NCBI RefSeq assembly: GCF_003003075.1 | Contig: NZ_PVTX01000005.1 | Span: 1-64,000 of the forward strand | Direction: 5' to 3' | DNA: 64,000 nucleotides | Source: Isoptericola halotolerans | Lineage (GTDB): Bacteria > Actinomycetota > Actinomycetes > Actinomycetales > Cellulomonadaceae | Shown here: positions 1-64,000 of the stretch, piece after piece | Numbering within the stretch: position 1 is the first letter of the stretch | Layout: each line of letters begins with the position of its first letter | The notes under the pieces: generated by a model | Databases searched by the model: none | Seen by the model: the letters and a program-made list of their open reading frames with translations, nothing else | What the model was told of the DNA's origin: nothing | Program-made: the position numbers and the translations under genes

Positions 1-357
1 CCGAAAGCCGCCCCCGACCCCACCAACCGAACCGACAGCCACGACCGGCTCCGCCGCGACAAGATCGACAAGACCGGATGCGTCACCCTGCGCATCGCCG
101 GCAAACTCCGACACATCGGCATCGGACGACCCCACGCAGGAACCCACGTCCTGCTGCTCGTCCACGACCACGACGTGCGCATCATCAACGCCGCCACCGG
201 CGAGATCCTGCGCGAGCTCACCATCGAACTCACCCGCGACTACCAGCCACGCGGCACCACCACCACCGACACAAGACAAAGGCCCGAACCCACATTCGTG
301 GGTCCGGGCCTTGCCGATGTCCTGAGACATCACAGTGGTAGCGGGGGCAGGATTTGA
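1..357 (+). CDS. IS481-family transposase, C-terminal fragment (5' end outside window)
   Basis: The reading frame is open from the left edge. Segments such as RLRRDKIDKTG, HIGIGRPHAGTHVLLLVHD and the closing TRDYQPRG resemble the beta-rich C-terminal tail found after the DDE integrase core in actinobacterial IS481 transposases. The DDE core itself would lie outside the window. After RDYQPRG the frame does not stop where the family usually ends. It reads through the hairpin at 279-312 and into the antisense of the tRNA gene, ending at 355-357, so the native 3' end is probably lost or replaced. Codon use is less GC3-biased than in the neighbours (cga, gga, cca, aga and aaa appear), which fits a mobile gene. 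It is likely a remnant or an element inserted beside the tRNA. Whether the complete gene is functional cannot be judged here. Confidence 0.68.
   Translation, partial: PKAAPDPTNRTDSHDRLRRDKIDKTGCVTLRIAGKLRHIGIGRPHAGTHVLLLVHDHDVRIINAATGEILRELTIELTRDYQPRGTTTTDTRQRPEPTFVGPGLADVLRHHSGSGGRI
279..312 (-). terminator. Intrinsic terminator of the initiator tRNA gene
   Basis: A 14-bp stem (279-292 with 299-312, one G-T wobble) has a 6-nt loop. On the minus strand it is followed by TTTGTCTTGT, while the plus strand has only two T residues after it. It therefore terminates the minus-strand tRNA transcript, whose 3' end lies about 24 nt upstream. Confidence 0.8.
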
Positions 358-412
358 ACCTGCGACCTCTGGGTTATGAGCCCAGCGAGCTACCGAGCTG
401 CTCCACCCCGCG
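336..412 (-). tRNA. tRNA-fMet (CAT), initiator
   Basis: A 77-nt cloverleaf includes an encoded CCA. The anticodon is CAT. The anticodon stem carries three consecutive G-C pairs (GGGCTCATAACCC), the hallmark of initiator tRNA. The first base of the acceptor stem is an unpaired C opposite T, also an initiator trait that blocks elongation use. The D arm (GAGCAGCTCGGTAGCTC) and T arm (GCAGGTTCAAATCCTGC) are intact. Its own terminator follows at 279-312, and the IS481 transposase tail is on the opposite strand. Confidence 0.96.
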
Positions 413-462
413 TCGATGTCTGCAACATTACGTCATGGATTCGGTCGAAGTCCAACCGATCC

Positions 463-503
463 GGGCGGATGGGACGCAGGTCACAACTGCGTCCCATCCG
501 CCC
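463..503 (-). terminator. Intrinsic terminator after the UPF0182 gene
   Basis: A perfect 17-bp inverted repeat (463-479 and 487-503) has a 7-nt loop and starts 12 bases after the stop codon of the minus-strand UPF0182 gene. No T-run follows, as is common for actinobacterial terminators. Confidence 0.7.
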
Positions 504-514
504 GGCGCGAGGCA

Positions 515-3500
515 TCAGCCCTCGAGCTCCTCCTCGGCCGCGAGCGCCTGCTCGAGCGCCGTCTGGAGCCGCTCCTGCGCCTCGCCGTACGCAGTCCAGT
601 CGCCGCTCTGCAGCGCCTCCTGGCTGTCCGTGAGCGCCTGGTTGGCGTCCGCCAGCGCGGCGTTCAGGCGAGCCTGCGCGTCGCCCGCCGGCGCGGCGGG
701 CTCCTCCGTCGGCTCGGCCGGCTCGGTGGTCTCGGTCGGCTCCGGCTCGGCCGTGGGCTCCGCCGCAGGATCCGTGACCTCGTCCGTCGGGACGTCCGTC
801 GGCACGTCGGTCTCGGCCTCGTCGGCGTCACCGGCCTGTGCACCGGAGTCACCGCCGAACACCTGGTCCAGGGCCTCGTCCAGCGTCTCGGCGTAGCCCG
901 TCTGGTCACCGAACGCCACCAGCACTCGCCGCAGCAGCGGGAACTGCGTCCCCTCCGCCGACTGGATGTAGACCGGCTGCACGTACAGCAGGCCGCCACC
1001 CACGGGCAGCGTCAGCTGGTTGCCGCGCACCACCTCGGAGTCGCCGCGGCCCAGGATGTTGAGCTGCTCGGAGATCGTCGGGTTGGAGTTGAAGTTGTTC
1101 TGCACCTGACCCGGCCCCGGGACCGTCGAGTCCCGTGGCAGCTCGAGGAGCCTCAGCGTGCCGTACCCCTCGGCGACCTCGCCCGCCGTCGACCCCGCAT
1201 CGGCGTCGGCGGCCAGGTAGCCCGTGAGGATCTCCCGGTCGGTGATCCCGCCGGGGATGAAGGTGCTCGTCAGGGAGAACGACGACTCCTCCTGCTCCGG
1301 CATCTTCAGCGTCAGGTAGTACGGGGGCTGCTTCGACGCCGCCGCCTCGGACGACGCGACCGGGTCGTCCGGGGTCACCCACTCGTCCGAGCCGGAGAAC
1401 AGCTGGACCGCGTCGGTGACGTGGTAGCGCTCGAGGAGGGTGCGCTGGACCTTGAAGAAGTCCTCCGGGTAGCGCACGTGCGACATCAGGTCGCCCGAGA
1501 TCTCCTCCATCGGCCGCAGCGAGTCCGGGAACACCTGGCTCCACGCCTTGAGCAGCGGGTCCTCGGCGTCCCAGGCGTAGAGCGTGACCGTGCCGTCGTA
1601 CGCGTCGACCGTCGCCTTGACCGAGTTGCGGATGTAGTTGACCTCGGGAGGCAGGTCCACGGGAACGCCCTGGGCGGCCAGGGTGAGGGAGTCCGTGGTC
1701 GCCTCCTGCATCGGCGCGGACGTCGAGTAGGGGTAGGCGTCCGTGGTCGTGTAGGCGTCCACGATCCACTTCACTCGACCGTCGACGACCGCGGGGTAGA
1801 CCTTGTTGTCCAGGGTGAGCCACGGCGCGACCTTGGCCACGCGCTCCTGCGGGTCGCGGTCGTAGAGGATCTGCGACTCCTCGGTGACACGGTCGGAGAA
1901 GAAGATCTGCTCGTCGCCGAACTTCAGGGCGTAGAGCAGCTTCTCCAGGAACGTCCCGATCTCCGGGCCGGCCGAGGTCTCGTCGGTCGGGAACTCGTAG
2001 AGCACCTGGCGGCCGCCCTCGTCGTCCGCCTGGTAGTCCAGCTCCCAGCCGTCGGTGTTCTCCGGGGCCCCCACGATGGAGTACTCCGGCGCCTCCGGGC
2101 TGAAGTAGATCCGCGGCTCGTAGCCGTCCGAGAACATCTCGGTCAGCGCGCCCTCGGTGGGGATCCCGCCCTCGAAGAAGGCGGGCTGGCCGTCCGGGCC
2201 GGGCTGGTTGCCGTAGGCCGCGACCACGCCGAAGCCGTGCGTGTACACCGTGTGGTCGTTGATCCAGTTGCGGTCGGCGAGCCCGTCCAGGTTCAGCTCG
2301 CGCACCGCGATCACGGTGTCGCGGGACTCGCCGTCGATGTCGTACCGGTCCACGGACAGGTTCTCCGTGAAGTTGTAGAACTGCTTGTTCTGCTGGAGCT
2401 GGCGGAACGACGGGCTGACGACCTGCGGGTCCAGCAGGCGCACCGACGCCGTCGTCTCGGCGTCGTCCCGGAGCTGGCCCTCGGCCGCCTCCGTGGTCGC
2501 GTCGTACTGCTCGGACTGGACGTCGTCGATCGCGAACGCGTCGAGCGTGGCGTCGATGTTGCGCTGGATGTAGGGGGCCTCGAGGGACTGGGCGTTCGGG
2601 TCCACCTGGAAGCGCTGGACGATCGACGGGTAGATGCCGCCGATCGCGATCGCCGAGACGACCATCAGGCCGACACCGATCGCGGGCAGGCGCCACGTGT
2701 CGCGGAACGCCGCCACCACGAAGAGGGCGGCGACCAGCACGGCCACGCCCATCAGGATCTCCTTGGAGGGGATCACGGCGTGCACGTCGGTGTACGAGGC
2801 GCCGTCGTAGCGCTCGTTGGAGTTGGTCAGGATGCTGTAACGGTCGAGCCAGTAGTTCGCGCCGATGAGCAGCATCAGCACGGCGCCGAGCACCGCCAAA
2901 TGGATGCGGGCCGCCGTCGTGGTCCGGGGCGTCCCGGCCGGCAGCGAACCGATCCGCAGGCCGCCGTAGAGGTAGTGGGTCACCACCGCGGCGATGGCCG
3001 AGATGACCACGACCGCCATGAGGAAGCTGACGGCGAAACGCACCACCGGGAGCGTGAAGACGTAGAACCCGATGTCGATGCCGAACTCGGGGTCGGTCTC
3101 ACCGAAGGACTGGCCGTTCAGGGCGAGCATCACGGTGCGCCACTGCGACGACGCCGCGACGCCCGCGAAGAAGCCGATCACCACCGGCGCGGCGTACGTG
3201 ACGAGCTTGCGCAGCGGCTCCACGGCCTCGCGGTACTGGTCGAGCGTGGCCTGCTCCGGTGTCGACGGCGCGTAGACCGGTCGCGACCGGTAGCCGATCG
3301 TGAACGAGCTGTAGACGGCCGCGCCCATGAGCAGGAAGGCGACCAGGAACAGCACGACCCGGGCGATCCACTGCGTCCACACCACGTTGGCGTAGCCGAC
3401 CTGCGTGAACCACAGGACCTCGGTCCAGAAGGTCGCCAGGAAGATGAGGGCGGCGACGAGGACCGCCAGGATCACGACCGTGATCAGCAGCGGGCTCCGA

Positions 3501-3550
3501 CGCCTCGCTGCTGGCGGTCCGTCCGGTCGTCGGGGTGGGGCGAAGGACAC
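515..3550 (-). CDS. UPF0182 family large membrane protein
   Basis: A 1011-residue protein of the UPF0182 (COG1615) family, like M. tuberculosis Rv3193c; the molecular function is unknown. About seven hydrophobic segments lie in the first 310 residues (roughly 20-40, 62-82, 112-131, 165-190, 213-233, 265-285 and 290-310). A large hydrophilic domain of about 590 residues follows and is expected outside the membrane. After it comes a low-complexity tail rich in Glu, Pro and Thr (about 905-955) and a short Ala/Gln/Glu helical end. The GTG start follows a weak GAGG. The gene lies directly downstream, on the same strand, of the Lon/PDZ protease gene (144-bp gap). The acidic Pro-rich tail may span the cell wall, but that is only inference. 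Confidence 0.9.
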   Translation of the reverse strand: MSFAPPRRPDGPPAARRRSPLLITVVILAVLVAALIFLATFWTEVLWFTQVGYANVVWTQWIARVVLFLVAFLLMGAAVYSSFTIGYRSRPVYAPSTPEQATLDQYREAVEPLRKLVTYAAPVVIGFFAGVAASSQWRTVMLALNGQSFGETDPEFGIDIGFYVFTLPVVRFAVSFLMAVVVISAIAAVVTHYLYGGLRIGSLPAGTPRTTTAARIHLAVLGAVLMLLIGANYWLDRYSILTNSNERYDGASYTDVHAVIPSKEILMGVAVLVAALFVVAAFRDTWRLPAIGVGLMVVSAIAIGGIYPSIVQRFQVDPNAQSLEAPYIQRNIDATLDAFAIDDVQSEQYDATTEAAEGQLRDDAETTASVRLLDPQVVSPSFRQLQQNKQFYNFTENLSVDRYDIDGESRDTVIAVRELNLDGLADRNWINDHTVYTHGFGVVAAYGNQPGPDGQPAFFEGGIPTEGALTEMFSDGYEPRIYFSPEAPEYSIVGAPENTDGWELDYQADDEGGRQVLYEFPTDETSAGPEIGTFLEKLLYALKFGDEQIFFSDRVTEESQILYDRDPQERVAKVAPWLTLDNKVYPAVVDGRVKWIVDAYTTTDAYPYSTSAPMQEATTDSLTLAAQGVPVDLPPEVNYIRNSVKATVDAYDGTVTLYAWDAEDPLLKAWSQVFPDSLRPMEEISGDLMSHVRYPEDFFKVQRTLLERYHVTDAVQLFSGSDEWVTPDDPVASSEAAASKQPPYYLTLKMPEQEESSFSLTSTFIPGGITDREILTGYLAADADAGSTAGEVAEGYGTLRLLELPRDSTVPGPGQVQNNFNSNPTISEQLNILGRGDSEVVRGNQLTLPVGGGLLYVQPVYIQSAEGTQFPLLRRVLVAFGDQTGYAETLDEALDQVFGGDSGAQAGDADEAETDVPTDVPTDEVTDPAAEPTAEPEPTETTEPAEPTEEPAAPAGDAQARLNAALADANQALTDSQEALQSGDWTAYGEAQERLQTALEQALAAEEELEG

Positions 3551-3694
3551 GGTGCGGGCACCTCATTCGTGCTCGGGACGGGACACGTGCAGGCACGCAG
3601 GGACGTCAGGACAACGTTCGAACGTCTGCCCAGGTTCCCACGATTCCGACACACGGGGGCACCCGAGCCCTCACGAACCGGTCACGATCCCGCG

Positions 3695-4891
3695 TCAGGA
3701 GCAGCGCGGCAGGTCCTGCCCCTCGCCGGCGCCGATCGCCTCCATCGCCGCCCGCGCCTCGGCGAGCGTGCTGACCGACACCACCTCGAGACCCTCGGGC
3801 TCCTGGCCGACCACCTCGGGACAGTTGTCCGCCGGGGCGAGGAACCACTCGGCGCCGTCGCGCTGCGCGCCGTACATCTTCTGGCCGATGCCGCCGATGG
3901 GGCCCACCCGCCCGTCGACGTCCATGGTGCCCGTCCCGGCGACGACCGCCCCGGCCAGCTCGTCCTCCGGCGTCATGAGGTCCACGATGCCCAGGGCGAA
4001 CATGGTGCCCGCGCTCGGCCCGCCGATGTCCTCGATCTGGATCGTGACGTCCACCGGGAAGTCGTAGACCGGGTCGATGAGCACGCCGAGGAGCGCACGG
4101 CCGTCGCCCTCCCCCGTCGTGACCGTCAGGTCGACCGGCTCGCCCGCCCGCTCCACGCCGAGGACGACGTCGTCGCCCGGGGTGACGTCGTCGAGCACGG
4201 CGAGCAGCTCCGGATAGCTCTCCAGGGGCTCACCGTCCATCGACACGATGACGTCGTCGGGCTCGACCACGCCCTCCGCGCCCGTGCCCTCCGCGGCGGC
4301 CACGACCGTCATGGTGGTCGGCACCTCGTACCCGAGCTCCGTGAGGGCGGCCACGGTCGCGGACTCCTGCGAGCTGATCATCTGGGCCTGGCCCTGCTCC
4401 TGCTGCTCCTCGGGCGTGACCGGCTCGGGGAAGATGAGCTCCACCGGCTGCACCGAGCGCTCGACCGACGACCAGCCCCACAGGACGTCGCCCATCAGCA
4501 CGTCGCCACCGGGCCCGCCGTACACCGAGACCGTGGTGAGGCGCAGCTCGCCCGAGGCCGGGTACGTCTCGGCACCGGAGATCTCGATCAACGGCATCTC
4601 CGTCGCGCTCTGCCCGGCGCCCTGCTCCTGCACGCCCAGGGTGTCCTCCGTCGGCCCCGGGGTGCGGACCGCGTAGGGCGTCGGCAGCACGAGGAGCACC
4701 GCGGCGACGACGGCGGTCACCAGCAACGACACGACCAGCGTCACCGAGCGGCGGGACGTCGGGCGGTGCCGGATCCGGGGGTCGTGGCCGTCCGCGTCGT
4801 CCGTGCCCGCCACGGCGCGGTCCTCGGGCAGCGGGTGCGCCTGGGCGTGCCCGTACAGCTCGGCCGGATGATGGCTGCGATCGAAGCTCAC
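3695..4891 (-). CDS. PDZ domain, Lon-like (S16) membrane-anchored serine protease
   Basis: A 398-residue protein of the YlbL/Rv3194c type. A cytoplasmic N-terminus of about 47 residues is followed by one membrane segment (about 48-70). A PDZ-like region follows at about 190-260 (PDDVIVSMDGEPLESYPELL). The C-terminal domain is a Lon-type protease. The nucleophile is Ser293 in the motif GGPSAGT, and the partner Lys338 sits in GGIGQK, which together form the Ser-Lys dyad of family S16. The active domain should face outside. The GTG at 4891 was chosen because it gives the family's short basic N-terminus. The same frame stays open much further upstream, but there it is antisense to the DUF2342 gene. 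The gene is divergent from DUF2342 and upstream of UPF0182. Substrates are unknown. Confidence 0.87.
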   Translation of the reverse strand: MSFDRSHHPAELYGHAQAHPLPEDRAVAGTDDADGHDPRIRHRPTSRRSVTLVVSLLVTAVVAAVLLVLPTPYAVRTPGPTEDTLGVQEQGAGQSATEMPLIEISGAETYPASGELRLTTVSVYGGPGGDVLMGDVLWGWSSVERSVQPVELIFPEPVTPEEQQEQGQAQMISSQESATVAALTELGYEVPTTMTVVAAAEGTGAEGVVEPDDVIVSMDGEPLESYPELLAVLDDVTPGDDVVLGVERAGEPVDLTVTTGEGDGRALLGVLIDPVYDFPVDVTIQIEDIGGPSAGTMFALGIVDLMTPEDELAGAVVAGTGTMDVDGRVGPIGGIGQKMYGAQRDGAEWFLAPADNCPEVVGQEPEGLEVVSVSTLAEARAAMEAIGAGEGQDLPRCS

Positions 4892-5026
4892 CGGCCCATC
4901 ATCGCCGATCCACGGGCGACCGGTGCGCCGTGAGCGAACGACGGAACTCGGCACCGCGCGTCGTCGTCGGTCATGGATACCGTGAGCGTGCGGTGGATGC
5001 CGCACCGGAAGGAGCCGAGGACTGCG

Positions 5027-6496
5027 ATGAGCGACCTGCCCGACGACCCCGACGAGCGCGAGCGCGCGCTGCGTGACGCCCTGCACGGCATCTTCGGCGA
5101 GCGGACCGACGAGGTGCTCGGCCAGATGCGCTCCCAGGGCCTCGACCCGGCCGCGCTGATGGGCGGGGTCGCCCCCGACCCCGCCACCATGCAGCACCTC
5201 ATGGACCAGCTCCAGCGCCTGTTCACCTCCGGCGAGGGACCGGTGAACACCCAGGTGGCGCACGACCTGGCCCGCCAGGTCGCGGTGGCCGAGGGAGACC
5301 CGTCGCTGACCGGTGCCCAGGGCCGGTCGGCGCAGGAGGCCCTCAGCGTGGCGGAGCTGTGGCTCGACGCCGCGACCGACCTTCCGCCGTCGGGCGGGCC
5401 GGCCCGCGCCTGGAGCCGCAGCGAGTGGGTCGAGGCGACGCTGCCGGCTTGGCAGCAGCTCGTCGCACCCGTGGCGGCCTCGGCGGCCGACGCCCTCGCC
5501 ACCGTGCTCGGTGACCAGGTCGGCGACGGCGACATGTCCGGCCTCGATCTGCCCGGGATGCCGGTGTTCCCCGGCGGGAGCCTGGGCGACCTGGACCCGG
5601 CGACCATGATGCGCAGCCTCGGGTCGGCGGTCTACGGCATGCAGGTCGGCCAGGCCGCGGGCACCCTGTCCCGCGAGGTCTTCGGCGCGACGGACGTGGG
5701 CGTGCCGCTGCTCTCGGAGCCCGCCACCGTGCTGGTCCCGACGAACGTGCGTGCCTTCGCCGACGGCCTCGACTCGCCGTTCGACGAGGTCCAGCTGTAC
5801 ATGGCGGTGCGCGAGGCCGCCCACGCCCGGCTGTTCGTGCACGTGCCGTGGCTGCGGGCACACCTGCACGCTCTCGTCGAGCAGTACGCCCGTGGCATCA
5901 CGATCGACCTCGACGCCCTCGAGGCGCAGGTCCGCGACATCGACATGGCCGACCCGGAGTCGCTGCGCGGCGCCCTGTCGGGGGACGTCTTCGGCCTGCA
6001 CAACACCGCCGAGCAGCAGGCGACGCTGCTGCGCCTGGAGACGGCCCTGGCGCTCGTCGAGGGCTGGGTCTCCGAGGTCGCCGCCACCGCGTCCCTGCCG
6101 CACCTGCCGCACTCGGTGCCGCTGCGCGAGATGATCCGCCGGCGCCGGGCCGCCGGAGGCCCCGCCGAGCAGACGTTCAAGTCGCTCGTGGGCCTCGAGC
6201 TGCGGCCCCGTCGCTCGCGCGACGCCGCGGCGCTGTTCGCCCACCTGCTCGCGACCGGCGGCCCGGAGGCGCGCGACGCGGTCTGGGACCACCCGGACCT
6301 GCTGCCCGGCACCGAGGACCTGGACGACCCGCCGGGCTACGCCGCGCGCCGGGCCGCCCAGGCGGACGAGCAGGCGGACGTGGACGCCGCGCTCGCCCAG
6401 ATCTTCTCGGAGTCGACCGAGAGCGAAGAGCCCGGGGACGCCTCGCCGGGCGAGGAGCCCGGGACGGACGAGGGTGCGCCCGGCGACGGGAGGTAG
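5027..6496 (+). CDS. DUF2342 zinc-dependent metalloprotease-like protein
   Basis: A 489-residue protein of the DUF2342 family (TIGR03624-type putative hydrolase, Rv3195-like). The family is often annotated as a zinc-dependent metalloprotease, but no activity is established. The recognisable core is REAAHARLFVHVPWLRAHL at about residues 260-280, with its spaced His residues. It is preceded by a Gly-rich stretch (SLGSAVYGMQVGQAAGTLS). The last 50 residues are acidic and low complexity. The start is ATG 5027, with GAGG at 5017-5020; an upstream in-frame ATG at 4973 has less support. The gene stands divergent from the Lon/PDZ gene and convergent with the DUF45 peptidase gene, with only 9 bp between stops. 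Confidence 0.85.
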   Translation: MSDLPDDPDERERALRDALHGIFGERTDEVLGQMRSQGLDPAALMGGVAPDPATMQHLMDQLQRLFTSGEGPVNTQVAHDLARQVAVAEGDPSLTGAQGRSAQEALSVAELWLDAATDLPPSGGPARAWSRSEWVEATLPAWQQLVAPVAASAADALATVLGDQVGDGDMSGLDLPGMPVFPGGSLGDLDPATMMRSLGSAVYGMQVGQAAGTLSREVFGATDVGVPLLSEPATVLVPTNVRAFADGLDSPFDEVQLYMAVREAAHARLFVHVPWLRAHLHALVEQYARGITIDLDALEAQVRDIDMADPESLRGALSGDVFGLHNTAEQQATLLRLETALALVEGWVSEVAATASLPHLPHSVPLREMIRRRRAAGGPAEQTFKSLVGLELRPRRSRDAAALFAHLLATGGPEARDAVWDHPDLLPGTEDLDDPPGYAARRAAQADEQADVDAALAQIFSESTESEEPGDASPGEEPGTDEGAPGDGR

Positions 6497-6505
6497 CCGG
6501 GTCCG

Positions 6506-7054
6506 TCAGGTGGCGGACGAACCGGAGTCGGCGTCGTCGTCCCGCGAGCCGTCGGTGGTGAACGCCACGCCCTCGAGGAACCCGCGCGCCCGGTCGGTGC
6601 GCGGGTAGGCCTCGAGCAGCCGCCAGAAGTCAGGCCCGTGGCCGGCGTGCAGCAGGTGCGCGAGCTCGTGCAGCAGCACGTAGTCGATGACCCACTCGGG
6701 CATGCCCTGCAAGCGGGTGGAGAGCCGGATCGAGCCGTCCACCAGCGTGCACGAGCCCCAGCGACGCTCCTGGTTGGTGACCCACCGCACGCTCGTCGCG
6801 TGCGCGCGGCCGTCGAGGTACTTGTCGGACAGCTCGCGCGCCCGGTCCACGAGCTCCTCGTCCGACGGGCGGCGGCGACGTTCCTTGTCCTCGAGGCGCG
6901 CCACCATCTTCTCGACCCACTCGCGCTCCTGGGCACGCGAGAAGCGCGCGGGGATGGCCACGACGGTGCGGTCACCGTCGCGGTACGCGCTGACCGTCGC
7001 GGTCCGACGACGGCTCCGCCGGACCTCGACGGTCGGCATGGTGTCGTGGGCCAC
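6506..7054 (-). CDS. YgjP/DUF45-family metallopeptidase (SprT-like zincin)
   Basis: A 182-residue protein with a classic zincin site: HELAH (H129, E130, H133) followed by HGPDFW with H139 as third ligand, as in the YgjP/M48-like DUF45 family. The segment ERRWGSCT just before it is the other conserved block of this family. The N-terminal half is basic and possibly helical. No signal peptide is visible, so it is cytosolic. The GTG at 7054 is preferred to ATG 7039. A promoter-like TATGGT (7061-7066) ends 6 nt upstream of the GTG, the spacing of a leaderless mRNA. The gene is divergent from the ThiF-like gene. The physiological substrate is unknown. Confidence 0.85.
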   Translation of the reverse strand: MAHDTMPTVEVRRSRRRTATVSAYRDGDRTVVAIPARFSRAQEREWVEKMVARLEDKERRRRPSDEELVDRARELSDKYLDGRAHATSVRWVTNQERRWGSCTLVDGSIRLSTRLQGMPEWVIDYVLLHELAHLLHAGHGPDFWRLLEAYPRTDRARGFLEGVAFTTDGSRDDDADSGSSAT

Positions 7055-7180
7055 ACCATGACCATACCGGGATTGCGTCAAGGGCATGTCGGGACACTCC
7101 GACGGCCCAGTTCGCAGGCCTTTCCACAGCCCTGTGGACGGCGTCGGCGCGGCCAGGTGCGGCCGTGTCATCGTGCCGCC

Positions 7181-8236
7181 ATGGCGTCCTCGAGCACGTC
7201 CCCCGAACCGGCTGCTCTCCGGCTGCGCCCCGGCGCGCCGGTGCTCGGCCGCGGCCCGGGCGAGGTCCAGCTCGGTACCGACAGCCGCTGGTCGCTGGTG
7301 CTGTCCGGCCTCGCCGACGCCGAGACGCGCTGGCTCACGGCGTCGGCCACGACGCAGCACGCCTCCCTCGAACGCACCGCGGCGCGGCACCGCGTCGACG
7401 ACGAGCGCCGTCGCGAGATCGGGACGCTCCTCGCCGACTGCGGGTTCCTCGTGCCGTCGCCGCGACGCACGCCCGACGTGCTCGCCACGGCCGGGGGCGC
7501 CGCGGACGCCCCGGTCCTCGGCGCCCTGCTGCCCGACGGCGGAGGCATGGTCACGCTCGCCCGGCGAGCCGTGCGGAGGGTGGGTGTGAGCGGGCTGGGC
7601 CGGATCGGCGCGATGCTCGCCGCCCATCTGGCCACCGCAGGCGTCGGCACGCTCGTGCTCGACGACGACTCGCCCGTCCAGGTGACCGATCTCGGGACCG
7701 GCACCTACCGCCAGACCGACGTCGGCCACCGGCGCGCTGCACGGCTCGAGGCGGCGCTGGGGGCCAGGTACCCGCGCACGGCGTGGGCCCGGACCTGGCA
7801 CGCGGACGCCCTGCCCGACGTCGTCGTGGCGGTGTGCGACCGCGTCGTCCGCCCCGAGACGTTCACGCTCCTCATGAGCGCCGGCATCCCCCACCTGCCG
7901 GTCGTCGTCGGGGAGGCCGACGTCACGCTGGGCCCCTTCGTCCTGCCGGGGAGCACCGCGTGCACGGCCTGCTGGCACCGGCACGCCACCGACGCCGACG
8001 AGCGCTGGCCGGAGCTGGTCGACCAGCTCGCGGACCTCCCCGCGGCCCCCGGCCAGGAGACGGTGCTGTCCGTCACGGCGGCCGCCCTCGCGGCAGGTCA
8101 GGTGCTGGCCCACCTCGACGGCACCCGGCCGGCGACCGCCGGCGCCGTGCTGGAGGTGACGCTGCCCGAGGCGGTCGCACGCACCCGGCCGGTCGAGGCG
8201 CACCCGGCCTGCCCCTGCACCGTCCCGCCGAGGTAG
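7181..8236 (+). CDS. ThiF/E1-like (ubiquitin-activating-type) protein, function unknown
   Basis: A 351-residue protein. The first 120 residues have no clear family. The second half is a Rossmann fold like ThiF/MoeB/E1 adenylyltransferases: nucleotide loop GLGRIG at 138-143 and beta-strand acidic end LVLDDDSPV near 158-165. DLGTGTYRQTDVG at 170-182 replaces the usual N-L-x-R-Q region. Four cysteines (C261, C264 and C344, C346) are spaced like the structural zinc site of E1-like enzymes, although the second pair is CxC rather than CxxC. The usual catalytic Arg/Asn set is not obvious, so substrate activation may be lost or altered. It sits between the DUF45 peptidase and whiB7 and is convergent with whiB7. 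No sulfur carrier or precursor peptide gene is adjacent. Confidence 0.7.
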   Translation: MASSSTSPEPAALRLRPGAPVLGRGPGEVQLGTDSRWSLVLSGLADAETRWLTASATTQHASLERTAARHRVDDERRREIGTLLADCGFLVPSPRRTPDVLATAGGAADAPVLGALLPDGGGMVTLARRAVRRVGVSGLGRIGAMLAAHLATAGVGTLVLDDDSPVQVTDLGTGTYRQTDVGHRRAARLEAALGARYPRTAWARTWHADALPDVVVAVCDRVVRPETFTLLMSAGIPHLPVVVGEADVTLGPFVLPGSTACTACWHRHATDADERWPELVDQLADLPAAPGQETVLSVTAAALAAGQVLAHLDGTRPATAGAVLEVTLPEAVARTRPVEAHPACPCTVPPR

Positions 8237-8238
8237 CA

Positions 8239-8273
8239 CGATGCCCCACGAGGTAGCACCTCGTGGGGCATCG
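8239..8273. terminator. Bidirectional terminator between the ThiF-like gene and whiB7
   Basis: A perfect 15-bp inverted repeat (8239-8253 and 8259-8273) with a 5-nt loop (tagca) lies between two convergent stop codons (8236 and 8282). It can serve both strands. Confidence 0.75.
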
Positions 8274-8281
8274 ATCGATGG

Positions 8282-8653
8282 TCAGGCCGCGGCCTGGTCG
8301 GTCTTGCGGGGACGGCCACGACCCCGCTTGCGGGCGACGACGACGCCGTCGACGAAGACCTCGCCGCCCCAGACGCCCCAGGGCTCCGAGCGCTCGAGAG
8401 CACCGGCCAGGCAGCCGGACTGCAGCGGGCAGGCACGGCAGAGCGCCTTGGCACGCTCCACCTGGTCGGTGTGCTCGGCGAACCAGAGCTCGGGGTCGTT
8501 GGTGCGGCAGGGCAGGAGGGCCGCGAACTGTCGCTCGAGCTCGGCCGCCTCCTCGGGGGTCTGTGCCACCGGTTGGTGGGGGGTCCAGCGACTGGTGCCA
8601 CCGGCGGGGGCAGCGTCGAGCAGCCGCTCGTCCAACAGCTGTGCGAGACGCAC
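8282..8653 (-). CDS. whiB7: WhiB7 transcriptional regulator of intrinsic antibiotic resistance
   Basis: A 123-residue Wbl protein. Four cysteines (C49, C72, C75 and C81; pattern C-x22-C-x2-C-x5-C) bind a 4Fe-4S cluster. GVWGGE at 93-98 is the Wbl turn that contacts SigA. The basic C-terminus KRGRGRPRK (109-117) is an AT-hook, which distinguishes WhiB7 (WblC) from other Wbl proteins. WhiB7 binds the housekeeping sigma factor and activates promoters with an AT-rich stretch just upstream of -35, inducing ribosome protection, efflux and modification genes under translational stress. The GTG start has a good Shine-Dalgarno (GGAGGAA). The location beside uvrD2 is conserved. About 400 nt of leader precede it (see 8819-8989 and the hairpin at 8781-8811). 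Confidence 0.95.
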   Translation of the reverse strand: MRLAQLLDERLLDAAPAGGTSRWTPHQPVAQTPEEAAELERQFAALLPCRTNDPELWFAEHTDQVERAKALCRACPLQSGCLAGALERSEPWGVWGGEVFVDGVVVARKRGRGRPRKTDQAAA

Positions 8654-8780
8654 GATGTTCCTCCGTCAGGTCCTGGGTGTGGTGTGAACGTCGGTGTTCA
8701 GGACCTGCGGACGGCCCTCTGGTGTCAGAGGGACGGATCGTCCGGCCGATGAGGGCCGATTCCCGGTGGGGAAAAGACGA

Positions 8781-8811
8781 AGGCCGCGGGTCCTGGTGGA
8801 CTCCGCGGCCT
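8781..8811 (-). terminator. Intrinsic terminator (attenuator) in the whiB7 leader
   Basis: A stem of 9 perfect pairs (8781-8789 with 8803-8811) extends inward by about four more. On the minus strand it is followed by TCGTCTTTTCCCC. It lies between the leader ORF stop and the whiB7 start, only 7 nt beyond the leader stop. A ribosome finishing or stalling in the leader ORF could therefore change its folding. Other short inverted repeats (for example 8716-8733) lie between here and whiB7. This fits conditional termination of whiB7 mRNA. Confidence 0.75.
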
Positions 8812-8818
8812 GGACCGG

Positions 8819-8989
8819 TCAGTGGACCGGATGTCTCCAGGGTGCGGAGTCGGGTGCGAGATCGACGAGGGCTGCCCCAGCGCCGGGACGCGTACGAACG
8901 CGGAAGGCCGGCACGAGCGTGGTCGGGACAGAGTTCTTCCCCGTCGCGATCCCGGTGCCGCCTGTCAGCTGCGTGGTGATGATGTTCAT
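8819..8989 (-). CDS. whiB7 upstream leader ORF (regulatory uORF)
   Basis: A 56-codon ORF in the 478-bp gap between uvrD2 and whiB7. It begins MNIITTQLTGG and ends WRHPVH. ATG 8989 is preceded at 7-nt distance by an 11-base Shine-Dalgarno AAGGAGGTGGG (8997-9007), among the strongest ribosome sites in the window. The stop codon lies 7 nt before the terminator hairpin. The peptide has no domain, signal peptide or membrane segment. Known whiB7/wblC genes carry an upstream ORF whose translation controls read-through into whiB7. The position, SD strength and hairpin here match that role. The peptide itself probably has no separate function. The rest of the gap (8654-8780) holds only possible RNA hairpins. 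Confidence 0.72.
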   Translation of the reverse strand: MNIITTQLTGGTGIATGKNSVPTTLVPAFRVRTRPGAGAALVDLAPDSAPWRHPVH

Positions 8990-9061
8990 CGTCGTGCCCA
9001 CCTCCTTCGTCATCTCGGGCCTCTGCCTCTCGGCAGGTGCCGCTCCAACTCGGTCATGACG

Positions 9062-9098
9062 AGCATAGACGGCTCGGCCGCGCTCGCCACATCTTTTT
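9062..9098 (-). promoter_or_regulatory. whiB7 promoter with WhiB7-type AT-rich element
   Basis: Read on the minus strand, AAAAA (9098-9094) is followed after two bases by the -35-like TGTGGC (9091-9086), an 18-nt spacer and the -10 TATGCT (9067-9062). An A/T run just upstream of -35 is the signature of WhiB7-activated promoters, including whiB7's own. The start site would fall near 9055, giving about 400 nt of leader. Confidence 0.62.
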
Positions 9099-9131
9099 CC
9101 CAACTTTTTCGGAGAACTTCCTCCGGGGCTC

Positions 9132-11180
9132 TCAGTCCCTCTCCGCAGCGCTCTCGACGAGGGTGATGAGGGTCGGTCCGTACCGGTCGATCTTGGCCGG
9201 ACCGATGCCGTTGATCCGCGCCAGCTGGGCCGTCGAGGTGGGGCGCAGCTCGGCGATGGCAGCGAGCGTCGCGTCACCGAGCACCGTGTAGGCGGGCTTG
9301 TCGGTCTCCCGCGCCACCGACAGGCGCCACTCGCGCAGCGCGTCGAAGAGCTCGACGTCCGCGTGCCCGGTCAGCTGGGCCCGCGCCTGGCCGCGCTGCG
9401 CGCGTCCCGTGCCGGTGCGCCCGCGCCCCCTGCCGTCGTCGGGCCAGATGCCGTCGAGGAACCGGGTGCGCTTGCGCGTCGCGCGACCGCCGGGGTTGCG
9501 CGAGCGCGCGTAGGAGATGTCGAGGTGCTCGCGCGCCCGCGTGATGCCGACGTAGAGCAGGCGGCGCTCCTCGGCGACGCCCTCGTCCGTCTCGGCGAGA
9601 GAGATCGGCATGAGCCCCTCGTTCATGCCGGCGAGGAAGACGGCGTCCCACTCGAGCCCCTTCGCCGCGTGCAGGGACGCGAGGGTCACGCCGTCGACCG
9701 TCGGCGCGTGCTGGGCGGACGCCCGCTCGGCGAGCTCGTCGACCAGACCCTGCAGGGTGGCGGGAGCGTCCTCGGAGGCAGCGGCCGCCAGGTCGTCGGC
9801 GAGGCCCACCAGGGCCTGCATCGCCTCCCAGCGCTCACGGGTCGCACCCCGGGCCGCCGGCGGCTTCTCCGCCCACCCCGCCGAGAGCAGGACGTCGCGG
9901 ACCTGCTCGGGCATCGGCTGGTCCGGGTCGGACGACCTGGCGGCGCCCCGCAGCAGCACGACGGCGTCCCGCACGTCCCGGCGCTGGAAGAACCGGGCGC
10001 CGCCGCGGACTTGGTAGCTCACGCCGGCGTCCGACAGGGCGGACTCGAACGCCGCCGACTGGGCGTTGGTGCGGTACAGCACCGCGATCTCGCTGGGCCG
10101 CACCCCGTCGGCGACGAGCCGCGCCGCCCGGGCGGCGATCCCCGCGGCCTCGGCCTCGTCGTCGTCGTAGGTCGTGAAGGACACCGGCGGGCCGGCCGGA
10201 CGCTGCGCCACCAGCTCGAGCGCACCGGTGACGCGGCCGCGCCGCAGGACGTCGTTGGCGAGGTGCACCACCTGTGGCGTCGAGCGGTAGTCCCGGACGA
10301 GCCGCACGACCTGGGCGTCGCGGTACGTGCGCGTGAAGTCCAGCAGGTAGTGCGGGGTCGCCCCGGTGAAGGAGTAGATGGTCTGCGAGGGGTCGCCCAC
10401 GACGCAGAGCTCCTGGCGCCCGCCGAGCCACTGGTCGAGGAGGAAGTGCTGCAACGGCGAGACGTCCTGGAACTCGTCCACCACGAAGTGCCGGTACTGC
10501 GAGCGCACCTGGTCGCCGATGTGCGGGTGCGAGCCGAGCATGTCGGCCAGCATGAGGAGCACGTCCTCGAAGTCGATGACGCCGCGCTCGGTCTTGACGT
10601 CCTCGTAGGCGGCGACGAGCCGCGCCACCGTCTGGTGGTCGAACCCCGACGGCGCCGGCCGGTCGTCCGCGGCGGCCGCCTTGACGTAGTCCTCCGCCGT
10701 CACGAGGGAGACCTTGGCCCACTCGACCTCGCTCGAGAGGTCGCGCACGGCCACCCGGTCGACGCTGGCACCGATGCGGCGTGCCGCCTCGGCCACCGCG
10801 GGCGCCTTGTGCTCGAGGATCTGCGGCGGCGCGCCGCCGACCACGCGCGGCCAGAAGTAGCCGAGCTGCCGCAGCGCCGCCGCGTGGAAGGTGCGCGCCT
10901 GCACCCCGGCGACGCCGAGCTCGCGCAGCCGGGTGCGCATCTCGCCCGCGGCCCGCGCGGTGAACGTCACGGCGAGGACCGACGTCGGGGGGTACGCGCC
11001 CGTCCGCACGCCGTACGCGATGCGGTGCGTGATGGCCCGGGTCTTGCCGGTCCCTGCGCCCGCGAGCACGCACACGGGACCGGCCAGGGCCAGCGCGACC
11101 TCGCGCTGCTCGGGGTCCAGCGCGTCGAGGATCGCGTCGGGATGAAGCGGGGCGCCCGGGGAGTTGGTCAGTACTGGCAT
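9132..11180 (-). CDS. uvrD2: UvrD2, SF1A ATP-dependent DNA helicase with HRDC domain
   Basis: A 682-residue 3'-5' helicase. Walker A is GAGTGKT (41-47), the DExx box is VVDEFQD, and QTIYSFTGA and the late motifs LHAAKGLEWDAVF and VGITRARE are all present. The C-terminal 80 residues, after a basic linker, form an HRDC domain (ATLAAIAELRP, INGIGPAKIDRYG). This UvrD-plus-HRDC layout defines actinobacterial UvrD2, an essential repair/replication helicase in mycobacteria (Rv3198c). The ATG at 11180 gives the usual short N-terminus. It is divergent from the mycoredoxin gene and upstream of whiB7 on the same strand; the 478-bp gap carries whiB7's own promoter. Confidence 0.93.
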   Translation of the reverse strand: MPVLTNSPGAPLHPDAILDALDPEQREVALALAGPVCVLAGAGTGKTRAITHRIAYGVRTGAYPPTSVLAVTFTARAAGEMRTRLRELGVAGVQARTFHAAALRQLGYFWPRVVGGAPPQILEHKAPAVAEAARRIGASVDRVAVRDLSSEVEWAKVSLVTAEDYVKAAAADDRPAPSGFDHQTVARLVAAYEDVKTERGVIDFEDVLLMLADMLGSHPHIGDQVRSQYRHFVVDEFQDVSPLQHFLLDQWLGGRQELCVVGDPSQTIYSFTGATPHYLLDFTRTYRDAQVVRLVRDYRSTPQVVHLANDVLRRGRVTGALELVAQRPAGPPVSFTTYDDDEAEAAGIAARAARLVADGVRPSEIAVLYRTNAQSAAFESALSDAGVSYQVRGGARFFQRRDVRDAVVLLRGAARSSDPDQPMPEQVRDVLLSAGWAEKPPAARGATRERWEAMQALVGLADDLAAAASEDAPATLQGLVDELAERASAQHAPTVDGVTLASLHAAKGLEWDAVFLAGMNEGLMPISLAETDEGVAEERRLLYVGITRAREHLDISYARSRNPGGRATRKRTRFLDGIWPDDGRGRGRTGTGRAQRGQARAQLTGHADVELFDALREWRLSVARETDKPAYTVLGDATLAAIAELRPTSTAQLARINGIGPAKIDRYGPTLITLVESAAERD

Positions 11181-11240
11181 CGTCTGCGATTGTCGCAGGC
11201 GTCCCCGACACGCACGCAGCACCATCCACAGGAGGCTCGC

Positions 11241-11507
11241 ATGACCGCCCGTCCCGCCCTGCCGGACCTCGGCACCGTCACCATGTACTCGACCGCCTGG
11301 TGCGGCTACTGCCGCCGGCTCCGCACCCAGCTGGACTCCGCGGGCATCGGCTACACGGTGATCGACATCGAGGAGCAGCCGGAGACGGCGGAGTACGTCG
11401 AGCAGGTCAACGGTGGCAACCGGACGGTGCCGACGGTCGTCTTCCCGGACGGCTCGGCGGCGACCAACCCCTCCCTGGCGGACGTCAAGGCGGCCCTGGA
11501 CCGCTGA
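11241..11507 (+). CDS. mrx1: Mycoredoxin (glutaredoxin-like)
   Basis: An 88-residue thioredoxin-fold protein. The active site WCGYC places cysteines at 21 and 24. The TVPTVVF cis-proline segment and the GG pair typical of glutaredoxins are present (here GGN before TVPTV). Actinobacteria without glutathione use this protein to reduce mycothiol mixed disulfides. It has a strong Shine-Dalgarno, AGGAGG (11230-11235), 5 nt before ATG. Its position next to uvrD2 matches Rv3198A. It is convergent with nudC, with only 12 bp between stops. Confidence 0.92.
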   Translation: MTARPALPDLGTVTMYSTAWCGYCRRLRTQLDSAGIGYTVIDIEEQPETAEYVEQVNGGNRTVPTVVFPDGSAATNPSLADVKAALDR

Positions 11508-11519
11508 GCGCCGGCCGGG

Positions 11520-12467
11520 TTACCAGGAGCCCGGCAGCCCTTCGCCGTACCACTCCTCGATGAGCGCACGGGCGATCGAGTGCCGTCCCGGCAGGCTGAC
11601 CTCGCCGGCGGACGCCGCGGCGGCCAGCTCCGCCCGGGTGAACCACCGCGCCTCCGTGACCTCCTCGTCGTCGGTCTGGACGGCCGTCCCCACGGCGCGC
11701 GCCCGGAAGCCGAGCATCAGGGAGGCAGGGAACGGCCACGCCTGGCTGCCGCGGTAGACGACGTCGCCGGGTGCGGTGCCGACCACCACCCCCGTCTCCT
11801 CCGCCACCTCGCGGCGCACCGTGTCCTCGAGACCCTCGCCGGCCTCCACGAATCCCGCGAGCGTGGAGAACCGCCCCTCGGGCCACGTCGCCGCGTGCCC
11901 CAGCAGCAGCCGGTCCGCGTCGTCGACGACGGCCATGATGACGGCCGGGTCGGTACGCGGGTACGTCTCGCGCGCGTCGACCGGGCAGTGGCGCGCCCAG
12001 CCCGCCTGGACGACGGCGGTCGGCTCGCCGCAGCGCCCGCAGCGGCGGTGCGTCGCGTGCCAGCCTGCGAGCGCGACCGCCTCCACCGCCAGCCCGTGGA
12101 CCAGCCGGGCAGCGAGGTCGCCGGCCGCGAGCGCGTCGACCTGCCCCTGGGCGACGTCACGCAGACCCGCCCAGCTCTGCGCACCGGCCGGCGGCGGCGG
12201 GTCGTCGGTCTCCGGCAGGACGAGCGCGAGGTGCGCCGCGCCGTCGGACTCCCCCAGGAACAACCACAGTCCGTCGGGCAACCCGGCGGCCGGGAGCAGC
12301 GCGGCACGCGGAGCCTCGTGCCCGACGACGGCGAGCCGCCCGCGATGGACCACCAGCACACCGGTGGTCGGGTCGTCCCGCAGTGCCGCCACCAGGTCCG
12401 GCTCGGCGCGGCGGTGCGCGGCGCGGTCGTGGGCGGCACGGGAGAAGGGCAGGTCGAGAGGGTGCAC
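11520..12467 (-). CDS. nudC: NAD+/NADH diphosphatase (NudC-type Nudix hydrolase)
   Basis: A 315-residue Nudix enzyme that hydrolyses NAD(H) to NMN(H) and AMP and can remove NAD caps from RNA. The Nudix box lies at 205-226 (GFVEAGEGLEDTVRREVAEE). The downstream SQAWPFPASLM (241-251) is the NudC specificity motif. The zinc ribbon is partial: C143, C146 and C161 are seen, but the fourth Cys is absent, as seems common in actinobacterial members. The GTG start has no Shine-Dalgarno; instead TAGCGT (12474-12479) lies 6 nt upstream, a leaderless promoter arrangement. It is divergent from the kinase-like gene at 12586. Confidence 0.92.
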   Translation of the reverse strand: MHPLDLPFSRAAHDRAAHRRAEPDLVAALRDDPTTGVLVVHRGRLAVVGHEAPRAALLPAAGLPDGLWLFLGESDGAAHLALVLPETDDPPPPAGAQSWAGLRDVAQGQVDALAAGDLAARLVHGLAVEAVALAGWHATHRRCGRCGEPTAVVQAGWARHCPVDARETYPRTDPAVIMAVVDDADRLLLGHAATWPEGRFSTLAGFVEAGEGLEDTVRREVAEETGVVVGTAPGDVVYRGSQAWPFPASLMLGFRARAVGTAVQTDDEEVTEARWFTRAELAAAASAGEVSLPGRHSIARALIEEWYGEGLPGSW

Positions 12468-12585
12468 GGCACGACGCTACGTCACCTCTTCTCCGGCGGC
12501 GCCGGTCCGTCGAGTGCGGGCGGGCCGCCGGACACGCCCGGCGACGCAGCGCGGCAGGGGCCCGCGGCCGCACTACGGTGGGCAC

Positions 12586-13509
12586 GTGCCCCGCAGCCAG
12601 CTCGCCCTCGCCGCGTTGTCGACGGCCGCCGTCCCCGGCCTCGACGCCCGGACCGTGCGGCGCGAGGACGTGCCCGGTGACTACGACGTCGCGGTCGTCA
12701 CGACGGGTTCCGGCGAGGAGTGGATGGTGCGGGCGCCGACCACCGCGCTGGCCGGTGCCGCTCTCGAGGCCGAGATCGAGCTGCTGGAGTCGCTCCACCT
12801 CTACGTCGACGCCGGTGTGCTGCCGTTCACCGTCCCGCGGCTCGCCGGCTCGGCCCTGCTGCCCGAGGGTGGGCGTGCCGTCGTCCACGAACGGCTGGGC
12901 GGTGCACCCCTGGACATCTCGGCGCTGCGGCCCGGGCCCGGTCTGGCGGCCGACCTCGGGCGGACCCTCGCGGCGGTCCACGAGCTGCCCGCCGCCGTCG
13001 TCGAGGCGTGCGGCCTGCCGTCCTACACCTCCGCCGAGTACCGCGAGCGCCGGCTCGTGGAGCTCGACGAGGCCGCCGCGACCCGGCGCGTCCCCCGCGA
13101 CCTGCTGCGCCGCTGGGAGACGGCGCTGGAGGACGTGAGCCTGTGGCGGTTCCAGCCCGTGGTGGTGCACGGCGATCTCGCCCCGGACCAGGTGCTCGTC
13201 TCGGGCAACCGGGTGACCAGCATCAGCGGCTGGTCCGACGCCCGGGTCGCGGACCCCGCGGACGACCTCGCCTGGCTGCTCGCCGCCGCCCCGCCGGAGT
13301 GCGTGGACGCGATCATGGAGGCCTATCAGCTCCGGCGGACCGAGCTCACCGACCCACGCCTCGTGGACCGCGCGCTGCTGGTGAGCGAGCTGGCGCTCGC
13401 GCGATGGCTCATGCACGGCGTGCGGCGTCGGCTCCCCGAGGTCGTCGCCGACGCCGAGTCGATGCTGGCGGACCTGGACGAAGCGACCCGCGAGGACACC
13501 CCCGCCTGA
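12586..13509 (+). CDS. Aminoglycoside/choline-kinase-fold protein with altered metal site
   Basis: A 307-residue protein of the APH/macrolide 2'-phosphotransferase kinase fold. The catalytic loop HGDLAPDQ (195-202) is intact with base Asp197. The following metal-binding segment, normally I-D-W in this superfamily, reads ISGW (213-216, then SDARVADPADDLAW), so the Mg-chelating Asp is replaced by Gly. The substrate is unknown; a resistance role is not supported by context. TACGGT (12574-12579) ends 6 nt before the GTG start and there is no Shine-Dalgarno, pointing to a leaderless mRNA. It is divergent from nudC and convergent with adnB. Confidence 0.75.
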   Translation: MPRSQLALAALSTAAVPGLDARTVRREDVPGDYDVAVVTTGSGEEWMVRAPTTALAGAALEAEIELLESLHLYVDAGVLPFTVPRLAGSALLPEGGRAVVHERLGGAPLDISALRPGPGLAADLGRTLAAVHELPAAVVEACGLPSYTSAEYRERRLVELDEAAATRRVPRDLLRRWETALEDVSLWRFQPVVVHGDLAPDQVLVSGNRVTSISGWSDARVADPADDLAWLLAAAPPECVDAIMEAYQLRRTELTDPRLVDRALLVSELALARWLMHGVRRRLPEVVADAESMLADLDEATREDTPA

Positions 13510-13559
13510 ACCGCAGCCTCAGGCGTGAGTGCACCGTCTGGGTCAGGGCGCGCCGCGGC

Positions 13560-16500
13560 CTATGCGCCCCTGACGAGCGCCTCCAGCCCCGCCTCGTCGA
13601 GCAGCTCGGCGGGCCGCACCGTCGTCCCGGAGGCCACGTACACGAACGCAGCGCTCACCTTCTCCACGGGCAGGCCCGTCCAGCGGGCCCAGGCGAGCCG
13701 GTACGCGGCGAGCTGCACCTCGCGCTGGGCGCGGTCGTCCGGGTCGCGCGGCTCGCGGCCCGTCTTCCAGTCGACGACGACGACGGCGAGCGGCTCGCCG
13801 GGTGCGGGCGGCGGCACGTCGGGATCGACGAAGACGGCATCCATGCGGGAGCGCACCATCACGCCACCGATGGGCGTCTCGACGTCCTGCTCGATCGCCA
13901 CCGGCGTCAGGCCGGCCCACGGGGTCTGCTCGAACCGGGCGCGCAGGTCCGACAGCGCCAGGTCGGTCGCGACGTCGAGCTCGTCCGCACCCGGCAGGTC
14001 CTCGACGTCCATGAGCGAGGCCGACGAGTAGAACTGCTCGACCCAGGCGTGGAACAGGGTGCCGCGACGCGCGTGCACGGTCGGCTCGCTCGGGACCGGG
14101 CGGCGTAGCTGCCGGGCGAACGCCTCGCGGTCCCGAGCGAGCCGGACCAGCCCGGACGCCGAGACGTGCGCGGGCATCTCGACCGTCGGCTCGTCGCGCT
14201 CACCGCGCTCGGCCAGCAGGATCGCGGCCAGCTCGACGAGGTCGTGCTCGGCGCCGTCGAGCAGGACACCGTCGGGCGGGACCGTGCCCGCACGGACCGC
14301 CTCGTGCACCCGGGCAGCGGTCTCGCGCAGGATGTCACGCGGGCTCGGCGCGGCACCCGCGGCGCCACTCTCGGCGCTCGCCGGGTCCGGTTGCTGTGCG
14401 GGCCAGACGTCCGTCCGGTCGTGGTCGTCGCGCGGGTTGGAGGTCTCGGCGTCGGGTGCCGGCACCCAGCCGGCGGGGTCGACGAGCCCGGCCTCCGCGA
14501 GCTCCGTGAGGAACGGAGAGACGCGCCGCGGCCGGGAGCCCGTGCCCCACCAGTGCGCGGTGCAGAGGAGCTCGCGGCGCGCACGCGTGAACGCCACGTA
14601 GGCCAGGCGGCGCTCCTCCGCGAGCTGGTGCGCTCCGCAGTCGAGCCGGAACTCGTCGCGTCGGGCGACCAGGTCCTTGGTGTCGGTGGCGGCGTCGAAC
14701 CGGAAGACCGGCAGGTCGTGGGCGTCCCCGCGCAGGTGGTACGGCAGCTCGCCGAGGCCGGTGAGCCAGCCGCTGCTCGTGCGGCCCTTCGACGTCTCCG
14801 CCTGCGTGGGGAAGACCCCGTCGACCAGTCCTGGCACGGCGACCACGTCCCACTCCAGGCCCTTGGCGGCGTGCGCCGTGATGACCTGGACCGCGTCGGG
14901 GTCGGGCTCGCGGACGGGCATGTCGAGCCCGCGCTCCTGGTCGTCGGCGACGCCCAGCCAGGCGAGGAACGCGCCGAGCGTCGCGACGTCGGCGGACTGG
15001 GCGAAGCTCGCGGCGACGTCACGGAAGGCGTCGAGGTGCTCGCGCCCCCGACGGCTGATCCCCTCGGCGGCGGGCGCCCCGCCCGGTCCGGTGGCGACGG
15101 CGCCGGCCAGGATCTCGGCGGTCGTCACCTCGACGTCCAGGCCCAGCGCACGCTCGGCGGCGACCACCAGCTCAGGCAGCGAGAGGTACGTCAGCGACCG
15201 CAGCTCGCGGAGCAGCCGGGCGAGCGCCGTCAGCCGGGTGCGCCCGTCGGGTGTGAGGACCCGGCCGTCCCGGGCGGGACGGCCCGGCTGGGGCAGGTCG
15301 TCGAGCGCGTCGACGATCGACCGGTGGTCGACGACGTCGCCCTCGACCACCGGCGCCTGCTCCTCGTCGAGGTCCGGCTCGTCCGCGGGGGCTGCGGTGT
15401 CGGCGGCAGACCGAGGGCGGGGTGCGTCGCGCCGTGCGAGGTCGGCCGCCCACGAGCCGAGGGCGTGGAGGTCGGCGGCACCGAGGTTGACCCGCGGGCC
15501 GGTGAGCAGCCTCAGCAGCGAGTCGCCGCGGGAGGGGTCGTGCACCGCCTCGAGCAGCGCGACGACGTCCACCACCTCGGGCGTCGTGAGGAGCCCGCCG
15601 AGGCCGACGACCTCCACCGGCAGCCCGCGCCGGCGCAGCGCCGTCTCCAGGGCGGCGAACTGGGAGCGGGCGCGGCACAGCACCGCGGCGGTGACCCGGT
15701 CCGCGGCGTCGGGCCGGGTGGCACGCCGCCACCGGGCCGCCACGAAGTCCGCGACGGCCTCCGCCTCCTCCTCCAGCGTGGTGGCCACGTGCGCCGTCAC
15801 CGACCCGCTCCCCGCGCCCGGACGCAGGTCGAGCGGCGGCACCTGGACCGCCGTCGTCGCGCCCGCCACCTCGCGCAGCGGTGCCGAGGCGATGTTGGCC
15901 GCGGCCAGCACCGCGGCGTCGTTGCGCCACGACGTGCTGAGGTAGCGCACGGCCGCAGCCGCGCCGTCGGCGTGGCGGAACCGCTCGGGGAACCGGGACA
16001 ACCCCGACGCCGAGGCACCACGCCAGCCGTAGATCGACTGGTGCGGGTCCCCGACGGCGGTCACGGCGTGGCCCGCGCTGAACAGCCCGGCGAGCAGCTC
16101 GACCTGGGCGAACGACGTGTCCTGGTACTCGTCGAGCAGCACCACGCGGTACCGGGCGCGTTCCGCGGCACCGACGGCGGGGACGGTGCGGGCCAGCTCG
16201 GCGGCGAGCGACACCTGGTCGCCGAAGTCGAGGGAGTCGCTGTGCCGCTTCCGGCGCCGGTACTCGGCGACGAGCCCGAGCAGCCTCGACCGTTCGGCCA
16301 CCGAGCCGACGAGCTGGTCGACGTCCTTGGTGCGGGCGCGCTGCTTCGGTCCGAGCGGCAGCTCGTCGAGGCGTTCGACGACGTCGTCCAGCGCCGCACG
16401 GGCCGCGTCGACGTCCAGCAGGTGCTCGCCGAGGGCTCCGGACAGGGACAGCACCGCACCGACGACGGTGCTCACGGCCTTGTCGGTGCCGAGGTCGCCG

Positions 16501-17153
16501 TCCCACGACTCCACGACCTCTGCCGCGAGCTGCCACTGGTTGGCCTCGCCCAGCAGCCGGGAACCGGGTTCGACGCCGAGGCGCAGCCCGTGGTCCGCGA
16601 CCAGCGAGGCCGCGTACGCGTTGTAGGTCGCCACGGTGGGGCGGGACAGCAGGTCCAGGTCGCCCGCCGACCGGCCCTGGGCGCGCGCGAGCTGCCCGAG
16701 CCTCGACTGCACGCGCGAGGAGAGCTCCCCGGCGGCCTTGCGGGTGAACGTCAGCCCGAGGACCTCCTCGGGCTCCACCAGCTCGTTGGCGATGAGCCAG
16801 ACGACGCGTGCCGCCATCGTCTCCGTCTTGCCCGACCCGGCGCCGGCGACGACGAGCACCGGCTCGAGCGGAGCCTCGATGACCGCGACCTGCTCGTCCG
16901 TGGGGGCCGGCCGGCCGAGCAGGTCCGCGATGTCGCGCGCCGAGAGCCGTGGCCGCGCCGCGCCCGCGACGGCGTCACCCGCCGTGCCACGGTCGGTGCC
17001 CGGCTCGTCGAGCTCCGGGAACCCGAGCCGGAGGCTGCGCGCCTCGTTCCCGAGCGCCGCCCAGTCGACGCCGCCGAGCAGGTCCGCGCCGTGCTCGACG
17101 TCGCCCGGGTCCCCGGTGCCGCGCGCCGGTTCCGGCGCCTGCGGGGTGGTCAC
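13560..17153 (-). CDS. adnB: AdnB, motor-nuclease subunit of the AdnAB DNA end-resection complex
   Basis: A 1197-residue UvrD-like helicase fused to a RecB-family nuclease. Walker A GAGSGKT is at 104-110. The DExx box VLLDEYQDTSFAQ, HQSIYGWRGA and late motifs AHAAKGLEWDVV and VAFTRARRE are all canonical, so this is the active motor. The C-terminal nuclease shows RSRMDAVFVD and VVVVDWKTG (Asp1128, Lys1130). No Cys cluster is seen. AdnAB processes double-strand breaks in actinobacteria in place of RecBCD/AddAB. The GTG start overlaps the adnA stop (GTGA), so the subunits are translationally coupled. The order adnA-adnB matches Rv3202c-Rv3201c. Confidence 0.92.
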   Translation of the reverse strand: MTTPQAPEPARGTGDPGDVEHGADLLGGVDWAALGNEARSLRLGFPELDEPGTDRGTAGDAVAGAARPRLSARDIADLLGRPAPTDEQVAVIEAPLEPVLVVAGAGSGKTETMAARVVWLIANELVEPEEVLGLTFTRKAAGELSSRVQSRLGQLARAQGRSAGDLDLLSRPTVATYNAYAASLVADHGLRLGVEPGSRLLGEANQWQLAAEVVESWDGDLGTDKAVSTVVGAVLSLSGALGEHLLDVDAARAALDDVVERLDELPLGPKQRARTKDVDQLVGSVAERSRLLGLVAEYRRRKRHSDSLDFGDQVSLAAELARTVPAVGAAERARYRVVLLDEYQDTSFAQVELLAGLFSAGHAVTAVGDPHQSIYGWRGASASGLSRFPERFRHADGAAAAVRYLSTSWRNDAAVLAAANIASAPLREVAGATTAVQVPPLDLRPGAGSGSVTAHVATTLEEEAEAVADFVAARWRRATRPDAADRVTAAVLCRARSQFAALETALRRRGLPVEVVGLGGLLTTPEVVDVVALLEAVHDPSRGDSLLRLLTGPRVNLGAADLHALGSWAADLARRDAPRPRSAADTAAPADEPDLDEEQAPVVEGDVVDHRSIVDALDDLPQPGRPARDGRVLTPDGRTRLTALARLLRELRSLTYLSLPELVVAAERALGLDVEVTTAEILAGAVATGPGGAPAAEGISRRGREHLDAFRDVAASFAQSADVATLGAFLAWLGVADDQERGLDMPVREPDPDAVQVITAHAAKGLEWDVVAVPGLVDGVFPTQAETSKGRTSSGWLTGLGELPYHLRGDAHDLPVFRFDAATDTKDLVARRDEFRLDCGAHQLAEERRLAYVAFTRARRELLCTAHWWGTGSRPRRVSPFLTELAEAGLVDPAGWVPAPDAETSNPRDDHDRTDVWPAQQPDPASAESGAAGAAPSPRDILRETAARVHEAVRAGTVPPDGVLLDGAEHDLVELAAILLAERGERDEPTVEMPAHVSASGLVRLARDREAFARQLRRPVPSEPTVHARRGTLFHAWVEQFYSSASLMDVEDLPGADELDVATDLALSDLRARFEQTPWAGLTPVAIEQDVETPIGGVMVRSRMDAVFVDPDVPPPAPGEPLAVVVVDWKTGREPRDPDDRAQREVQLAAYRLAWARWTGLPVEKVSAAFVYVASGTTVRPAELLDEAGLEALVRGA

Positions 17154-20100
17154 GAGATCACGCTCCGTCCTTCAGCCTGCACGGGGCAGCTGCGCCGCAC
17201 GGGGCACATGCCGCACAGGTCGTTCTCCCGCGCGACGAAGGCCGAGGCCGCCATCCTGTCCGCGGCCTGCTCGACGAGCGACCGTGCCCAGCTCGAACCG
17301 TCCGCTCCGGGCTCCAGGGCGCCCTGCCCGCGCACCGACGGACCCTTGGTCGGGGTGCCGACGAACACGAGTCGTGCGCCGGCGCTGCGCGTGCCCTCCG
17401 GCAGGTCGAGCGCTCCGCCCTCCACCGCGAGCTGATAGGCGCCGAGCTGCGGGTTCTCCGCCGCCTTGTCCTTCGACGGCGCGGTCCGGCCGGTCTTGAG
17501 GTCCGCGACGGTCACCGCGTCCTCGCCGTCGGCCTCGACCCGGTCGATCTTGCCGCGCAGCCGGGCCCGGCCGAGCGTCAGGTCGAAGGCCGGCTCCACG
17601 AGCACCGGCTCCCCGGCGTCCTGGTAGTAGTCGGCCAGGCGAGCGACCATCTCCTCGGCGCGACGGCGCAGCTGACGGCTGGGCCAGCCCTCCGGCAGGG
17701 CGAGCTCGGGCCACCGGCGGTCGAGCTCGGCCCGCAGCACGCTCAGCGAGCCCTCCGGGTGCTCCTCCGCGATGCTGTGCACGAGCGTCCCGAGCGTCTG
17801 GTGGGTGGCGTCGGGCGCCGTCCCGCCGGCCGACTCGAAGGCCCACCGCAGCGCACAGGTGGTGACCGTGTCGACCTTGGACGGCGAGACGACGACCTCG
17901 TCCTGCGGTCCCCACAGCGGCGCCTCGCTGGAGGTTTCCGCCACGCCGTACCAGGTGCGGGGATCGGCCTCCGGCACGCCGGCCTCGGCGAGCCGCGCCA
18001 GCAGCGCGGCGGCGGTCCCGGAGCGCGCGTCCGTCCCGCCGTCGGCCGTTCGATCGTCCGATCGCGGCGGCACGCCGACCGACGCTCCTCGCGGGCCGGC
18101 GAGGAGCGCCGTCGCGGACCGCACCAGCTCCGCGCGCGCGGCGGCCACGACGCCGCGGAGGTCGAGCGGAGGCCCGACCGGGACCCGTCGCGGGTCTGGC
18201 CCCTCGGCGGCGTCGTCGTCGCGGGGCGAGACGAGGTCGCAGAAGACCGACGGGCTGTCCTCGGCGTCCTCGACGGCCGTGACGAGCAGCCGGCGGCTCG
18301 GCCGGGACACGGCGACGGCGAACGCCCGCAGCTCGTCCGCGAGCACCTGGGCCCGGGCCTCCTTGCCGACGCCGTGAGCGTCCTGCGCGCGGCCTGCGAG
18401 CAGCTCGACCAGGGCCTGCGACCCGAGCAGCGAGTCGCGCAGCCGCAGGTCGGGCCAGACGCCGTCCTGGACACCGGCCACCACCACCACCTCCCACTCG
18501 CGCCCGGCGGCGCCGGCCGGCGTGAGCGCCTCGACGGCGCGAGCGCCGCTGGCCGCGGCGGCGAGGGAGTCGGCGGGGAGGTCTTGCGAGGCGAGGTAGT
18601 CCACGAAGGCCGCCACCGACGCGCCCGGCATACGCTCGACGTACGTCTCGGCCGCGCGGAAGAGCGCGAGCACGGCGTCGAGGTCGCGGTCCGCCCGCAC
18701 GCCTGCCGGCCCGCCGGCCAGCGCCAGGTCACGCCACCGTTCGGCCAGGCCGGTCGCTTCCCAGACGGACCAGAGCACCGTCTGCGCCGTCGCGCCGGCG
18801 ACGTCCGCCGCCTCGCGACCCGCGGCCAGCACCCGCGCGACCGCGACCGGGCCGCGGCGGACGGTGGACGGCAGCGTCGCCGCCCGTGCCGGGTCGGCCA
18901 GGACCTCGACGAGCAGCGCGTCCGAGGACCGCCCACCGCCGCCGGACAGCTCCTCGGCGCGCAGGGCACGGCGCAACCGGCGCAGGGACACCGCGTCGAG
19001 ACCACCGATCGGCGACGTGAGCAGCAGCGCCGCGGTCTCGGCGTCCAGGCCCGGCATCGGTTCCGCCGCCGGGCGGTCGCCGTCCGGCAGCTCGGCCAGC
19101 ATCCGGTCGAGCCCGCTCGGGGCTGCGCAGACCCGCAGGGCCGCGAGCAGGGGGACGACGGCGGGCTCGTCGCGCAGCGGCACGTCCGAGCCGAGGAGGG
19201 CCACCGGGACCGAGGCGGCGACGAGGTCACGGCGCAGCGCGGCGAGCCGGTCGCCGCTGCGTGCGAGCACCGCCATGCGTTCCCAGGGCGTGCCGTGCAG
19301 CAGGTGCTCGGCTCGCAGCTCACGGGCGATGTAGGCCGCCTCCTGGGCGGTGCCCGCGAGGACGGCGACCTCGGCCCGGGCCCCACGGGCCTCGACGGCG
19401 GACGGGTCGCCGTCCGGCCGGGGTGCTGCGCCGCGGTGCAACGCTCCCGACACCGTGGCGACGCGCGACGTGATCGCCCGCGTGACCTCGCGCAGCCGCT
19501 CCGGCTGGCGCCAGGCCGTCTGCAGCACGACGGTGCGGGCGTCGAACGCGCCGGTCTCGCCGGGGCGGGCGGCGGCGCGGCCGACCAGCGCCGGGGCCGC
19601 ACCACGGAATCCCTGCACCGCCGCGTCGGGGTCGGCGAGGAGCACCAGCCGCGCCCCGGCGTCGTGCATCGCCCCGAGCAGCCGCGCCGTCGCGACCGTC
19701 GACTCCTGGTGGTCGTCCACGACCACCAGGTCCCACGTCGGTGCGGCAGCGCCGGGCACGTCCCACGTGGCCAGCGCGTGGGCGGCTTCGTCGACCACGA
19801 CGGCCGGGTCGTAGCGTGCCCCCGCGTCGGGCGTGCCCAGCCGCAGCGCGGTGACGTCGAGGTACTCCTCGTAGAGGCGAGCGGCCAGGCGCCACTCGGG
19901 GCGCTCGTGGCGGCGGCCGAGCTCGTCCAGGTCGACGGGGGCCAGGCCACGCTCGGCGGCGCGCATCAGCAGGTCACGCAGCTCCTGGCGCAGCCCGCGC
20001 AGACCGAGCGACTCCTCGGGCAACCCGTCCGGCAGCGGAAGCGGCGTCCCCTCACCGGCCAGGTGACCCGCCAGGAGCTCCGCGAGCACGAGGTCCTGCT

Positions 20101-20524
20101 CGGGGCCGGAGACCAGCGTGGGTGGCGGCTCGCCGAGGGCAGCCGCGCGCGTGCGCAGCACCGAGAACGCCGCCGAGGCGGCCGTGCGCACCATCGGTGC
20201 GCCGATCGTCCGCCCGGCACCGGCGGCGACCTCGTCACGGAGCCGAGCGGCCGACCGGCGCGTGGCAGCGAGGACGAGGACGCGCGACGGGTCGGTGCCG
20301 GACGCGATCGCCCGCACGGCGACCTCCCGGGCCACCGTCGTCTTGCCGGACCCCGGAGCACCCACCACCAGCGTCGCCGGTCCGCGGAGCGCCGTCGCCA
20401 CCGCCGTCTCCTGCGACTCGTCCAGCACGACGGCGGCCCCGGCGGTCTGCGCAGGGGCCGGCGGCACGAGGCGGACGGTCGCGGTGGCTGTCACGGGTGC
20501 GATTCGACCACGAGCCACCGACAT
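17150..20524 (-). CDS. adnA: AdnA, motor-nuclease subunit of the AdnAB DNA end-resection complex
   Basis: A 1124-residue partner of AdnB. Walker A GAPGSGKT is at 55-62. The Walker B/DExx position reads VVVDDHQE (267-274) rather than DE-x-Q-D, a degenerate box, consistent with a weaker or accessory motor. The C-terminal nuclease has RGKIDRVEADG and VADLKTG. The cysteines CGMC (1104, 1107) and C1113, with an upstream Cys near residue 889 (TTCALRW), form the C-xn-CxxC-x5-C pattern of a 4Fe-4S cluster stabilising AddB/AdnA-type nucleases. The start is ATG 20524, with GGAG close upstream; the 3' end overlaps adnB by 4 bases. Confidence 0.9.
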   Translation of the reverse strand: MSVARGRIAPVTATATVRLVPPAPAQTAGAAVVLDESQETAVATALRGPATLVVGAPGSGKTTVAREVAVRAIASGTDPSRVLVLAATRRSAARLRDEVAAGAGRTIGAPMVRTAASAAFSVLRTRAAALGEPPPTLVSGPEQDLVLAELLAGHLAGEGTPLPLPDGLPEESLGLRGLRQELRDLLMRAAERGLAPVDLDELGRRHERPEWRLAARLYEEYLDVTALRLGTPDAGARYDPAVVVDEAAHALATWDVPGAAAPTWDLVVVDDHQESTVATARLLGAMHDAGARLVLLADPDAAVQGFRGAAPALVGRAAARPGETGAFDARTVVLQTAWRQPERLREVTRAITSRVATVSGALHRGAAPRPDGDPSAVEARGARAEVAVLAGTAQEAAYIARELRAEHLLHGTPWERMAVLARSGDRLAALRRDLVAASVPVALLGSDVPLRDEPAVVPLLAALRVCAAPSGLDRMLAELPDGDRPAAEPMPGLDAETAALLLTSPIGGLDAVSLRRLRRALRAEELSGGGGRSSDALLVEVLADPARAATLPSTVRRGPVAVARVLAAGREAADVAGATAQTVLWSVWEATGLAERWRDLALAGGPAGVRADRDLDAVLALFRAAETYVERMPGASVAAFVDYLASQDLPADSLAAAASGARAVEALTPAGAAGREWEVVVVAGVQDGVWPDLRLRDSLLGSQALVELLAGRAQDAHGVGKEARAQVLADELRAFAVAVSRPSRRLLVTAVEDAEDSPSVFCDLVSPRDDDAAEGPDPRRVPVGPPLDLRGVVAAARAELVRSATALLAGPRGASVGVPPRSDDRTADGGTDARSGTAAALLARLAEAGVPEADPRTWYGVAETSSEAPLWGPQDEVVVSPSKVDTVTTCALRWAFESAGGTAPDATHQTLGTLVHSIAEEHPEGSLSVLRAELDRRWPELALPEGWPSRQLRRRAEEMVARLADYYQDAGEPVLVEPAFDLTLGRARLRGKIDRVEADGEDAVTVADLKTGRTAPSKDKAAENPQLGAYQLAVEGGALDLPEGTRSAGARLVFVGTPTKGPSVRGQGALEPGADGSSWARSLVEQAADRMAASAFVARENDLCGMCPVRRSCPVQAEGRSVIS

Positions 20525-20648
20525 GCTCCGTCACCTGTGCGTTCACCCTGCGCGGACGATGCCACCCGGAGCCGCGGCCGTGCATAGGATCGTGGCAGCC
20601 CGTCCATCCGGTGCCGCAGGCCGCGGCGCCACGCGCGAAGGAGTCAAC

Positions 20649-20873
20649 GTGGAGATCACGATCGGTGTGCAGAACCTGAGCCGCGAGCTGGTCGTCGAGA
20701 CCGACCAGACCGCCGAGGACGTCGCCAAGGCGGTCCGCAAGGCACTCGACGGGGCTCCCGCGCTCGAGCTCAAGGACGCCAAGGGCCGGCTGATCATCGT
20801 GCCGTCGGCCACCATCGGATACGTCGAGATCGGCAGCGGCGAGCAGCGCCCGGTCGGCTTCGGGAGCCTCTGA
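20649..20873 (+). CDS. DUF3107 small conserved protein
   Basis: A 74-residue protein of the DUF3107 family (TB9.4/Rv3208A type), function unknown. It starts VEITIGVQNLSREL and ends GSGEQRPVGFGSL, as the family does. It has an alternating strand/helix pattern and no membrane or signal segment. A Shine-Dalgarno AAGGAG (20638-20643) is 5 nt before the GTG. It is divergent from adnA and convergent with the ferritin-like gene. Confidence 0.88.
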   Translation: MEITIGVQNLSRELVVETDQTAEDVAKAVRKALDGAPALELKDAKGRLIIVPSATIGYVEIGSGEQRPVGFGSL

Positions 20874-20899
20874 GGCGTCGAGCCCCGACCGGCGCAGCA

Positions 20900-20957
20900 C
20901 GACGGCGGCCCGGCGGTCCCTGGTCCTGGCGGCCCGGCGACCGCCGGGCCGCCGTCG
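20900..20957. terminator. Bidirectional terminator
   Basis: A perfect 19-bp GC-rich inverted repeat (20900-20918 and 20939-20957) around a 20-nt loop lies between the convergent stops of DUF3107 (20873) and the ferritin-like gene (20972). Confidence 0.75.
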
Positions 20958-20971
20958 TCGGGGTCGTCGCG

Positions 20972-21742
20972 CTACGCGGCGAGCCGCATGCGGTCCATCC
21001 GGCGCGTGTGCTCCCCCGTGAGCCGCGCGACCAGCCAGGACCGCACCGCGACCTCCGTGTCCGAGCTCGCGGTGTCCCGGCCTGCCGGCAGCTCCGCACC
21101 CAGCCGGGTGGCCGCCTCCGCGGCCAGCACGACCAGCTGCGGTCGCCGGCCGAGCAGCGCGGTCACGACGCCGAGCGCCTCGCCGACGACGCGCCGGCCC
21201 CACAGCGCGAGCCGCGAGGCGAGCACCTCGTCAGCCGCCGCCATGCGGGCCAGCAGCCAGATCGCCTCGGCGTCCGCCCCGGCGTCGGCCCCCGCCTCCG
21301 GACCCGGCGCGGGCCGCTCGAGGACCTTGCGCACCGCCCGGCCGCTCGAACCGTCGAGGCCGCCCGCCAGGATGCGGCAGAAGTCCTGCGCGACGCCGTG
21401 GCCGACGACCCCCTTGAGGAGACCCTCGGCCCAGTCGTCCGTGTCCGTCCGCGCGTCGAAGTCGGCGAGCGCGTCCTCGAAGGGCGCCATGACGGTGGCG
21501 CCCACCACGCCGGGCACGACGCCGTCGTCGGCGCTCACGAGCGCGAACAGCGCGCGCTGCCGTGCGAGCGCCCGGTCGGCGCCGTCGGCCAGCGCCTGCC
21601 GGGTCGCGAGGTCCGGCGCGTCCACGGAGCGCGCCGCCAGCAGGCCGAACTCCGCGAGCTCGGTGTAGGCGGCGAGCCCCACGAGCTCGACGACCGGTGC
21701 GGGGACGGTGGGGTCGACGCCGGCGGCGGTGCGGGGGCTCAT
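20972..21742 (-). CDS. Ferritin-like fold protein (Rv3210c/MiaE-like family)
   Basis: A 256-residue, almost all-helical protein resembling the actinobacterial ferritin-like, MiaE-related family represented by Rv3210c. The features used are VELVGLAAYTELAEFGLLA at the start, DDWAEGLLKGVVGHGVAQDFC in the middle and a long C-terminal helix ending RRMDRMRLAA. Acidic and His residues that could bind a di-iron centre (E in YTELAEF, H in GHGVAQD) are present, but a full ExxH pair is not obvious. Activity is therefore uncertain. The Ala/Asp-rich stretch GADAGADAEA is a loop insertion. The neighbours DUF3107 and rhlE are the same as in mycobacteria, which supports orthology. Confidence 0.72.
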   Translation of the reverse strand: MSPRTAAGVDPTVPAPVVELVGLAAYTELAEFGLLAARSVDAPDLATRQALADGADRALARQRALFALVSADDGVVPGVVGATVMAPFEDALADFDARTDTDDWAEGLLKGVVGHGVAQDFCRILAGGLDGSSGRAVRKVLERPAPGPEAGADAGADAEAIWLLARMAAADEVLASRLALWGRRVVGEALGVVTALLGRRPQLVVLAAEAATRLGAELPAGRDTASSDTEVAVRSWLVARLTGEHTRRMDRMRLAA

Positions 21743-21977
21743 CACCGAACCAGGATAGGCGGCGACGTGACCGACGCCTCCCGCCGGTCGGTGTGCGTTC
21801 CGATACGATGGTGTGGTACTTCGGTTGCCCGGTCGTCTCGATGCTGACCCGCCGCGCTCACCGCGCGATGTACTTCCGCGATCGGCTGCCGACCACCTCG
21901 GCGCAGCGTGCGACCCGCGGCAGGCCCTCTGGGCAGCCCTCGCGGTCCGTCGCGCCGACGACAAGCGAAGGCATCAC

Positions 21978-23645
21978 GTGACCACCACAGACATCACCCC
22001 GGACGGCGCCGCAGGGGCCCCGGCCGGCGACCAGCCGCCCGCCGACGTCGACTACTCGTCGGCCTCGGCCATCCAGGCCCAGGACGTCAGCTTCGCCGAC
22101 TTCGGCGTGCGCGAGGAGATCGTCCGCGCGCTCAGCGACTCCGGCATCACGCACCCGTTCCCCATCCAGGCCATGACCCTCCCGGTCGCGCTCCAGGGCC
22201 ACGACATCATCGGCCAGGCCAAGACCGGTACGGGCAAGACCCTCGGGTTCGGCGTGCCGCTCCTGCACCGCGTGGTCGCGCCGGGCGAGCCCGGGTTCGA
22301 CGAGCTCCCCGCGCCGGGCAAGCCGCAGGCCCTCGTCGTCGCGCCGACCCGCGAGCTCGCCTCGCAGGTGGCCCGCGACCTGGAGACCGCGTCGAAGCAC
22401 CGCAACGTGCGGATCGTGCAGATCTACGGCGGCCGCGCGTACGAGCCGCAGATCGAGACCCTGAACACCGGCGTCGAGGTCGTGGTGGGCACGCCCGGCC
22501 GCATGGTCGACCTGCTCAACCAGGGACACCTCAACCTCACCCGCGCCGCGACCGTGGTGCTCGACGAGGCGGACGAGATGCTCGACCTCGGGTTCCTGCC
22601 CGACGTCGAGAAGATCCTGTCCCGCACGCCCGCCGTGCGCCACACCATGCTCTTCTCCGCGACCATGCCCGGTCCCGTCGTCTCCATGGCCCGTCGCTAC
22701 ATGTCCCAGCCGACGCACATCCGTGCGGCCGACCCGGACGACGAGGGCGCGACGGTCAAGAACACGCGCCAGGTGGTCTACCGCGCGCACGCCCTGGACA
22801 AGGTCGAGGTGCTGGCCCGCATCCTCCAGGCGGAGGGTCGCGGCCGCACCATCGTGTTCGCCCGCACCAAGCGCACCGCGGCCAAGGTGTCCGACGAGCT
22901 GCGCACCCGCGGGTTCGCCGCCGGCGCGATCCACGGCGACCTCGGCCAGGGCGCCCGTGAGCAGGCCCTGCGGGCGCTGCGGCACGGCAACATCGACGTG
23001 CTCGTCGCGACCGACGTCGCGGCCCGCGGCATCGACGTCACGGACGTGACGCACGTGGTCAACTACCAGTGCCCCGAGGACGAGCGCACCTACCTGCACC
23101 GCATCGGCCGCACCGGTCGCGCGGGCAACAAGGGCACCGCGATCACCTTCGTCGACTGGGACGACGTCCCGCGGTGGCAGATGATCGACCGCACGCTGGA
23201 CCTCGGCCACCCCGAGCCGGTGGAGACCTACTCGTCCTCGCCGCACCTGTTCAGCGACCTCGGCATCCCCGAGGGGACCAAGGGCCGGCTGCCGAAGGGC
23301 GCCCAGAAGCTCGGCGGACTCGACGCGGAGGAGCTCGAGGACCTCGGGGAGACCGGCAAGCGCACGGCGGGCGGGCGCGACGGCGGACGCGGCGGTCAGG
23401 GCCGCGGTGGCCAGGGCGGGCGCGACGGCGGACGCGGCGGTCAGGGCCGTGGATCGCAGGGACGTGGCGGCCGTTCCGGTGAGGCTCGCCGGTCGGAGGG
23501 CCAGCGCTCGGACGGCCAGCGGTCCGACGGCGCGGCACGGCCGGACGACAAGCCTGCGGCCGGCGAGGGCTCCGGCGAGGGACAGCGCCGTCGTCGGCGG
23601 CGCCGCCGCACCAGCAACGGCTCCACGTCGGCTGACGGCGCGTAG
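21978..23645 (+). CDS. rhlE: DEAD-box ATP-dependent RNA helicase with RG-rich tail
   Basis: A 555-residue DEAD-box helicase. The Q motif is in FGVREEIVRAL...FPIQAMT. AKTGTGKT (Walker A), PTRELASQ, TPGR, DEAD (VVLDEADEMLDLG), SAT, VATDVAARGIDV and HRIGRTGRAG are all present. The last 110 residues are a disordered Arg/Gly-rich tail, with a 45-bp direct repeat in the DNA (23371 and 23416), followed by a basic run of Arg ([13 protein letters not shown]). Such tails bind RNA nonspecifically in cold-shock/ribosome-assembly helicases. The GTG start has GAAGG upstream. A -10-like TACGAT lies at 21804-21809, giving a leader of about 160 nt. A strong terminator follows at 23699. Confidence 0.93.
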   Translation: MTTTDITPDGAAGAPAGDQPPADVDYSSASAIQAQDVSFADFGVREEIVRALSDSGITHPFPIQAMTLPVALQGHDIIGQAKTGTGKTLGFGVPLLHRVVAPGEPGFDELPAPGKPQALVVAPTRELASQVARDLETASKHRNVRIVQIYGGRAYEPQIETLNTGVEVVVGTPGRMVDLLNQGHLNLTRAATVVLDEADEMLDLGFLPDVEKILSRTPAVRHTMLFSATMPGPVVSMARRYMSQPTHIRAADPDDEGATVKNTRQVVYRAHALDKVEVLARILQAEGRGRTIVFARTKRTAAKVSDELRTRGFAAGAIHGDLGQGAREQALRALRHGNIDVLVATDVAARGIDVTDVTHVVNYQCPEDERTYLHRIGRTGRAGNKGTAITFVDWDDVPRWQMIDRTLDLGHPEPVETYSSSPHLFSDLGIPEGTKGRLPKGAQKLGGLDAEELEDLGETGKRTAGGRDGGRGGQGRGGQGGRDGGRGGQGRGSQGRGGRSGEARRSEGQRSDGQRSDGAARPDDKPAAGEGSGEGQRRRRRRRRTSNGSTSADGA

Positions 23646-23698
23646 TCTCCGCACCGGCGACGCGGCGTGCCGCGCACCCGCCTGACGCCCAGGTGGCC

Positions 23699-23730
23699 GA
23701 AGGGCCCGGACCGACTGGTCCGGGCCCTTC
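23699..23730 (+). terminator. Intrinsic terminator of rhlE
   Basis: A perfect 14-bp stem (23699-23712 and 23717-23730) has a 4-nt loop (gact). It stands 53 bp after the rhlE stop and isolates rhlE from the downstream transporter operon. Confidence 0.85.
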
Positions 23731-23767
23731 GTCGTGCGGGGACCTGATGACCGCGACGTCACGAACA

Positions 23768-23826
23768 TGTTACTTATACGTGTTACATCTAGACGTGCAT
23801 GGCCAGCCTATGTAACTTGCGTTACA
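23768..23826 (+). promoter_or_regulatory. TGTTAC-box operator/promoter region of the ABC-M20-S51 operon
   Basis: This is an unusually AT-rich island upstream of the binding-protein gene. TGTTAC occurs at 23768-23773 and 23781-23786 (13-bp repeat distance). The inverted pair TGTAAC-TTGC-GTTACA lies at 23811-23826, a perfect 6-bp inverted repeat with 4-bp spacer. Four copies in 59 bp suggest an operator for a dimeric repressor. A -10-like hexamer may lie in TTATAC/TATACG between the first two copies. The regulator is not identified; the RpiR gene at the operon end is a candidate. Confidence 0.5.
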
Positions 23827-23855
23827 CCAGGTCCACTCGACGAGGAGCAGCCACC

Positions 23856-24818
23856 ATGCACAGCACTCCCCCCGCCCGCCGCACGATCGCCGCCGTAGCG
23901 GTGGCCCTCACCGCCCTGACCGCCGGCTGCTCGACCGCCGCCACGACGGCGGAACCCGCGGCAGGGACCACCACCCCCGAGGCCCGCGAGGTGGTCGGCG
24001 TCGAGATCGCCGTCGACCCGGAGGCCCGGGCACTGGTGCCCGAGACCTTCCTCGACAGCGGAACCGTCCGGGTCGCGACCGACGTGCCGTACCCGCCGTT
24101 CGAGATGTACGAGGACGAGGGCTCCGACGTGATCACCGGTCTCGACTACGACCTCGGCCAGGCGATCGGCGCCGTGCTGGGCCTGGAGTTCGCCTTCGAG
24201 GCGCAGAAGTTCGACGGCATCATCCCGGCGATCCAGGCCGGCAAGTACGACATCACCATCTCGGCGATGACGGACACGGTCGAGCGCCAGGGTGCGCTGA
24301 CGTTCGTCGACTACTCCGCGTCCGGCACCGGGATGCTCGTCGCGGACGGCAACCCGGAGGGCATCGAGACCTACACCGACCTGTGCGGGCTGCCCGTCGG
24401 GGTCCAGAGCGGGACCCAGCAGGTCGACCTCGTCGAGAGCTGGGCGGCCGAGTGCGAGGACCTGGGTGCGGAGCCCGTCGACCTCAAGCAGTACCCCAAG
24501 GACTCCGACGCCCAGCTCGCCATCAGCAGCGGCGCCGTCGTGGCGTCGCTCCTCACGAAGCCGGCCGCGGGCTACGTCGCCAAGACCGCCGGCGACGGCG
24601 CCACGTTCGACAGCATCGACGACCCGGCGGCACCCAACGGCTACGGCGCCACCCCCAACGGCATCGGGGTGTCCAACACGACGCCCGAGCTGGCCGAGGC
24701 GATCCAGGTCGCGCTGCAGTCCCTCATCGACGACGGCACCTACGAGGTGATCCTCGACAAGTACGGCCTCACCGGCATCGCCGTCGACGAGGCCACCATC
24801 AACGGCGCCGAGTCCTGA
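23856..24818 (+). CDS. Amino-acid/peptide ABC transporter, substrate-binding lipoprotein (family 3)
   Basis: A 320-residue lipoprotein. The signal peptide (residues 1-24) ends in lipobox LTAGC with lipidated Cys25. An Ala/Thr-rich linker runs to about 55. A family 3 (PBPb-type) binding domain follows: TVRVATDVPYPPFEMY, GLDYDLGQAIGAVLG, KYDITISAMTDTVERQG and VQSGTQQVDLV. It resembles polar or charged amino-acid binders, but the ligand cannot be fixed. It is the first gene of a tightly packed operon: the stop is one base before the permease ATG. Expression is presumably controlled by the TGTTAC repeats upstream. Confidence 0.88.
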   Translation: MHSTPPARRTIAAVAVALTALTAGCSTAATTAEPAAGTTTPEAREVVGVEIAVDPEARALVPETFLDSGTVRVATDVPYPPFEMYEDEGSDVITGLDYDLGQAIGAVLGLEFAFEAQKFDGIIPAIQAGKYDITISAMTDTVERQGALTFVDYSASGTGMLVADGNPEGIETYTDLCGLPVGVQSGTQQVDLVESWAAECEDLGAEPVDLKQYPKDSDAQLAISSGAVVASLLTKPAAGYVAKTAGDGATFDSIDDPAAPNGYGATPNGIGVSNTTPELAEAIQVALQSLIDDGTYEVILDKYGLTGIAVDEATINGAES

Positions 24819-24819
24819 C

Positions 24820-25755
24820 ATGAGCTCGACCATGACCCCTGCTCCCGGCGTCACGGCCGACCCGGCCGACCCGGCCCTGCCCGTCGTCCCCCTGCGGCAC
24901 CGCGGGCGCTTCGTCGCCGGGCTGATCGTGCTCGTCCTGACCGCCTCGTTCCTCGTGAACGTCGCCGGCAACCCGAACCTGGACTGGCCGACCGTCGGCG
25001 AGTACCTGTTCGCACCCCTGACGTTCCGCGGGCTCGTCGTGACCCTCTGGCTCACCTTCGCCGGCATGGCGATCGGGATCGTCGGCGGCGTCGTCGTCGC
25101 CGTCATGCGGCTGTCCGCCAACCCGGTGCTGCGCACCGTCGCCGGGCTCTACGTGTGGGTCTTCCGGGGCACGCCGATCCTCATCCAGATCATCTTCTGG
25201 GGCTTCCTCGGTGCGTTCGTCCCCACGATCACCCTCGGCATCCCGTTCACCGACGTCGTGCTGTACTCGGCACAGACCTCGACCCTGATCCCGGCCACCG
25301 TCGCGGCGCTGCTGGCGCTCGGGCTCAACGAGATCGCCTACGGCTCCGAGATCGTCCGGGCCGGCATCCAGGCGGTCGACCACGGCCAGACCGAGGCGGC
25401 GAAGTCGCTCGGCATGACCCCCGCGCAGACCCTGCGCAGGGTCGTCCTGCCGCAGGCCATGCGGGTCATCGTCCCGCCCATGGGCAACGAGACCCTCACC
25501 ATGCTCAAGACCACCGCGCTCGTGTCGGTGATCGCGGGGCAGGACCTGCTGTCCAACCTGCAGGCCGTCTACGCCCAGAACTTCAAGGTGATCCCCCTGC
25601 TGATCGTGGCGAGCATCTGGTTCCTCGTCCTGACGACCCTGTTCACCATCCCCCAGCGCCGGCTCGAGCAGCGGTTCGGTCGTGGCGTCGCAGGCAGCGC
25701 GGTGGCCCGGCGACCCTTCGCCCGTGCCCTCGAGACCTGGAAGGCCCGCCGATGA
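24820..25755 (+). CDS. Amino-acid/peptide ABC transporter permease (HisMQ type)
   Basis: A 311-residue inner-membrane permease. Membrane segments are visible near residues 28-46, 72-95, 108-130 and 160-180 and in the C-terminal third. Two diagnostic motifs are [10 protein letters not shown], the HisM/GlnP signature, and the cytoplasmic EAA loop [22 protein letters not shown], which docks with the ATPase. The N-terminus is about 27 residues longer than that of simple GlnP proteins and is Pro-rich. One permease gene serves the system, so it should form a homodimer. It overlaps the ATPase gene by 4 bases (ATGA). Confidence 0.9.
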
Positions 25756-26528
25756 GCTCCGCACCCCCCGCCCCGGTCATCGACGCCCGTGGCGTCACCA
25801 AGTCCTTCGGCACCAACACCGTGCTGCGGGGCATCGACCTCGAGGTCCACCCGGGCCAGGTCGTCTGCCTGCTCGGACCGTCGGGCTCCGGGAAGTCGAC
25901 GTTCCTGCGCTGCGTCAACCACCTGGAGCGCATCGACGGCGGCCGCCTGCTCGTGGACGGCCAGGACGTCGGCTACGAGCTGCGCCACGGCAAGCTCTAC
26001 GAGCTGACCGAGCGCAGGATCGCCCGTCGGCGCGCCGAGATCGGCATGGTCTTCCAGCGGTTCAACCTGTTCCCGCACCGGACGGCTCTGGAGAACGTCG
26101 TCGAGGGGCCCGTCGTGGTCCGTCGGCGCTCCCGCGCCCAGGTGCTCGAGCGAGGGCGCGAGCTCCTCGACCGGGTGGGACTCGCCGACCGCGCCTCCGC
26201 CTACCCGTCGCAGCTGTCCGGCGGTCAGCAGCAGCGGGTGGCCATCGCCCGCGCGCTCGCCATGGAACCGCGGCTGCTGCTGTTCGACGAGCCGACCTCG
26301 GCCCTGGACCCCGAGCTCGTCGGGGAGGTCCTGGACGTCATGCGCGACCTCGCCCGGGACGGCATGACGATGCTGGTCGTGACGCACGAGGTCGGGTTCG
26401 CCCGCGAGGTCGCCGACGTGGCCGCCTTCATGGCCGACGGCGTCATCGTCGAGACCGGCCCGCCCCGCCAGGTCCTCGACGACCCGCAGCACGAGCGCAC
26501 GCAGTCCTTCCTGGCGAGGGTGCTGTGA
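25752..26528 (+). CDS. Amino-acid/peptide ABC transporter ATP-binding protein (GlnQ type)
   Basis: A 258-residue ATPase. Walker A is GPSGSGKST, the Q-loop is [10 protein letters not shown], the signature is LSGGQQQR, Walker B is [12 protein letters not shown], and the H-loop is [14 protein letters not shown]. This is the polar amino-acid (PAAT) subfamily. An insertion [20 protein letters not shown] before the Q-loop resembles that of cystine/opine-type transporters. It is fourth-base coupled on both sides (ATGA with the permease, GTGA with the peptidase gene), so transporter and peptidase are one translational unit. Confidence 0.92.
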
Positions 26529-27763
26529 CGGCGCCCGGCCCTGCCGGCGTCCTCGGCACGGACGACGCCACGGACCTGCTCGGACGCGCCCGGGAGGCCG
26601 CGGAAGGCTTCGTCGCGGACCTCGTCGAGCTCACGTCGTTCGACTCCGGGACGTGGAACCCGGCCGGCACGCGCCGTGCGGCCACGTGGTGCGCCGACCG
26701 CCTCCGGTCGTTCGGGGCCCGCACGGAGATCGTCGAGGTCCACCGCACGGGCCCGCCGGTGGGCCCGGCCCTCGTCGCGCGGCTCCCCGTGCCCGGCCCC
26801 GGGACGGTCCTGCTCGTCGGCCACACGGACACCGTCTACCCCGACGGCACCGCCGCCGCCCGGCCGGCCGTCCGCGACGGGGACCGGCTGAATGGCCCCG
26901 GCGTGAGCGACGACAAGGGCGGCGTGCTCGCCGGCATCCACGCCATGCGTCTGCTGGCCGACCTGCCCGGCCCGCACGACGGCGAGGTCGTCCTGCTGCT
27001 CAGCCCCGACGAGGAGGTGGGGTCGCCCCAGACGGTGAGCCTGCTGACAGCGCTGGCCCGGGAGGCCGACGTCGTCCTCGGGCTGGAGTGCGCCCGGGAG
27101 AACGGCGACCTCGTCCTCGGTCGCAAGGGGGCGTGCGACGTCACGGTGGAGCTCAGGGGGCGGGCTGCGCACGCCGGCATCGAGCCCGAGCGCGGGATCG
27201 ACGCCGCCGCCGCAGCCGCCGCGCTCGTGCTGTCGGTGCGCGACGCCGCCGCCGCACGGCCCGGCGTGACGATCAACGTCGGTGTGCTGCGCGCCGGCAC
27301 CCGGCCCAACGTCGTCGCCGACCGCGCGCGCCTCGAGATCGAGGTGCGGGCGCCGTCGGCCGCCGCCCTCGACGAGGCCCTGCTGGCGGTGGACGACCTG
27401 GTGGACGCGGTGGCCGTCGGCGGCGTCTCCGGGACCACGGAGCGCAGCGGGTCGTGCCCTCCGCTGGAGCCGACGCCGGCGTCCCGCCGCCTCCTCGACC
27501 TCGCCGTGCGCCGTGGCCGCCGGACCGGCCTCGCCGTGGACGGCGCCCTGACCGGAGGGGTGTCCGACGCGAACTTCGCGGCGGCGACCGGCACGCCGAC
27601 CCTCGACGGCCTCGGGCCCGTGGGCGGCGGCGACCACAGCGCCGCCGAGTGGCTCGACGTCGCGACAGCACCCGCACGGATCGCCCTCCTGGCCGGCCTC
27701 GTCCTCGACGCCGGCCGGCTCCTCGCCCCGCAGGAAACGCCCTCACGAAAGGAACACCCATGA
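26525..27763 (+). CDS. M20-family zinc carboxypeptidase (CPG2-like)
   Basis: A 412-residue cytosolic metallopeptidase of the ArgE/DapE/CPG2 clan. Zinc ligands are H100 and D102 in [11 protein letters not shown]130 in GVSDDKGG, the Glu pair in DEEVGS (general base and ligand, about 163-164), and a late His in [30 protein letters not shown] marks the dimerisation domain. The closest pattern is glutamate carboxypeptidase (CPG2), which removes C-terminal acidic residues. The overlap with both neighbours (GTGA, ATGA) implies that it cleaves the imported substrate. There is no signal peptide. Confidence 0.87.
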
Positions 27764-29043
27764 CGACGTCACCACGTGGTGCCCGTCTGGCCGCCCTCCT
27801 CGCGGGCACGGCCGTGGCCGTGCCCCTCCTTCTCGCCGGCCCCGCCGGGGCCACCCAGCCCGAGGCGGGCGACGGCGGCCAGCTGGTCCTCGTCGGCGGC
27901 AGCCTCGCGGACGACAACGCGGAGGTCTACGGCGAGATCGTCGAACGCGCCGGTGGTGCCGACGCCCGGATCGGGATCATCACCGCCGCGGCCGTCCCGG
28001 CGTCCCAGGACCCTGACGCGGGCACCGAGGACGGCAACAACTCGGTCGACAACGGCACCTACTACGCCGACCTCCTCGAGGGCTTCGGTGCCGGGGAGAC
28101 GACCTGGATCCCGCTCGACCTCGACCACCCGGAGGTCGCGCACGACCCGGCCGTCGTGGAGCAGGTCGGCGAGCTCACCGGCTTCTTCTTCGGCGGGGGC
28201 GACCAGTACCGCTACGTGACCCTGATGACGCAGGGCCCCGAGCAGGAGGACACCCCGCTGCTCGCCGCCGTCCGGGACCGCTTCGAGGACGGCGCCGTCG
28301 TCGCGGGGACCTCCGCCGGCATGCAGATCATGGCCGGGGCGAACATGGTCACGGGCGGCGAGAGCTGGGAGGCGCTCGCGAACGGCAGCGCGCCCGGCTA
28401 CTTCGACGACCCCACCGAGCTCGGCTACCTCCCTCGCGGCGGCTTCGGGTTCTTCGCCTCGGGGCTGCTCGACACGCACTTCGGCGCGTGGGGCCGCCAG
28501 GGGCGTGCGATCCGCCTGGCGAGCGACACCGACGAGGAGCGGGTGTTCGGCGTCGACCCGAACACGGCGCTGGTGGTCGACCACGCCGGGACCGACCACG
28601 AGCAGCTCTCCGTCCTCGGCGAGAACGGTGTCAACCTGCTGGACCTGCGGGACGCCCGTCCCCGCATCTCCCGGGGCGAGTGGAGCATCCGCGGCGTGCG
28701 GTGGTCCTGGCTGGCCGACGGCGACCGGTACGACGCCGCACGACGGGACGTCACGCCGTCGGCGGCTGCCCGGGAGCTGCGCCCGACGGTGCGCGGCACG
28801 GACGCGCAGCGCACGGACGTGTTCTCCTCGCTCGCCGGTGACGGCACCGAGTTCGTGCTGTCCGACCTGGCGCGCGCGCTGGCCTCGTCGAAGGACCGCA
28901 GGACGACCGGCACCACGTTCGAGACGGACCCGCGCTTCCAGGTCGGGCTCGTGGAGGGACCGGGGTTCCGCGCCTACACCACCGACGGGTCGCAGGCGTC
29001 GTCCTACGAGTCCCTCCGGGTGTCGGTCCGCGCGACCCGCTGA
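27760..29043 (+). CDS. Secreted cyanophycinase-like serine peptidase (family S51)
   Basis: A 427-residue secreted protein. The signal peptide is about residues 1-31 (basic start, LLAGTAVAVPLLLAG, then AGA-TQ). The S51 core follows: VGGSLADDN (45-53), FFGGGDQ with Gln149, the nucleophile elbow GTSAGM with Ser185, and LLDTHFGAWGRQGR (236-249), which corresponds to the D-x-H-F...R-GR block of cyanophycinases. Cyanophycinase cuts multi-L-arginyl-poly-aspartate into beta-Asp-Arg dipeptides; other S51 members cut Asp dipeptides. An exported enzyme followed by import and a cytosolic M20 peptidase suggests scavenging. The C-terminal 150 residues are less conserved. ATGA overlap with the M20 gene. Confidence 0.82.
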   Translation: MTTSPRGARLAALLAGTAVAVPLLLAGPAGATQPEAGDGGQLVLVGGSLADDNAEVYGEIVERAGGADARIGIITAAAVPASQDPDAGTEDGNNSVDNGTYYADLLEGFGAGETTWIPLDLDHPEVAHDPAVVEQVGELTGFFFGGGDQYRYVTLMTQGPEQEDTPLLAAVRDRFEDGAVVAGTSAGMQIMAGANMVTGGESWEALANGSAPGYFDDPTELGYLPRGGFGFFASGLLDTHFGAWGRQGRAIRLASDTDEERVFGVDPNTALVVDHAGTDHEQLSVLGENGVNLLDLRDARPRISRGEWSIRGVRWSWLADGDRYDAARRDVTPSAAARELRPTVRGTDAQRTDVFSSLAGDGTEFVLSDLARALASSKDRRTTGTTFETDPRFQVGLVEGPGFRAYTTDGSQASSYESLRVSVRATR

Positions 29044-29131
29044 CCGATCCCGGGACGGTGCCGGGTGGCGTGGCGACGGGTCCGCGACCCCTTGCTACGC
29101 TGCCCGGCACCCGCACAGACAGGAGTCCTCG

Positions 29132-30007
29132 GTGGAGACCACCAGCCACCCGCGGTCCGGGTTGGCGGACCGGATCCGGCGCGGCCTCGGCGACTGCACC
29201 CCCGCCGAGCGCAAGGTCGGCCGGGTGCTCCTCTCGGCGTACCCGTCCGCCGGGTTCGAGACGGTCGCCGTGCTCGCGGCGCGGGCCGGCGTGAGCGGAC
29301 CGACCGTCGTCCGGTTCGTCGCCCGGCTCGGGTTCACCGGGTTCCCCGACTTCCAGGCGGCGCTGCGCGCAGACCTCGACGACCGCAGCGCCTCGCCGCT
29401 GGCGCTGTACGAGACGCGCGACGTCGCGGCGACCTCCGGGACGGAGGACGCGCTGGCGCGGTACGCGCCGGCTGCCGTCCGGGCGGTCCAGCACACCTTC
29501 GACCGGCTGCCGCCGAGCGACGTCGCACGCACCGTCGAGCTCCTCGCCCACGAGGGCCGCCGCGTGCTGGTGGTCGGCGGGCGGTTCAGCCGGCTCCTCG
29601 GCCTCTACCTGGTGCAGCACCTGCAGCAGATGCGGCCCGACGTCGAGTTCGTGTCCGACCGGCCCGAGTGGCGGGCCAACGCCTTCACCGACCTCCACCA
29701 CCGCGACGTGCTGGTGGTCTTCGACTACCGGCGGTACGAGCAGGAGTCGCTCACGCTCGCCCAGTTCGCCGCCGACCGGAAGGCCTCGATCGTCCTCTTC
29801 ACGGACGCCTGGCTCTCACCGGTCGCGTCGCTGGCCGACGCGGTCCTGCCCAGCGACACGGGGTCGTCCTCGCCCTACGACACGATGGCTCCCGCGATGG
29901 CCGTGGTCGAGGCGGTCGTGTCGGGGGTGCTCACCGCGCGCGGCCCGGACGCCCACCACCGCATGGAGCAGATCGAGGCGACCGGGACCTCGCTCGGGAT
30001 CCTCTGA
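29132..30007 (+). CDS. MurR/RpiR-family transcriptional regulator
   Basis: A 291-residue regulator. The N-terminal HTH of the RpiR type is at about 10-75 (TPAERKVGRVLL, VLAARAGVSGPTVVRFVARLGF). A C-terminal SIS domain starts near 140 (RRVLVVGGRFSRLLGLYLVQHL, DVLVVFDYRRYEQESLTLAQFA). RpiR proteins sense phosphorylated sugars or other small ligands through the SIS fold. The GTG start has AGGAG (29121-29125). It follows the S51 gene by 88 bp on the same strand, so it may regulate that operon, although it has room for its own promoter (TACGCT near 29095). Confidence 0.88.
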   Translation: METTSHPRSGLADRIRRGLGDCTPAERKVGRVLLSAYPSAGFETVAVLAARAGVSGPTVVRFVARLGFTGFPDFQAALRADLDDRSASPLALYETRDVAATSGTEDALARYAPAAVRAVQHTFDRLPPSDVARTVELLAHEGRRVLVVGGRFSRLLGLYLVQHLQQMRPDVEFVSDRPEWRANAFTDLHHRDVLVVFDYRRYEQESLTLAQFAADRKASIVLFTDAWLSPVASLADAVLPSDTGSSSPYDTMAPAMAVVEAVVSGVLTARGPDAHHRMEQIEATGTSLGIL

Positions 30008-30049
30008 GGCTCCCGGCCGGTGTCGGCGGCGAGGCGTAACCTCGCACCC

Positions 30050-30349
30050 GTGGAGCTCATGTTCACCGCGCCGTTGTGGCGATGGGACGCCCGGCAGGAC
30101 GACGCGTGGTGGTTCGTCACCGTGCCGCCCGACGCGTCGGACGTCCTGGCCGACCTGCCGCTGCCGCCGCGGGGCTTCGGCTCGATCCGGGTACGCGTCA
30201 CGGTGGGCGCCACCACCTGGAGCACGTCGGTGTTCCCATCCCGGGAGCAGAACGGCTACGTGCTGCCGATGAAGAAGTCGGTGCGGCAGGCCGAGAACCT
30301 CGTGGCCGACGCCCCGGTCCACGTCACCCTCGCGCCCCGCGACGCCTGA
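30050..30349 (+). CDS. DUF1905 domain protein
   Basis: A 99-residue protein of the DUF1905 beta-barrel family, function unknown. It starts VELMFTAPLWRWDARQDDAWWFVTVP and has the family's late RVTVGATTWSTSVFPS and YVLPMKKSVRQAENL blocks. There is no Shine-Dalgarno at the GTG; TAACCT (30037-30042) ends 7 nt before it, a leaderless arrangement. ATG at 30059 is a weaker alternative start. It is convergent with the MarC gene, with 7 bp between stops. Confidence 0.82.
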   Translation: MELMFTAPLWRWDARQDDAWWFVTVPPDASDVLADLPLPPRGFGSIRVRVTVGATTWSTSVFPSREQNGYVLPMKKSVRQAENLVADAPVHVTLAPRDA

Positions 30350-30356
30350 CGCAGCG

Positions 30357-30992
30357 CTATGCCGTCTGCACGAACTCGATGATGGCGTCGGCGATCTGCT
30401 GCACGGCGATCGCTGCGAGCAGGATGCCGGCGATCCGCGTGATGAGCGTGACCCCGGAGTCCTTCAGGACGCGGTGCAGCACGTCGGCGAAGCGCATCGC
30501 CAGGTAGAGGCTGACGTGCACCAGCACGATGGCGACCGAGATCGCCACGATCCCCGGCACGCCCTCGTCCTCCGAGCGGGCCTGCTGGACGAACACCATG
30601 GTGGCGACGATGGCACCGGGCCCGGCCAGGAGCGGCGTGCCGAGCGGCACCAGCGCCACGTTGGCGCCCGGGGTCGCTGCCGTCGCCTCGCCCGAGTCGA
30701 ACTTCCCGGTGAGGAGCTGCATCGCGACGATGAGGAGCAGCAGGCCCCCCGAGGCCTGGAGCGCCGCGAGCGAGATGCCCATGTACTGCAGCAGCTGCTG
30801 GCCGAACAGCGCGAACACCACGATCACGGCGAACGCGACCGTGACGGCCTGGAGCGCCGCCCGGCTGCGCTGCTTGGAACCCATCGTGGACGTGAGCGCC
30901 AGGAACACCGGGATGGTGCCCGGGGGATCCATGATCACCCAGAGCGTCACGAACGCCTGCGTGAACAGGGTCAGGTCGATCACCTGGCTCAC
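30357..30992 (-). CDS. MarC-family integral membrane protein
   Basis: A 211-residue membrane protein with six hydrophobic segments (about 8-28, 45-65, 70-90, 115-135, 145-165 and 185-205). It matches the MarC/YhgN family: WVIMDPPGTIPVFLALT at the start and GPGAIVATMVF in the centre. The family was once linked to multiple antibiotic resistance, but no transport substrate is established. The GTG overlaps the stop of the PHP gene (GTGA), so the two are co-translated. Confidence 0.86.
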   Translation of the reverse strand: MSQVIDLTLFTQAFVTLWVIMDPPGTIPVFLALTSTMGSKQRSRAALQAVTVAFAVIVVFALFGQQLLQYMGISLAALQASGGLLLLIVAMQLLTGKFDSGEATAATPGANVALVPLGTPLLAGPGAIVATMVFVQQARSEDEGVPGIVAISVAIVLVHVSLYLAMRFADVLHRVLKDSGVTLITRIAGILLAAIAVQQIADAIIEFVQTA

Positions 30993-31840
30993 GGCCGCAG
31001 CACCTCCAGCTTCCCCCGCCGCTCGATCTCGGCCAGCACGGCGGGATCCGTGGTGTTCTCGCCGATCAGGTTGCGCTTGCCGGCGCCGTGGTAGTCGCTG
31101 GAGCCGGTGGTCAGCAGACCCAGCTCGGCGGCGACCTCCCGCAACCGTGCCCGGTCCGCCGCGTCGTGGTCGCGGTGGTCGACCTCGAGTCCGGCGAGGC
31201 CCGCGTCCGCGAGCGCCGCCAGCGTCTCCTCGTCGACGACGCGGCCCCGTTTCCCGGCCCGCGGGTGGGCCATGACCGGCACCCCGCCGGCGGCCAGCAC
31301 CGTCCGGACCGCGTCCGCGGTGTCCGGGGCGTAGTGCGGCACGTAGTAGGGGGCGCCCGGGTGCAGCATCGTCGCGAACGCCTCGTCCCGGTGGGCGACG
31401 ACACCTGCCACGACCAGCGCGTCCGCGAGGTGCGGGCGCCCCACCGTGGCGCCGTCGTGCGTCTGGGCGAGGACGTCCTGCCACGTCAGCGGGAAGTCCT
31501 CCGCCAGCCGGTCGGTCATCCGGCGGGCCCGGGTCAACCGGTCGTCGCGGGTGCGGGCCAGCTCGGCCACGAGAGCCGGATGGGCCGGATCGTGCAGGTA
31601 GGCGAGCAGGTGGACGCTGATGCCGCCGTCGGGCGTCGCGATCCGGGTGGAGATCTCGGTGCCGCGGACCAGCGCGACCCCCGTCCGCGCGACCGTGGCG
31701 GCGGCGTCGGCCCAGCCGCTCGTGGTGTCGTGGTCGGTGAGCGCCACGACGGCCAGGCCGGCGGCGGCGGCGGCCTCCAGGACCTGACCGGGCGTGTCCG
31801 TGCCGTCGGACGCCCGCGAGTGCGTGTGGAGGTCGATCAC
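30989..31840 (-). CDS. PHP-domain phosphoesterase
   Basis: A 283-residue PHP protein. Metal-binding motifs are DLHTHSRASDG at the N-terminus, ALTDHDTTSGW, RGTEIST, VMAHP and, near the end, GSSDYHGAG. These are the features of the YciV/RNase AM-like group that removes phosphates from 3',5'-bisphosphonucleotides or short 5'-phosphorylated RNA. The exact substrate here is not provable. The GTG start has no Shine-Dalgarno; TACACT (31847-31852) ends 6 nt upstream, a leaderless arrangement. The 3' end overlaps marC by 4 bases. It is divergent from the alpha/beta hydrolase. Confidence 0.87.
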   Translation of the reverse strand: MIDLHTHSRASDGTDTPGQVLEAAAAAGLAVVALTDHDTTSGWADAAATVARTGVALVRGTEISTRIATPDGGISVHLLAYLHDPAHPALVAELARTRDDRLTRARRMTDRLAEDFPLTWQDVLAQTHDGATVGRPHLADALVVAGVVAHRDEAFATMLHPGAPYYVPHYAPDTADAVRTVLAAGGVPVMAHPRAGKRGRVVDEETLAALADAGLAGLEVDHRDHDAADRARLREVAAELGLLTTGSSDYHGAGKRNLIGENTTDPAVLAEIERRGKLEVLRP

Positions 31841-31937
31841 TCGGCAAGTGTACGGACGGCGATGCGCACAACCTCTCCACGGCCCCCGCCGTTCGCGTCC
31901 GCCAGCGGTGCCGAGGCGCGCGCGACCATCGAAAGGT

Positions 31938-32759
31938 ATGGACCAGCACACCGCTCTGATGCAGCGCGACGCCCACCCGCCGGTCGCGCGGCCCACGACG
32001 CCGCCACCGGGGGTCGTGTTCGTGCACGGCATGCGGACGTCGTCCGCGATCTGGCACGCGCAGGTCGACCACGTCCGGCACGCCGGCCACGAGGCGGTCG
32101 CCGTCGACCTGCCCGCCCACGGAGCACGACGCACCGAACGCTTCTCCATGCCCCGCGCGTTCGAGGTGATCGACCACGCGGCGCGCTCCTTCCGCCCCGG
32201 CACCCCCGTCGTCGTCGTGGGCCTGTCCCTGGGCGGCTACACCTCGCTGGCCTGGGCCGCCCACCGCAGCCAGGAAGGGGCCGCCGACAACGGACCCGAG
32301 CTCGCCGGCCTGGTGGCCGCCGGGTGCACCGCCGACCCGCGCGGCAAGCCGGTGGCCCTGTTCCGCGACGCCGCACGGCTGGCCGTCTCGGGGACGACGG
32401 CGGCACGGCGGGTCGCGCTCCGGACCTGGCGCGGACCGGTGGGCGCGGGGCGAGGCCGACCTGGCGGGACCGAGGTGCCGGACCCGGCGTACCGGCCCGG
32501 CTGGGACGTCGTGACGGACGCCCTCACCGGGCTCGCCGGCCGGTCGTCGGTGGCGAGCCTGCGTGCCATCCGGGCGCCGGTCTGGCTCGTCAACGGCGCC
32601 CGCGACCGCATGCGGCTCGAGGAGTCGCGCCACCTGGCCGCGGCCGCCCGCGGCGCGCTCGTCGTCGTCCCCGAGGCCGGGCACGACGTCAACACCGAGG
32701 CGCCCGCAGCGTTCAACCACACCCTGACCCGGGCCCTGCACGAGTTCGCCCGCAGGTGA
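31938..32759 (+). CDS. Alpha/beta-hydrolase-fold protein
   Basis: A 273-residue hydrolase. The oxyanion strand is VVFVHGMRTSS, the nucleophile elbow GLSLGGY (Ser in GxSxG), a late Asp in NGARDRM and the catalytic His in PEAGHDVNTEAP. There is no signal peptide. ATG 31938 has AAAGGT just upstream. The substrate is unknown; sequence class is esterase/peroxidase-like. A short palindrome (32771-32788) separates it from the aminopeptidase gene. Confidence 0.82.
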   Translation: MDQHTALMQRDAHPPVARPTTPPPGVVFVHGMRTSSAIWHAQVDHVRHAGHEAVAVDLPAHGARRTERFSMPRAFEVIDHAARSFRPGTPVVVVGLSLGGYTSLAWAAHRSQEGAADNGPELAGLVAAGCTADPRGKPVALFRDAARLAVSGTTAARRVALRTWRGPVGAGRGRPGGTEVPDPAYRPGWDVVTDALTGLAGRSSVASLRAIRAPVWLVNGARDRMRLEESRHLAAAARGALVVVPEAGHDVNTEAPAAFNHTLTRALHEFARR

Positions 32760-32802
32760 CCCGGCCTTCGACCTGCCGTGCGGCAGGTGGGAGACTGGAC
32801 CC

Positions 32803-34347
32803 ATGAGCGACACCACCCCGGTCGACCAGACCCGTGACGACGCCGTCGAGGACCGCGGGAGCAACCGTTCCCACCGCCCCGACTCGCAGGCGTTCAAGGA
32901 CTTCATCACCTCGCAGTGGGGTCCGCGCCCCGATCTCGGCGTCACGCCGGGCCGCGCGGCACCCTTCACCGCCGAGCGGCGCGCCAGGTTGTCCGCCCGC
33001 TTCGCCGGCACCCGTCTGGTGCTCCCGGCGGGACCGCTCAAGCAGCGCTCCAACGACACCGACTACCGGTTCCGTCCCCACTCGGCGTTCGCCCACCTCA
33101 CCGGGCTGGGCACCGACCAGGAGCCCGACGCCGTGCTGGTGCTGCACCCGGTGGCGGAGGGCGAGGGCGACCCCGGCGCGGACGGCAGCGGGTCGCACCA
33201 CCACGCCGTGCTGTACGTGCGGCCGCTGGCCCCGCGTGACACCGAGGAGTTCTACGCCGACGCCCGCTACGGCGAGTTCTGGGTCGGCGCCCGTCCGAGC
33301 CTGGACGACGTCACCACGCTGACGGGCATCGAGGCGCGGCACGTGGACGAGCTGCGCGAGGCGCTCGCCAAGGACGTCGGCGAGGACGGCGTGCAGCTGC
33401 TGGTGATCACCGAGGCGGACGAGGAGATCGCGGCGCTCGTCGAGGCGATCCGCACCGAGGCCGGCACCCAGCAGGACGCGTCCGACGAGGCGCTCGCCGA
33501 GGCCGCCTCCGAGCTGCGCCTGGTCAAGGACGAGCTCGAGATCGAGCTCATGCGCGCCGCCGTCGGGCACACGATCGACGGCTTCGAGGCCGTGGTGCTC
33601 GCGCTGCCGCGCGCCGTCGGGCACCGCCGCGGCGAGCGGGTCGTCGAGACCACGTTCGACGCCCACGCGCGCCTCGAGGGCAACGCCGTGGGGTACGAGA
33701 CCATCGCGGCCGCCGGCGAGCACGCCACGACCCTGCACTGGATCACCAACGACGGCGTGGTCCGCTCCGGCGACATGGTCCTGCTCGACGGCGGGGTCGA
33801 GGTCGACGAGCTGTACACCGCCGACGTCACCCGCACCCTGCCGGTGGACGGGGAGTTCACCGACGTCCAGCGCCGCATCTACACCGCCGTGCTGGACGCC
33901 GCGGACGCCGCGTTCGCCGTCGCGAAGCCCGGGGCGAAGTTCCGCGACGTCCACGCGGCCGCCATGGAGGTCATCGCGGCGCGGCTCGAGGAGTGGGGCC
34001 TGCTGCCCGTCACGGCCGAGGAGGCGCTGACCCCGGAGGGGCAGCAGCACCGCCGCTGGATGGTGCACGGCACCTCGCACCACCTCGGGCTGGACGTGCA
34101 CGACTGCGCGCAGGCCCGCCGCGAGATGTACCTCGACGGGGTGCTGGAGCCGGGCATGGTCTTCACCATCGAGCCGGGCCTGTACTTCAAGGCCGACGAC
34201 CTCGCCGTGCCGGAGGAGTACCGCGGGATCGGCGTGCGGATCGAGGACGACGTGCTCGTGACCGCGGACGGCAACGAGAACCTGTCGGCGGCGCTCCCCC
34301 GACGTCCCGAGGACGTCGAGGCCTGGATGGCCCGGCTGCGCGGCTGA
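32803..34347 (+). CDS. pepP: Xaa-Pro aminopeptidase (aminopeptidase P, M24B)
   Basis: A 514-residue enzyme removing N-terminal residues before proline. The N-terminal creatinase-like domain (about 70-230) includes the aminopeptidase P segment RSNDTDYRFRPHSAFAHLTGL. The catalytic pita-bread domain has the five metal ligands: Asp in VLLDGGVEVD, Asp in TADVTRTLP, His in GTSHHLGLDVHD, Glu in TIEPGLYF and Glu in RIEDDVLV. No signal peptide, so it is cytosolic. A Glu/Asp-rich insert (ALVEAIRTEAGTQQDASDEA) sits between domains. It is followed by the palindrome at 34363-34434. Confidence 0.93.
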   Translation: MSDTTPVDQTRDDAVEDRGSNRSHRPDSQAFKDFITSQWGPRPDLGVTPGRAAPFTAERRARLSARFAGTRLVLPAGPLKQRSNDTDYRFRPHSAFAHLTGLGTDQEPDAVLVLHPVAEGEGDPGADGSGSHHHAVLYVRPLAPRDTEEFYADARYGEFWVGARPSLDDVTTLTGIEARHVDELREALAKDVGEDGVQLLVITEADEEIAALVEAIRTEAGTQQDASDEALAEAASELRLVKDELEIELMRAAVGHTIDGFEAVVLALPRAVGHRRGERVVETTFDAHARLEGNAVGYETIAAAGEHATTLHWITNDGVVRSGDMVLLDGGVEVDELYTADVTRTLPVDGEFTDVQRRIYTAVLDAADAAFAVAKPGAKFRDVHAAAMEVIAARLEEWGLLPVTAEEALTPEGQQHRRWMVHGTSHHLGLDVHDCAQARREMYLDGVLEPGMVFTIEPGLYFKADDLAVPEEYRGIGVRIEDDVLVTADGNENLSAALPRRPEDVEAWMARLRG

Positions 34348-34362
34348 CCGTCCGGGCAGCCG

Positions 34363-34434
34363 ACTCCGTTCGGCACGAGGTGACCTGTTCGGCACTCATG
34401 GGTGCCGAACAGGTCACCTCGTGCCGAACCGAGT
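34363..34434. repeat. Long palindrome P1 at the 3' end of the DUF559/AbiEi-like gene
   Basis: A 33-bp inverted repeat (34363-34395 and 34402-34434) with one mismatch and a 6-nt loop. The right arm overlaps the last codons and stop of the minus-strand DUF559 gene (stop at 34414). It lies between that gene and pepP and may act as a bidirectional terminator. Its core (gtgccgaacaggtcac) recurs in palindrome P2 at 35504-35561, on the other side of the same gene. Such similarity is not expected for ordinary terminators. Confidence 0.85.
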
Positions 34435-35397
34435 CGCGGGCGGAGGCGGCAGGAACGGAACCGTCCGGAAGCCCCTGACCATCCCGGCCGGGAACTGTCG
34501 GGCGATGCGCTGCACCACCGACTCCTCCCCTCGCCGTGGCGCTGCGTCCGCAGCCATGAAGCGGATCGGATGGATGCCGGCCTCGTGGAGCGCATCGGCC
34601 CGCCGCTTCTCCTGCTCGATCTCCCGGCGGGCGTCGTGGCCGCGACGCACTCCGTCGTCGACGTACTTCACCCGCCCGTCGAACTCCACGTAGACACCGT
34701 GGTCGGGCCAGCCGAGGTCGCAGTGGTACATCCTCCGGCGGGTCTGCACGGGAACCTGCGTGACGGGCCGCGGCATGGACACCCGGAGGCAGACGTAGCG
34801 GATCCAGGTCTCCCACGGTGACTCGGCGCCGGCGTCCGCGTGGTCGAGCACCCATCGGGCACGGCGGGTCCCGTTGCGCCTGGTGACGGTGGCCAGGATC
34901 GAGCGTGCCGCGTCCACGTCGAGTGCCGGGACGAGACGGAGCGCGGAGTCGGCGACGACGAGCGCCTCCAGGGGATGCATGGCCAGAGCGCAGTCGACGA
35001 CCGTGCGCTCGAGCGACGTCACGGGCAGGCCGGCGGCCCGGGCCTGCTGTCCGGGTGCGATGACACCGGTGTGACGGCGAAGATCGGCGGCCGCCCTGCC
35101 CGACGGGCGATAGGCCTGCCACAGGTGGGTCTGCTCCGGCGTGTCCCAAAGAGCGCACCCCCACAGCAGGGCCGCGGTCTGGTGACTGAAGAAGTGGGTC
35201 GCGCGCAGCTGACGGTGCACAGCCTCCGCCAGCCGGACGGCACGGCGGCGCGCGGCGGTGAACGACGACTCGGGCGCCTCCTCGGTGCCGACGTAGGCGC
35301 CGACGCGAATCCGTTCGGCGGTGCCGCGGCGGACCGCGCGCACGAGCTGCTGACGATGCGCCTCACGCGCGATGACGAGCTGTCCCGGCTGGATCAT
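34414..35397 (-). CDS. DUF559-type (Vsr-like) endonuclease-fold protein with AbiEi-like N-terminus
   Basis: A 327-residue protein. The N-terminal region (about 1-80; VIAREAHRQQLVRAVRRGTAERIRVGAYVG) resembles the winged-helix AbiEi-type antitoxin domain. The middle (about 100-170) follows the AbiEi C-terminal pattern (LPVTSLERTVVDCALAMHPLEALVVADSAL). The C-terminal 110 residues have the DUF559/Vsr-like nuclease pattern CDLGWPDHGVYVEFDGRVKY with acidic residues and a Lys. No toxin partner gene (AbiEii) is adjacent. ATG 35397 was chosen over an upstream extension with no ribosome site. The gene is flanked by related palindromes P1 and P2, suggesting a mobile unit. Whether it cuts DNA is unknown. 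Confidence 0.72.
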   Translation of the reverse strand: MIQPGQLVIAREAHRQQLVRAVRRGTAERIRVGAYVGTEEAPESSFTAARRRAVRLAEAVHRQLRATHFFSHQTAALLWGCALWDTPEQTHLWQAYRPSGRAAADLRRHTGVIAPGQQARAAGLPVTSLERTVVDCALAMHPLEALVVADSALRLVPALDVDAARSILATVTRRNGTRRARWVLDHADAGAESPWETWIRYVCLRVSMPRPVTQVPVQTRRRMYHCDLGWPDHGVYVEFDGRVKYVDDGVRRGHDARREIEQEKRRADALHEAGIHPIRFMAADAAPRRGEESVVQRIARQFPAGMVRGFRTVPFLPPPPATRFGTR

Positions 35398-35503
35398 GCC
35401 GGCAGACTGACGAACCTCGCCCGCCCGCACCACGGACCTCTGGCGGTCGGTGGACACTCCGGACCTGTGGTCAGGTTCCGGCGGCGGCACCGTGCCGTTC
35501 ACG

Positions 35504-35561
35504 TCGGCAGGAAGTCGCCTGTTCGGCAGAGAAGCCTGCCGAACAGGTCACTTCCTGCCGA
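35504..35561. repeat. Long palindrome P2, related to P1
   Basis: A 26-bp inverted repeat (35504-35529 and 35536-35561) with two central mismatches and a 6-nt loop. The right arm (ctgccgaacaggtcac then ttcctgccga) matches the right arm of P1 at about nine of ten positions. It lies between the start of the DUF559/AbiEi gene and the stop (35580) of the convergently placed stress-protein gene, so a terminator role for the latter is also possible. Confidence 0.8.
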
Positions 35562-35579
35562 TCCGATGCGCGGTGGTCG

Positions 35580-36446
35580 TCACCGGTCGCGCGGGGGCGC
35601 GTACGGGTCGTCCGGATCCGCGGAGGGGCCCGGCGCCGCGGTGGGACCGGTGGCGGGCGGCTGCGGGCCGGTGCGGGACGGGTCCTCGGGCAGGTCGGGA
35701 CCGGTGGCGGGCGGCTGCGGGTGCGACGGCCCCTCGCCGCCGGCCACCGAGGTGGTCGAGGAGCCGCTCGTGCCCGCCTCACCCGGCCCCGCGTCACGCG
35801 AGCCCGCGTCAGGCGCGCTCCCCTCGTCGGACCGTCCGGGAGCCTGCGTGCCGCCCGGGCGCATCGCCCCGTAGCGCGGGGCGCCGTCAGGCATGGTCCA
35901 CCGCGGGTCCGGAGCCGCCGGCGCGGCCGGCGCCACGGGGCGCTCGGGCGTGCGCTGCTTGCCGAGTCCGCTGGGCGAGCCCGCGAGCATCCGCCGCGCC
36001 TCGCCGGCCTGCTCGGGGGCGCAGAGGATCGCGTACGTCGAGGCGACGATCTGCGACTGGGAGGTGAAGTCCCGGCGCCCGCCGGTGAACGCGTAGGACA
36101 GCACGGAGAACATCAGGCCGAACCCGGCACCGAGGCCGAGCGCGACCAGCAGCACGCTCGTCGCCCCGCCCGCGAACAGGGTGAGCAGCAGGCCGACGAA
36201 GAACCCGAACCAGGCGCCGGACAGGGCGCCGGCGAGCGCCACGCGCCCGTACGTGAGCCGACCGGTGACGCGCTCGACCATGCGCAGGTCGGTGCCCACG
36301 ATCGTGACGTGCTGGACGGCGAACTTCTCGTCCGAGAGGTAGTCGACCGCCTTCTGCGCCTCGAGGTAGGAGTCGTAGGCGGCGATCTCCTCCCCCTTGG
36401 GCAGGGTCGGCACGCGGGGCACGACGGACTGACGACTCATGCTCAT
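35580..36446 (-). CDS. General-stress-protein-like membrane protein with Pro-rich tail
   Basis: A 288-residue protein. Residues 15-65 form the small alpha/beta domain of the YflT/general-stress-protein type (EEIAAYDSYLEAQKAVDYLSDEKFAVQHVTIVGTDLRMVERVTGRLTYG). Two Gly-rich membrane helices follow (about 75-97 and 100-120). A short cytoplasmic piece is then followed by about 130 residues of disordered Pro/Ala/Gly/Thr-rich sequence (repeated QPPATGP). The function is unknown. The start is ATG 36446; a second ATG lies 6 nt later. It stands divergent from nothing close by and ends beside P2. Confidence 0.78.
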   Translation of the reverse strand: MSMSRQSVVPRVPTLPKGEEIAAYDSYLEAQKAVDYLSDEKFAVQHVTIVGTDLRMVERVTGRLTYGRVALAGALSGAWFGFFVGLLLTLFAGGATSVLLVALGLGAGFGLMFSVLSYAFTGGRRDFTSQSQIVASTYAILCAPEQAGEARRMLAGSPSGLGKQRTPERPVAPAAPAAPDPRWTMPDGAPRYGAMRPGGTQAPGRSDEGSAPDAGSRDAGPGEAGTSGSSTTSVAGGEGPSHPQPPATGPDLPEDPSRTGPQPPATGPTAAPGPSADPDDPYAPPRDR

Positions 36447-36532
36447 CTGCCCAGTATCCCGCACGGGACCACGGGACGGCTACACGTGGTGACTGCCCGT
36501 CGTGGCGGCGCGGGTCGACCGCTCGGGCACGC

Positions 36533-39387
<2,855 letters not shown>

Positions 39388-39397
<10 letters not shown>

Positions 39398-40341
39398 ACG
39401 AAGTCCTCCTGCGTGACGACGGTGCCCTGGGCGGCCAGCCGGGCGAGGCGCAGCGCGCCGTCGAGCGGGTCGCCCTGCGCGGCACGGACCTCGACGTCGG
39501 GGCGCCGCGCGGCCACGCCGTCCGCGAACGCCGCGGTGAGCGCTCCCCCGGCCTGCGCCATCCCCCCGGTGAGCGCGACGAGCGGGGGCAGGTCGTCGCC
39601 GAGCGCGGCGAGCACGCTGACGGCTGCCGCGTCGCCGGCCGCCGCCAGCACGGCGCGCGCGGTCGCGTCGCCGGCCGTGGCCAGTCCCGCGACGTCGGCG
39701 GCGAAGGCCGCCAGCACCCCCGCCCGGTCCGGCCGGGGGTAGAGCTGGCCCGGCCAGGTCGACGGCTCGCCGAAGCGCCGGCGTCCCGCCTCCAGGAGCG
39801 CGGCGCCGGCCATGTCGATGCCGTCGGCCGTGCGCAACGCGGCCTCGAGGCCCTGGCGCCCGACCCACGCACCGCTGCCCCGGTCACCGAGCAGGTGGCC
39901 CCAGCCGTCCACGCGACGCCACCGGGTCCCGCTGCCCGGACCGCCGTGCCCGACGGCGATCGCCCCGGTGCCGAGGGCGACGACGGCACCGCCGGCGCCG
40001 CCGAGGGCGCCGAGGTGCGCCGTCACCGCGTCGACCGCGACGGCGGCCGGAGCCGACACCTCCTGCGCGACGGCGGCCACGAGGTCCTCGGGGTGCTCGA
40101 CCAGGGAGGCCAGGCCCGTCGCCCCGACGCCGACGCCGTCCAGCGCCGCCGTCTCCCGCGGCCACCGTGCGGCGGCCTCCCGGAGCAGCCCTCGCACCAC
40201 CCGGGTCACGCTGCTGCCCTGCACCCCGATCTCGACGGGGCCGCCCGTGAGCTCGTCGCGGGTGGCGCCGTCGGACCGGCGCAGGGCGACCCGGCTGCCC
40301 GACCCGCCGACGTCGAGGCCCAGGACCGTCAGGACCGTCAC
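39388..40341 (-). CDS. N-acetylglucosamine kinase (BadF/BadG/NAGK ATPase family)
   Basis: A 317-residue sugar kinase of the ASKHA fold. The phosphate-1 loop is LGLDVGGSGSRVAL, the central loop VVALGTGAIAVGHG, the DRGSGAW segment GHLLGDRGSGAWVGRQGLEAAL is typical of GlcNAc/glucosamine kinases, and the adenosine loop is ALTGGMAQAGG. It would phosphorylate GlcNAc (or MurNAc) to the 6-phosphate. The GTG start overlaps the murQ stop by 4 bases and the stop overlaps the dehydrogenase start. These overlaps indicate one translational unit for amino-sugar recycling. Confidence 0.87.
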
Positions 40342-41261
40342 GGCTCTCCCGCCGGTGCGTGCACGGCCCGCAACGCCTCGCGCACGGCCCCGGCGTGCCG
40401 CCCCAGCAGCTCGCGCGCCCGCTCGACGTCGACGTCGCCGAGGGCCACGACGATGGCGACCTTCAGGTCGCCGTCGGTCCGGCCGAGCAGCTCGTGCGCC
40501 GCGGCGTTGTCCAGCCCCGTGGCCTCGCACAGGATCCGCACCGTCCGCTCGCGCAGCTTGGCGTTGGTCGCGACCACGGAGACCATGAGGTTGCTCCACG
40601 TGCGGCCGACGGCGATCATGAGCGCCGTCGAGAACCCGTTGAGCACGAGCTTCTGGGCGGTGCCGGCCTTGAGACGGGTGGAGCCGGTGATGGCCTCGGG
40701 CCCGGTGGCCAGCGCGATGTCGGTGTCCGCGAACCGTGCCAGCGGCGCACGCGGGTTGCTGGAGACGAGCACCGTGTACGCGCCGCCCGCCCGGGCGGCC
40801 TCCAGCGCCCCGCCGACGTAGGGCGTGGACCCGCTCGCGGCCAGACCGATCGCCAGGTCGTCGGGCCCGAGGGCGGCTCCGGCGCGGCGCCCGTCCTCGA
40901 CCGAGTCCTCCGCGTTCTCGACGGCGCTCACCAGCGCCTCAGCCCCGCCCGCGACGTGCCCGACGACGCGTCCCGGCTCGAGGTTGAACGTGGGCAGGAG
41001 CTCGCTGGCGTCGAGCACCCCGAGGCGTCCGGAGGTCCCGGCACCGAAGTAGTGGACGCTCCCGCCGCGCCGGAACCGCTCGGCCGCGAGGTCGACGACG
41101 CGGGCGAGCTCGGGCAGGACCGCGGCGACCGCGCCGACGGCCACGTGGTCCTCGCTGTTGAGCAGGCGCAGGACCTCCAGCGTGCCGAGCGCGTCGAGGT
41201 CCTCGGTGGCGGGGTTGCGCCCCTCCGTCGGGGGCAGCGCGTCGGGGTTGTCGGTGTCCAT
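40338..41261 (-). CDS. murQ: N-acetylmuramic acid 6-phosphate etherase
   Basis: A 307-residue lyase that cleaves the lactyl ether of MurNAc-6-P to GlcNAc-6-P and D-lactate. Signatures are the N-terminal TEGRNPATEDLD, the SIS-domain phosphate site YFGAGTSGRLGVLDASELLPTF with the catalytic Glu, and STRLKAGTAQKLVLNGFSTALMI. TGL followed by a helical C-terminus (AHELLGRTDGDLKVAIV) is also typical. It lies 35 bp downstream of the symporter and is overlapped with the GlcNAc kinase. Confidence 0.95.
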   Translation of the reverse strand: MDTDNPDALPPTEGRNPATEDLDALGTLEVLRLLNSEDHVAVGAVAAVLPELARVVDLAAERFRRGGSVHYFGAGTSGRLGVLDASELLPTFNLEPGRVVGHVAGGAEALVSAVENAEDSVEDGRRAGAALGPDDLAIGLAASGSTPYVGGALEAARAGGAYTVLVSSNPRAPLARFADTDIALATGPEAITGSTRLKAGTAQKLVLNGFSTALMIAVGRTWSNLMVSVVATNAKLRERTVRILCEATGLDNAAAHELLGRTDGDLKVAIVVALGDVDVERARELLGRHAGAVREALRAVHAPAGEP

Positions 41262-41296
41262 GTCGTCCTGTTCTCTCGTCTCGGGGTGGCCGGGGC

Positions 41297-42796
41297 TCAC
41301 CGCGTCAGTGCGGGCTCGGCCGCCTCGGCGGCCGGTGTGCGGTGGCGCAGCGACAGCAGCCCGCCGACCACGAACGTGACGATCACGCCCAGCAACGGGT
41401 ACCACTGCCAGGCCACCCACACCTCGCCGGTCACGAACTTCTCCATGACGAAGAAGAACGCGTTGACGGCGACGGCGGCGACGAACGCGACGTTCGCGTC
41501 CAGGGCGTCCGCCCGCTTGTTGAGGATGCCGAACACGAACGCACCGAGCAGACCACCGTAGGTGATGCCCGCGATGCCGAGGGCGAGGATGACGATGTTG
41601 CCCTCGTCGGAGCGGAAGAACGCGGCGGGCGCGATGAACGCGAGGCCCCAGCCGATCGTGGCCCAGCGCCCCACCCGCAGGCCCTGGGCGTCCGTGACGG
41701 GTGTCTTCTTGAAGCGTCCGTACACGTCGGTGACCGTCGAGGAGGACAGCGCCGACAGCGACGAGGACAGCGTCGACATCGCGGCGGCGAGGATGCCGGC
41801 GAGCAGCAGGCCCGAGACGCCCTGCGGCAGCCCCTCGACGATGAACTTCGGGAACACCTCGTCGTCGCGGGTCAGGCCGAGCTGGTCGGGGCTCATGCCC
41901 TGGTAGTAGCCCCAGAGGGCGAGGCCCACGAGCAGGAACACCGCGAACTGGAAGAACACGATGACGCCGGACCAGATCAGCGCCTTCTGCGCCTCCACCT
42001 TGGACCGGCACGTCAGCAGGCGCTGCACCACGAGCTGGTCCGCCCCGTGGGAGGCCATCGCGAACACGGCGCCACCGATCAGCGACGGGACGAACGACGA
42101 CGCGTCGGAGATCGGGTTGCCGGAGAAGACGAACATGGTGAGCTTGCCCGCGTCGGCCGCGTCGGCGAACCAGCCCCCGCCGGTCGTCACGGACACGACG
42201 ATGATCGTCAGCACCCCGCCCAGCACGTAGAGGAACATCTGCGCGACGTCGACCCACACCACGGCCCGGATGCCGCCGATGAACGTGTACAGGATCGTCA
42301 CGACGGCGAGCACCACGATGATCGTGAAGTAGTTCGCCTGGATACCCATCCCGTCGAGGATGAGCTTCAGGGGGATCGCGGCGGCCAGGACGCGGACGCC
42401 GTCGGCCAGGAGGCGGGTGACGAGGAACGTCACGCCCGCCGTCGTCTGCGTGCTCCGGCCGAACCGCTTGCCGAGGTAGGCGTAGGCCGTGACCATCTCA
42501 CCGTCGTAGTAGCGCGGCAGCATGAAGAACGCCACGATCACGCGCCCGATGATGTAGCCGAGCGCCACCTGCAGGTAGGAGATGTCGCCCAAGAAGCTCA
42601 TCACGGGGATGCCGACGACCGTCAGGGCACTGGTCTCGGTCGCGACGACCGAGAGGCAGACGGCCCACCACGGCAGGTTGCGCCCACCCAGGAAGTAGTC
42701 CTGGAGCCCTTTCTGCTTGCCGCTCAGCCGGAGGCCCAACCAGGCCGTGGCACCGAGGTAGGCGATGATCACCAGCAGGTCGAGTGTCTGCAGCAT
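41297..42796 (-). CDS. Sodium:solute symporter (SSS family), probably for murein sugars
   Basis: A 499-residue, 13-helix-type SSS transporter. The start MLQTLDLLVIIAYLGATAWLGL is the first helix. DYFLGGRNLPWWAVCLSVVATETSALTVVGIP is the core helix-break region that holds sodium ligands. RLLADGVRVLAAAIPL and GILAAAMSTLSSSLSALSSSTVTDVYG are conserved in the sialic-acid/sugar-like branch. Its place between anmK and murQ suggests it imports anhydroMurNAc, MurNAc or GlcNAc. The substrate itself is inferred only from context. Confidence 0.88.
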   Translation of the reverse strand: MLQTLDLLVIIAYLGATAWLGLRLSGKQKGLQDYFLGGRNLPWWAVCLSVVATETSALTVVGIPVMSFLGDISYLQVALGYIIGRVIVAFFMLPRYYDGEMVTAYAYLGKRFGRSTQTTAGVTFLVTRLLADGVRVLAAAIPLKLILDGMGIQANYFTIIVVLAVVTILYTFIGGIRAVVWVDVAQMFLYVLGGVLTIIVVSVTTGGGWFADAADAGKLTMFVFSGNPISDASSFVPSLIGGAVFAMASHGADQLVVQRLLTCRSKVEAQKALIWSGVIVFFQFAVFLLVGLALWGYYQGMSPDQLGLTRDDEVFPKFIVEGLPQGVSGLLLAGILAAAMSTLSSSLSALSSSTVTDVYGRFKKTPVTDAQGLRVGRWATIGWGLAFIAPAAFFRSDEGNIVILALGIAGITYGGLLGAFVFGILNKRADALDANVAFVAAVAVNAFFFVMEKFVTGEVWVAWQWYPLLGVIVTFVVGGLLSLRHRTPAAEAAEPALTR

Positions 42797-42852
42797 GCCG
42801 TGTCTCCTTCGTCAGGATGCGTCGATGGGGGGTAGCGGTGAGGGTGCTCGGG

Positions 42853-44046
42853 TCAGCGCGCGAGGCGCAGGCGCCGGGGGCCGTCGTCGCGCGGCTCGGG
42901 GAGCCGCAGCGGCGCGGAGCCGGGGGTGAACCTCCCGGCGACGGTGCCGTGCGAGGCCCCGGTGACGCTGGGCAGCGTGGCCGGCAGGCCGTGCCAGGAC
43001 AGCCAGCCGACGAGCGCCATGAGGCAGGCCTCCTTGGCCGCCTCGGGCAGACCGAGAGCGTCGTGCGTGGTGCCGACGGCCACGCCGGAGCCCAGCTCGC
43101 GACGCAGGGCCGCCATGAGCGTCGGGTTCCGGGTGCCGCCGCCGGAGGCGACCACGGACCGCACGCCGTACCGGTGGCACGCGTCCGCGACGGTCCGTGC
43201 GGTGAGCGTGGTGAGCGTCGCGATGACGTCGTGGTCGTCCAGGCCGCCGTGCGCGGCGAGGAAGCGGTCGAGGTACGCGGCGTGGAACAGCTCCTTGCCG
43301 GTCGACTTCGGCGCGGGCAGCGCGTAGTACGGCTCGGCGAGGAGGTCATCGAGCAGCGCCGGCACGACGACGCCGCGCGCCGCGAGGGCGCCGCCGGTGT
43401 CGACACCGCGCGGGTCGCCGCTCATCCGGCGGGCCATGACGTCGATGAGCGCGTTGGCCGGTCCGGTGTCGAACGCGACCGTGTCGCGGGACGGCGCCAC
43501 GACGGTCACGTTGGCGATCCCGCCGAGGTTCAGGGCCGCCGTCGGCACGTCGGCGCCGGCGAGGAGCAGGTGGTCGAGCATCCCCGCCAGCGGCGCGCCC
43601 TGGCCGCCGGCGGCGACGTCGCGCGACCGGACGTCGGACAGCACGGGGCTGCCGGTGCGCTCCGCGACCCAGGCGGGCTGCCCGATCTGCCACGTCCCCG
43701 TGACGGCTCCGTCGTGGACGTCGTGGCGCACCGTCTGGCCGTGCATCACCACGAGGTCCGCCGTCACGCCGGCGCGGGCGCAGGCGTCCGCGACGGCGTC
43801 CGCGCACGCCTGCCCGAACCGTGTGTCGACGCTGCTCACCAGCGCGAGCGGCACGTCCCGCGGCTCGAGGAGCCGCAGGATGTCGAGCCCGAGCTCCTCG
43901 TCGAACTCCACCTCGCGGAAGTCGAGCACGTCCATCGCCAGCTCGCCGCCGGGCGCGGTGTCGTCGGACTCGTCGAGCGTGAGCTCGACCAGGGCGACGT
44001 CGAGGGCGTCGGCCGAGGTCCCGGCCATGAGTCCGGCGACGATCAT
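42853..44046 (-). CDS. anmK: Anhydro-N-acetylmuramic acid kinase
   Basis: A 397-residue ASKHA-fold kinase that opens the 1,6-anhydro ring of anhMurNAc while phosphorylating it to MurNAc-6-P. Motifs are GLMAGTSADALDVALVEL (usually GLMSGTSxDGID), VVMHGQTVRHD, GTWQIGQPAWVAERTG, ALNLGGIANVT, FDTGPANALID and VASGGGTRNPTLM. Recycling of anhydro sugars released by lytic transglycosylases is implied. The ATG overlaps the GntR stop (ATGA). The symporter gene follows after 56 bp. Confidence 0.94.
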   Translation of the reverse strand: MIVAGLMAGTSADALDVALVELTLDESDDTAPGGELAMDVLDFREVEFDEELGLDILRLLEPRDVPLALVSSVDTRFGQACADAVADACARAGVTADLVVMHGQTVRHDVHDGAVTGTWQIGQPAWVAERTGSPVLSDVRSRDVAAGGQGAPLAGMLDHLLLAGADVPTAALNLGGIANVTVVAPSRDTVAFDTGPANALIDVMARRMSGDPRGVDTGGALAARGVVVPALLDDLLAEPYYALPAPKSTGKELFHAAYLDRFLAAHGGLDDHDVIATLTTLTARTVADACHRYGVRSVVASGGGTRNPTLMAALRRELGSGVAVGTTHDALGLPEAAKEACLMALVGWLSWHGLPATLPSVTGASHGTVAGRFTPGSAPLRLPEPRDDGPRRLRLAR

Positions 44047-44762
44047 CGGTCCTCCTCCTGGCTGCCGGGGACCGACAGCTCCGTACGGATCTTGTAGCGG
44101 TCGCCCCGGTACACGGACCGGACGAACTCGATCACCTCGCCGTGCCGTCCCCACGACGTCCGCTCGAACTGCAGGGCGGGCGTGTGCACCGGGACGTCGA
44201 GGTCGCGCGCCTCCTGCGCGTCGACGACCGTCGGCTCGGCGGTCTGCACGGCGCGCGCGAGGACGATGCCGTAGCGCTCGCCCAGCAGCTCGTAGAACGA
44301 CCGGTCCTCGAGGTCGGCCGCCACCAGGCCGGGCACCAGAGCGGCCGGGACGTGCAGCTCCTCGACCGCCATCGGCTCGTCGTCGGCGAGGCGCAGCCGG
44401 GTGATCTGCACGACGTCGTCCGACGCCGCGACCTTCAGCCGCCGACCGGTGCGAGCACCGACCGGGCCGACCTCGAAGGTGAGCGTGCGCGCCCCGGGTC
44501 GGAGCCCGCGGGCCCGCATGTCCTCGGAGAACGAGCTGGCCATGAGGCCTTGCGACAGCTTGGGCCCGAGGGCGAAGACCCCGGCGCCGTGCCGGCGGCG
44601 GACGGCTCCGCGCACCACGAGCTCGTCGATGGCGCGCCGCAGCGTCATGCGCGAGACGCCGAGGCTCTGCGCCAGGTCGCGCTCGGGCGGGAGCTGCTCC
44701 CCGGCCGCCATCGTGTCGAGGCGGTCGAGGATCTGGTCACGCACGGCGTGGTACTTGGTCAC
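44043..44762 (-). CDS. GntR/HutC-family regulator of the murein-sugar operon (DasR/NagR-like)
   Basis: A 239-residue regulator. The N-terminal winged helix of GntR type (about 5-65; GEQLPPERDLAQSLGVSRMTLRRAIDELVVRGAVRRRHGAGVFA) is followed by a UTRA domain (about 85-235; RARGLRPGARTLTFEVG, EELHVPAALVPGL, ALQFERTSWGRHGEVIEFVRSVYRGDRY). HutC/DasR-type regulators bind phosphorylated amino sugars. It is the first gene of the operon and overlaps anmK, so it is probably autoregulatory. The GTG start has no better alternative; an upstream ATG is out of frame. A dre-like site lies at 44789-44804. Confidence 0.9.
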   Translation of the reverse strand: MTKYHAVRDQILDRLDTMAAGEQLPPERDLAQSLGVSRMTLRRAIDELVVRGAVRRRHGAGVFALGPKLSQGLMASSFSEDMRARGLRPGARTLTFEVGPVGARTGRRLKVAASDDVVQITRLRLADDEPMAVEELHVPAALVPGLVAADLEDRSFYELLGERYGIVLARAVQTAEPTVVDAQEARDLDVPVHTPALQFERTSWGRHGEVIEFVRSVYRGDRYKIRTELSVPGSQEEDR

Positions 44763-44788
44763 CGGGCCATTGAGTCACAGAACGGGGA

Positions 44789-44804
44789 TCAGATCAAGAC
44801 CACT
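44789..44804. promoter_or_regulatory. dre-like operator for a DasR/NagR-type regulator
   Basis: TCAGATCAAGACCACT matches 12 of 16 positions of the DasR consensus ACTGGTCTAGACCACT, with the right half (AGACCACT) perfect. It is located 27 bp upstream of the GntR gene start and between divergent genes. A second, partial half-like element (ctggactaga) continues to 44812. Confidence 0.5.
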
Positions 44805-44874
44805 GGACTAGATTTGCGCGCACGGCGCCCCTGCACCGACCCTCGCGCCCGGTCACGGTCCGTAGGATCGGGGC

Positions 44875-46056
44875 ATGGCTTCACCCACCCCCGACCTCGA
44901 GGCGCGCGTCCGGGACGCACTGTCCGCCGTCGTCGACCCCGAGATCCGCCGCCCCCTGACCGAGCTGAACATGATCCGCTCGGTCACGGTGGACGCAGCG
45001 AGCACCACCGGGACGGCGGCCGACGGCGGCGAGACGTCCGGCGCGCACGTCACGGTGGGCGTGGACCTGACCATCGCCGGGTGCCCCATGAAGTCGACGC
45101 TGGTGCGCGACGTGACGGCGGCGACCGCGCGGGTCGAGGGCGTCGGCACGGTCGACGTCGAGCTCGGCGTCATGACCCCCGAGCAGCGCAAGTCCCTGCG
45201 GTCCCAGCTCCGCGGCGGTGCCGGCGACCCGGTGATCCCCTTCGCGCAGGCGGGCTCCCTCACCAAGGTCTTCGCCGTCGCGTCGGGCAAGGGCGGCGTC
45301 GGGAAGTCGTCCGTGACCGCGAACCTCGCGGCGGCGATGGCCGCCGACGGCCTGAACGTCGGCGTGCTGGACGCCGACATCTACGGCTTCTCGATCCCCC
45401 GGATGCTGGGCGTCGACCGGCAGCCCACCAGGGTGGACTCGATGCTCCTGCCGCCGATCGCGCACGGCGTGAAGGTCGTCTCGATCGGCATGTTCGTGCC
45501 CGCCGGCCAGCCCGTCGTGTGGCGGGGCCCGATGCTGCACCGGGCGCTCGAGCAGTTCCTGGCCGACGTGTTCTGGGGCGACCTCGACGTGCTGCTGCTG
45601 GACCTGCCGCCCGGCACCGGCGACATCGCCATCTCCGTGGCGCAGCTCCTGCCGGGCAGCGAGATCGTCGTGGTGACGACGCCCCAGGTGGCCGCCGCGG
45701 AGGTGGCCGAGCGCGCCGGGTCGATCGCCACCCAGACGTCGCAGGGCGTGGTCGGCGTCGTGGAGAACATGTCGTGGCTGGCCCAGCCGGACGGGACCCG
45801 GCTGGAGATCTTCGGTTCCGGCGGCGGGTCGCGGGTCGCGGAGCGCCTCACCGAGACGGTCGGCACCGAGGTCCCGCTCCTCGGCCAGATCCCGCTGGAC
45901 GTGTCCGTCCGCGAGGGCGGCGACGAGGGCACGCCCGTGGTGCTCACCGCACCCGACTCCCCCGGCGCACAGGTGCTGCGCGACGTGGCGCGCCGGCTGG
46001 CCGGTCGGGCACGCGGCCTGGCGGGCAGGCAGCTCGGCGTCACACCCGTCGGCTGA
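44875..46056 (+). CDS. mrp: Mrp/NBP35-family iron-sulfur cluster carrier ATPase
   Basis: A 393-residue P-loop protein. The N-terminal DUF59/MIP18 domain (about 8-105; VVDPEIRRPLTELNMI, TIAGCPMKS) is fused to a ParA/MinD-like ATPase with deviant Walker A GKGGVGKSS. It also has VLDADIYGFSIPRMLG, WRGPMLHRALEQF and DLPPGTGDIAISV. It carries or inserts Fe-S clusters. The C-terminal CxxC of some Mrp proteins is absent. TAGGAT (44863-44868) ends 6 nt before the ATG and there is no Shine-Dalgarno: a leaderless arrangement. It is divergent from the GntR gene. Confidence 0.92.
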   Translation: MASPTPDLEARVRDALSAVVDPEIRRPLTELNMIRSVTVDAASTTGTAADGGETSGAHVTVGVDLTIAGCPMKSTLVRDVTAATARVEGVGTVDVELGVMTPEQRKSLRSQLRGGAGDPVIPFAQAGSLTKVFAVASGKGGVGKSSVTANLAAAMAADGLNVGVLDADIYGFSIPRMLGVDRQPTRVDSMLLPPIAHGVKVVSIGMFVPAGQPVVWRGPMLHRALEQFLADVFWGDLDVLLLDLPPGTGDIAISVAQLLPGSEIVVVTTPQVAAAEVAERAGSIATQTSQGVVGVVENMSWLAQPDGTRLEIFGSGGGSRVAERLTETVGTEVPLLGQIPLDVSVREGGDEGTPVVLTAPDSPGAQVLRDVARRLAGRARGLAGRQLGVTPVG

Positions 46057-46145
46057 GCCGCGGGCCCGGCAGACCGGCGGGCCTGCCGACCGCTCGGCCG
46101 AGATGCCGTCCCGGAGGGACCGGCGGATCAGCGATACTGGGCGCC

Positions 46146-47375
<1,230 letters not shown>

Positions 47376-47424
47376 GCGCACGTCGGCACCGGGCTGCCGT
47401 CCCCGCCCGCCGCGCCTCAGGAGA

Positions 47425-47685
47425 TCATGCGGGCGGGTCGTCGCGACCCTCGCCCCGGCGGAGCTGGGCGAGCACGTCGTCGAAGAACGAGCGCACCTCT
47501 TCCCACCGGACGGTGGCGTTGGCGAGGTGTTCCTCGAGACGGTCGATCTCGGCGTGCTGCGCGTCCTGGCGGCGGCGCTCGGCCAGCTCGCGGCGCACCT
47601 CGGCCAGCTTGGCCTCCGCCTCGGCCACGATCCGCTCGAGCTCGCGCTCGACGGCGACGGCGTCCTCCGGCTTCCCGGCCGTCAT
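47425..47685 (-). CDS. Small coiled-coil protein of unknown function
   Basis: An 86-residue, highly charged protein. Residues about 10-70 form a continuous amphipathic helix (ERELERIVAEAEAKLAEVRRELAERRR), with no cysteine, signal or membrane segment. It was not recognised as a named family. ATG 47685 is preceded by GGTGA. It lies 26 bp after the phosphate transporter on the same strand, so it may be co-transcribed with it and share phosphate control. Coding status rests on a clean frame and typical codon bias. Confidence 0.6.
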   Translation of the reverse strand: MTAGKPEDAVAVERELERIVAEAEAKLAEVRRELAERRRQDAQHAEIDRLEEHLANATVRWEEVRSFFDDVLAQLRRGEGRDDPPA

Positions 47686-47711
47686 GGGGTCACCTGCCCG
47701 TCCGTGCGGGC

Positions 47712-48950
47712 TCACAGCACGGTCGTGATGCCGATGAGCGCCAGCGGGATCCCGACGAACACGCCCAGCACCCAGGCCGCGGCCCACACCTTGTTGGTGG
47801 CGGCGACGTTACCGAGCCAGGTCGCACCACGCAGCGGGAGCTGGTGCAGGCCGGGCAGACCGAACACGACCAGCGCGGCGAACACGTTGAAGAGCACGTG
47901 CACGAAGGCCGCCTGGAGGGCGAGGGTGCCCTCCGCCCCGGTGAAGGCGAAGGCCGCGATCAGCGCGGTGATCGTGGTCCCGATGTTGGCACCGACCGTG
48001 AACGGGTAGACCTGCTTGAGCGAGAAGGTGCCCGACCCGGCGAGCGGGATCATCAGGCTGGTCGTGGTCGAGGAGGACTGGACCATCATGGTCATCGCGG
48101 CCCCGCTCGCGATGCCGCTGAGCGGCCCGCGACCCACCGAGGCGTGCAGGACCTCCGCCGCCCGGCCCACCATGAGGACCTTGAGCAGCCTGCCGAGCCA
48201 GTTGATGACCGCCAGGATCAGGCCGACCCCGAGCACGATCATCGCGACGCCGTGCCACGCACCGGGGAGGAACGAGGTCGTCCACCCGAGCAGGTCCGCG
48301 AGCGGCTCGGTGACGGTGTCGACCACGGTCCCGAGCGCGCCGAACACCGTGGCGACCACGCCGCCGTCGGACCCGGACGTCGCGTCCGCGAGCCAGGCCG
48401 ACGACTTCTCGAGGAAGCCGGTCGCGAGCTCGAGCGGCAGGAAGATGGCCACCGCGATGAGGTTGAAGAAGTCGTGGACCGTCGCGGCGGAGAACGCGCG
48501 GCGGAAGCTCTCCTTGTCCCGGACCATGCCGAGGCTGACCAGGGTGTTGGTCAGCGTGGTGCCGATGTTGGCGCCCATGAGCATCGGGATCGCGATGCTG
48601 ATGGGCAGACCGCCGGCGACCAGGCCGACCGTGACCGACGTCGTCGTCGAGCTCGACTGCGTGGCCGCCGTGAACAGCACGCCGACCATCAGCGCGACGA
48701 ACGGGTTCGACGCGAAGGCGAACAGCGACTCGGCGGTGCCGCCCGTCGCCACCTTGAAACCGGAGCCGATCAGCTCGACGGCGGTGATGAGGACATAGAC
48801 GCCCACGACGACACCGAGCCAGTTGGCGGTGCGGAGCGCACGGCCCGACAGGCCCAGGCGCTCGAACGGGCTGACCAGCCGCGTGTCGCGCTGTGCGACC
48901 TCGGCCGGTGCGGCGGAGGCAACGGACGCCTGCGGCAGGACGTCGGTCAT
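47712..48950 (-). CDS. Na+/phosphate cotransporter (PNaS family)
   Basis: A 412-residue membrane protein with two inverted Na/Pi-cotransporter repeats. Each carries the hallmark QSSSTTTS (near residues 93-100 and 275-282) followed by a GANIGTT element. About eight to ten hydrophobic segments are visible. It lacks the PhoU-like C-terminal domain of longer members. The start is ATG 48950, with GGGAG immediately upstream, rather than the in-frame start at 49004. A tandem PHO box lies 99 bp upstream, so expression should rise under phosphate starvation. Confidence 0.9.
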   Translation of the reverse strand: MTDVLPQASVASAAPAEVAQRDTRLVSPFERLGLSGRALRTANWLGVVVGVYVLITAVELIGSGFKVATGGTAESLFAFASNPFVALMVGVLFTAATQSSSTTTSVTVGLVAGGLPISIAIPMLMGANIGTTLTNTLVSLGMVRDKESFRRAFSAATVHDFFNLIAVAIFLPLELATGFLEKSSAWLADATSGSDGGVVATVFGALGTVVDTVTEPLADLLGWTTSFLPGAWHGVAMIVLGVGLILAVINWLGRLLKVLMVGRAAEVLHASVGRGPLSGIASGAAMTMMVQSSSTTTSLMIPLAGSGTFSLKQVYPFTVGANIGTTITALIAAFAFTGAEGTLALQAAFVHVLFNVFAALVVFGLPGLHQLPLRGATWLGNVAATNKVWAAAWVLGVFVGIPLALIGITTVL

Positions 48951-49048
48951 GGAGTCTCCCGTCGAGGTGAGGTGGTCACCCCGGCGGCGACCACTACTCG
49001 TCATTGCTCTCCGAGAGAACCAGGGCCGGATGACGCCATCACGGATGC

Positions 49049-49070
49049 CAGGTGAACAGCAGATGAACAG
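49049..49070 (-). promoter_or_regulatory. PHO box (PhoP/PhoB-type direct repeat)
   Basis: On the minus strand CTGTTCATCTG (49070-49060) is followed directly by CTGTTCACCTG (49059-49049). These are two adjoining 11-bp repeats differing at one base. This is the GTTCACC-type 11-bp tandem structure bound by PhoP in actinobacteria. A third GTTCACC copy lies on the opposite strand at 49092-49098, in the 3' end region of the exonuclease gene. Confidence 0.7.
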
Positions 49071-49107
49071 GCGCAGTTTCGTGCATCACACGTTCACCTC
49101 GCCCTGG

Positions 49108-49926
49108 TCACAGCGGCAGCGAGTACGTCGCGACCACCGCCGCGTGGTCGCTCCACCGCTCCTCGTACGACGGCGCCCGGTCGACCTCGACCTTCACCGC
49201 CCGGCCCGCGAGCGCCTCGTTCGCGAGCTGGTAGTCGATGCGCCACCCCCGGTCGTTGGTGAACGCCTGCCCCCGCCAGGTCCACCACGTGTACGGACCC
49301 GGACCGTCACCCCCGTGAGCGCGCCCGAGGTCGGTCCACCCGGCGTCGAGCCAGCGGTCGACGTAGGCACGTTCCTCCGGCAGGAACCCGGCGCTCTTGC
49401 GGTTGCCCTTGAAGTTCGCGATGTCGACCTCACGGTGCGCGATGTTCAGGTCCCCCGCGACGAGGGCCGGCACGCCACCGGACGCGAGCTCCGCCAGCCG
49501 CGCGGTCACCTTCTCGAGGTGGGCGTACTTGGCCACCAGGGTGTGCTCCTGGCCCGGGCTGGACGACGCCGAGTGCAGGTACGCCGAGACCACGGTGAGC
49601 GGCCCGCCGTCGGGCAGCGTCAGGTCGGCCTCCACCCACCGCCCGGTGTCGACGTCGGGCTCGGTGCCGCCGTCGGGCCGGGCGAGCCCGCCGCGCACCG
49701 CGGCGATCGGGAGGCGCGACGCGACGGCGACGCCGGCCCGGCCCTTGAGCTCGGACGGCAGGTGCGCGACGTGCCAGCCCTCGAGGTAGTCGCGCACGAG
49801 CGCGTCCGGGGCGCGGACCTCCTGCAGCAGCAGGACGTCGGGCGAGCGGTGGGAGATCCAGTCGTGCATGCCCCGGCGGAAGGCGGCACGGATCCCGTTG
49901 ACGTTGGCGGTCGCGATGGTCAGCAC
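49108..49926 (-). CDS. xthA: Exodeoxyribonuclease III (AP endonuclease family)
   Basis: A 272-residue exonuclease III/AP endonuclease of the EEP fold for base-excision repair. Metal Glu is in LLLQEVRAP, Tyr in VSAYLHSA, Asp/Asn in AGDLNIAHREVD, ANFKGNRKSAGFL is a typical loop, and the catalytic His is in RWSDHAAVV. WRIDYQL holds the Asp-Tyr of the active site. The GTG start (VLTIATANVNGIRAA) is the family start; there is no clear Shine-Dalgarno. It lies upstream of the phosphate transporter on the same strand, but the PHO box intervenes. Confidence 0.93.
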   Translation of the reverse strand: MLTIATANVNGIRAAFRRGMHDWISHRSPDVLLLQEVRAPDALVRDYLEGWHVAHLPSELKGRAGVAVASRLPIAAVRGGLARPDGGTEPDVDTGRWVEADLTLPDGGPLTVVSAYLHSASSSPGQEHTLVAKYAHLEKVTARLAELASGGVPALVAGDLNIAHREVDIANFKGNRKSAGFLPEERAYVDRWLDAGWTDLGRAHGGDGPGPYTWWTWRGQAFTNDRGWRIDYQLANEALAGRAVKVEVDRAPSYEERWSDHAAVVATYSLPL

Positions 49927-50015
49927 GCGGGCAATACCACCACACGCCGCCGACAGGCGGCCAGCCGCCGACGGCCGCAGCGGCGGATCTCACGCACCGG
50001 TCGCCCGCACCCCCG

Positions 50016-50498
50016 TCAGGTGCCCGCGTGGGCGGCCTCCAGGGCGGCGACGTCGATCTTGGACATCTTCAGCATCGCCTGGACCGTCCGCTGGTTCGCC
50101 GCGGTGGAGTAGTCGCCGCTGAGCTCCTCGAGCTGCTTCGGGACGACCTGCCAGCTGACCCCGAACTTGTCGGTGCACCAGCCGCACGGTCCGGGCTTGC
50201 CGCCGTCGGCCGTGAACAGGTCCCAGTAGTGGTCGACCTCCTGCTGCCCGTCGCACAGGAGGTAGAAGCTGAACGCCTCGTCGAGCCGGAGGTCCGGGCC
50301 GGCGTTCAGGCCGACGACGTCGAGCCCGCAGACCGTGAACTCGACGATGAACGGTTCGCCGGCCGTGACGCCCGGGATGCCCTCGGACGCGGTGAGCACG
50401 GACCCGACCCGGGAGCCGGGCACGTGCTCGGCGTAGAAGACCGCTGCCTCGTGGGCGTTGTTGTCGGCGAACCACAGGTGCGGTCGCACGGTGACCAT
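50016..50498 (-). CDS. VOC-family (PhnB-like) protein
   Basis: A 160-residue protein of the glyoxalase/VOC fold, PhnB/3-demethylubiquinone-like subgroup: VRPHLWFADNNAHEAAVFYAEHVPGSRV at the start, FSFYLLCDGQQEVDHYWDLF and GWCTDKFGVSWQVVPKQL. The ending ADHARTVQAMLKMSKID-like segment (here NQRTVQAMLKMSKIDVAALEAA) is typical of this subgroup. The substrate is unknown. GAGGGAG 5-6 nt before ATG 50498 supports the start. Confidence 0.88.
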   Translation of the reverse strand: MVTVRPHLWFADNNAHEAAVFYAEHVPGSRVGSVLTASEGIPGVTAGEPFIVEFTVCGLDVVGLNAGPDLRLDEAFSFYLLCDGQQEVDHYWDLFTADGGKPGPCGWCTDKFGVSWQVVPKQLEELSGDYSTAANQRTVQAMLKMSKIDVAALEAAHAGT

Positions 50499-50679
50499 GT
50501 CGACTCCCTCCGTCGCCCCCGCGGTCCGGGGGTCTCGAGAGGTACGACGCCCCGGGGGTCCGGGACTCATCGGTCGGGCGTTCCACGTGCGCGGCGGTCC
50601 TCCGTGACGCACTATCGGTCCGGCAGGCGCACGACCGTACCTCCCGACCATCTCACCAGCGACGACAGGAGAAGACACG

Positions 50680-51096
50680 ATGCGCAAGAACACTCTGTGG
50701 ACCGCGGCGTCCGCGGCGGCACTGGTCGTCCCGACCCTGGCGGCCTGCAGCGACTCTCCGGAGGAGAACACCGCGACCGCGTGCGCGGACTGGGAGGCCT
50801 TCAGGACCGCGCTCGGGGACCTGCGGACCACCCTGACGTCGGAACCGACCGTGGGCGAGGTCCAGACGGCACGGGAAGCGGTCGGGGACGCCTACGCCGA
50901 TCTGGAAGACTCCCTGGGGTCCGTCGCCGACGACCGCACCGAGGCGCTCGACGACGCGTGGGAGTCGCTGCAGGACGCGATCGACGACGTCGACGACGAC
51001 GCCTCCCTGGCGGACGCCGCCTCGCAGGTCTCGGAGCAGGCCGATGCCGTGCAGACCGCCGGCCAGGACGCCACCGCGGAGCTCGGCTGCAGCTGA
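50680..51096 (+). CDS. Small helical lipoprotein, unknown function
   Basis: A 138-residue exported lipoprotein: basic start MRKN, hydrophobic AASAAALVVPTLAA and lipobox LAAC with Cys23. The mature part is acidic and helical (repeated AW/AL heptads, DAIDDVDDD) with two further cysteines (ATACADW and the last-but-one residue) that could form a disulfide. No family was recognised. The Shine-Dalgarno AGGAG is 8 nt upstream of ATG. A terminator follows at 51102. Confidence 0.8.
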   Translation: MRKNTLWTAASAAALVVPTLAACSDSPEENTATACADWEAFRTALGDLRTTLTSEPTVGEVQTAREAVGDAYADLEDSLGSVADDRTEALDDAWESLQDAIDDVDDDASLADAASQVSEQADAVQTAGQDATAELGCS

Positions 51097-51101
51097 CCGG
51101 G

Positions 51102-51138
51102 GGCCCGGCCCGGCTCCCTCACGGGGCCGGGCCGGGCC
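51102..51138. terminator. Bidirectional terminator between the lipoprotein gene and folD
   Basis: A 13-bp GC-only stem (51102-51114 and 51126-51138) around an 11-nt loop lies between convergent stops at 51096 and 51145. No T-run. Confidence 0.65.
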
Positions 51139-51144
51139 GCAGGC

Positions 51145-52029
51145 TCATGACCCCGCGGAACGCTCCGCCGACTCGACGACGTTCGCCAGCAGCATCGCGC
51201 GGGTCATCGGTCCGACGCCGCCCGGGTTCGGCGAGTACCACGCCGCGACCTCGCGGGCGTCGGGTGCGATGTCGCCGACCACCCGCGACTTCCCGGTCTC
51301 GGGGTCCGTCCGGCGCGACACGCCCACGTCGACGAGCACCGCACCGGGCTTGACCATGTCGGCCGTCACGAGCCCTTCGACGCCCGCCGCGGCCACGACG
51401 ACGTCGGCACGCCGGACGAGCGCCGGCAGGTCCCGGGTGCCGGTGTGCGTCAGCGTGACCGTGGCGTTCACGGCCTTGCGGGTGAGCAGGAGCCCGATCG
51501 GCCGGCCGACGGTGACACCGCGGCCCAGCACGACGACCTCCTTGCCCGCCCAGTCGACGCCGTGCCGCTCGACGAGCTCGACGATCCCGCGCGGGGTGCA
51601 GGGCAGCGGCGAGTCGAGCTCCCCGTCCACCCGCAGCACGAGCCGGCCGAGGTTCGTCGGGTGCAGGCCGTCGGCGTCCTTGGCGGGGTCCACGAGCTCG
51701 AGCACACGGTGCGTGTCGATCCCGGCGGGCAGCGGCAGCTGCACGATGTAGCCGGTGCAGGCCGGGTCCTCGTTCAGGCGCGCCACGGCGGCCTCGACGT
51801 CCTCCTGCGTGGCGTCGCCCGGCAGGTCCTCGCGGATGGACTCGATGCCCACCTCGGCACAGTCGCGGTGCTTGCCCGCGACGTACCACTGCGAGCCCGG
51901 GTCGTCCCCGACGAGGAGGGTCCCCAGGCCGGGGACCACACCTCGGGAGCGCAGCACCGCGACCCGCTCGCGCAGGTCGTCCTTGATGGCCGCCGCGGTC
52001 GCCTTGCCGTCCAGCTTCTGTGCGCTCAC
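51145..52029 (-). CDS. folD: Methylenetetrahydrofolate dehydrogenase/cyclohydrolase
   Basis: A 294-residue bifunctional enzyme interconverting 5,10-methylene-, methenyl- and 10-formyl-THF. Motifs are [14 protein letters not shown] with the catalytic Lys, [30 protein letters not shown], the NADP site [12 protein letters not shown] and [12 protein letters not shown]. The GTG overlaps the glyA stop (GTGA), so SHMT and FolD are co-translated in one-carbon metabolism under the same riboswitch. Confidence 0.95.
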
Positions 52030-53306
52030 TGCTGCAGCTCCGGGTAGAGCGGGAACGCGGCGGTGAGCTTCGTGACGCGGGCCCGGAGGGCGTCGACGTC
52101 GGCCGCCGCACCGTCCTTCAGCGCGGTGGCGATGATGTCGGCGACCTCGGTGAACTCGGCGTCGCCGAACCCGCGGGTGGCGAGCGCCGGCGTGCCGATG
52201 CGCAGCCCCGAGGTGACGCGCGGCGGGCGCGGGTCGAACGGGACGGCGTTGCGGTTGACGGTGATCCCGGCGTCGTGCAGGAGGTCCTCGGCCTGCTGGC
52301 CGTCCATCGCGGAGTGGCGCAGGTCGACGAGCACCAGGTGCACGTCGGTGCCGCCCGTCAGGACGGAGACGCCGGTGTCGGCGACGTCGGCCTGGAGCAG
52401 CCGCTCGGCGATGATCTGCGCGCCGCGCACGGTGCGCTCCTGACGGGCCCGGAACTCGTCGGTGCCCGCGACCTTGAACGCCACCGCCTTGCCCGCGATG
52501 ACGTGCATGAGCGGACCACCCTGCTGGCCCGGGAAGACGGCGGAGTTCAGCTTCTTCGCGTACTCCTCCTTGGCCAGGATGAAGCCGGAGCGCGGGCCGC
52601 CGATGGTCTTGTGCACCGTGGAGGAGACGACGTCGGCGTGCGGCACCGGGGACGGGTGCAGCCCGGCGGCCACGAGGCCGGCGAAGTGCGCCATGTCCAC
52701 CCAGAGCTTGGCGCCGACCTCGTCCGCGACCTCGCGGAACGCCGCGAAGTCGAGGTGGCGCGGGTAGGCGGACCACCCCGCGATGATGACGTCCGGGCGG
52801 TGCTCGAGGGCGCGCTTGCGGACCTCGTCCATCTCGATGCGGTGCGTCGTCGGGTCCACGCCGTAGGCGCCGACGTCGTACAGCTTGCCGGAGAAGTTGA
52901 TCTTCATCCCGTGCGTGAGGTGGCCGCCGTGGGCCAGCTCGAGGCCCAGGATCTTGTCCCCGGCGTTGATCAGCCCGTGCAGCACGGCCGCGTTGGCCTG
53001 GGCGCCGGAGTGCGGCTGGACGTTCGCGTACTCGGCGCCGAAGAGCTCCTTGGCGCGGGCGATCGCCAGGTTCTCGGCGATGTCGACCTGTTCGCAGCCG
53101 CCGTAGTACCGGCGGCCGGGGTAGCCCTCGGCGTACTTGTTGGTCAGGACCGAGCCCTGGGCCTGCAGCACGGCGCGCGGGACGAAGTTCTCCGACGCGA
53201 TCATCTCGAGGGTGTCGCGCTGCCGGGCCAGCTCGCCGTCGAGGACGGCGGCGATCTCCGGGTCGAGCTCGGCGAGCGGCGCGTTCATGGGGTCGGGAGT
53301 GCTCAT
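52026..53306 (-). CDS. glyA: Serine hydroxymethyltransferase
   Basis: A 426-residue PLP enzyme converting serine and THF to glycine and methylene-THF. [41 protein letters not shown] and the PLP-lysine segment [13 protein letters not shown] are intact. ATG 53306 follows AGGAG; an in-frame extension to 53411 would run through the riboswitch and is rejected. It is the first gene of glyA-folD. Confidence 0.96.
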
Positions 53307-53349
53307 GGCGTCTCCTGCTGTGTCGGCGGGTGCACGGGTTGTCGATACC

Positions 53350-53436
53350 GACCGGGCCCAGGCGACCGACCCGTCGTCAGCACAGCGCGTCGCTCCCCGG
53401 TGGTGATCCACCTGTACGCCAGTCGCGACGGTCCGA
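53350..53436 (-). promoter_or_regulatory. ZTP (pfl) riboswitch upstream of glyA-folD
   Basis: The minus strand reads CGCGACTGGCG, then CAGGTGGATCACC, then ACCACCGGGGAGCGA, a variable arm, and GTCGCCTGGGC. These are the conserved blocks, in order, of the pfl/ZTP aptamer, which senses ZMP/ZTP when 10-formyl-THF is short. The aptamer ends about 45 nt before the glyA start. No T-run terminator is visible in that interval, so control may be translational. Confidence 0.82.
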
Positions 53437-53471
53437 TAGTAGCCGATGGCCGGTCGGCGGGGCAGAGGTGC

Positions 53472-54536
53472 CTACCCCGGTGGGACGGGGACCTCCGGGG
53501 TCGCGACGGGCCAGCCGTCCGACCAGCCGAGCTCCTGGACCGCCAGGCGGAACGCGCCCGCGGCGTCGCCGTCGTAGAAGTGGTACCCGAGGTGTCCCTG
53601 CGAGACCGACTGCCCGCCCGGACCGATCATGGAGCCGTCGCTGGCGAGCACCTCGGTGCCGCCGCCGTCGGCCATGTCCCGCCCCTCGGCATCGAGGTAC
53701 GGGCCCGTGACGTCGCGCGAGCGCCCGACCTGGATCGAGTACGTCGAGCTCACCCCGGAGCAGCACTTGCCCCACGAGACGAAGAGGTAGTACCAGCCGT
53801 CGCGCTCGACGACGTACGGCGCCTCGATCTGGTTCTCCCCGTCGCCGCGGCTCGCGACCAGCACCGGCTCGGCGCCGTCCGCCGGCATCCCGGAGGGCCA
53901 CTCGAGGGGCACGGCGTGGATGCCGTCCCAGAAGGACCCGAAGAACAGCCACGGGTTCCCGTCGGCGTCCTCCACGACGCCGGGATCGATGGCGTTGTAG
54001 GTGTCGCCGGCCTGTGAGCGCCAGACGGCACCCCGGTGGGTCCAGCCGTAGTCCGGGTCGGCGGGGTCGAGCGTGGAGCCCGTGGCCAGCCCGATCGCGG
54101 ACGTGTTGGAGCCGAAGGTGGAGGCGGAGAAGTACAGGTACCAGGTGCCGTCGTGCTCGACCAGCTCCGGCGCCCAGTAGTGCTCGACGCCCTCGATCGA
54201 CTCGCGCACCCACTGCGGGTCCTCGTCGCTCCCCCAGGCCGGGCCGACCTGCTCCCAGGTGGCCCCGCCGTCGTCGGACCGGTTCACGACGGGGGCGCCC
54301 AGCGCCTTGTTGGGCACCCCGGTGGAGTAGACGAACCAGGGCTCCCCCGCTGCACCGACGACGAGCGCCGGGTCGTGGGTGGCGAGGTCGCCGTCGAGCG
54401 CGATCGGTCGTGGCTCGGTCGCCGGCTCCGCCCAGGGGCGCAGGACGCCGAGCGCGATGCCACCGGCGACCGCGGCGACGCAGAGCACGGCGAGGGCGAC
54501 GACCACGGGCCGACGGCGACGCCCGGCGCGGCTCAC
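53472..54536 (-). CDS. Glycoside hydrolase family 43 (endo-arabinanase/arabinosidase-like), exported
   Basis: A 354-residue protein. A single N-terminal hydrophobic segment (about 10-31) after an Arg-rich start gives a signal peptide or anchor. The five-bladed GH43 domain follows, with catalytic Asp in THDPALV, pKa-setting Asp in AIDPGVVED and acid Glu in IEAPYVV. WAPELVEHDGTWYLYFSAS and WLFFGSFWDGIH are the family blocks typical of arabinan endo-1,5-alpha-L-arabinosidases. It should degrade arabinan outside the cell. The GTG overlaps the GH51 stop (GTGA), the last gene of the operon. Confidence 0.87.
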   Translation of the reverse strand: MSRAGRRRRPVVVALAVLCVAAVAGGIALGVLRPWAEPATEPRPIALDGDLATHDPALVVGAAGEPWFVYSTGVPNKALGAPVVNRSDDGGATWEQVGPAWGSDEDPQWVRESIEGVEHYWAPELVEHDGTWYLYFSASTFGSNTSAIGLATGSTLDPADPDYGWTHRGAVWRSQAGDTYNAIDPGVVEDADGNPWLFFGSFWDGIHAVPLEWPSGMPADGAEPVLVASRGDGENQIEAPYVVERDGWYYLFVSWGKCCSGVSSTYSIQVGRSRDVTGPYLDAEGRDMADGGGTEVLASDGSMIGPGGQSVSQGHLGYHFYDGDAAGAFRLAVQELGWSDGWPVATPEVPVPPG

Positions 54537-56044
54537 GCCCGCCCGAGCCGGATGATGGTCCAGGACACGGGTGGCAGCTCGGCGTACGCCCGGTCGTCGG
54601 CGGTCTTGGCGCTGGTGTTCGTCCGGGGCGCCACCGAGGTGTCGTCGTCGGCGGTCGCGGTCCAGGTGTGGTCGGGGTTGGACAGCGTGAGCGCCTCGAG
54701 CAGGCGCAGCGCGCCGAAGCCGCGCAGGTCGACGTCGAGAGTGACGGCGTCGGTCACCGAGCGGTTGGTGGCGAGCAGCACGACCTCGCCGGTGTCCGGG
54801 TCGTGGGTGGCCACGGCGTCGAGCACGGGCACCTCGCCGAAGCGGGCGGTCTCGGTCACGGGTGAGTCGATCGCCAGGCGCAGCACGTCGCCCGTGGCGT
54901 GCCGCGAGGTCAGGGCGAACGGGTGGAAGATGGTCTGCTTCCAGCTGCGCCCGCCCGGTTCGGTCATGATCGGGGCGATGACGTTGACGAGCTGGGCCTG
55001 GGAGGCGGCGTGCACCCGGTCGGTGTGCCGCAGCAGGCTGATGAGCAGGTTGCCGACCACCACGGCGTCGGCCACGTTGTAGCGGTCCTCGAGCAGCACG
55101 GGCGCGATGGGCCAGTCGTCGCCCGACGGCGGACGGGACTCGGCGCGCTGCTGGTACCAGACGTTCCACTCGTCGAACGAGATGTTGGTGCGCTTGCTGT
55201 GCTTGCCCGCGGCGCGCACCGCGTCCGCGGTGGCGGCGACCGAGTCGATGAAGTGGTCCATGTCGACCGCGGAGGCGAGGAACGAGGCCAGGTCGCCGTC
55301 GGTCTCGTAGTAGTAGGCGTGCGCCGAGACGTGGTCGACGTGCTCGTACGCCTCGGTCAGGACGGTGTGCTCCCACGCCCCGAACGTCGGCATGGCGGAG
55401 TTGGACGATCCGCACACCACGAGCTCGAGGTCCGGGTCGATCATCCGCATCGCGCGTGCCGTCTCGGCGGCGAGGCGGCCGTACTCGGCGGCGGTCTTCG
55501 CCCCGATCTGCCACGGGCCGTCCATCTCGTTGCCCAGGCACCACATCGTGACCCGGTACGGGTCCTGCGCACCGTTGGCCCGCCGAAGGTCGGACCACGC
55601 GGTCCCGCCGGGCACGTTGCAGTACTCGAGCAGGTCGAGGGCCTCCTGGACGCCGCGCGTGCCGAGGTTGACCGCCATCATCGGCTCCACGCCGGCCTTG
55701 GCGGCCCAGCGCATGAACTCGTCGACCCCCACCAGGTTCGGCTCGGTGGAGTGCCACGCCAGGTCCAGGCGCCGCGGCCGCTCCTCGACCGGCCCGATGC
55801 CGTCCTCCCACCGGTAGCCGGAGACGAAGTTCCCGCCCGGGTAGCGCACGGTCGACACCCCGAGCTCCCGGGTGAGCTCGACCACGTCGCCGCGGAACCC
55901 GTCGGCGTCCGCGGAGGGGTGCTCGGGGTCGTGGATGCCGGTGTACACGCACCGGCCCAGGTGCTCGACGAACGAGCCGAAGGTACGACGACGCACGGGC
56001 CCGACCACGAAGGCCGGATCGACGGTGACGGTGGCGGGCAGCAT
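54533..56044 (-). CDS. Alpha-L-arabinofuranosidase, GH51 (copy 1)
   Basis: A 503-residue cytosolic exo-enzyme releasing arabinose from arabino-oligosaccharides. TIM-barrel residues are GGNFVSGYRWEDGIGP, acid/base Glu173 in WCLGNEMDGPW and nucleophile Glu292 in ISFDEWNVWY. The C-terminal beta-domain runs from about 400. There is no signal peptide. It is co-linear without gaps over the first 295 residues with copy 2 (60810-62339), sharing both catalytic numbers. It lies between malG-type permease and GH43, after a 13-bp hairpin. Confidence 0.94.
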   Translation of the reverse strand: MLPATVTVDPAFVVGPVRRRTFGSFVEHLGRCVYTGIHDPEHPSADADGFRGDVVELTRELGVSTVRYPGGNFVSGYRWEDGIGPVEERPRRLDLAWHSTEPNLVGVDEFMRWAAKAGVEPMMAVNLGTRGVQEALDLLEYCNVPGGTAWSDLRRANGAQDPYRVTMWCLGNEMDGPWQIGAKTAAEYGRLAAETARAMRMIDPDLELVVCGSSNSAMPTFGAWEHTVLTEAYEHVDHVSAHAYYYETDGDLASFLASAVDMDHFIDSVAATADAVRAAGKHSKRTNISFDEWNVWYQQRAESRPPSGDDWPIAPVLLEDRYNVADAVVVGNLLISLLRHTDRVHAASQAQLVNVIAPIMTEPGGRSWKQTIFHPFALTSRHATGDVLRLAIDSPVTETARFGEVPVLDAVATHDPDTGEVVLLATNRSVTDAVTLDVDLRGFGALRLLEALTLSNPDHTWTATADDDTSVAPRTNTSAKTADDRAYAELPPVSWTIIRLGRA

Positions 56045-56085
56045 GAGACCTCCCGTGTGAGGGGTGATGGCGGTCGACGATGGAG

Positions 56086-56116
56086 CCCGGTGGGCACCGT
56101 GCCGGTGCCCACCGGG
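56086..56116 (-). terminator. Intergenic hairpin between the permease and GH51 genes
   Basis: A perfect 13-bp stem (56086-56098 and 56104-56116) with a 5-nt loop stands between two co-directional genes of the arabino-oligosaccharide operon. It may cause partial termination or protect the upstream mRNA end. Confidence 0.6.
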
Positions 56117-56133
56117 AGCTGGGAGGGAACGGT

Positions 56134-57048
56134 CTACTTGACCGAGCCGAGGGAGAGCCCGCCCTGCCAGTACTTCTGCAGGCCGAGGAACGCGGCGATG
56201 AGCGGGATGATCGAGACCATGGCGCCGGTGACGATGAGGTTCCAGACCTGCTCGCCGCCCGCACCGGCGTTCGACAGGGCCTGCCACTGGTTGAGGCCGA
56301 CCGTGACCGGCAGCAGGTCCGTGTCGCGCAGCACCGCCAGCGGCAGGAAGAAGTTGTTCCAGCTGAACACCGTGGCCAGCAGCAGGACCGTCACGATCGC
56401 CGGCCGCAGCAGCGGGAGGGCGACCTGGAAGAAGAGGCGCAGCTCGCCGGCGCCGTCGACGCGGCCGGCGTCGAGCATCTCGCTCGGGATCGCGTCCTGG
56501 GAGTAGACGCGGATGAGGTAGACGCCGATCGGGCTCAGGAGCGACGGCAGGATGACGGCCCACATCGTGTTGATGAGGCCGATGTCGCTCAGCAGCACGA
56601 ACGTCGGGATCGTCAGGGCCGTGAGCGGCACCATGACCGAACCGAGCAGCACGGTGAAGTAGGCCGTGCGTCCCCGGAAGTGGTACTTCGCCAGCCCGTA
56701 CCCCGCGAGGACGGCGAGCACCGTCGCGCCGACACCGCCCGCGAACGCGTAGATGAACGAGTTGCGCAGCCAGATCCAGTAGATGCCGCCCTGGTGCTCG
56801 AAGAGCCCCCGGATGTTGTCGACGAGCGAGAACTCGTCGTTGAACCACAACGCCCCGCCGGAGCCGACGAACAGGCCGCTGTTCGACTTGGTCGAGCCCA
56901 CCACGAGGAACCACAGGGGGACGACGAAGTACAGCGCCATCAGCACCAGGAACGCGTGCGAACCGATGCGGCGACCGCCGTTCGCGCCTGTCCCGGAGCG
57001 GCTGGGGCGCCTCGTCGCGGTCGGGCTGGTCTGGGTGTCCGTAGTCAT
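56134..57048 (-). CDS. Carbohydrate ABC transporter permease, MalG type
   Basis: A 304-residue permease with six membrane helices (first at about 32-50). The EAA loop is EMLDAGRVDGAGELRLFFQVALPLLRPA. A Lys/Arg/Ser-rich N-terminus of about 28 residues precedes the first helix. AraQ/MalG-like. The start overlaps the stop of the MalF-type gene (TGATG). It forms a heterodimer with that protein. Confidence 0.92.
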   Translation of the reverse strand: MTTDTQTSPTATRRPSRSGTGANGGRRIGSHAFLVLMALYFVVPLWFLVVGSTKSNSGLFVGSGGALWFNDEFSLVDNIRGLFEHQGGIYWIWLRNSFIYAFAGGVGATVLAVLAGYGLAKYHFRGRTAYFTVLLGSVMVPLTALTIPTFVLLSDIGLINTMWAVILPSLLSPIGVYLIRVYSQDAIPSEMLDAGRVDGAGELRLFFQVALPLLRPAIVTVLLLATVFSWNNFFLPLAVLRDTDLLPVTVGLNQWQALSNAGAGGEQVWNLIVTGAMVSIIPLIAAFLGLQKYWQGGLSLGSVK

Positions 57049-58022
57049 CACTTGAGTCCACTCTGCTTGCGGGTGACGTACAGGAAGATGTACGACCCGA
57101 TGAACACGAAGATGCCGAGTGCGAACGCGATCGTGGACGCGTAGTTGAACTGGCTGTAGGAGAACGCCAGCGAGTAGGCGTACATGTTCGGCGTGTAGTC
57201 CGACGGGATCGCCCCCTGCGCCACGGACCTCAGCACCGTCGGTTCGGTGAAGAACTGCAGCGTGCCGATCAACGAGAAGACGACGACCATGACCATGGAC
57301 GACGACACCATGGGCACCTTGATGCGCAGCGCCGTCTGCAGGCCGTTCGCACCGTCGATCCGGGCGGCCTCGTAGACCGAGGGGTCGATCGTCCGCAGCG
57401 CCGCGTAGATGATGATCATGTAGTAGCCGACCCACTGCCAGGTCACGATGTTGACCAGCGAGGCGAAGATCATCGACGAGCTGAGGAAGTCCGGGGCCGT
57501 CAGGCCGAACAGGCCGAAGACGTCGGTGGCAGGGCCGAACCGCGGGCTGTAGAGGAAGCCCCACATCAGCGCACCGATGACGGCGGGCACGGCGTACGGC
57601 ACGAAGATCAGCAGCCGGGAGGCCTTGGACAACCGGGTAGCGAGCGTGTCGAGCACGAGGGCGCAGACCAGTGCCAGGCCGATCTGGACGGGCACCATCA
57701 CCGCCACGAACTTGGCCACCCGGAGCAGACCCTCGAGGAACACCGGGTCGGTGAACGCCCGCACGTAGTTGTCGGCACCGACGAACACGGACTCGCCGCC
57801 GGTCGCCAGGCCCTTGTTGTGCAGGCTCATCCAGAACGCGTAGGAGAGCGGGATGATGAGGAACAGCACGAAGACGACGGTGAACGGGGCGACGAACAGC
57901 CATCCCCACCACTGGCGCTTGCTGTCGATGGTGCTGGTCGAGGTGCTGCGGCGAGGCTTCGTGCCGCGGGCGCCGGACGGGGCGGGCCCGGTGGGCCGGT
58001 CGACGGCCGTCGACGATGTCAT
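57048..58022 (-). CDS. Carbohydrate ABC transporter permease, MalF type
   Basis: A 324-residue permease with six helices. The first helix is at about 38-60 (WWGWLFVAPFTVVFVLFLIIPL). The EAA loop is SVYEAARIDGANGLQTALRIKVPM. AraP/MalF-like, without the large periplasmic P2 loop. It follows the binding-protein gene after a 72-bp gap that holds a strong hairpin. No ATPase gene is in the cluster; these operons usually rely on a shared MsmX/MsiK. Confidence 0.92.
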   Translation of the reverse strand: MTSSTAVDRPTGPAPSGARGTKPRRSTSTSTIDSKRQWWGWLFVAPFTVVFVLFLIIPLSYAFWMSLHNKGLATGGESVFVGADNYVRAFTDPVFLEGLLRVAKFVAVMVPVQIGLALVCALVLDTLATRLSKASRLLIFVPYAVPAVIGALMWGFLYSPRFGPATDVFGLFGLTAPDFLSSSMIFASLVNIVTWQWVGYYMIIIYAALRTIDPSVYEAARIDGANGLQTALRIKVPMVSSSMVMVVVFSLIGTLQFFTEPTVLRSVAQGAIPSDYTPNMYAYSLAFSYSQFNYASTIAFALGIFVFIGSYIFLYVTRKQSGLK

Positions 58023-58056
58023 GGTGTACTCCCTGCGCGATCCTGCGTGGAAGAAG

Positions 58057-58088
58057 GGCCGCCGGCCCGGCTGACCGGGCCGGCGGCC
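58057..58088 (-). terminator. Hairpin after the sugar-binding lipoprotein gene
   Basis: A perfect 14-bp GC-rich stem (58057-58070 and 58075-58088), loop 4 nt, followed on the minus strand by CTTCTTCC. It lies just past the stop of the binding protein and before the permeases. Such hairpins typically let the binding protein be made in excess over the permeases. Confidence 0.65.
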
Positions 58089-58094
58089 GTTCGA

Positions 58095-59468
58095 TCACTT
58101 GACGGTGAAGCCCTGCTGCTGGGCGTAGGACACGAGAGCGTCCTGGATGGTCTGCAGCGTGGTGGTGGCGTCACCGCCGGATTCCACCATGTCGAACAGT
58201 GCCTGCGTCTGCTGGTCGTACGCGTAGACCTGGAACGGGCTGAAGGAGAAGCCCTCGTAGCCGTTGGCCGCCTCGATGAAGACGTCCTTGTTGATCTGCT
58301 GGCCGCCGAAGAACTCGTACTCCTTGTTGACGAAGTAGTCGGACTCCAGCGCCTCGTTCCACTGCGGGAACAGCGCCGCCTCGTCGATGCCGAGCTCCCA
58401 GGCGTCCATGTCGCCGAACAGCTCGCTGGCCACGGTGTACGCGGCCGCCTTGTCGTCGGCCTGCTCCGTCACGGCGAACGTGGAACCGCCCCAGTTGACC
58501 TGGGTGGGGTCGTCCGCGTCCCACTGGGGCAGCGGCGCGGCCTTCCACTCGGCCTCGCTGTCGGCGTCGGACAGGCCCTGGAGGTAGCCGGGGCCCCACG
58601 CGGCCGCCAGGTAGACGGCGTAGGTGCCGTCGACGAGGCTCGTGTTGTAGTCCGAGGTGAAGGCGTCGTCGGTGGAGACGAGGCCCTGGTCGATGAGGTC
58701 CTTCCAGTACGACAGGACCTGCTCCGCCTCGGGGGTGGCGACGTCGATGCCGATCTCCTGCGGGTTCGCGGCGTCGTACTCGAACGGGCTCCACCCGTTC
58801 TGCGCGAAGAGCGCGTAGTTCAGGGCGTTGCCGTTGGTCGGGTAGTTGGTGATGTACCCCTCGTAGCCGGCGTCGCGCAGCTCCTGGCCGGCCTGGGCGA
58901 ACTCCTCCCAGGTGGTCGGCGCCTCCACGCCGTACTCCTCGAAGATGTCGGCCCGGTACAGCATGCCCATCGGGCCGCCGTCGACCGGGATCGCGTAGAC
59001 GGAGTCACCGCTGGTGACGTCGGACCAGGCACCGGTGGTGAACTGGCTCTCCAGCTCGTTGGCACCGAACTCGGACAGGTCGGCGAGCGAGTTCAGGATC
59101 GTGTACGTGGGCAGGATCTCCGACTCGAGCATGATGACGTCCGGAGCACCGGAGCCCGCTTCGATCGTCGTGGAGAACTTGTTGTACTCGTCGGCGCCCT
59201 GGCCGGCGTTGGTCCAGCAGACCTGGACGTCGTCATGAGTCTCGTTGAAGTGGTCCACGACCGACTCGAACGCGGGGTACCAGGCCCACACGCTCACCTC
59301 GGTGGCGTCCGGCTTCTTGATCTCGTTGGTGCAGGCGGCGGCGTCGCCGCCGCCCTCCGCGGTGGCCCCGCCGTCGGCGGACCCCCCGGACGAGCAGGCC
59401 GCCAGGAGCGTTCCGACCGTCAGTGTGGCAACAGCTGCTGCTGCACCACGGCGCTGTGAGATGCGCAT
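58095..59468 (-). CDS. Carbohydrate ABC transporter, substrate-binding lipoprotein
   Basis: A 457-residue family 1 binding protein. The signal (1-24) ends in lipobox LLAAC, Cys25, followed by a Gly/Ser/Ala-rich linker. The binding domain has VSVWAWYPAFESVVDHFNETH, PDVIMLESEILPTY, YRADIFEEYGVEAPTTWEEF and AAWGPGYLQGL. The ligand is probably an arabino-oligosaccharide because GH51 and GH43 lie in the same operon. ATG 59468 is preceded by AAGGAGG at 7 nt; the in-frame start at 59558 overlaps the operator and is rejected. Confidence 0.9.
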   Translation of the reverse strand: MRISQRRGAAAAVATLTVGTLLAACSSGGSADGGATAEGGGDAAACTNEIKKPDATEVSVWAWYPAFESVVDHFNETHDDVQVCWTNAGQGADEYNKFSTTIEAGSGAPDVIMLESEILPTYTILNSLADLSEFGANELESQFTTGAWSDVTSGDSVYAIPVDGGPMGMLYRADIFEEYGVEAPTTWEEFAQAGQELRDAGYEGYITNYPTNGNALNYALFAQNGWSPFEYDAANPQEIGIDVATPEAEQVLSYWKDLIDQGLVSTDDAFTSDYNTSLVDGTYAVYLAAAWGPGYLQGLSDADSEAEWKAAPLPQWDADDPTQVNWGGSTFAVTEQADDKAAAYTVASELFGDMDAWELGIDEAALFPQWNEALESDYFVNKEYEFFGGQQINKDVFIEAANGYEGFSFSPFQVYAYDQQTQALFDMVESGGDATTTLQTIQDALVSYAQQQGFTVK

Positions 59469-59543
59469 TCGATGTCCTCCTTGAATGAGTGCGCCGGGGC
59501 CACCTTGGCCCTCAGTGAGGGTGCCGCCGATGGCACTCTCTCC

Positions 59544-59589
59544 ATCGTTGTACAACAACGGGATGGCACTTTTTTACACCGTTGTAGAG
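59544..59589 (-). promoter_or_regulatory. LacI-family operators upstream of the arabinan ABC operon
   Basis: A perfect palindrome GTTGTACAAC lies at 59547-59556 within CGTTGTACAACAACG. A second half-conserved copy, CCGTTGTAGAGA, lies at 59578-59589. They are 31 bp apart (three helical turns). An A/T-rich stretch (acttttttacacc) between them on the plus strand likely overlaps the operon promoter. This is typical for a LacI repressor, with its gene next door. Confidence 0.65.
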
Positions 59590-59642
59590 ACGGATGCAAG
59601 CAGCGGCCGACAACCGTTACCGTCGCGCAACCTGACGCACCG

Positions 59643-60668
59643 TCAGCCGCCCTGCGGCACCAGGCGGCCCAGCATGCTGGACTCGCGCGCCACGACCTGG
59701 AACTCCGCGACGACACGGCGCGGCTCGACGGTGGACCCGCCGATGCGGTCCAGGAGCAGGTCCACCGCCGTCTGCGCGATCTGTTCCCGGCCGGGGTCGA
59801 TCGTGCTGAGCAACGGCTCCGAGTAGCGGGCGTCGTCGACGTCGTCGAAGCCCATGACCGCGACGTCGTGGGGCACCGAGACCCCCCGCGCATGGAGGAC
59901 GTGCAGCGCACCGAGCGCCAGCGCGTCGTTCATGCCGAACACCCCGTCGAAGGGCACGCCGGAGTCGAGCAGCGTGGACATCGCCTCCGCGCCGGTCGCG
60001 CGGTGCCACAGGCCCGCCTCGACCACCAGCCGGGGGTCGAAGGGGACGCCCGCCTCGGCCAGCGCCTTGCGGTAGCCGTCGTACCGGAGCCGCGCCGAGC
60101 CCATCGTCTCGCCCGGGTGGGCGCCGATGGCCGCGATCCGTCGGCACCCCCGTTCGATGAGGTGCAGCGTCGCCGCCCGCGACGCCTCGACGTTGGCCAT
60201 CGTGACGTGGTCGACGGGACCGAACATCCGCTCGCCGAGCAGCACCATCGGGTAGTCGACCTCGAGCTTCTCGGTCTCCTCGGGCTCCAGCGCGAGGGGC
60301 GAGAACAGCAGGCCGTCCGTGAGCCGACGCTGCGCGGAGTCGAGCGCCTGGAGCTCCCGTTCGCGCTGGGCGCCCGTCTGCTCGATGAGCACCACCACGC
60401 CGCGCGCCTCGGCCGCGCGCATCACGGAGTCGGCCAGCTCGGCGAAGTACGGCAGCGAGAGCTCGGGCAGCGCGAGGCCGATCATGCCGGTGCGCCCCTG
60501 GCGCAGGTTCCGCGCCGTCGTGTTCAGCCGGTAGCCGAGATCGTCGATCGCCTCCTGGACCCGTCGGCGCGTCTCGGGCCGGATGTGCGGGTAGGCGTTG
60601 ACGACGTTCGAGACCGTCTTGATCGAGACGCCGGCCCTGCGCGCCACGTCATGCATGGTCACTGCCAC
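59643..60668 (-). CDS. LacI-family transcriptional repressor of the arabinan locus
   Basis: A 341-residue regulator. The HTH is at residues 5-25 (MHDVARRAGVSIKTVSNVVN), followed by the hinge helix (RPETRRRVQEAIDDLGYRLNTTARNLRQGRTGMIGL). The periplasmic-binding-type effector domain has LIERGCRRIAAIGAH, GVFGMNDALALGAL and VAVMGFDDVDDARYSEPLLSTIDPG. The GTG start has AGGAGGAG upstream. It lies between the binding-protein gene (same strand) and the divergent second GH51; GTTGTA operators are found at both. The inducer is probably arabinose or an arabino-oligosaccharide. Confidence 0.92.
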   Translation of the reverse strand: MAVTMHDVARRAGVSIKTVSNVVNAYPHIRPETRRRVQEAIDDLGYRLNTTARNLRQGRTGMIGLALPELSLPYFAELADSVMRAAEARGVVVLIEQTGAQRERELQALDSAQRRLTDGLLFSPLALEPEETEKLEVDYPMVLLGERMFGPVDHVTMANVEASRAATLHLIERGCRRIAAIGAHPGETMGSARLRYDGYRKALAEAGVPFDPRLVVEAGLWHRATGAEAMSTLLDSGVPFDGVFGMNDALALGALHVLHARGVSVPHDVAVMGFDDVDDARYSEPLLSTIDPGREQIAQTAVDLLLDRIGGSTVEPRRVVAEFQVVARESSMLGRLVPQGG

Positions 60669-60752
60669 GTGACTCTCCTCCTGATCGACGCGCCCAGCGT
60701 AGGACACGGGCGGCCGACTGGTGCCGGACACCTGTGTCGTGGTTCACTCTAC

Positions 60753-60766
60753 ATCGTTGTAACCAT
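60753..60766 (+). promoter_or_regulatory. LacI-family operator upstream of GH51 copy 2
   Basis: ATCGTTGTAACCAT shares ATCGTTGTA with the palindromic site at 59544-59556 and ends in a partial inverted half (AAC). It lies 44 bp upstream of the GH51 start and 85 bp from the LacI start, in the divergent promoter region. Confidence 0.55.
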
Positions 60767-60809
60767 CGGCGGCACATCCCGCTCCGTTCGCAGAGGAACA
60801 CCGAGAACC

Positions 60810-62339
60810 ATGGCTGACGCCCGCATCACCCTGCACCCCGACTTCCGCCGCGGGGTCGTCGACCGCCGCCTGTTCGGCTCGTTCGTCGAGCACCTGGGCC
60901 GTGCGGTCTACACCGGCATCTTCGAGCCCGACCACCCCGCGGCCGACGAGCACGGCTTCCGCCGCGACGTCGCCGACCTCACCCACGAGCTGGGTGTGTC
61001 GATGGTGCGCTACCCCGGCGGCAACTTCGTCTCGAACTACGTCTGGGAGGACGCCGTCGGCCCCGTCGCCGAGCGCAAGCCGTTCCTCGACCTCGCGTGG
61101 CGCACCGTCGAGCCGAACCTCGTCGGCACCGACGAGTTCCTGCAGTGGGCCGAGCGCGAGGGCATCGAGCCGATGATGGCCGTCAACCTCGGCACGCGCG
61201 GGGTCGCGGCCGCCGCGGCCCTGGTCGAGTACTGCAACGGCGAGGCCGGCACCCGGTGGGCCGACCTGCGGATCGCCAACGGGCGCACCGAGCCCTACGG
61301 CGTCACGCTGTGGTGCCTGGGCAACGAGATGGACGGCCCGTGGCAGATCGGCCACAAGGACGCCCACGAGTACGGCAAGCTCGCCGCCGAGGCCGGCAAG
61401 GCCATGAAGCTCGTCGACCCGTCGATCTCCCTGGTCGTGTGCGGCTCCAGCTCCATGCAGATGCCGACGTTCGGCGAGTGGGAGCGCACCGTCCTGTCGT
61501 ACACCTACGACCTGGTCGACCACATCTCCATGCACGCCTACTACGAGGAGCACGACGGCGACCGCGCGTCCTTCCTGGCCTCCGGCACCGCGATGGACCG
61601 CTTCATCGACCGCGTGGTGGCCTCCGCCGACGCCGTGGGTGCCGAGCGCCGCAGCGACAAGAAGATCACCATCTCGTTCGACGAGTGGAACGTCTGGTAC
61701 CTCGAGACCCGCTTCCCGGGTGAGGCCAACCTGCCGATCCAGCGGGATGCCCCGCGCATCATCGAGGACGTCTACTCGGCCCTCGACGCCGTCGTCGTCG
61801 GCGACCTCCTGGTCACGCTGCTCAACCACGCCGACCGGGTCCCCGTCGCGGCCCTCGCCCAGCTCGTCAACGTCATCGCACCGATCATGACCGAGCCCGG
61901 CGGCGAGGCCTGGCGGCAGCCCACCTTCTACCCGTTCGCGACGACGGCGCGCCTGGCCCGCGGCACGGCACTCGACGTGCGGGTGGACGCGCCCAGCCTC
62001 CGGACCGAGCGGCACGGCGAGGCCCCCGTGGTCACCGCGGCGGCGACGGTCGACGACGACGGCAGCCTGGGCCTGTTCCTCACCAACCGGTCGGACCAGG
62101 TCGTCGAGGTGGACCTCGCACACGTCGGGGCGACGCTCTCCCTGACCGAGGGGCACCAGATGCTCGCGGACCACGAGACGGCCGTGCACGGCCCGGAGCA
62201 CGCCGCCAAGGTCGCGGAGGCGTCCTGGTCGGCCGTCGACGTGGCCGGCGCCCTCGTCGGCTCCGCGGACGGGACCACGACGGTCCGTCTGGCGCCGGAG
62301 TCGTGGACGGCGTTCGCGGGGACGTTCGCGCGCGCCTGA
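60810..62339 (+). CDS. Alpha-L-arabinofuranosidase, GH51 (copy 2)
   Basis: A 509-residue cytosolic enzyme, paralogue of copy 1. Acid/base Glu173 is in WCLGNEMDGPW and nucleophile Glu292 in ISFDEWNVWY. GGNFVSNYVWEDAVGP and VNVIAPIMTEPGG are shared. Differences concentrate in loops (YCNGEAGTRW) and the C-terminal beta-domain. No signal peptide. The monocistronic unit has its own LacI operator and ends at a 26-bp inverted repeat. It may prefer a different linkage or arabinoxylan oligosaccharides, which cannot be told from sequence. Confidence 0.94.
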   Translation: MADARITLHPDFRRGVVDRRLFGSFVEHLGRAVYTGIFEPDHPAADEHGFRRDVADLTHELGVSMVRYPGGNFVSNYVWEDAVGPVAERKPFLDLAWRTVEPNLVGTDEFLQWAEREGIEPMMAVNLGTRGVAAAAALVEYCNGEAGTRWADLRIANGRTEPYGVTLWCLGNEMDGPWQIGHKDAHEYGKLAAEAGKAMKLVDPSISLVVCGSSSMQMPTFGEWERTVLSYTYDLVDHISMHAYYEEHDGDRASFLASGTAMDRFIDRVVASADAVGAERRSDKKITISFDEWNVWYLETRFPGEANLPIQRDAPRIIEDVYSALDAVVVGDLLVTLLNHADRVPVAALAQLVNVIAPIMTEPGGEAWRQPTFYPFATTARLARGTALDVRVDAPSLRTERHGEAPVVTAAATVDDDGSLGLFLTNRSDQVVEVDLAHVGATLSLTEGHQMLADHETAVHGPEHAAKVAEASWSAVDVAGALVGSADGTTTVRLAPESWTAFAGTFARA

Positions 62340-62343
62340 GCAC

Positions 62344-62426
62344 CCGCGAGAGCGACCCGCGTCCCGGGACCGACCGGCACCGACCGGCGCGGTCGGTGGA
62401 TCCCGGGACGCGGGTCGCTCTCGCGG
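62344..62426. terminator. 26-bp inverted repeat, bidirectional terminator
   Basis: Perfect arms 62344-62369 and 62401-62426, with a nested 6-bp pair (62370-62375 and 62391-62396) in the 31-nt loop. It lies between convergent stops at 62339 and 62435. It is unusually long for a terminator. Confidence 0.75.
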
Positions 62427-62434
62427 CGGGCAGG

Positions 62435-63997
62435 TCAGGCCGGGGCGAGCGCCAGCTCGTCGTCAGGCTGCTCGGAGCCGGGCTTCTGGTCCTCGAACCG
62501 GCGCAGCACCCGGCTGACGGTCGACCGGGACGCCTTGACCTCGTCGGCGATCTCGCGCTGGTTCAGGCCGGCGCGGGCGAGCATCAGGATGCGGCGGTCG
62601 CGGCCGGACGGTTCCTCGCTCCCCTCGCCCGCGCCGTCGGTCACCGCCGTGCTCTCGTCGTCCTCCGACGGCTTCTCGGCGCTCTCGGCGTCCTCGGGGG
62701 CTGCGCTCGGCGCGTCCGTCGGCAGCTCGGAGGTGCCGTGCAGGTTGGACCAGGTGGGCACCCGGGGGATCGCGCCCGTCGCGGTGTCGGAACGGCCGAC
62801 CAGGTCGAACACCTCGACCCGGCGGGTGTGCCCGGTCTCCGGCAGCGGCTCGGACGGCTGCGGCGCCTCGCTGTGCGCCTCCGCCGGGCCGTGCTCGCGC
62901 GCGACGGTCTCCGGCTCGTCCTCGGTCTCGCGCGGACCCGTGCCGTGCGTACCCGTGGGCTCACCGCCCAGTGCGGCGCCGAAGTCCTCGGCGAACGGCT
63001 CCGGCTCGGCGGTCCGCTCGCCGTCGTCCTCGTCGCGCGACGCGACGGCCGCCGTCGTGACCGGCTCGACGACCGGCTCGGCCTCGACAGGCTCAGCGGC
63101 GACGGGCTCAGCGGCGACGGGCTCAGCGGCGACGGGCTCAGCGGCGACGGGCTCAGCGGCGACGGGCTCAGCGGCGACGGGCTCGGTGGCGGCCACGGTC
63201 GACGCGGAGCCTGCCGGCCGCGCATCGGCCGGTGCCGGGTCCTCGGCCAGGACGGTTCCGCGGGCCATACCGCGCTTGACCGAGCTCGCGCCGATGGTGT
63301 CGAGCCGGCTGCCGTGACGCTCGGCAGCCTCCAGCCGCTCGACCCAGACCTGCATCCGCCGTTCGAAGTCCTCCACGGTCAGCAGCTTCAGCGCGCGGTC
63401 GCGCGCGGCACGCTGGCGCTCGTGCGACGCGCGGATCTTCTTCGTGGCACGACGGCTGCCCGAGCTGTCGAGCCGCGCGTCGCGCCACATCTCCAGGGCC
63501 GTGACGTACTGGTGCACGCGGTGCTCGCGACGGCGCTCGTCCAGGGTGTGCCCCGTGACGAGGTGCCGCTCGCCGACCAGCGCCAGGTGCCACATCAGCG
63601 CCGCGACCAGCGGCGGCACGAAGCGGAAGACCACCATGTAGGGCGTGCTGGCGGTCGGCACCGCCACCTCGTGGAGCGCCGCGAAGACGCCGGAGGTGCC
63701 GGACAGGACCCACGTCAGGGTCAGCAGGACCCCGTACGGCCGCCCCTCGAGCGCGGCGTTGCGCGCCATGAGGGCGACGGCGACGAGGCTGACCTCCAGG
63801 AATCCCGCGAGCGCATAGGCCTCGAGCGGTTCCATGTGGGCGACCTCGAGGCCGAACAGCACCATGCCGCTGTAGGCCAGCGCCGTCGCGATGAAGGCGG
63901 CGATGACCACGGCCACCATCGGCAGGTGCCGGCCGCGATAGCGGGGTCTCGAGGTGGCGTCGCCCGCCGTGGTCGCCGACACGTCCTGCTGAGTCAC
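62435..63997 (-). CDS. Membrane protein with cytoplasmic C-terminal HTH (DUF2637/SpdB-like)
   Basis: A 520-residue protein. Four hydrophobic segments are at about 27-50, 58-78, 90-110 and 120-143, a layout like DUF2637/SpdB proteins of actinobacterial mobile elements. A basic helical region follows (150-235; SRRATKKIRASHERQRAARDRALKLL). A low-complexity region with VAAEP repeats and acidic/Pro-rich sequence covers about 270-460. The last 60 residues hold a homeodomain-like HTH (RDRRILMLARAGLNQREIADEVKASRSTVSRVLRRF). A membrane-bound DNA-binding role is an inference. The GTG start is close to the window edge, so its promoter is not seen. No conjugation genes are visible nearby. Confidence 0.7.
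   Translation of the reverse strand: MTQQDVSATTAGDATSRPRYRGRHLPMVAVVIAAFIATALAYSGMVLFGLEVAHMEPLEAYALAGFLEVSLVAVALMARNAALEGRPYGVLLTLTWVLSGTSGVFAALHEVAVPTASTPYMVVFRFVPPLVAALMWHLALVGERHLVTGHTLDERRREHRVHQYVTALEMWRDARLDSSGSRRATKKIRASHERQRAARDRALKLLTVEDFERRMQVWVERLEAAERHGSRLDTIGASSVKRGMARGTVLAEDPAPADARPAGSASTVAATEPVAAEPVAAEPVAAEPVAAEPVAAEPVAAEPVEAEPVVEPVTTAAVASRDEDDGERTAEPEPFAEDFGAALGGEPTGTHGTGPRETEDEPETVAREHGPAEAHSEAPQPSEPLPETGHTRRVEVFDLVGRSDTATGAIPRVPTWSNLHGTSELPTDAPSAAPEDAESAEKPSEDDESTAVTDGAGEGSEEPSGRDRRILMLARAGLNQREIADEVKASRSTVSRVLRRFEDQKPGSEQPDDELALAPA
63091..63180. repeat. 15-bp tandem repeat, six perfect copies
   Basis: The unit gctcagcggcgacgg is repeated six times without change, with degenerate units on both flanks (63076-63090 and 63181-63195). 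It encodes the VAAEP repeats of the overlapping minus-strand gene, in frame. Perfect identity suggests recent expansion. Confidence 0.95.
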
Positions 63998-64000
63998 GTA

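Follow-up and report, generated by a model that had tools for sequence, protein, structure and literature searches.

Six adjacent genes on one strand of Isoptericola halotolerans, located in a 64,000-nucleotide window (the whole stretch of DNA that was analysed, from contig C5 of a 22-contig, 3.85 Mb genome), very probably form one functional scavenging unit, and the best explanation of the whole, held at slightly below an even chance, is the scavenging of a cyanophycin-type polymer by an S51 peptidase, an importer and an M20 peptidase under the control of an RpiR regulator. Specifically, the S51 enzyme, once secreted, would act extracellularly on an aspartate-rich isopeptide polymer, in all likelihood cyanophycin or something close to it, and release beta-aspartyl dipeptides; the lipoprotein (SBP) would bind a dipeptide by the C-terminal residue that bears the acylated nitrogen; the PAAT importer would carry the dipeptide into the cell; and the M20 enzyme would split it into two amino acids, in the role of IadA, IaaA or an M14-type hydrolase. 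The operon would be under the control of the RpiR protein, acting at the GTTAC/GTAAC sites that are repeated ahead of it. The features of the locus are the following:

23769-23773 and 23782-23786, upstream of the SBP gene: two more GTTAC half-sites, besides those of the palindrome
23811-23826, upstream of the SBP gene: perfect palindrome TGTAACTTGCGTTACA, holding one GTAAC and one GTTAC half-site
23856-24818, + strand: lipoprotein SBP of the PAAT type (SBP_bac_3), with R144 kept and T234 at the alpha-amino Asp column
24820-25755, + strand: PAAT-type ABC permease
25752-26528, + strand: PAAT-type ABC ATPase
26525-27763, + strand: cytosolic M20 metallopeptidase, carboxypeptidase-G2-like, with a GTG start and the metal ligands kept
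27760-29043, + strand: secreted S51 peptidase, cyanophycinase-like, with Ser185 and His240 kept, Pro267 at the triad Glu and Trp244 at Arg178
29132-30007, + strand: RpiR-family regulator (HTH_6 and SIS domains), with a GTG start

An earlier note on this DNA had described five overlapping or nearly overlapping genes with an RpiR gene behind them, and this layout is borne out by 4 bp start/stop overlaps at the permease/ATPase, ATPase/M20 and M20/S51 junctions, a gap of 1 bp between SBP and permease, and one of 88 bp between S51 and RpiR. Its assignments of the ABC importer, the M20 peptidase and the RpiR regulator likewise hold, all of them exceeding the Pfam cut-offs (SBP_bac_3, 103.9 bits; BPD_transp_1 of the permease, 78.5 bits; ABC_tran of the ATPase, 121 bits; Peptidase_M20 and M20_dimer, 83.8 and 60.6 bits; SIS and HTH_6 of RpiR, 61.4 and 44.2 bits). 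The importer belongs to the PAAT type by all three of its parts (SBP_bac_3, a HEQRo-type permease and a PAAT ATPase), and both the profile matches and the mapping of the loci place a dedicated transporter inside the cluster. The reported cyanophycinase motifs of the S51 protein are present (GGGDQ at residues 145-149, GTSAGM at 183-188 and DTHF...GRQGR at 238-249 of the S51 protein), but its scores remain below the Pfam S51 cut-off (20.1 against 23.9 bits) and the equivalog cut-off of the TIGR02069 cyanophycinase profile (105.8 against 126.6 bits). A perfect hairpin at 23702-23727 lies between the operon and the upstream DEAD-box helicase gene.

The six window proteins were mapped on 42 loci from Isoptericola and Streptomycetaceae (L005, L007, the plasmid L006 and 39 stretches, L048-L086); L008, the same stretch as L005, was excluded from alignments and counts. 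All six genes are found in the same order and on one strand at 32 of these 42 homologous loci, which places the arrangement beyond chance. At four loci RpiR is on the opposite strand (several kb off in L077), at one it precedes the SBP gene, and at two (L084, L085) the internal S51 is absent and a divergent S51 is present. Contig ends cut one locus at its start (L082, which begins within the ATPase gene) and leave two with S51 and RpiR alone; L079 and L080 stop at contig ends, with their SBP-to-M20 part at the contig ends L104 and L103, and the genes missing from these two loci and from L082 were not scored as losses.

The S51 gene is rare: within the window's family, three of 221 genomes have it, and these three belong to one genus; the closest named relative for the S51 protein, Isoptericola sediminis (L005, 72% identity), was the single one returned by the contig search. 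Across the phylum (396 genomes, with at most four first-look candidates scored per genome), the window's own genome was the only carrier among the matches listed, in a search that may miss distant copies. A plasmid of Kitasatospora fiedleri (Streptomycetaceae) carries an S51 that is 54% identical and lies within the same gene set; used as the query, this copy matched 39 of 394 genomes (E up to 1e-25) of a second family, taken as Streptomycetaceae because it contains the same stretch of the plasmid. M20 occurs in the same three of 221 genomes as S51 and in 51 of the 394 second-family genomes, presumably the same set in both surveys, including all 39 that are S51-positive. In the 12 second-family genomes with M20 in which no S51 was found at E up to 1e-25, SBP, permease, ATPase and M20 are kept close together in ten (with the ATPase in pieces in L097), and M20 and RpiR alone remain in two. 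On a tree of 59 M20 sequences built by a quick method, the no-S51 label requires seven changes, at least three of which are forced by well-supported branches. The ten genomes in which no S51 was found and the tree thus indicate a constant core of importer and M20, with S51 coming and going around it, so the imported pieces are the constant feature of the system. As a side observation, one S51 of genome G788 (L059) contains a single internal TGA.

The cyanophycin reading draws first on the S51 protein, whose best curated match is cyanophycinase and whose sequence contains a visible signal peptide. The TIGR02069 cut-off that the window protein misses is also missed by nine of nine relatives tested (84.5-119.3 bits). 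In an alignment of 50 S51 sequences, from which matches of at most 150 bits (fragments in L053) were excluded, the substrate-site residues of CphB and CphE given in excerpts of PMC3235067 served as reference: Gln101, Ser132, Asp172, His174, Arg180 and Arg183 (CphB numbering) are kept in all 50, as are the catalytic Ser of the GXSXG motif (S185) and His (H240) of the window protein. The window S51 retains four of the six published substrate-site residues (Gln101, Asp172, Arg180, Arg183) and has at a fifth, the Gln173 position, the Thr of CphE, as the aligned S51s do; the residue that follows DTH is Thr in 36 of the 50. The Arg178 column is the variable one: 11 sequences have Arg here, 27 have Tyr, and the three Isoptericola copies have Trp (Trp244 in the window). 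Of the 11 carriers of Arg178, seven are the second S51 of a locus with two, two are the sole S51 of L084 and of L085, and two lie inside the operon of L082 and of L083; in the last two, the CphE-type residues are complete.

The catalytic acid is a further point of divergence. The triad Glu column holds Glu in 47 of the 50 sequences and Pro in all three Isoptericola copies (Pro267 in the window); the acid is presumably Glu201 in CphB, a position counted on the alignment, and Glu251 in CphE. The spacing from His to the acid position is 27 in CphB, CphE and the window S51 alike. With Trp at Arg178 and Pro at the triad Glu, the window S51 is not a textbook cyanophycinase; the acid of S51 triads is known to vary, according to excerpts of PMC9239234 and PMC11078827. 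Among the three Isoptericola loci, pN/pS is 0.40-0.47 for S51, much like the 0.43-0.45 of M20, which places the Isoptericola S51 under purifying selection rather than in decay. An AlphaFold2 model of the S51 protein built from two sequences (the window and L005) reached a mean pLDDT of 37.4 and was set aside.

The M20 enzyme has CPG2 (PDB 1cg2) as its closest match among solved structures, and its metal ligands and catalytic Glu (H100, D129, E163, E164, E188 and H371, assigned by their CPG2 counterparts) are found in 55 of 55 sequences. Two other CPG2 positions differ: at the columns that we take to be Lys208 and Arg324 of CPG2, mapped on the M20-CPG2 alignment, Asp occurs in 55/55 and Cys in 52/55 (C311 in the window; Trp in the other three), while four of four outgroup sequences have Arg or Lys at the latter. 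R191-E192-N193-G194-D195 and D370 are invariant in all 55. The ligand E188 is a Glu, a choice that, in excerpts of PMC6271292, accompanies acylase/carboxypeptidase rather than aminopeptidase/dipeptidase specificity. The same source places the Arg of relatives at the Arg324 position near the substrate C terminus, and the change in this column would disfavour a plain CPG2-like binding of the C-terminal carboxylate. The acidic shift in the site would suit a basic side chain. Overall, M20 is the best candidate found for splitting beta-dipeptides, if any are made here, and, given cyanophycin or a near variant as the polymer, it likely does so.

The SBP provides hints on the ligand. PAAT binding proteins use an Asp to bind the ligand's free alpha-amino group, as in the LAO and HisJ structures. 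The window SBP has L233-T234 and no Asp at this column, and Thr occupies it in 39 of 40 operon SBPs, the sole Asp being that of L060; conversely, of 11 further SBPs encoded close to the loci, nine have Asp and one has Asn, and the column is not covered in the last. Across the 51 SBPs, Asp is thus found in ten, nine second SBPs outside the operon and one within it. AncQR, AncCDT-1 and one GlnP domain carry the Asp at this column, and the other GlnP domain carries it one column earlier. The carboxylate Arg (R144) is present in 51/51. The lack of the alpha-amino Asp in 39 of 40 operon SBPs points to an N-acylated ligand, for example a beta-dipeptide, with the caveat that an Asp three residues before this column (column 231) occurs in 33/51 SBPs and is Ser in the window. 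A ligand with a carboxylate and an acylated nitrogen, such as beta-Asp-Arg held by its Arg end, would fit, and the features of SBP and M20 together fit an N-acyl amino acid of this sort without singling out beta-Asp-Arg. A strict pairing of S51 type with SBP type was considered and is broken by L083, in which an Arg178-type S51 stands with a Thr-type operon SBP.

The DNA ahead of the SBP gene is enriched in a repeated word. The 40 upstream regions used, from loci with SBP and M20 on the same strand, contain GTTAC/GTAAC 119 times in their 17,470 bases; the complete loci, upstream regions included, contain it 241 times in 665,937 bases. As upstream DNA is less GC-rich (0.661), composition-matched words were compared: GTTAC/GTAAC is the commonest of 60 such word classes (median 16), and the second, CGTTA/TAACG (90), overlaps it. 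Every one of the 40 regions contains it, a few as a single copy, and paired copies are exactly 39 bp apart in 17 regions and 38 bp apart in one more; in the window, the half-site at 23782-23786 starts 39 bp ahead of the half-site at 23821. The TGTAAYNNNNGTTACA pattern, searched over the whole genome with at most one mismatch, matches solely TGTAACTTGCGTTACA at 23811-23826, and a promoter scan found no sigma-70-like site. The simple reading is a local switch in which RpiR, whose binding to these sites we infer, would act through the GTTAC/GTAAC repeats.

Other enzymes of cyanophycin metabolism were sought in the genome. IaaA has no match in the window's genome and none in the 42 carriers, the set searched, and this absence may be a feature of the group as a whole. 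The IadA profile reaches 23.1 bits in the window's genome against a cut-off of 331.25, which provides no convincing IadA. The M14-type cyanophycin dipeptide hydrolase, which we take to be the CphZ of PMC12661447, was represented by PF04952, a short model of 76 positions that matched one of 14 controls and nothing in the window's genome, and that is a weak probe for the M14 type. CphA over the cut-off is absent from this genome (nine partial matches, the best at 55.1 against 850 bits), and any cyanophycin must therefore come from other organisms.

Taken together, the earlier proposal of a secreted S51 enzyme feeding an importer and a cytosolic M20 peptidase stands as regards the gene set, which is strongly conserved, and falls short on the identity of the substrate, given an S51 below the equivalog cut-off and without Arg178 and Glu201. 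The identification of the polymer as cyanophycin or a near variant may be held tentatively, at close to an even chance. The six-gene order at 32 of 42 loci, the co-occurrence of S51 and M20, the curated match, the retention of most substrate-site residues, the S51s with CphE-type residues inside the operon (L082, L083) or in place of the internal copy (L084, L085), the absent IaaA and unconvincing IadA, the Thr column of the operon SBPs, the acylase/carboxypeptidase-type Glu of M20 and the upstream sites all speak for it; the missed TIGR02069 cut-off, the Pro at the triad Glu, Arg178 in 11/50 alone, the ten genomes with importer and M20 in which no S51 was found, the Cys at the Arg324 column and the lack of CphA over the cut-off speak against it. 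A possible, less probable alternative keeps the same logic with another substrate, to which S51 would have drifted (another isopeptide or N-acylated polymer, for instance altered cyanophycin, polyaspartate, poly-gamma-glutamate or a natural-product peptide), with SBP and M20 matching its product. The replacement of Arg178 in 39/50 S51s and the Thr after DTH would agree with such a drift, as would the TIGR02069 scores of four second-family operon S51s (84.5-90.2 bits, against 108.1-118.9 for three that bear Arg178), the nine loci that have a divergent S51 with CphE-type residues (the sole S51 in L084 and L085) and the confinement of the alpha-amino Asp mainly to second SBPs (9/11) rather than operon SBPs. 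However, in L082-L085 the CphE-type S51s sit within the operon or replace the internal copy, most substrate-site residues are kept in 50/50, and the Isoptericola S51s, though without Arg178, score 105.8-119.3 bits, about level with the Arg178 group.

The gain and loss of S51 bears on a rather improbable reading, in which importer, M20 and RpiR form a core for small N-acyl amino acids or beta-dipeptides of the surroundings and S51 is dispensable, and may be inactive in the window's genus. The ten genomes in which no S51 was found, the seven changes on the M20 tree and the loss of the triad Glu to Pro in all three Isoptericola copies are in line with it, but the purifying selection on the Isoptericola S51 and the kept Ser and His are not. 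The closeness of M20 to CPG2 would also suggest the scavenging of folate or p-aminobenzoyl-glutamate by a carboxypeptidase G2 enzyme; this is very improbable, as both the Lys208 and the Arg324 columns are changed, M20 scores 251.9 bits against the glutamate carboxypeptidase cut-off of 349, and the S51 peptidase is left with no role.

M20, paired with a cyanophycinase-like gene in actinomycetes, is a direct candidate for a further type of isoaspartyl dipeptidase. According to excerpts of PMC10206079, no known isoaspartyl dipeptidase is present in many of the genomes that carry cyanophycin genes, and the enzymes of this kind in Firmicutes and Bacteroidota are still undiscovered. Moreover, the operon is a case of a secreted enzyme gained and lost while uptake stays, and the Isoptericola S51 branch has an altered catalytic acid and is under purifying selection. 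The full combination, namely M20 as a fourth, so far unrecognised type of beta-aspartyl dipeptidase, distinct from IadA, IaaA and M14, for cyanophycin-type polymers in actinomycetes, an importer for N-acylated dipeptides, S51 as a shared good dropped by several lineages and a rebuilt triad in Isoptericola, is unlikely to hold jointly in all its parts.

Among known systems, the cyanophycin utilisation locus comprises a cyanophycinase, IadA or IaaA, and a transporter (Ben Hania 2017, cited in PMC10206079), and an M14-type cyanophycin dipeptide hydrolase (Sharon 2023) fills some gaps, according to excerpts of PMC10206079; the M20 enzyme would perform the equal step, the two families being unrelated. 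In excerpts of the open-licence literature on cyanophycin, M20 peptidases and Actinobacteria, the layout of S51, PAAT importer and M20 was not found, nor was a report of cyanophycinase together with RpiR in the open-licence literature. The M20 enzyme resembles CPG2 in its domain layout, metal ligands and lid-domain His, Asn and Arg (H216, N262, R275), and differs in the Lys208 and Arg324 columns, in the invariant R-E-N-G-D that follows the metal Glu and in the Asp before the last metal His. In turn, the window S51 is like CphE of Pseudomonas alcaligenes and P. anguilliseptica, as described in excerpts of PMC3235067, in being secreted and about 420 aa long, in its Ser, His and the Thr before the His, in the Gln, the Asp and two of three site Arg residues, and in the equal His-to-Arg and His-to-acid spacings; unlike CphE, it has Trp where the first Arg would be and Pro in place of the catalytic Glu, and lies below the curated cut-off, so that both the equivalog score and the catalytic Glu set it apart from established cyanophycinases. 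The operon shares with the cyanophycin utilisation locus a cyanophycinase-like enzyme, a transporter and a candidate for splitting the dipeptide, with CphA over the cut-off absent from the genome, and departs from it in having M20 instead of an IadA, IaaA or M14 partner, a PAAT importer, RpiR and the active-site changes of S51. Judged from its sequence, it thus appears to resemble a cyanophycin utilisation locus for which cyanophycin is a plausible substrate, and the novel part would be the M20 enzyme in the position of the dipeptidase.

In the window and in the Isoptericola sediminis locus (L005), the operon occupies a common location, in the order helicase, operon, small ORF and MarC. The third Isoptericola copy seems to lie at a different genomic site, because none of these flank genes (helicase, small ORF, MarC) is matched within its 16-kb stretch (L007). 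The window carries one further element in the gap that separates the operon from the DEAD-box helicase gene; it is GC-rich and lacks a T run:

23702-23727, perfect hairpin with an 11-bp stem

In the second family, taken as Streptomycetaceae, the content of the operon varies. Among the stretches with M20 but no S51 (L091-L102), from 394 genomes searched for S51 at E up to 1e-25, S51 was not found in 10 genomes that retain the importer and M20, nor in two others (L091 and L101) that hold only M20 and RpiR. One genome of this family (G788) carries two operon copies, L059 and L086; for one of its S51 copies, a TGA inside the gene is reported.

At nine second-family loci (L006, on a Kitasatospora fiedleri plasmid, L048, L050, L055-L058, L084 and L085), an S51 whose residues are of the type seen in CphE, the extracellular cyanophycinase, is divergently placed, and at some of them it is joined by a second SBP; together they constitute a parallel module alongside the operon. 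By sequence comparison, the Asp expected to hold the alpha-amino group of the ligand is retained in 9 of the 11 second SBPs close to operon loci.

In Pantoea (L107), a YfcC-family transporter gene adjoins an M20 relative. On the Pseudoalteromonas sp. THAF3 plasmid (L111), a cyanophycinase is clustered with an arginase-family gene, iadA, yfcC and a TonB receptor, an arrangement that is a Gram-negative cyanophycin locus.
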